IMG/VR virus record: IMGVR_UViG_3300047476_000663
Location: 1-21,518 of that record
Strand: one strand, 5' to 3'
DNA: 21,518 nucleotides
Source of the DNA: a virus
Both the position numbers and the translations under genes were made by a program. The notes beneath the pieces were generated by a model. That model had not been told where the DNA came from. It saw only the letters and a program-made list of their open reading frames with translations, and did no database searches. Within the stretch, counting starts at the first letter, position 1. Every line of letters begins with the position of its first letter. Positions 1 to 21,518 of the stretch are shown here, piece by piece.

Positions 1-971
1 CTTTCTTCGCCACCGTATTTTTTAGCTTTGTGTGTAGTTACATTACCTTTCTTAGTAAGTTCGCCACCTGTAGCTGAAGTTTCTTCATCTAAATCATCTG
101 TGTCATCTTGATAGTTTGCCTTATGTATACGAACATTAGGTGCTTTATTGTTGCCGCTAAACCAATCATCTTTTTCTGCTTTGCGGTCTTCAATATCTTG
201 TAAACGACGACGTTTTTCTGCTGCATCTTTCTTTGCCTGCGCTGGAGATACACTAACATCTTTGTCTGGATCAGCAAACTGATAAGCATCTAAATCTGTT
301 AGATCATCTACAGCCTCGTTCATAGTGGCTTCTTTCTTTTTCATTGCCGCAACAAAGTCTGCTAACTTTTTGCCTGGATTCTTTTTCATCCATTTGTCAT
401 GATTGGCTTTAAACTTAGGATGTTTAGGATTGTATAGCTCGTAAGGGCCTTGACCTTCATTAGTTGCTTGTTTAGCAGCCTGACTATCATTCCAGTCCTT
501 GTCAGCTTTCTTTTGCATAGTCATACGTTTTGCAGTTGCTGAATGTTTTTTAAGGTCTGTTTGTGGTTTAGCAATAGTACCTTCTTCAACGGCTTTTTTA
601 TCTTTAACAGCTTTCTTAAATGGCTCTGCTTTATCACCATCTTTATCAACGTCTAAGAAGTCTGGTTTAGCTTTTTTGGCTTCCTTGACTATTTTTACAT
701 CTTTATCACCTTTAGATGCCCATGCTTCACATTCTGCTTTAGTTCCTGTGAATAGAACGTCGTTGGAGCCATCGGGAAGAATACATTTGTATTCATCTTT
801 CGCTTCTTTAAATGTAGCATATTTGCTTTCTAAGCTACGCACTGCTTCAGTAATACTACCACGTGGTTCAACGCTTTCGTATACTGGTTCTGTGGGTGTA
901 TCTGGTGTAAGGGCAGCAGTATCTGTGATACCTTTTAGTTTGCCTAAGATGTTATAGATATTGTTGCTCAT
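1..971 (-). CDS. Lysine-rich conserved phage protein, 3' end cut by window edge
   Basis: Open from ATG at 971 to the window edge with no stop, giving at least 323 residues. The start has a clear Shine-Dalgarno (AAAGGAAAG) inside the end of the 189-aa gene, leaving 1 nt between the two. The protein is highly charged and Lys/Asp/Glu-rich, with no membrane segment. Residues 39-60 look helical (GSITEAVRSLESKY). Residues 61-95 form a small segment with two cysteines (C63, C81). Residues 105-117 (FLDVDKDGDKAEP) carry a DxDxDG acidic loop that I associate with marine T4-like phage proteins. Residues 240-268 are a charged predicted helix. Its position after gp16-like and capsid-core-like genes suggests a late head or scaffold-associated role, but that is inference. 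The plus-strand reading frame at 499-957 is its antisense shadow. Confidence 0.8.
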   Translation of the reverse strand, partial: MSNNIYNILGKLKGITDTAALTPDTPTEPVYESVEPRGSITEAVRSLESKYATFKEAKDEYKCILPDGSNDVLFTGTKAECEAWASKGDKDVKIVKEAKKAKPDFLDVDKDGDKAEPFKKAVKDKKAVEEGTIAKPQTDLKKHSATAKRMTMQKKADKDWNDSQAAKQATNEGQGPYELYNPKHPKFKANHDKWMKKNPGKKLADFVAAMKKKEATMNEAVDDLTDLDAYQFADPDKDVSVSPAQAKKDAAEKRRRLQDIEDRKAEKDDWFSGNNKAPNVRIHKANYQDDTDDLDEETSATGGELTKKGNVTTHKAKKYGGEE

Positions 972-972
972 T

Positions 973-1542
973 TTACTTTCCTTTAATTGGGCTTGTTGTA
1001 CCTACAGGTAGGTCATTTGATGTTTTACCATCTGCTTTTTCTGTACCTGCAATTTCAATCTTAAATTTACTTAATTCTTTTAATAGTGTGCCTGCTTCTG
1101 CATATACTTTACCTGCAGCTTTACCTTCAGGATTATCTTCTAAAGGTTTGTCTAACACTGCTTCACCTGGTGCATATTCACGCACATCATTGCCTTCTAA
1201 ATTCCAACGACGTTGTTCTTCTGGATGATTGGGTGAAACTACAACAACCTGTGATTGTGGGCAGCATAAACGTTCACTAACAATTGCACGTAATTGATCA
1301 TCATTTAACGGATATTTGAATACAGCATCCATTAGATAAATTTCACAGTTACTCATACTCGGAAAATCAATATCATTTGTTTGAATTGGTAATGTTTTAG
1401 GAGCACTGATGCTGTCAACAACATAACCTGCTAACCCTGCTTTTAGCTCTTCCATTTTATCTTTTGGATCGCAGTTAGCTACTTTAATTCGAAATTCGTA
1501 AGTTTTTTGATTTTCGGTAAGATATTCTAAAAAATTCTTCAT
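973..1542 (-). CDS. Conserved hypothetical protein with capsid-targeting-like N-terminus
   Basis: A complete 189-aa soluble protein. The first ten residues, MKNFLEYLTE, resemble the capsid targeting sequence of T4 internal proteins (MKTYQEF-type, cut by the gp21 protease after a Glu preceded by I/L-x). This suggests, but does not prove, packaging in the prohead core and processing after E10. Residues 12-100 look like a compact alpha/beta domain (EFRIKVAN, NCEIYLMDAVFKYPLNDDQL, QVVVVS). Residues 105-189 are low-complexity, rich in Gly, Lys and Glu, and end in SPIKGK. I recall similar proteins with an MKxFxEFLxE start in marine T4-like phages, without an assigned function. It follows a late-promoter box at 1566-1572 and is followed 1 nt later by the next gene, so the two are probably co-transcribed. 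Confidence 0.8.
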   Translation of the reverse strand: MKNFLEYLTENQKTYEFRIKVANCDPKDKMEELKAGLAGYVVDSISAPKTLPIQTNDIDFPSMSNCEIYLMDAVFKYPLNDDQLRAIVSERLCCPQSQVVVVSPNHPEEQRRWNLEGNDVREYAPGEAVLDKPLEDNPEGKAAGKVYAEAGTLLKELSKFKIEIAGTEKADGKTSNDLPVGTTSPIKGK

Positions 1543-1565
1543 AAGTTAAAATCCATATATAGTGT

Positions 1566-1572
1566 TATTTAT
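1566..1572 (-). promoter_or_regulatory. T4-type late promoter box for the 189-aa gene
   Basis: ATAAATA on the minus strand, preceded by GATG, in the 41-nt gap between the gp16-like stop (1584) and the next start (1542). It matches the core of T4 late TATAAATA. The predicted start of transcription is about 6 nt downstream, leaving a leader of about 18 nt. The leader has no clear Shine-Dalgarno. Confidence 0.6.
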
Positions 1573-1583
1573 CATCAACACTG

Positions 1584-2078
1584 TTATTTTTTACTCAACA
1601 ATTGTTTAAGTAGCTCATTGCGATCAAGTACTACAGCTTGGCCATCTTCAGCGTCTACAATTTTATCGCCGTCTGTTTTCTTATCAGCTTGTGCAATCTG
1701 CAGGTCTAATCGTGCTTTTTTAAGCTGTAGATCGACCATACGTAGTTTTTTATCTAATTTAGCCTGTTTAGCTGTGATAGCGTGTCCAAGTAAGGTGCCC
1801 GCTGTGGCTAAGATATGTCCGCTAAAGCGTGCTTCTACATTCATACCTAAATCTATTAGGTCTTGAAATTTTTCTTTTGCAAGGTCACTTAATTCGTCAA
1901 GCTCATTGTCGCTTTGATCTAAATCATTAACAAAAGGCAGTGCCGCATCAATTTTATCTATAGCAAGATCCACTGCTTCGATCATGTCACGATTTTCTTC
2001 TATAGAAGTCATTGATTCCTCTGGTGCAATATCTTCGCTGACTGGAAGATTAAAAAGTTTAGAAAGTTTATCGGTCAT
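1584..2078 (-). CDS. Terminase small subunit-like protein (gp16-like)
   Basis: 164 residues, the same length as T4 gp16. The N-terminal 30 residues are acidic and variable. Residues 28-130 are almost entirely helical and charged. A central block (DLAKEKFQDLIDLGMNVEARF) is followed by a long helix (AKQAKLDKKLRMVDLQLKKARLDL), and the C-terminal stretch VVLDRNELLKQLL resembles the end of gp16 proteins. Small terminases oligomerise, recognise concatemeric DNA and regulate the gp17 motor. No gp17 is present in this window, so the usual neighbour test is missing. It lies 17 nt after the radical SAM gene with only a weak ribosome site. An alternative is a helical scaffold or core protein. The gp16 call rests on length, helical pattern and remembered marine homologues. 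Confidence 0.55.
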   Translation of the reverse strand: MTDKLSKLFNLPVSEDIAPEESMTSIEENRDMIEAVDLAIDKIDAALPFVNDLDQSDNELDELSDLAKEKFQDLIDLGMNVEARFSGHILATAGTLLGHAITAKQAKLDKKLRMVDLQLKKARLDLQIAQADKKTDGDKIVDAEDGQAVVLDRNELLKQLLSKK

Positions 2079-2095
2079 AGTGATTTGTTCTTAGG

Positions 2096-3052
2096 TTAGT
2101 TGTTGGCAGGTAACACTTGGTCTCTGGTGTGCACCACTGCGTTGTTTGGGTTATTACTACACATGTCACACAAAGATATGCCTGCACGCTTAGTTCTATC
2201 AAATTCTTCCAATGACTCAACGGTAGGGTTGTTAAGATCTATTGGTTGGTATGCCAAATATTTCTGCCAGTCTGGGTCATCTTCTTGACCATATGATTTT
2301 AATATTTCAGGTAGTACAGAAAACCAACTACATTTATATAGTTTACTGTCTCTTAAAAAATAACGATAGGGCATAGCGCATCCATTTGCATATGATCCAT
2401 CAGGGTCATTGGTTGCGTGAGGTTTGATTTTTCCGTCTTCTGTTTTATAATAGGAAGAAACAAATGCCTGTTGATTATATAGTTTGACGTATATTTTGTC
2501 GTCTTTGTATATCTGTTTTTGCACTAACAGTTCTTTTGGGTTTTCAATGTCAGGAGTCTTGTGTGTTCTTAAATGTTCAATTGGATTTTTCCATTTAATT
2601 TCTTCAGTTTTCGTTAGGGTAGATAAAAAAGCATCTAATTTTTTCTGATATTTTTTAGTTCTTACATCTTTCGAAAACAAAGTAAAATGGTTAGTTATAT
2701 CTATTGTACATGGATGATAAGTTTCACATAACTCTAATAGCTGTTCTTTGTATTTAGGCAATAGTAGGCCGTTAGTAACCAATGAGATTCTGCTGGTAGG
2801 AAAGTATTTTCGAATCACCGGAACAATTTGTACAACTTTGTCCCAATATAGGAATAATTCTCCTCCCATAAGATCCACACTTTCAGGATAGACATAGTTA
2901 CTTAATTGTTCAACGCTTAAAAATATAGATTCTAAACTGGGGTCTGAGTCTGTTGTTTTAACTACGTCGGATGCACTTGTACATCCTTGACAAGACAAAT
3001 TACAACGGTATCCGTAAAATACTTCAACGAATTTTAATTTAATTTTTTCCAT
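2096..3052 (-). CDS. Radical SAM enzyme with C-terminal cysteine cluster
   Basis: 318 residues. The radical SAM signature CxxxCxxC is at C17, C21 and C24 (YRCNLSCQGC), which binds a 4Fe-4S cluster that cleaves S-adenosylmethionine. The following GGE motif (MGGELFL, 62-68) and TNG (93-95) fit the SAM-binding barrel. C225, C241, C295 and C298 (the last two as CDMC) look like a SPASM/twitch-type auxiliary Fe-S site, found in enzymes that modify peptides or proteins; the substrate here is unknown. It lies between the gp4 nuclease (11 nt upstream) and a gp16-like gene, an odd place for a metabolic enzyme. No Shine-Dalgarno precedes the ATG, and a late-promoter-like ATAAATA ends 5 nt before it, so the transcript may be leaderless. 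It is not QueE (wrong cysteine spacing) and lacks the viperin CxFCFHT signature. Confidence 0.85.
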   Translation of the reverse strand: MEKIKLKFVEVFYGYRCNLSCQGCTSASDVVKTTDSDPSLESIFLSVEQLSNYVYPESVDLMGGELFLYWDKVVQIVPVIRKYFPTSRISLVTNGLLLPKYKEQLLELCETYHPCTIDITNHFTLFSKDVRTKKYQKKLDAFLSTLTKTEEIKWKNPIEHLRTHKTPDIENPKELLVQKQIYKDDKIYVKLYNQQAFVSSYYKTEDGKIKPHATNDPDGSYANGCAMPYRYFLRDSKLYKCSWFSVLPEILKSYGQEDDPDWQKYLAYQPIDLNNPTVESLEEFDRTKRAGISLCDMCSNNPNNAVVHTRDQVLPANN

Positions 3053-3057
3053 ACAGA

Positions 3058-3064
3058 TATTTAT
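3058..3064 (-). promoter_or_regulatory. Possible late promoter box abutting the radical SAM start
   Basis: ATAAATA on the minus strand, overlapping the first base of the gp4 stop codon side of the junction and ending 5 nt before the radical SAM ATG. With T4 geometry, transcription would start at about the ATG, giving a leaderless mRNA. The small gp4-radical SAM gap (11 nt) means it could also be chance in AT-rich DNA. Confidence 0.35.
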
Positions 3065-3495
3065 TAACGTTTAAGATTCTTAAAAATATCATGCTCAGTT
3101 ATTACACGGAATCGCATATTGTTGGCCTTGCACCAAGCATCTGCGGCAGCCCATTTGGCCATGTTAATTGCTACGCTATACTTGTCTTTAACTGATTTAG
3201 CACTTTCCATTGTGGTCTGTGACATAGGCTTAATTTCAACTACTTCAACATGTTGTTTTCTGCCAGCATCCTGATATACTATAACAAAATCTGGAACATA
3301 GATTGTCTGTTTGCCTAACACTGGATTATAATATGGTATTTGTATACTCTCGCTGGCCCATTGTGTTACTGCGGGATTGTTGTCGCAGAAGTTCATAAAC
3401 GCAAATTCCCAACTACTACGGTATGTAGGTGCACGTTTACCTATATACTTTTCTAAATTCTTAATTTTAAATTTGCCGTTAGCGTACTTGGCCAT
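3064..3495 (-). CDS. 4: Head completion nuclease gp4 (TnsA/PD-(D/E)xK-like)
   Basis: 143 residues against 150 in T4 gp4, with the same pattern along its length: GKFxxxNxxKYxG near the start, YRSSWEFAFMNFCD (25-38), WASESIQIPYYNPVxGKxxxYxPDF (46-70), VEIKP (86-90), a lysine-rich helix, AKWAAADAWC, and a terminal FRVITEHDIF. P68-D69 and E87-x-K89 form a PD-ExK nuclease core with E30 upstream, as in the TnsA family. In T4, gp4 acts with gp50 in head completion, trimming the packaged DNA end before the neck attaches. It follows the 125-aa gene by 4 nt and has no strong ribosome site of its own, so translational coupling is likely. Confidence 0.93.
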   Translation of the reverse strand: MAKYANGKFKIKNLEKYIGKRAPTYRSSWEFAFMNFCDNNPAVTQWASESIQIPYYNPVLGKQTIYVPDFVIVYQDAGRKQHVEVVEIKPMSQTTMESAKSVKDKYSVAINMAKWAAADAWCKANNMRFRVITEHDIFKNLKR

Positions 3496-3499
3496 GATG

Positions 3500-3877
3500 T
3501 TAAGGTAGTATTGCTCTTGTTACATACTTGTTGGTCTGAGGTTGGTTGCTTAGTCCTAATAAACTTGTACCTTGTCTATTAAGATTTAAAAACATAGTCA
3601 GATAAGCAGTAAGTTCACCTGGATCAGTAACACGGTTGAATTGATCGACAACCTCCATCGGTGTTATTCCCTGTTGTGCCGCTGTAAGCAACACTGCTGA
3701 CGCTAATGCTACACCAGCTTCGCGATCGCCGGTAATTGATTGAAAGTAACCAATTACTGCATCGTTTACGTTTGAACTAACTCCAGGGATTGGTTGTTTA
3801 AAAAAATTATCAAAAAACTCAGTAGTGTTGTTTGTTGACTCGATTGGTGGTAAATTACTGTAATTTGTAGTAGCCAT
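3500..3877 (-). CDS. Small conserved virion-associated protein of unknown function
   Basis: 125 residues without membrane segments. The N-terminal 30 residues are Asn/Thr-rich and probably disordered. Residues 38-100 are helical and alanine-rich (AGVALASAVLLTAAQQGITPMEVVDQF). The C-terminal stretch TSLLGLSNQPQTNKYVTRAILP resembles the end of a small protein I recall beside tail and baseplate genes in marine T4-like phages. It has a Shine-Dalgarno (AGGAT, about 7 nt before ATG) and follows the tail-tube-like baseplate gene by 12 nt, so it is read from the late promoter at 5022. Tail or head assembly is likely from context, but no T4 equivalent is recognised. Confidence 0.8.
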   Translation of the reverse strand: MATTNYSNLPPIESTNNTTEFFDNFFKQPIPGVSSNVNDAVIGYFQSITGDREAGVALASAVLLTAAQQGITPMEVVDQFNRVTDPGELTAYLTMFLNLNRQGTSLLGLSNQPQTNKYVTRAILP

Positions 3878-3889
3878 AATTGTATCCTA

Positions 3890-5002
3890 TTAAAATTCAG
3901 GCTTAGTTAGCACGAGAGAATTTACATTAGGTAGTTTCGATGCTTGAGAATTGATGTTAGGTAATCCGCCCGCTGCGGCAGTGGGTTTACCGAATATAGA
4001 CTTGCTAAGTCCTTCTTTTACACTGGCAGCAGTAGGTACAAAAATTGAACTTTGATTATTTTGTCCACGTAATATGTTTATTGCTGTTTGTTTTAACTCT
4101 CCGGTAGCTACTGCTGTTAAACTAGTATTTTTAAAATTACTAAACATGTTTAGTGATCCTGCCGCCGCAGCGCCAAAATTACCGTTTTGCAGATTATTAA
4201 TCACGTCCCCTGCGCCCGAAACTGCTCCACCTGGACCTAAGATGCTGGTTGTTCCGCCGCCCAACGATGTTAACGGACTTGGTGTAGTATCGTAATGCAT
4301 AATATTAAAGCCTAATACCGAGCCCTCACGTACCGCGCCGTATTCGTATTGTACTGCTTCGTATGCAAATGTTGCAGAATTTTCTAATAGATCATACTCA
4401 CCTTGTGCATGTTGTCCATGTTCAAATCCTGTTATTGTTGGTCTAAATAGAATGTAACTACTAAAAGATTTCTGATGCAGGCTGTAAATTCTTATAGCAT
4501 TAATATAATGCGGTGTTCCTGGACCTATGTAACGAGGAGTGAAGCCCCAGTTTTGTGCCTGACGCTCTACGTATTTGTGCTCTTGCTGATACAAAGCAGC
4601 CGAGTGATCACTGTCTCTATAGTAATAGCTATAGTAACCTTCCCAAAAGTTACGAACTACATCAGCTGCATCATCATGGAATGTCATAGTAACAGGATCA
4701 TATGATATACGTTCTTGAACTACATTTTTTCTGTTGTATGCATTTAATGTTTTATTCTGAATTGAGAACTTAGGCAGTTGTACTGTTTTGGCTAATAATC
4801 CTAACTCATATAAATTATTAGGATTTTGTGGATCTTCTTTGGCTACTGCTGGATTTAATTCAATAAACACATGGAATAGACTATTGACTTTGGGGCTTAA
4901 TCTATATAACCCGTCGACGAATGTTTTTGCCGCGTGCTGATAATCTCTGATTTCATCTGTAGAAGCTATTCCAGATAAGAACTGATTAAATAAATTTGCC
5001 AT
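3890..5002 (-). CDS. Tail-tube-like baseplate protein (gp54/gp48 type)
   Basis: 370 residues. The core, about residues 35-225, reads like a contractile-tail tube fold: VFIELNP (45-51), QLPKFSIQNKTLNAYNRKNVVQ (75-96), the tube signature YDPVTMTFHDD (101-111) followed by an aromatic YYSYYYRDSD, and later VLGFNIMHYDTTPS. In T4 the proteins with this fold beside gp19 are gp54 (tube initiator) and gp48 (baseplate-tube junction), which nucleate the tube on the hub. From about residue 245 there is a Gly/Ala/Asn-rich, probably flexible tail. It is located directly after the tail tube gene, with its own late promoter box and a good Shine-Dalgarno (CAGGAT). I cannot decide between gp48 and gp54. Confidence 0.75.
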   Translation of the reverse strand: MANLFNQFLSGIASTDEIRDYQHAAKTFVDGLYRLSPKVNSLFHVFIELNPAVAKEDPQNPNNLYELGLLAKTVQLPKFSIQNKTLNAYNRKNVVQERISYDPVTMTFHDDAADVVRNFWEGYYSYYYRDSDHSAALYQQEHKYVERQAQNWGFTPRYIGPGTPHYINAIRIYSLHQKSFSSYILFRPTITGFEHGQHAQGEYDLLENSATFAYEAVQYEYGAVREGSVLGFNIMHYDTTPSPLTSLGGGTTSILGPGGAVSGAGDVINNLQNGNFGAAAAGSLNMFSNFKNTSLTAVATGELKQTAINILRGQNNQSSIFVPTAASVKEGLSKSIFGKPTAAAGGLPNINSQASKLPNVNSLVLTKPEF

Positions 5003-5021
5003 AGCACATCCTGTTTTATAT

Positions 5022-5028
5022 ATTTAGC
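5022..5028 (-). promoter_or_regulatory. Late promoter box for the baseplate gene
   Basis: CTAAATA on the minus strand, in the gap just after the gp19 terminator, 20 nt upstream of the ATG at 5002 and followed by a Shine-Dalgarno, AACAGGAT. The first base deviates from ATAAATA, as it does in the box before the fibre gene. Confidence 0.55.
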
Positions 5029-5035
5029 CAATAAA

Positions 5036-5062
5036 AAAGCCCGATATTTAATCGGGCTTTTA
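5036..5062 (-). terminator. Rho-independent terminator after gp19
   Basis: An 11-bp stem (AAAAGCCCGAT pairing with ATCGGGCTTTT) with a 5-nt loop. The minus-strand copy is followed by further T residues. It lies 19 nt past the gp19 stop and upstream of the next late promoter, so it separates gp19 transcripts from the baseplate operon. It is close to symmetric and could stop transcription on both strands. Confidence 0.85.
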
Positions 5063-5080
5063 TTACTTTTCGTCTGACTA

Positions 5081-5716
5081 TTAGCCAGTAATAGAACCTA
5101 CACCTGCAGCTGATTTAATATAATCACGTTTGATTAATGTACCCACGCCCACTGTACCAGCAGTTTGGATAGCATTATCATAGCGAATAGTTAGTGATAT
5201 TGACATTGGGTCGTCTGAACTATATTCAGCATTTGAATAGTCAGTTTGTGACAAGAAGCAACCATACATTTCCCATGTTTCGAGAACGTTAATTTCTGTT
5301 GCACCATTGGCGCCATCTAATACTTCAAAGCGTGTAATAAATTTATAGTCAATACCGCTTGATGCGCTTGCTTGTTCCATAAAGTCAAATTGTTTCTGTA
5401 ATTGTTCACCAACCAATTTAGTAACTTGACCACCTGCATCATCACGTAAATTACATGTAACTGTTTCCCATGTAGGTTTACCGGCATAGTAAATTTTACT
5501 ATTGTAGATAGGAATCTCTTTAGCGTCAAATGATATTTGAGGTCGTTTAAAATCCATTACTTGTTTTGTTAATTCAGTAGTTGGCTGACTTACACCAAAG
5601 TTTTCAAATGTCACTCTAAAACGATATTTGAGTTTTGGCATTAGCAAACCTTGTGACGTTGCACTTTGGTTGCTAGATAGCGGTACTGTAAATTTATTTA
5701 ATGATGATGTTGCCAT
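5081..5716 (-). CDS. 19: Tail tube protein gp19
   Basis: 211 residues (T4 gp19 has 163). It forms the inner tube of the contractile tail, inside the sheath encoded just upstream. The tube pattern is visible: PKLKYRFRVTFENFG (28-42), then KRPQISFDAKEIPIYNSKIYYAGKPTWETVTCNLRDD (about 57-93), FDFMEQ, and a C-terminal LETWEMYGCFLSQTDYSNAEYSSDDPMSISLTIRYDNA. The N-terminal 25 residues and the Gly-rich last 25 are extensions relative to T4. It has a good Shine-Dalgarno (AAAGGGAA) and its own late promoter at 5741, and is followed by a strong terminator. High-level independent expression fits a major structural protein. Confidence 0.9.
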   Translation of the reverse strand: MATSSLNKFTVPLSSNQSATSQGLLMPKLKYRFRVTFENFGVSQPTTELTKQVMDFKRPQISFDAKEIPIYNSKIYYAGKPTWETVTCNLRDDAGGQVTKLVGEQLQKQFDFMEQASASSGIDYKFITRFEVLDGANGATEINVLETWEMYGCFLSQTDYSNAEYSSDDPMSISLTIRYDNAIQTAGTVGVGTLIKRDYIKSAAGVGSITG

Positions 5717-5740
5717 CTTGTGTTCCCTTTATCTTTATAA

Positions 5741-5747
5741 TATTTAT
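5741..5747 (-). promoter_or_regulatory. Late promoter box for gp19
   Basis: ATAAATA on the minus strand inside AGATAAATATTATAAAG, 25 nt from the gp19 ATG and just after the gp18 terminator. It leaves a short leader carrying AAAGGGAA. Confidence 0.7.
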
Positions 5748-5755
5748 CTATTTTC

Positions 5756-5785
5756 TTACCAAAAATCAGAGGGGTTAACCTCTGA
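5756..5785 (-). terminator. Rho-independent terminator after gp18
   Basis: A 7-bp stem, TCAGAGG pairing with CCTCTGA (5766-5772 and 5779-5785), with a 6-nt loop. On the minus strand it is followed by a TTTTT run at 5761-5765. It lies 11 nt after the gp18 stop and just before the gp19 promoter, so it isolates the sheath transcript. Confidence 0.75.
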
Positions 5786-5795
5786 CTTAGGTAAA

Positions 5796-13135: not shown

Positions 13136-13141
13136 TCGGCG

Positions 13142-13148
13142 ATAAATA
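13142..13148 (+). promoter_or_regulatory. Late promoter box for gp14-gp15
   Basis: ATAAATA in GCGATAAATACTTG, 20 nt upstream of the gp14 ATG. The leader GATAACAGGAT carries the ribosome site and nearly copies the gp13 leader. No matching upstream arm is seen here, so the gp13 hairpin is not repeated. Confidence 0.72.
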
Positions 13149-13168
13149 CTTGATAACAGGATATAGTA

Positions 13169-14596
13169 ATGCCGCGTCTTTCACTCTATCGTCCAAATAA
13201 GGGCAACGATTATAAATTTATTGATAGAAATATCAGTGAACAATTTACTGTAGGCGGAGTTGATGTTAATCTACACAAGTACATTGGCTTACTTGATACT
13301 GGATTTATTAGTAATTCCGAACCTGGCAACACAGGTATTACCAGCATACAAGATATGTTGTTTTTGGAAAATAGAGATCGCAAGTATGATACCAGTGTAT
13401 ATACTATGCGCACACAATTCCGCATGATTGACAGCGACTTTGACCTACAGCAATTTGGTCTATTCTTAACTGGCGATACTATATTTGCTACGTTCCATTT
13501 AAACGATATGATCGACACACTTGGCCGTAAGATTATGGTAGGTGATGTGCTTGAGATGCCTTTTCTTAAAGACTTCTATCCTTTAGATGATACCATCGGA
13601 GCGGCACTTAAACGTTATTATGTAATCCAAGACGCTACTCGTGCAGCAGAAGGATTTAGTCCTTTGTGGTATCCACACTTGTGGCGTGTCAAACTTCAAC
13701 CGTTGGTAGACAGTCAAGAATACAGAGACATACTTGATAACTTACCAGGCGTTGATAACAATGGTAATGGCGAATTTGATCCTGGCGAGACCTCGTTAGG
13801 CGACTTGCTTACTACATATAACACACTCATCGGCATTAATGATGCTATTGTACAACGTGCAGAGGACGATGTGCCTAAGAGCGGGTACGATACCAGCCAA
13901 ATTTATGTATTACCGGGCTTATCAGATGCTGGTGCATTAGATGCCAGCTCAATCACCGAAGATGCCAGCGAAGCTAATCGAAATACCAGCGAGCAGTATG
14001 TAACAACTACACAGAAAGTAAACGGATATTTAACCGGCGACGGGTCTCTACCAAGTGGTCAGGCTGTTGCAGCAGGTATTAGTTTTCCGTTAGATGCTAA
14101 TGTCGGAGATTATTTCCTACGATTAGACTATATGCCTAATCGATTGTTCAGATACGACAGTAGACGTTGGGTTAAAGTAGAAGATGCAGTTCGTACTAAT
14201 TTAACTCCTGGTCCAAATAACCTAACACAACGCAGCAGTTTTGTTAATAACTCTAATAAATTTATGAGCAATGCTGTAGTATGGGACGCTATTAAAATTT
14301 CAAGTCCATATACACCATTAGCAAATGCTGCAACCTTAACATTTACATTGAGCAATACCAGCCCTTATGGTACTGTAGTAACTAAAACACCATATGTAAG
14401 CACCTACGGAGTTAGAACGTTTTTAAATGGTGCAAAAATATCTAATACTATGGGCAACACAGCAGGTAATATTTCGTTCACTACAACTAATTTATTGCCG
14501 ATTGGAAGCGTATTAGAATATACAGTATACGAACATGTAATCAACGAACGTCAGAGCTTGAGTCAAGCACTGCGTCCTTCAGCGGATAATTTATAA
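13169..14596 (+). CDS. 14: Neck protein gp14, with C-terminal extension
   Basis: 475 residues against 256 in T4. The N-terminal 190 residues match the gp14 architecture: MRTQFRMIDSDFDLQQFGLFLTGDTIFATFHLNDMI, then VGDVLEMPFL (T4: EGDLIYFPM), then KRYYVIQDATRAAEGFSPLWYPHLWRVKLQPLVDSQEY. In T4, gp14 stacks with gp13 on the portal to close the head and bind the tail. Residues 196-207 (DNNGNGEFDPGE) form a calcium-loop-like motif. Residues 313-334 (GDYFLRL...FRYDSRRW) are an aromatic module shared with gp18 and gp15. Residues 385-455 look like a beta-sandwich (FLNGAKISN...LPIGSVLEYTVYE) similar to a fibre segment. The identity is strengthened by gp15 following with a 1-base overlap (TAATG). Confidence 0.8.
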   Translation: MPRLSLYRPNKGNDYKFIDRNISEQFTVGGVDVNLHKYIGLLDTGFISNSEPGNTGITSIQDMLFLENRDRKYDTSVYTMRTQFRMIDSDFDLQQFGLFLTGDTIFATFHLNDMIDTLGRKIMVGDVLEMPFLKDFYPLDDTIGAALKRYYVIQDATRAAEGFSPLWYPHLWRVKLQPLVDSQEYRDILDNLPGVDNNGNGEFDPGETSLGDLLTTYNTLIGINDAIVQRAEDDVPKSGYDTSQIYVLPGLSDAGALDASSITEDASEANRNTSEQYVTTTQKVNGYLTGDGSLPSGQAVAAGISFPLDANVGDYFLRLDYMPNRLFRYDSRRWVKVEDAVRTNLTPGPNNLTQRSSFVNNSNKFMSNAVVWDAIKISSPYTPLANAATLTFTLSNTSPYGTVVTKTPYVSTYGVRTFLNGAKISNTMGNTAGNISFTTTNLLPIGSVLEYTVYEHVINERQSLSQALRPSADNL

Positions 14597-15975
14597 TGGC
14601 AGCCTTACAATCTTTTTTCTACGACGCTCAAATTGAGCGATTTTTAGCACAGTTTATTCGACTAATTTCAGGATTTCAAGTAGAATTTGGCAACAACACT
14701 CTACAACGTGTACCTGTTTATTGGGGAGATGGGAGTCGACAAGTTCAATCTATTATTAGTCAGAACTCTGGTAGTATTTTACCTACAGTGCCTGCAATGA
14801 CAGTTTACATCAGCGGCATGAGTTACGATCGAGCTCGTGTACAAGAACCTAACTTTATTGGTAAGATGCATATTCGACAAAAATATTACAACGAAGATAC
14901 TCAAGAATTTGAAAATCGTCAAGGCAATGCATTTACTATCGAGCGTACTATGCCCGTGCCTTATGACATGGAATTGAAACTTGACATCTGGACCAGCAAT
15001 CACAAACAAAAACTTCAATTGTTTGAACAGTTAGTTGGTTTGTTTAACCCTGCGTTAGAAATACAAAGCACCGATAACTACATTGACTGGGCCAGTTTAT
15101 CTGTAATATATTTAGATGCTGTTAATTGGTCCAGTCGATCAGTGCCTATCGGAACTGAGAATCCAATTGATGTTATGACGTTAACATTTAGTTTACCAAT
15201 TTGGGTTAGTGCTCCTGCCAAAGTTAAAAAGCTCGGAGTTATACAAAAAATTATTGCCAGCATATACGACAGTGATGGCAATTTAGCAGACGACATACTT
15301 GATGAAACCAATCTTATTTCAAGACAATATTTTACTCCGTTAGGATATGGTGTTTTATTAATTGGTAATCAGCTAACTTTGTTAAAATCAAATGAAATAG
15401 CATTACCGCGTGATCCTACATTATCGACCCCTACTAAGGTAGGAACCAAAGACATCTGGAACTCACTGATTAACGTATATGGCACATTAAAAAACGGAAC
15501 AAGTCAGATCAGACTATTACAAGAAGATGAATTTACTGAAGTTGTAGGTACTGTGAGTTATCATCCAACAGATGATAGCATATTAATATTCAATGCTGAT
15601 ATTGATACCTACCCAACAAACACACTGCCATCTATAACTGCTATTATCGATCCTTACAAAAATACCAATGTTGGTATTACACAACCAGCTATCGGAACTC
15701 GTTATTTGATACTAAACGATATAGGAAATTTCAGTAATGCAACCGGCTCTGCTGCTTGGAGAGGAAGCGATAATCGTGATTTGGTAGCACACGCAAATGA
15801 TATTATTGAATATAATGGCACTCATTGGAGTGTATCATTTGACAGTCAATCTGATTCTACGCTACAATATGTAAGTAATCTAACCACAGGCACTCAATAC
15901 AAATGGAATCTCAATCAGTGGGTAAAAAGCTGGGAAGGCGAATACAAGGAAGGAACTTGGACTCTGGTGTTATAG
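14596..15975 (+). CDS. 15: Tail sheath terminator gp15, with C-terminal extension
   Basis: 459 residues against 272 in T4. gp15 caps the sheath and tube at the neck end and joins the tail to the head. The T4 pattern is clear: FFYDAQIERFLAQFIRLISGFQVEF (7-31; T4 FYNSSFRRYATLMGDLFSNIQI), RVPVYWGD, LPTVPAMTVYISGMSYDRARV, PYDMELKLDIWTSNHKQKLQLFEQLVGLFNP (122-152), then VNWSSRSVPIG...MTLTFSLPIWVSAP (176-207). Residues about 290-459 are additional and hold two aromatic modules, IGTRYLILNDIG...DIIEYNGTHW (366-411) and TGTQYKWNLNQW (431-442). It is translationally coupled to gp14 by TAATG. Confidence 0.88.
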   Translation: MAALQSFFYDAQIERFLAQFIRLISGFQVEFGNNTLQRVPVYWGDGSRQVQSIISQNSGSILPTVPAMTVYISGMSYDRARVQEPNFIGKMHIRQKYYNEDTQEFENRQGNAFTIERTMPVPYDMELKLDIWTSNHKQKLQLFEQLVGLFNPALEIQSTDNYIDWASLSVIYLDAVNWSSRSVPIGTENPIDVMTLTFSLPIWVSAPAKVKKLGVIQKIIASIYDSDGNLADDILDETNLISRQYFTPLGYGVLLIGNQLTLLKSNEIALPRDPTLSTPTKVGTKDIWNSLINVYGTLKNGTSQIRLLQEDEFTEVVGTVSYHPTDDSILIFNADIDTYPTNTLPSITAIIDPYKNTNVGITQPAIGTRYLILNDIGNFSNATGSAAWRGSDNRDLVAHANDIIEYNGTHWSVSFDSQSDSTLQYVSNLTTGTQYKWNLNQWVKSWEGEYKEGTWTLVL

Positions 15976-16385
15976 AAGGTGTGGGAACTTTTATCTATTG
16001 CACTACCACTGGCCGTTATCTGTTTATCTTACGTAATACAAAAAAATATTCTGGTACTTGGGGTTTAGCAGGTGGTGGAATTGAGCCTGGCGAACAATTA
16101 TTATCCAGCTTGCATAGAGAGTTAGTTGAAGAATTAGGTTATAACTTTTCTGAAACTAAGGTTATTCCTATAGAAAAGTTCACCAGCGCCAATGAACGAT
16201 TCACCTATCATACTTTTCTTATTCCAGTGGACGAAGAGTTTGTTCCTGATCTAAACTACGAGCATAGAGGCTTTTGTTGGGTTAGTTTAGCAGATCACCC
16301 TAAGCCTTTGCACCCCGGAGTATGGAGAACTATCAGTTTTGATACTGTTGTAAAAAAATTAAAAACCTTAGAAGAATTACTATAA
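15957..16385 (+). CDS. Nudix hydrolase
   Basis: 142 residues if begun at TTG 15957, which has AAGGA 6 nt upstream. An in-frame ATG at 15903 would add 18 residues that merely re-read gp15 codons and would overlap gp15 by 73 nt. The Nudix box Gx5Ex7REUxEExGU is complete: G40, E46, R54, E55, E58, E59, G61 in the short form, which binds metal and cleaves nucleoside diphosphates linked to another group. Flanking TWGLAGGGIEPGE and FCWVSL are typical. The substrate cannot be told; candidates include oxidised dNTPs, ADP-ribose, NAD(H) or sugar nucleotides. Some sugar-nucleotide Nudix enzymes (GDP-mannose type) share the TWxLPGG pattern. It is read from the gp14-gp15 late transcript and ends with a 6-nt tail-to-tail overlap with the next gene. 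Confidence 0.88.
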   Translation: MDSGVIEGVGTFIYCTTTGRYLFILRNTKKYSGTWGLAGGGIEPGEQLLSSLHRELVEELGYNFSETKVIPIEKFTSANERFTYHTFLIPVDEEFVPDLNYEHRGFCWVSLADHPKPLHPGVWRTISFDTVVKKLKTLEELL

Positions 16386-17117
16386 GCTGGCTTCAAGTAC
16401 AAACTCTGTGTGAGAAATTTGTCTAAAGTTGGTACAGTATTTCCAAGGTTCAGGAATACGTTCTGTATTAAATTGTGTAACACGAATAAATTCAGTATCA
16501 TCGTACGCATCAAATACCTGCTTACGATCATTAATCCATTTGTCATCTAAAATATTAGTTCTAATACTATCATATCCGTTAGTGCCAGCGTATACATTAT
16601 AGTTGAAATTTTCGTCAGGTTGACCATCAAATCCTAACATAAATATTTTTTTGTGCCCATCAAATGCCGCAAGATATAATGCAGTAGTGCCTGCATCTGA
16701 ATAAGGATCGTATGGTGTTAGATAAAATTTATTTGGGTACTCTAATAAATGAATAGCATTAGTATATACAATATTATTATTGACGTATTCAGATTCGGCT
16801 ATTTCTCTGATTATAGTAGCATTTCCATTAGCAATTAAAAAATCTGGAGTAAAGTCTCTGTACAATGCATTGCATCCGTATGTCTGAACCGTGTCTGCTC
16901 CTAAATGCCCGCTATGATTTTTAAGATGTTGTAGGTTAAATGTCAGTCTGCTGGGGCCATTACCTAATACTACAGCACGATTAGATATTTGATTATTTTC
17001 TACAGCATTCTGCACTAATTCGACGGTATCATGCCAGATACCGTCGGTATAGTTTCTATCAACTACAATGTTCTCGTTTCTATAGTTTTTTCGATACTGT
17101 TTATATATTTTTAACAT
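16380..17117 (-). CDS. MptE/DUF115-like Rossmann protein, possible sugar-modifying enzyme
   Basis: 245 residues, cytoplasmic, no membrane segment. It has motifs like the 6-hydroxymethylpterin pyrophosphokinase MptE-like/DUF115 fold, which also occurs in motility-associated and sialyltransferase-type glycosyltransferases: VVLGNGPS (49-56), YGCNALYRDFTPDFLIA (80-96), a small-residue helix AGTTALYLAAFDGHKKIFMLGFDG (142-165), and an Asp/Tyr-rich C-terminal half. This set usually binds an activated nucleotide or nucleotide-sugar. The gene starts 3 nt after the fibre stop with no clear Shine-Dalgarno, so it is coupled to the fibre gene. That neighbour suggests modification of the fibre or of a surface glycan, but the evidence is positional only. 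It converges with the Nudix gene, overlapping by 6 nt. Confidence 0.75.
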   Translation of the reverse strand: MLKIYKQYRKNYRNENIVVDRNYTDGIWHDTVELVQNAVENNQISNRAVVLGNGPSRLTFNLQHLKNHSGHLGADTVQTYGCNALYRDFTPDFLIANGNATIIREIAESEYVNNNIVYTNAIHLLEYPNKFYLTPYDPYSDAGTTALYLAAFDGHKKIFMLGFDGQPDENFNYNVYAGTNGYDSIRTNILDDKWINDRKQVFDAYDDTEFIRVTQFNTERIPEPWKYCTNFRQISHTEFVLEASL

Positions 17118-17120
17118 AAA

Positions 17121-20100
17121 TTATTTGATATAGCTTGTAGTTACTCGCACATTACTATTAGTTAAACTTGTGCTGGTGTAGTACAATTGAACGTTTCCGC
17201 CCAACACGTTAGCACTTAAGGTACCCATTGCTGTTCCGTTGTTAATTACACCATATACACTAACAAATGCATTGCCTACCCCGTCGGTAACCACAATAGC
17301 ATCCATACTTTCAATATTTGTTGATCCACGTTTAGCTTGTACTACATATTTTGCAGTACTGAACTTAGTCTGTACAAAAGTATCTAACACATATGGTGCA
17401 CTTGAATTAGCAATATTAATACTTGGGTTTTGATTAGCTAATTTAGCATTATTTACTAAGCTGACAATACCATCTGTAGTGACGCTAATTCTTGGAGTAG
17501 CTGCTGATTCACCTGTGGTAATGTTTGCATAATTGTTAGCTAAATCTGTTAAGTCAATACTGTTAAAGCCGTTTGAGCTTGTTAGTGCAGAAATTACAGA
17601 TGTTGTTGTTAATGTACGCACCTCAATTAAGTCACCTTCAGCTGGTGCTTCAGTAAAGGTTAATGTTGTTCCTACAATACCGTATGCAGTTGTTGGTGCT
17701 TGTACCACACCGTTGATACTAATAATTGTACTATTAGTTGTGCTGGCATTGTTGACTGTAAATGCTGTTGCTACTCCGTTACCAAATAACTGTTCACTGG
17801 TAATAACTGTAGTACTTGCACCTGGTACTGCCCACTCTGATCCGTTATACCACTCAAGGTTGTTAACAGTTGTATTGAAGCGTAACATACCTGTTAGATC
17901 AACGTTACCAGTATTACTTGGACGGAATGCAGTTGATCCTACAGGAACTATCATTGCATCTGTTGACCGTACCGCAAATGTTGCGCCTTTAAGTGGTATG
18001 GTGTTTCCTTCAAACCCTGGACCGTTAATAAACAAGTGTTGATTGCCTACATCATAAACAACACCAGCTTCATTTGTTTTACCTTTGATTACAATATTGC
18101 CCGAAGTTTTGTTATAATTAAATATTGCGCCACCGGCAACTACTAAATTAGCGCCTACACCAACACCACCTGCTACTGTTAACGCACCAGTTCTTGGAGT
18201 TATTGCAGAACCACTACTGTATATTGTTACGTTTGAATTTGTAGCACTAAATGATGCAATAACGTTAGCTTTCTCTGTTCCGCCAACTGTAATGTCAACG
18301 TCCCCACCTGCACCAACAATAAAGTCAGTACCCACAGATTGGATGTAACCAGTTGATGCAGTTAATCTTGTAGTTGGATCAGTGTATCCAGATCCTACCA
18401 TACCAAATAGTGCAGTAATTCCTATATCTGATTCTAATCTATATGCACTTACACCTACGTTACTTAGGTTACGTACAGATGCATTTAGGTATGCGCTGTT
18501 GTTACCGTTGATGCTAAGAGCATCACCTGCATCTGAACTTGCAGAAGGTAATTCTAATCCGATAATTAATTTCTTATCAGCGGCAATGTTTATATTGCCT
18601 GCAACACCTACGCCACCTGCTACTGTTAACGCACCAGTTGTGTATGTTGCACTACCAGTAGTTGCACGTACATTAGCACCGCCTCTGACTGTAGTAACAC
18701 CGCTTGGTGTGCCCATTGTTACGTTTGCTTCACCGGCAAAGTTTATTGCAGTTGCTACTGTGTTATATAAGTTTTGTGTTACCTGTGAACCTACTACAGT
18801 TGGATTGTTAATGGTTAATGTACCACTTGTAGCACCAAACTCTAAATTAGTTGCAGCTTTAAATGCATCAACTGTAGCTGGAGTACTTGCAAATATGTAA
18901 TTGCTTGCGCTGGTATCTAAGTATGCGCCACCTTGGAAGATATTACCTGCTAAGCCTAAGCCGCCTGCACTTACTATAGATCCTGTTGATGTACTTGTGC
19001 TTTCTGTTGAACTGTTAGCCCAAATGCCGCCAGTTACACCTACAGTAGCAAATATACCGCCACTTGCACTTACATTGCCTGTTACGTTTAATGAACTACC
19101 ACGGTAGTCTGTAGCAACAACGTTACCAGTTGAATTTAATTGCGTAAAGAAGCCTGCTGCTGGGGATACGTTACCTATAACAGTTGCTTGAATGTCACGG
19201 GCATATAAACTACCGCCAATACCAGCACCACCGGTTACTATTAATGCACCTGTGCCTGTAGTAGATGATGCAGTAGCATCTGTTAAGAATAAATTACCTG
19301 CTTTAATGCCGTCCCACAAGGTATCACTGTTAAATGTTAGTGTGCCGCCTGCAGGTTCTGATACGTTACTAAAGAATTTCCATACACCATCCGAGTCATC
19401 ACGAACAACACCGCTGGTTGCTTCAACGTTAGCTGGGCCACCTACAAATGAGCTGTAAAAACCAATATCATAATTGTATGGATATGTTACATTAGCACGG
19501 AAGTTAACTAACGGGTCAACGATCGTTAAGTATTGATAGCTTGTACCAATAATATTTGCGGCATATACGTTACCACCAACCCATAAATCTTTAGCAATTG
19601 CTGCACCACCAGCTACTGTTAGCGCACCACCTGTGCTTACACCGGTTGAGTTTGTTATATCAGTAAACGATACCACGCCTGCTGTAGTTAATGAACTTTG
19701 TAATATAGCAGCGCCTTGTGCTAATAAGTTAGCACCAATGACTGCGTTGCCAGTAATACCAACACCACCTGCTACTGTTAATGCGCCAGTTGTTGGTGTT
19801 GTTGACTGTGTGTTAGGGTTTCTAAATACTGCTGTGATACTGCTGGCTGTATTACCACCAACAATAACACTAACTTTCTTAGTACCAGGAGTGCTTGCAC
19901 CTACTACTAAATTACCACCTTGCCCTGTTGTAACGTTACCTTGTACATACATGTAACCATCGTTACCTGCAAGTGCGTTAGTTAAACTGTTATCTTGGGT
20001 TCCATCCCAGTTAGCAGTTGTAATACCCATGTCAATGTAGTGATCTACATCACCGCCGTCACCGGCTGTAGCTACCCAATCTGTACTTGCTTGAGCGCCT

Positions 20101-21284
20101 GTATTTAGATTTTCAAAGTTATTTTGCGCATAACCATTGAAGTCAGCTGAAGTTTGAAGAACTGTTTGTGGTAATGGTGTATATCCAGGAGTACCTGCGT
20201 ATAGTGCACCAAATCCGTTAGCATCTCCGTAGAATACACCAGCATTACTGATAATAGTAAACGAATTACCAACAACGTTTAGGTTACCACCAACCCATAA
20301 ATTACCAGCTATACTTGTGCCACCGCTAACCTGTAATGCTCCTGTACCTAAACCTGTTGCTGGAGTTGTATTAGTAAGTGTAGTTAACCCGCTGGCTGTT
20401 AGTGTAGTAAATGCCGCAGTGCTTGGTGTAGCATTGCCAATTGGTGTGCTATTAATAGCAGAGAATTGAGCTAATCCACCTAATACGTTACCTGTGATGT
20501 TTAAATTACCACCAGTTAAATATGCACCAGCATTACCGATAGTAACTGCTGAAATATTTCCAATTGTTGCTGTACTTGCTGTTAGGTAGCTGGCCCCAAC
20601 TGTTGAAGCTAATACGTTACCTGTTGTATTAATCTGTCCTGCAATTAATGTAGCAGCACTTACATTACCAGACATATTAACACTGGCACCTGTGAATACT
20701 GCACCAGTATTACCAAATGTAACTGCTGAAATATTTCCTATTGTTGCTGTACTTGCTGTTAAGAAACTTGCACCAACAGTTGATGCTAATACGTTACCCG
20801 AAACATTTAAGTTTGCACCTTCAATTCCGCCTTCTGAAATGATTGCGCCAATTCTTGCAGAATATATTACATCTAAGTTACCAAGACTTACGTTAGCAAA
20901 CGAAGTTTGGTTAATATTACCGTAGGTAGTTCCTGATTCAGTGGTACCAACGAATCTAAATTCGTTACTGTATTCATTCCATATAAGAGCTTGATTTAAC
21001 AGTGAACCACGGTTAAAAATAAATCCTAAATCATATGTGTTAGTACCGCTAAACGCATTGTTCATAACGATCAACGGATCGTTTACGAATGTGTTTGTGC
21101 TGGCTACTGTTAGGTATGTACTTGACCCCTGTACTGTCAAGTTACCAGTGATAGTAACATCACTGGTCATTGTTAGGTTAGTGTTGAATAAACTACCTAC
21201 AATAGAACCCGGAACAATCTTTGCATTGGCATAGATAGTTGAGTCTAAGATTTGATTATTCTTAATTCTGGTTAAGACTGACAT
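17121..21284 (-). CDS. Long repeat-containing tail fibre-like structural protein
   Basis: 1387 residues, almost free of cysteine, rich in Gly/Thr/Ser/Ala/Asn. The N-terminus MSVLTRIKNNQILDSTIYANAKIVPGSIVG is a head or attachment domain. Residues 60-112 and 583-640 are two versions of a domain of the form L..DPLI/V...YDIGF...(R)D..DG.W.F. Seven TGALxVxGGxGIxGN modules occur near residues 314, 499, 551, 678, 767, 883 and 1032. A near-identical pair, GNVLASTVGASF/YLTASTATIGN, starts near 163 and 222. Near 1130-1152 is an aromatic module (GMLRFNTTVNNLEWYNGSEW). Residues 1158-1225 form a beta-sandwich (ISINGVVQAPTTAYGI...APAEGDLIEV), and the C-terminal domain (1298-1387, YVLDTFVQTKFSTAKYVVQAKRG...NVRVTTSYIK) is of a marine T4-like fibre type. 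Probably trimeric and host-facing. Late promoter at 21372. The plus-strand ORFs across it are antisense shadows. Confidence 0.85.
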   Translation of the reverse strand: MSVLTRIKNNQILDSTIYANAKIVPGSIVGSLFNTNLTMTSDVTITGNLTVQGSSTYLTVASTNTFVNDPLIVMNNAFSGTNTYDLGFIFNRGSLLNQALIWNEYSNEFRFVGTTESGTTYGNINQTSFANVSLGNLDVIYSARIGAIISEGGIEGANLNVSGNVLASTVGASFLTASTATIGNISAVTFGNTGAVFTGASVNMSGNVSAATLIAGQINTTGNVLASTVGASYLTASTATIGNISAVTIGNAGAYLTGGNLNITGNVLGGLAQFSAINSTPIGNATPSTAAFTTLTASGLTTLTNTTPATGLGTGALQVSGGTSIAGNLWVGGNLNVVGNSFTIISNAGVFYGDANGFGALYAGTPGYTPLPQTVLQTSADFNGYAQNNFENLNTGAQASTDWVATAGDGGDVDHYIDMGITTANWDGTQDNSLTNALAGNDGYMYVQGNVTTGQGGNLVVGASTPGTKKVSVIVGGNTASSITAVFRNPNTQSTTPTTGALTVAGGVGITGNAVIGANLLAQGAAILQSSLTTAGVVSFTDITNSTGVSTGGALTVAGGAAIAKDLWVGGNVYAANIIGTSYQYLTIVDPLVNFRANVTYPYNYDIGFYSSFVGGPANVEATSGVVRDDSDGVWKFFSNVSEPAGGTLTFNSDTLWDGIKAGNLFLTDATASSTTGTGALIVTGGAGIGGSLYARDIQATVIGNVSPAAGFFTQLNSTGNVVATDYRGSSLNVTGNVSASGGIFATVGVTGGIWANSSTESTSTSTGSIVSAGGLGLAGNIFQGGAYLDTSASNYIFASTPATVDAFKAATNLEFGATSGTLTINNPTVVGSQVTQNLYNTVATAINFAGEANVTMGTPSGVTTVRGGANVRATTGSATYTTGALTVAGGVGVAGNINIAADKKLIIGLELPSASSDAGDALSINGNNSAYLNASVRNLSNVGVSAYRLESDIGITALFGMVGSGYTDPTTRLTASTGYIQSVGTDFIVGAGGDVDITVGGTEKANVIASFSATNSNVTIYSSGSAITPRTGALTVAGGVGVGANLVVAGGAIFNYNKTSGNIVIKGKTNEAGVVYDVGNQHLFINGPGFEGNTIPLKGATFAVRSTDAMIVPVGSTAFRPSNTGNVDLTGMLRFNTTVNNLEWYNGSEWAVPGASTTVITSEQLFGNGVATAFTVNNASTTNSTIISINGVVQAPTTAYGIVGTTLTFTEAPAEGDLIEVRTLTTTSVISALTSSNGFNSIDLTDLANNYANITTGESAATPRISVTTDGIVSLVNNAKLANQNPSINIANSSAPYVLDTFVQTKFSTAKYVVQAKRGSTNIESMDAIVVTDGVGNAFVSVYGVINNGTAMGTLSANVLGGNVQLYYTSTSLTNSNVRVTTSYIK
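20524..20621 (-). repeat. Direct repeat copy A inside the fibre gene
   Basis: A 98-nt segment matching 20701-20798 with about a dozen substitutions and no gaps. The offset is 177 nt, exactly 59 codons. It encodes the GNVLASTVGASYLTASTATIGN module. In-frame duplication within the coding sequence. Confidence 0.8.
20701..20798 (-). repeat. Direct repeat copy B inside the fibre gene
   Basis: Partner of 20524-20621. It encodes GNVLASTVGASFLTASTATIGN and the following ISAVTFGNTGA stretch. High DNA identity suggests a recent duplication or gene conversion between copies. Confidence 0.8.
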
Positions 21285-21337
21285 TTATGGTTAAACTCCG
21301 CAATAGTTTTTACACTGTTTTCTGCTTGCGGTTCCAT
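21272..21337 (-). CDS. Possible 21-aa leader peptide before the fibre gene
   Basis: ATG 21337 to TAA 21272-21274, encoding MEPQAENSVKTIAEFNHKCQS. It has the best ribosome site in the area (AAGGGG just before AAT-ATG), lies downstream of the late promoter at 21372, and overlaps the fibre start by 13 nt. It may be a translated leader or a coupling device for the fibre gene, whose own site is only GGAG 11 nt before its ATG. It is short, so chance is possible. Confidence 0.35.
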   Translation of the reverse strand: MEPQAENSVKTIAEFNHKCQS

Positions 21338-21371
21338 ATTCCCCTTGAGCAAGGTACAGTTGTGTTAGTAG

Positions 21372-21518: not shown

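Follow-up and report, generated by a model that had tools for sequence, protein, structure and literature searches.

A probable twitch radical SAM enzyme encoded at a cargo hot spot beside gp4 of a T4-type myophage

The radical SAM gene and its flanks

The window (the whole stretch of viral DNA analysed here, 21,518 nucleotides) carries T4-type tail and head genes (sheath, tube proteins, an Ad2-like adaptor, gp4-like head closure and a sheath stabiliser). Alone among these structural genes lies an intact open reading frame for a radical SAM protein of 318 amino acids, at 2096-3052 on the minus strand, with an ATG start and no internal stops. An earlier note on this DNA had extended the gene to 3066, which runs into the gp4 stop codon. 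Upstream, and separated from it by 11 bp, is the gp4-like head-closure nuclease (3064-3495, minus strand), recognised as such in that note and matched here to phrog_218 (head closure, E 5.7e-44) and to TnsA-like nucleases. Downstream, after 17 bp, comes a gene for a 164-residue protein (1584-2078, minus strand); its previous description as gp16-like was not confirmed, and it matches phrog_16202, a family of unknown function. The GC content of the radical SAM gene is 0.344, compared with 0.38 in its flanks and 0.25-0.33 in its relatives. Across 317 codons it differs from its nearest relative at 116, 90 and 177 sites in codon positions 1, 2 and 3, respectively, and this excess at third positions gives it the look of a selected coding gene.

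A late-promoter-like box, AATAAATA, is located at 3058-3065 (minus strand), overlapping the gp4 stop codon and 5 bp from the radical SAM ATG. As a motif the box is real: 7 of the 19 window genes carry TAAATA in the 45 bp that precede them (0.5 expected, p 2e-7), but the other six genes have it 18-33 bp from their ATG, and no Shine-Dalgarno sequence is evident before the radical SAM gene. Most relatives without the gene have this box after gp4 too, and it was therefore rejected as a dedicated promoter of the radical SAM gene, although late expression is plausible. In most related loci, TAAATA either overlaps the gp4 stop codon or follows it directly, leaving a few bp to the next ATG, a placement that is conserved across divergent phages and is too near the next ATG for an ordinary leader.

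Three further features were observed elsewhere in the window. Between the sheath and dNMP kinase genes, an open reading frame on the opposite strand (9103-9507, plus strand), with weak HNH-type and zinc-ribbon likeness, overlaps the end of the kinase gene and is a probable homing-type endonuclease. A NUDIX hydrolase gene (15903-16385, plus strand) overlaps the sheath-stabiliser-like gene at its 3′ end, in a different frame. Adjoining a 1387-residue fibre-like protein, the product of 16380-17117 (minus strand) shows weak likeness to MptE/DUF115 (PF01973 below its cut-off; phrog_30607), a domain that also occurs in flagellin glycosylation factors.

Conserved cysteines, fold and enzyme class

Pfam detects Fer4_12 in the 318-residue protein (E 1.8e-6, passing the cut-off) and Radical_SAM slightly below its cut-off (E 5.1e-6; 27.2 versus 29.5 bits), and no NCBIfam model reaches its own threshold. 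The sole strong PHROG match, to phrog_1802, covers the N-terminal core (residues 10-115, E 5.1e-13). A scan of viral sequences with the single protein returned 4 loci, and one with a small alignment placed the family in at least 187 metagenomic viral stretches, 80 of which were retained. Ten of 50,697 phage records match the protein, two of them over at least 80% of the query.

All seven cysteines and the GGE motif are invariant across 55-60 diverse homologues and so are not chance occurrences. Within an alignment of 55, exactly eleven positions are invariant: C17, C21, C24, G63, G64, E65, N94, C225, C241, C295 and C298; N18, H122, P211, K240 and F284 are nearly so. The first three cysteines form the CxxxCxxC motif of the SAM-binding [4Fe-4S] cluster (2981-3004), and GGE, residues 63-65, contributes to SAM binding (2858-2866). 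C225 (2378-2380, aligned with a SpeY cysteine), C241 (2330-2332) and the C295-x2-C298 pair (2159-2170), all encoded on the minus strand, are the candidate ligands of a single auxiliary cluster, judging by the sequence pattern. The earlier note had read all of these motifs correctly, and the four C-terminal cysteines whose conservation it left to be checked are present in every one of the 55 relatives.

In twitch domains, the ligands of the auxiliary cluster follow the pattern C-x9-15-G-x4-C plus CxxC. Across the family, C225 and C241 are 14-16 residues apart, with a glycine or a small or polar residue five positions before C241; the window protein reads C225-x10-S236-x4-C241 plus C295-x2-C298, with serine at the position held by glycine in 29 of 55 relatives. 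It has no cysteine beyond C298, which fits one auxiliary cluster of the twitch type and the absence of a second, SPASM cluster. The SPASM subclass was accordingly rejected, leaving the twitch half of the earlier SPASM/twitch assignment.

AlphaFold2, run on the homologue alignment with two rows from database records left out, produced a model with a pLDDT of 90.5 and a pTM of 0.89. In a Foldseek comparison with the PDB, ranks 1-4 were all SpeY, a "Twitch Radical SAM Dehydrogenase" (E 1.5e-10, about 300 columns, TM ~0.6), followed by MoaA (E 1.4e-6) and the peptide epimerase EpeE (E 1.5e-5), with viperin also among the matches. The nearest viral models were two radical SAM proteins of uncultured Caudovirales (E 6e-15 and 1e-13). 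The family profile likewise found SpeY (E 2.8e-22) and aligned all four auxiliary cysteines with it; its next best match (E 6.5e-13) covered the N-terminal core only. CxxxCxxC and GGE in 55 of 55 sequences and a partial β/α barrel, seen in both the model and its fold matches, place the protein in the radical SAM superfamily; over its full length it most resembles, in fold and profile alike, the SpeY/HygY/NeoN group, with SpeY as the matched structure. We conclude that the protein is almost certainly a twitch radical SAM enzyme. The class is already known, and the window enzyme is a new, previously uncharacterised member of it.

More specific names did not hold. The scores for prokaryotic viperin (NF038283; 24.3 versus 180 bits) and MoaA (24 versus 284 bits) lie far below the cut-offs and reflect mainly the common radical SAM core, and N_Twi_rSAM (NF033640) scores 14.7 against a cut-off of 170 bits. 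The first two names bear on one alternative, that the gene is cargo acting on a small molecule or cofactor (a nucleotide, as with viperin or MoaA, or a host metabolite) and alters host metabolism or defence. Profile matches to viperin in 35 and to MoaA in 43 of the 55 family members, together with the fold matches to both, speak for it; the low scores do not, nor do the neighbouring genes of relatives, which encode glycan enzymes and not nucleotide or cofactor functions. We regard this alternative as rather unlikely.

The earlier note favoured a peptide- or protein-modifying enzyme, and direct modification of a peptide or of a virion or host protein (Cα epimerisation, thioether formation or cross-linking) has points in its favour: twitch and SPASM domains are common in peptide maturases (PMC8326336), the peptide epimerase EpeE/YydG is among the sequence and fold matches, and the gene lies within a late structural operon. 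However, SpeY is far ahead of EpeE by both fold and profile. A RiPP maturase such as SkfB or CteB was rejected, because the protein has no N-terminal RRE, its barrel beginning at residue 4 and its CxxxCxxC at residue 17, and because the short gaps on either side of the gene hold no precursor open reading frame. The fold search proposed in that note confirmed a radical SAM fold with a putative auxiliary cluster and turned up a dehydrogenase as its best match. The nearest families are largely non-peptide enzymes, yet EpeE is also among the fold matches. With the genomic evidence presented below, direct peptide or protein modification appears unlikely.

The gp4-proximal junction as a cargo site

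Through gp4 we found 80 related phage loci, in 74 of which the junction between gp4 and the gene for the 164-residue protein could be read. It is empty in 64, where gp4 and the next gene are 11-31 bp apart. The 10 occupied junctions comprise four full radical SAM genes, one remnant and five inserts of about 800 bp. The three distinct inserts that were read are all HNH endonucleases, one of them with NUMOD3, and those of L196 and L221 are second copies, matched by sequence or length. In the tree, the radical SAM occupants fall into two distant clades that are 27-31% identical, one with the window, L004, L008 and L014 and the other with L041 and L044, indicating that the site was occupied at least twice. 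The twitch enzyme of the other clade sits at the site together with a sulfotransferase. Where gp4 proteins share 68-78% identity, the radical SAM proteins share 47-54% and have thus diverged faster.

As a phage cargo hot spot, the gp4-proximal junction is ordinary, and homing-type endonucleases are found there too. Location consequently tells us little about whether the gene takes part in head assembly. The action on a virion protein that the earlier note drew from the position in a head operon was dropped on this ground, and the operon position likewise lends little to peptide modification in general. This corrects a common inference, in that a gene within a structural operon need not serve virion assembly when the spot is a cargo site. 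The best reading of the locus is that the radical SAM gene is replaceable cargo of a large T4-type myophage.

Cargo of this kind might also be a passenger that has no role in infection at this site and whose retention or loss is a matter of drift. The gene is missing altogether from relatives whose gp4 is 92-93% identical, and one locus whose gp4 is 89% identical (L186, on the same contig as L046) has an internally deleted copy (L186:4286-4513; 75 residues), in which residues 1-48 are joined in frame to the C-terminal CDMC segment, so that both CxxxCxxC and CDMC are kept. The deleted copy points to gene loss under way or, possibly, to an assembly artefact. The unusual spacing between box and start codon and the lack of an evident Shine-Dalgarno sequence point the same way. 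Against a passenger, the window frame is intact with all its catalytic cysteines, substitutions are concentrated in third positions, and several phage lineages have an intact copy at this site. We consider a pure passenger very improbable.

Sugar genes around relatives, a proposed reaction and known systems

No sugar gene adjoins the radical SAM gene in the 21.5-kb fragment, and the support for a sugar substrate comes from the gene neighbourhoods of relatives. The copy in Synechococcus phage S-SCSM2R sits among glycosyltransferases, 2OG oxygenases and an annotated inosamine amidinotransferase, and one in a marine virus adjoins a split carbamoyltransferase. Other phage copies adjoin NDP-sugar epimerases, a sulfotransferase, Asp/Asn-hydroxylase-like proteins and glycosyltransferases. 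Further neighbours include 2OG-Fe(II) oxygenases, carbamoyltransferase, a DegT-type aminotransferase and additional radical SAM genes, and some phage loci have neighbours without recognisable function. Bacterial relatives with the full cysteine pattern have, among 124 neighbour proteins, 16 glycosyltransferases of family 2, 7 of group 1 (GT1) and 4 DegT/StrS aminotransferases. In pelagimyophages, radical SAM cassettes vary within the host-recognition cluster (PMC7029224).

The window's own clade has 14 rows in the tree, with a support of 100/100. Outside the gp4 site, its members lie beside or near a recurrent family of 350-460 residues (L005, L016, L022, L024, L025, L027, L033 and L037). Pfam, PHROG and PDB sequence searches gave no match for the partner families, and only the fold comparison pointed to GT-B. 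Nearly all the top PDB matches of the 350-460-residue partner model (mean pLDDT 67) are GT-B glycosyltransferases, including GT4, EarP, MurG, BshA and UGTs, with a weak best E of 1.7e-3. The recurrent partner may, on this model, be a GT-B glycosyltransferase. One of these loci (L016:1418-4918) holds four tandem twitch radical SAM paralogues, followed by two GT-like genes and another radical SAM gene.

The placement of relatives among sugar-building genes indicates that the enzyme most likely reshapes a sugar and not a virion peptide. We thus lean, with somewhat better than even confidence, towards a cargo twitch carbohydrate dehydrogenase or epimerase with a phage or host glycan as its substrate. 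Were that glycan attached to a virion protein, such a sugar enzyme and the view of the earlier note would be reconciled. In the proposed reaction, the N-terminal cluster would cleave SAM to a 5′-deoxyadenosyl radical, which would abstract a hydrogen from one of the carbons in a sugar residue. The resulting substrate radical might then take one of two routes, oxidation via the auxiliary cluster, as in the dehydrogenases SpeY and BtrN, or quenching by a cysteine thiol from the opposite face, as in the epimerases HygY and NeoN. The reaction would leave an altered sugar in a glycan of the virion or in the surface glycan of the infected host.

A choice between the two branches may lie in an extra cysteine between C225 and C241, which 47 of 55 relatives have. 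A non-ligand cysteine occurs in 42 of 55 at the position of R230 (2363-2365, minus strand) of the window protein. Besides the window protein, the extra cysteine is missing from one L074 paralogue and from the six members of a weakly supported clade (L041, L043, L044, L053, L055 and L082). In each of those six, the gene is followed by the same partner family (c20), with GDSL/SGNH-like features, and in L041 and L044 a sulfotransferase also follows. In NeoN, Cys249 donates the hydrogen (PMC10991966), and the title of a study on HygY cited there attributes the choice between epimerase and dehydrogenase to a single cysteine. The distribution of the extra cysteine would fit such a split, with the correlation resting on one main evolutionary event. 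As a marker of epimerases it is suggestive only, its absence being mostly confined to the one weakly supported clade. Its absence from the window copy tentatively favours dehydrogenation, the catalytic role of that cysteine being putative.

The most unusual feature lies outside the coordinates of the gene itself, in the radical SAM-rich clusters of larger related records. Several of these records have 9-19 radical SAM matches each, and others have 2-5. The rich regions lie at 136-143 kb of G001 (the L020 record; L248), 98-107 kb of G009 (L249), 122-140 kb of G003 and 230-262 kb of G005. In L248 and L249, radical SAM genes share their clusters with GDSL/SGNH-like proteins, GT-B-like proteins and a carbamoyltransferase, and L248 also encodes an 852-residue protein with two radical SAM and two SPASM matches.

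What is known of radical chemistry on sugars comes mainly from antibiotic pathways. A broader and doubtful proposal is that large environmental T4-type phages keep an exchangeable radical SAM arsenal (up to 19 matches per record) that changes the stereochemistry or oxidation state of sugars in the glycans of virions or host surfaces, the unusual sugars affecting how phages adsorb, exclude rivals or escape defence. Of this arsenal, the window gene would be one unit, moved singly through a homing-type hot spot. A broad phage family with this fold would point to a little-explored route by which phages diversify glycans.

Among known systems, SpeY, from the spectinomycin pathway of an actinomycete, is the closest in structure (PDB 7wzv, 7wzx, 7x0b): the two proteins share their fold from end to end, CxxxCxxC and GGE, and their four auxiliary-cluster cysteines fall at equivalent positions. 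At about 17% identity and the TM score given above, this similarity does not fix the substrate. The twitch sugar epimerases HygY and NeoN are likened to the window protein by enzyme class; an additional cysteine close to the auxiliary cluster is found in most of the phage relatives, whereas the window protein has R230. EpeE/YydG shares the radical SAM core and an auxiliary cluster, but most of its fold alignments span only about 140 residues, the rest superposing poorly (TM ~0.4, rmsd 12-13 Å), and the window locus has no linked peptide gene. The phage protein family phrog_1802 (radical SAM domain-containing) is the best PHROG match, but its likeness is confined to the N-terminal core, and its 556-position profile has another architecture. 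The "radical SAM superfamily maturase" of S-SCSM2R (XQU50219.1), annotated as SkfB/NifB/PqqE-like, is 25% identical to the window protein and homologous over 91% of its length, with the same seven cysteines, and lies inside a glycosyltransferase cluster.
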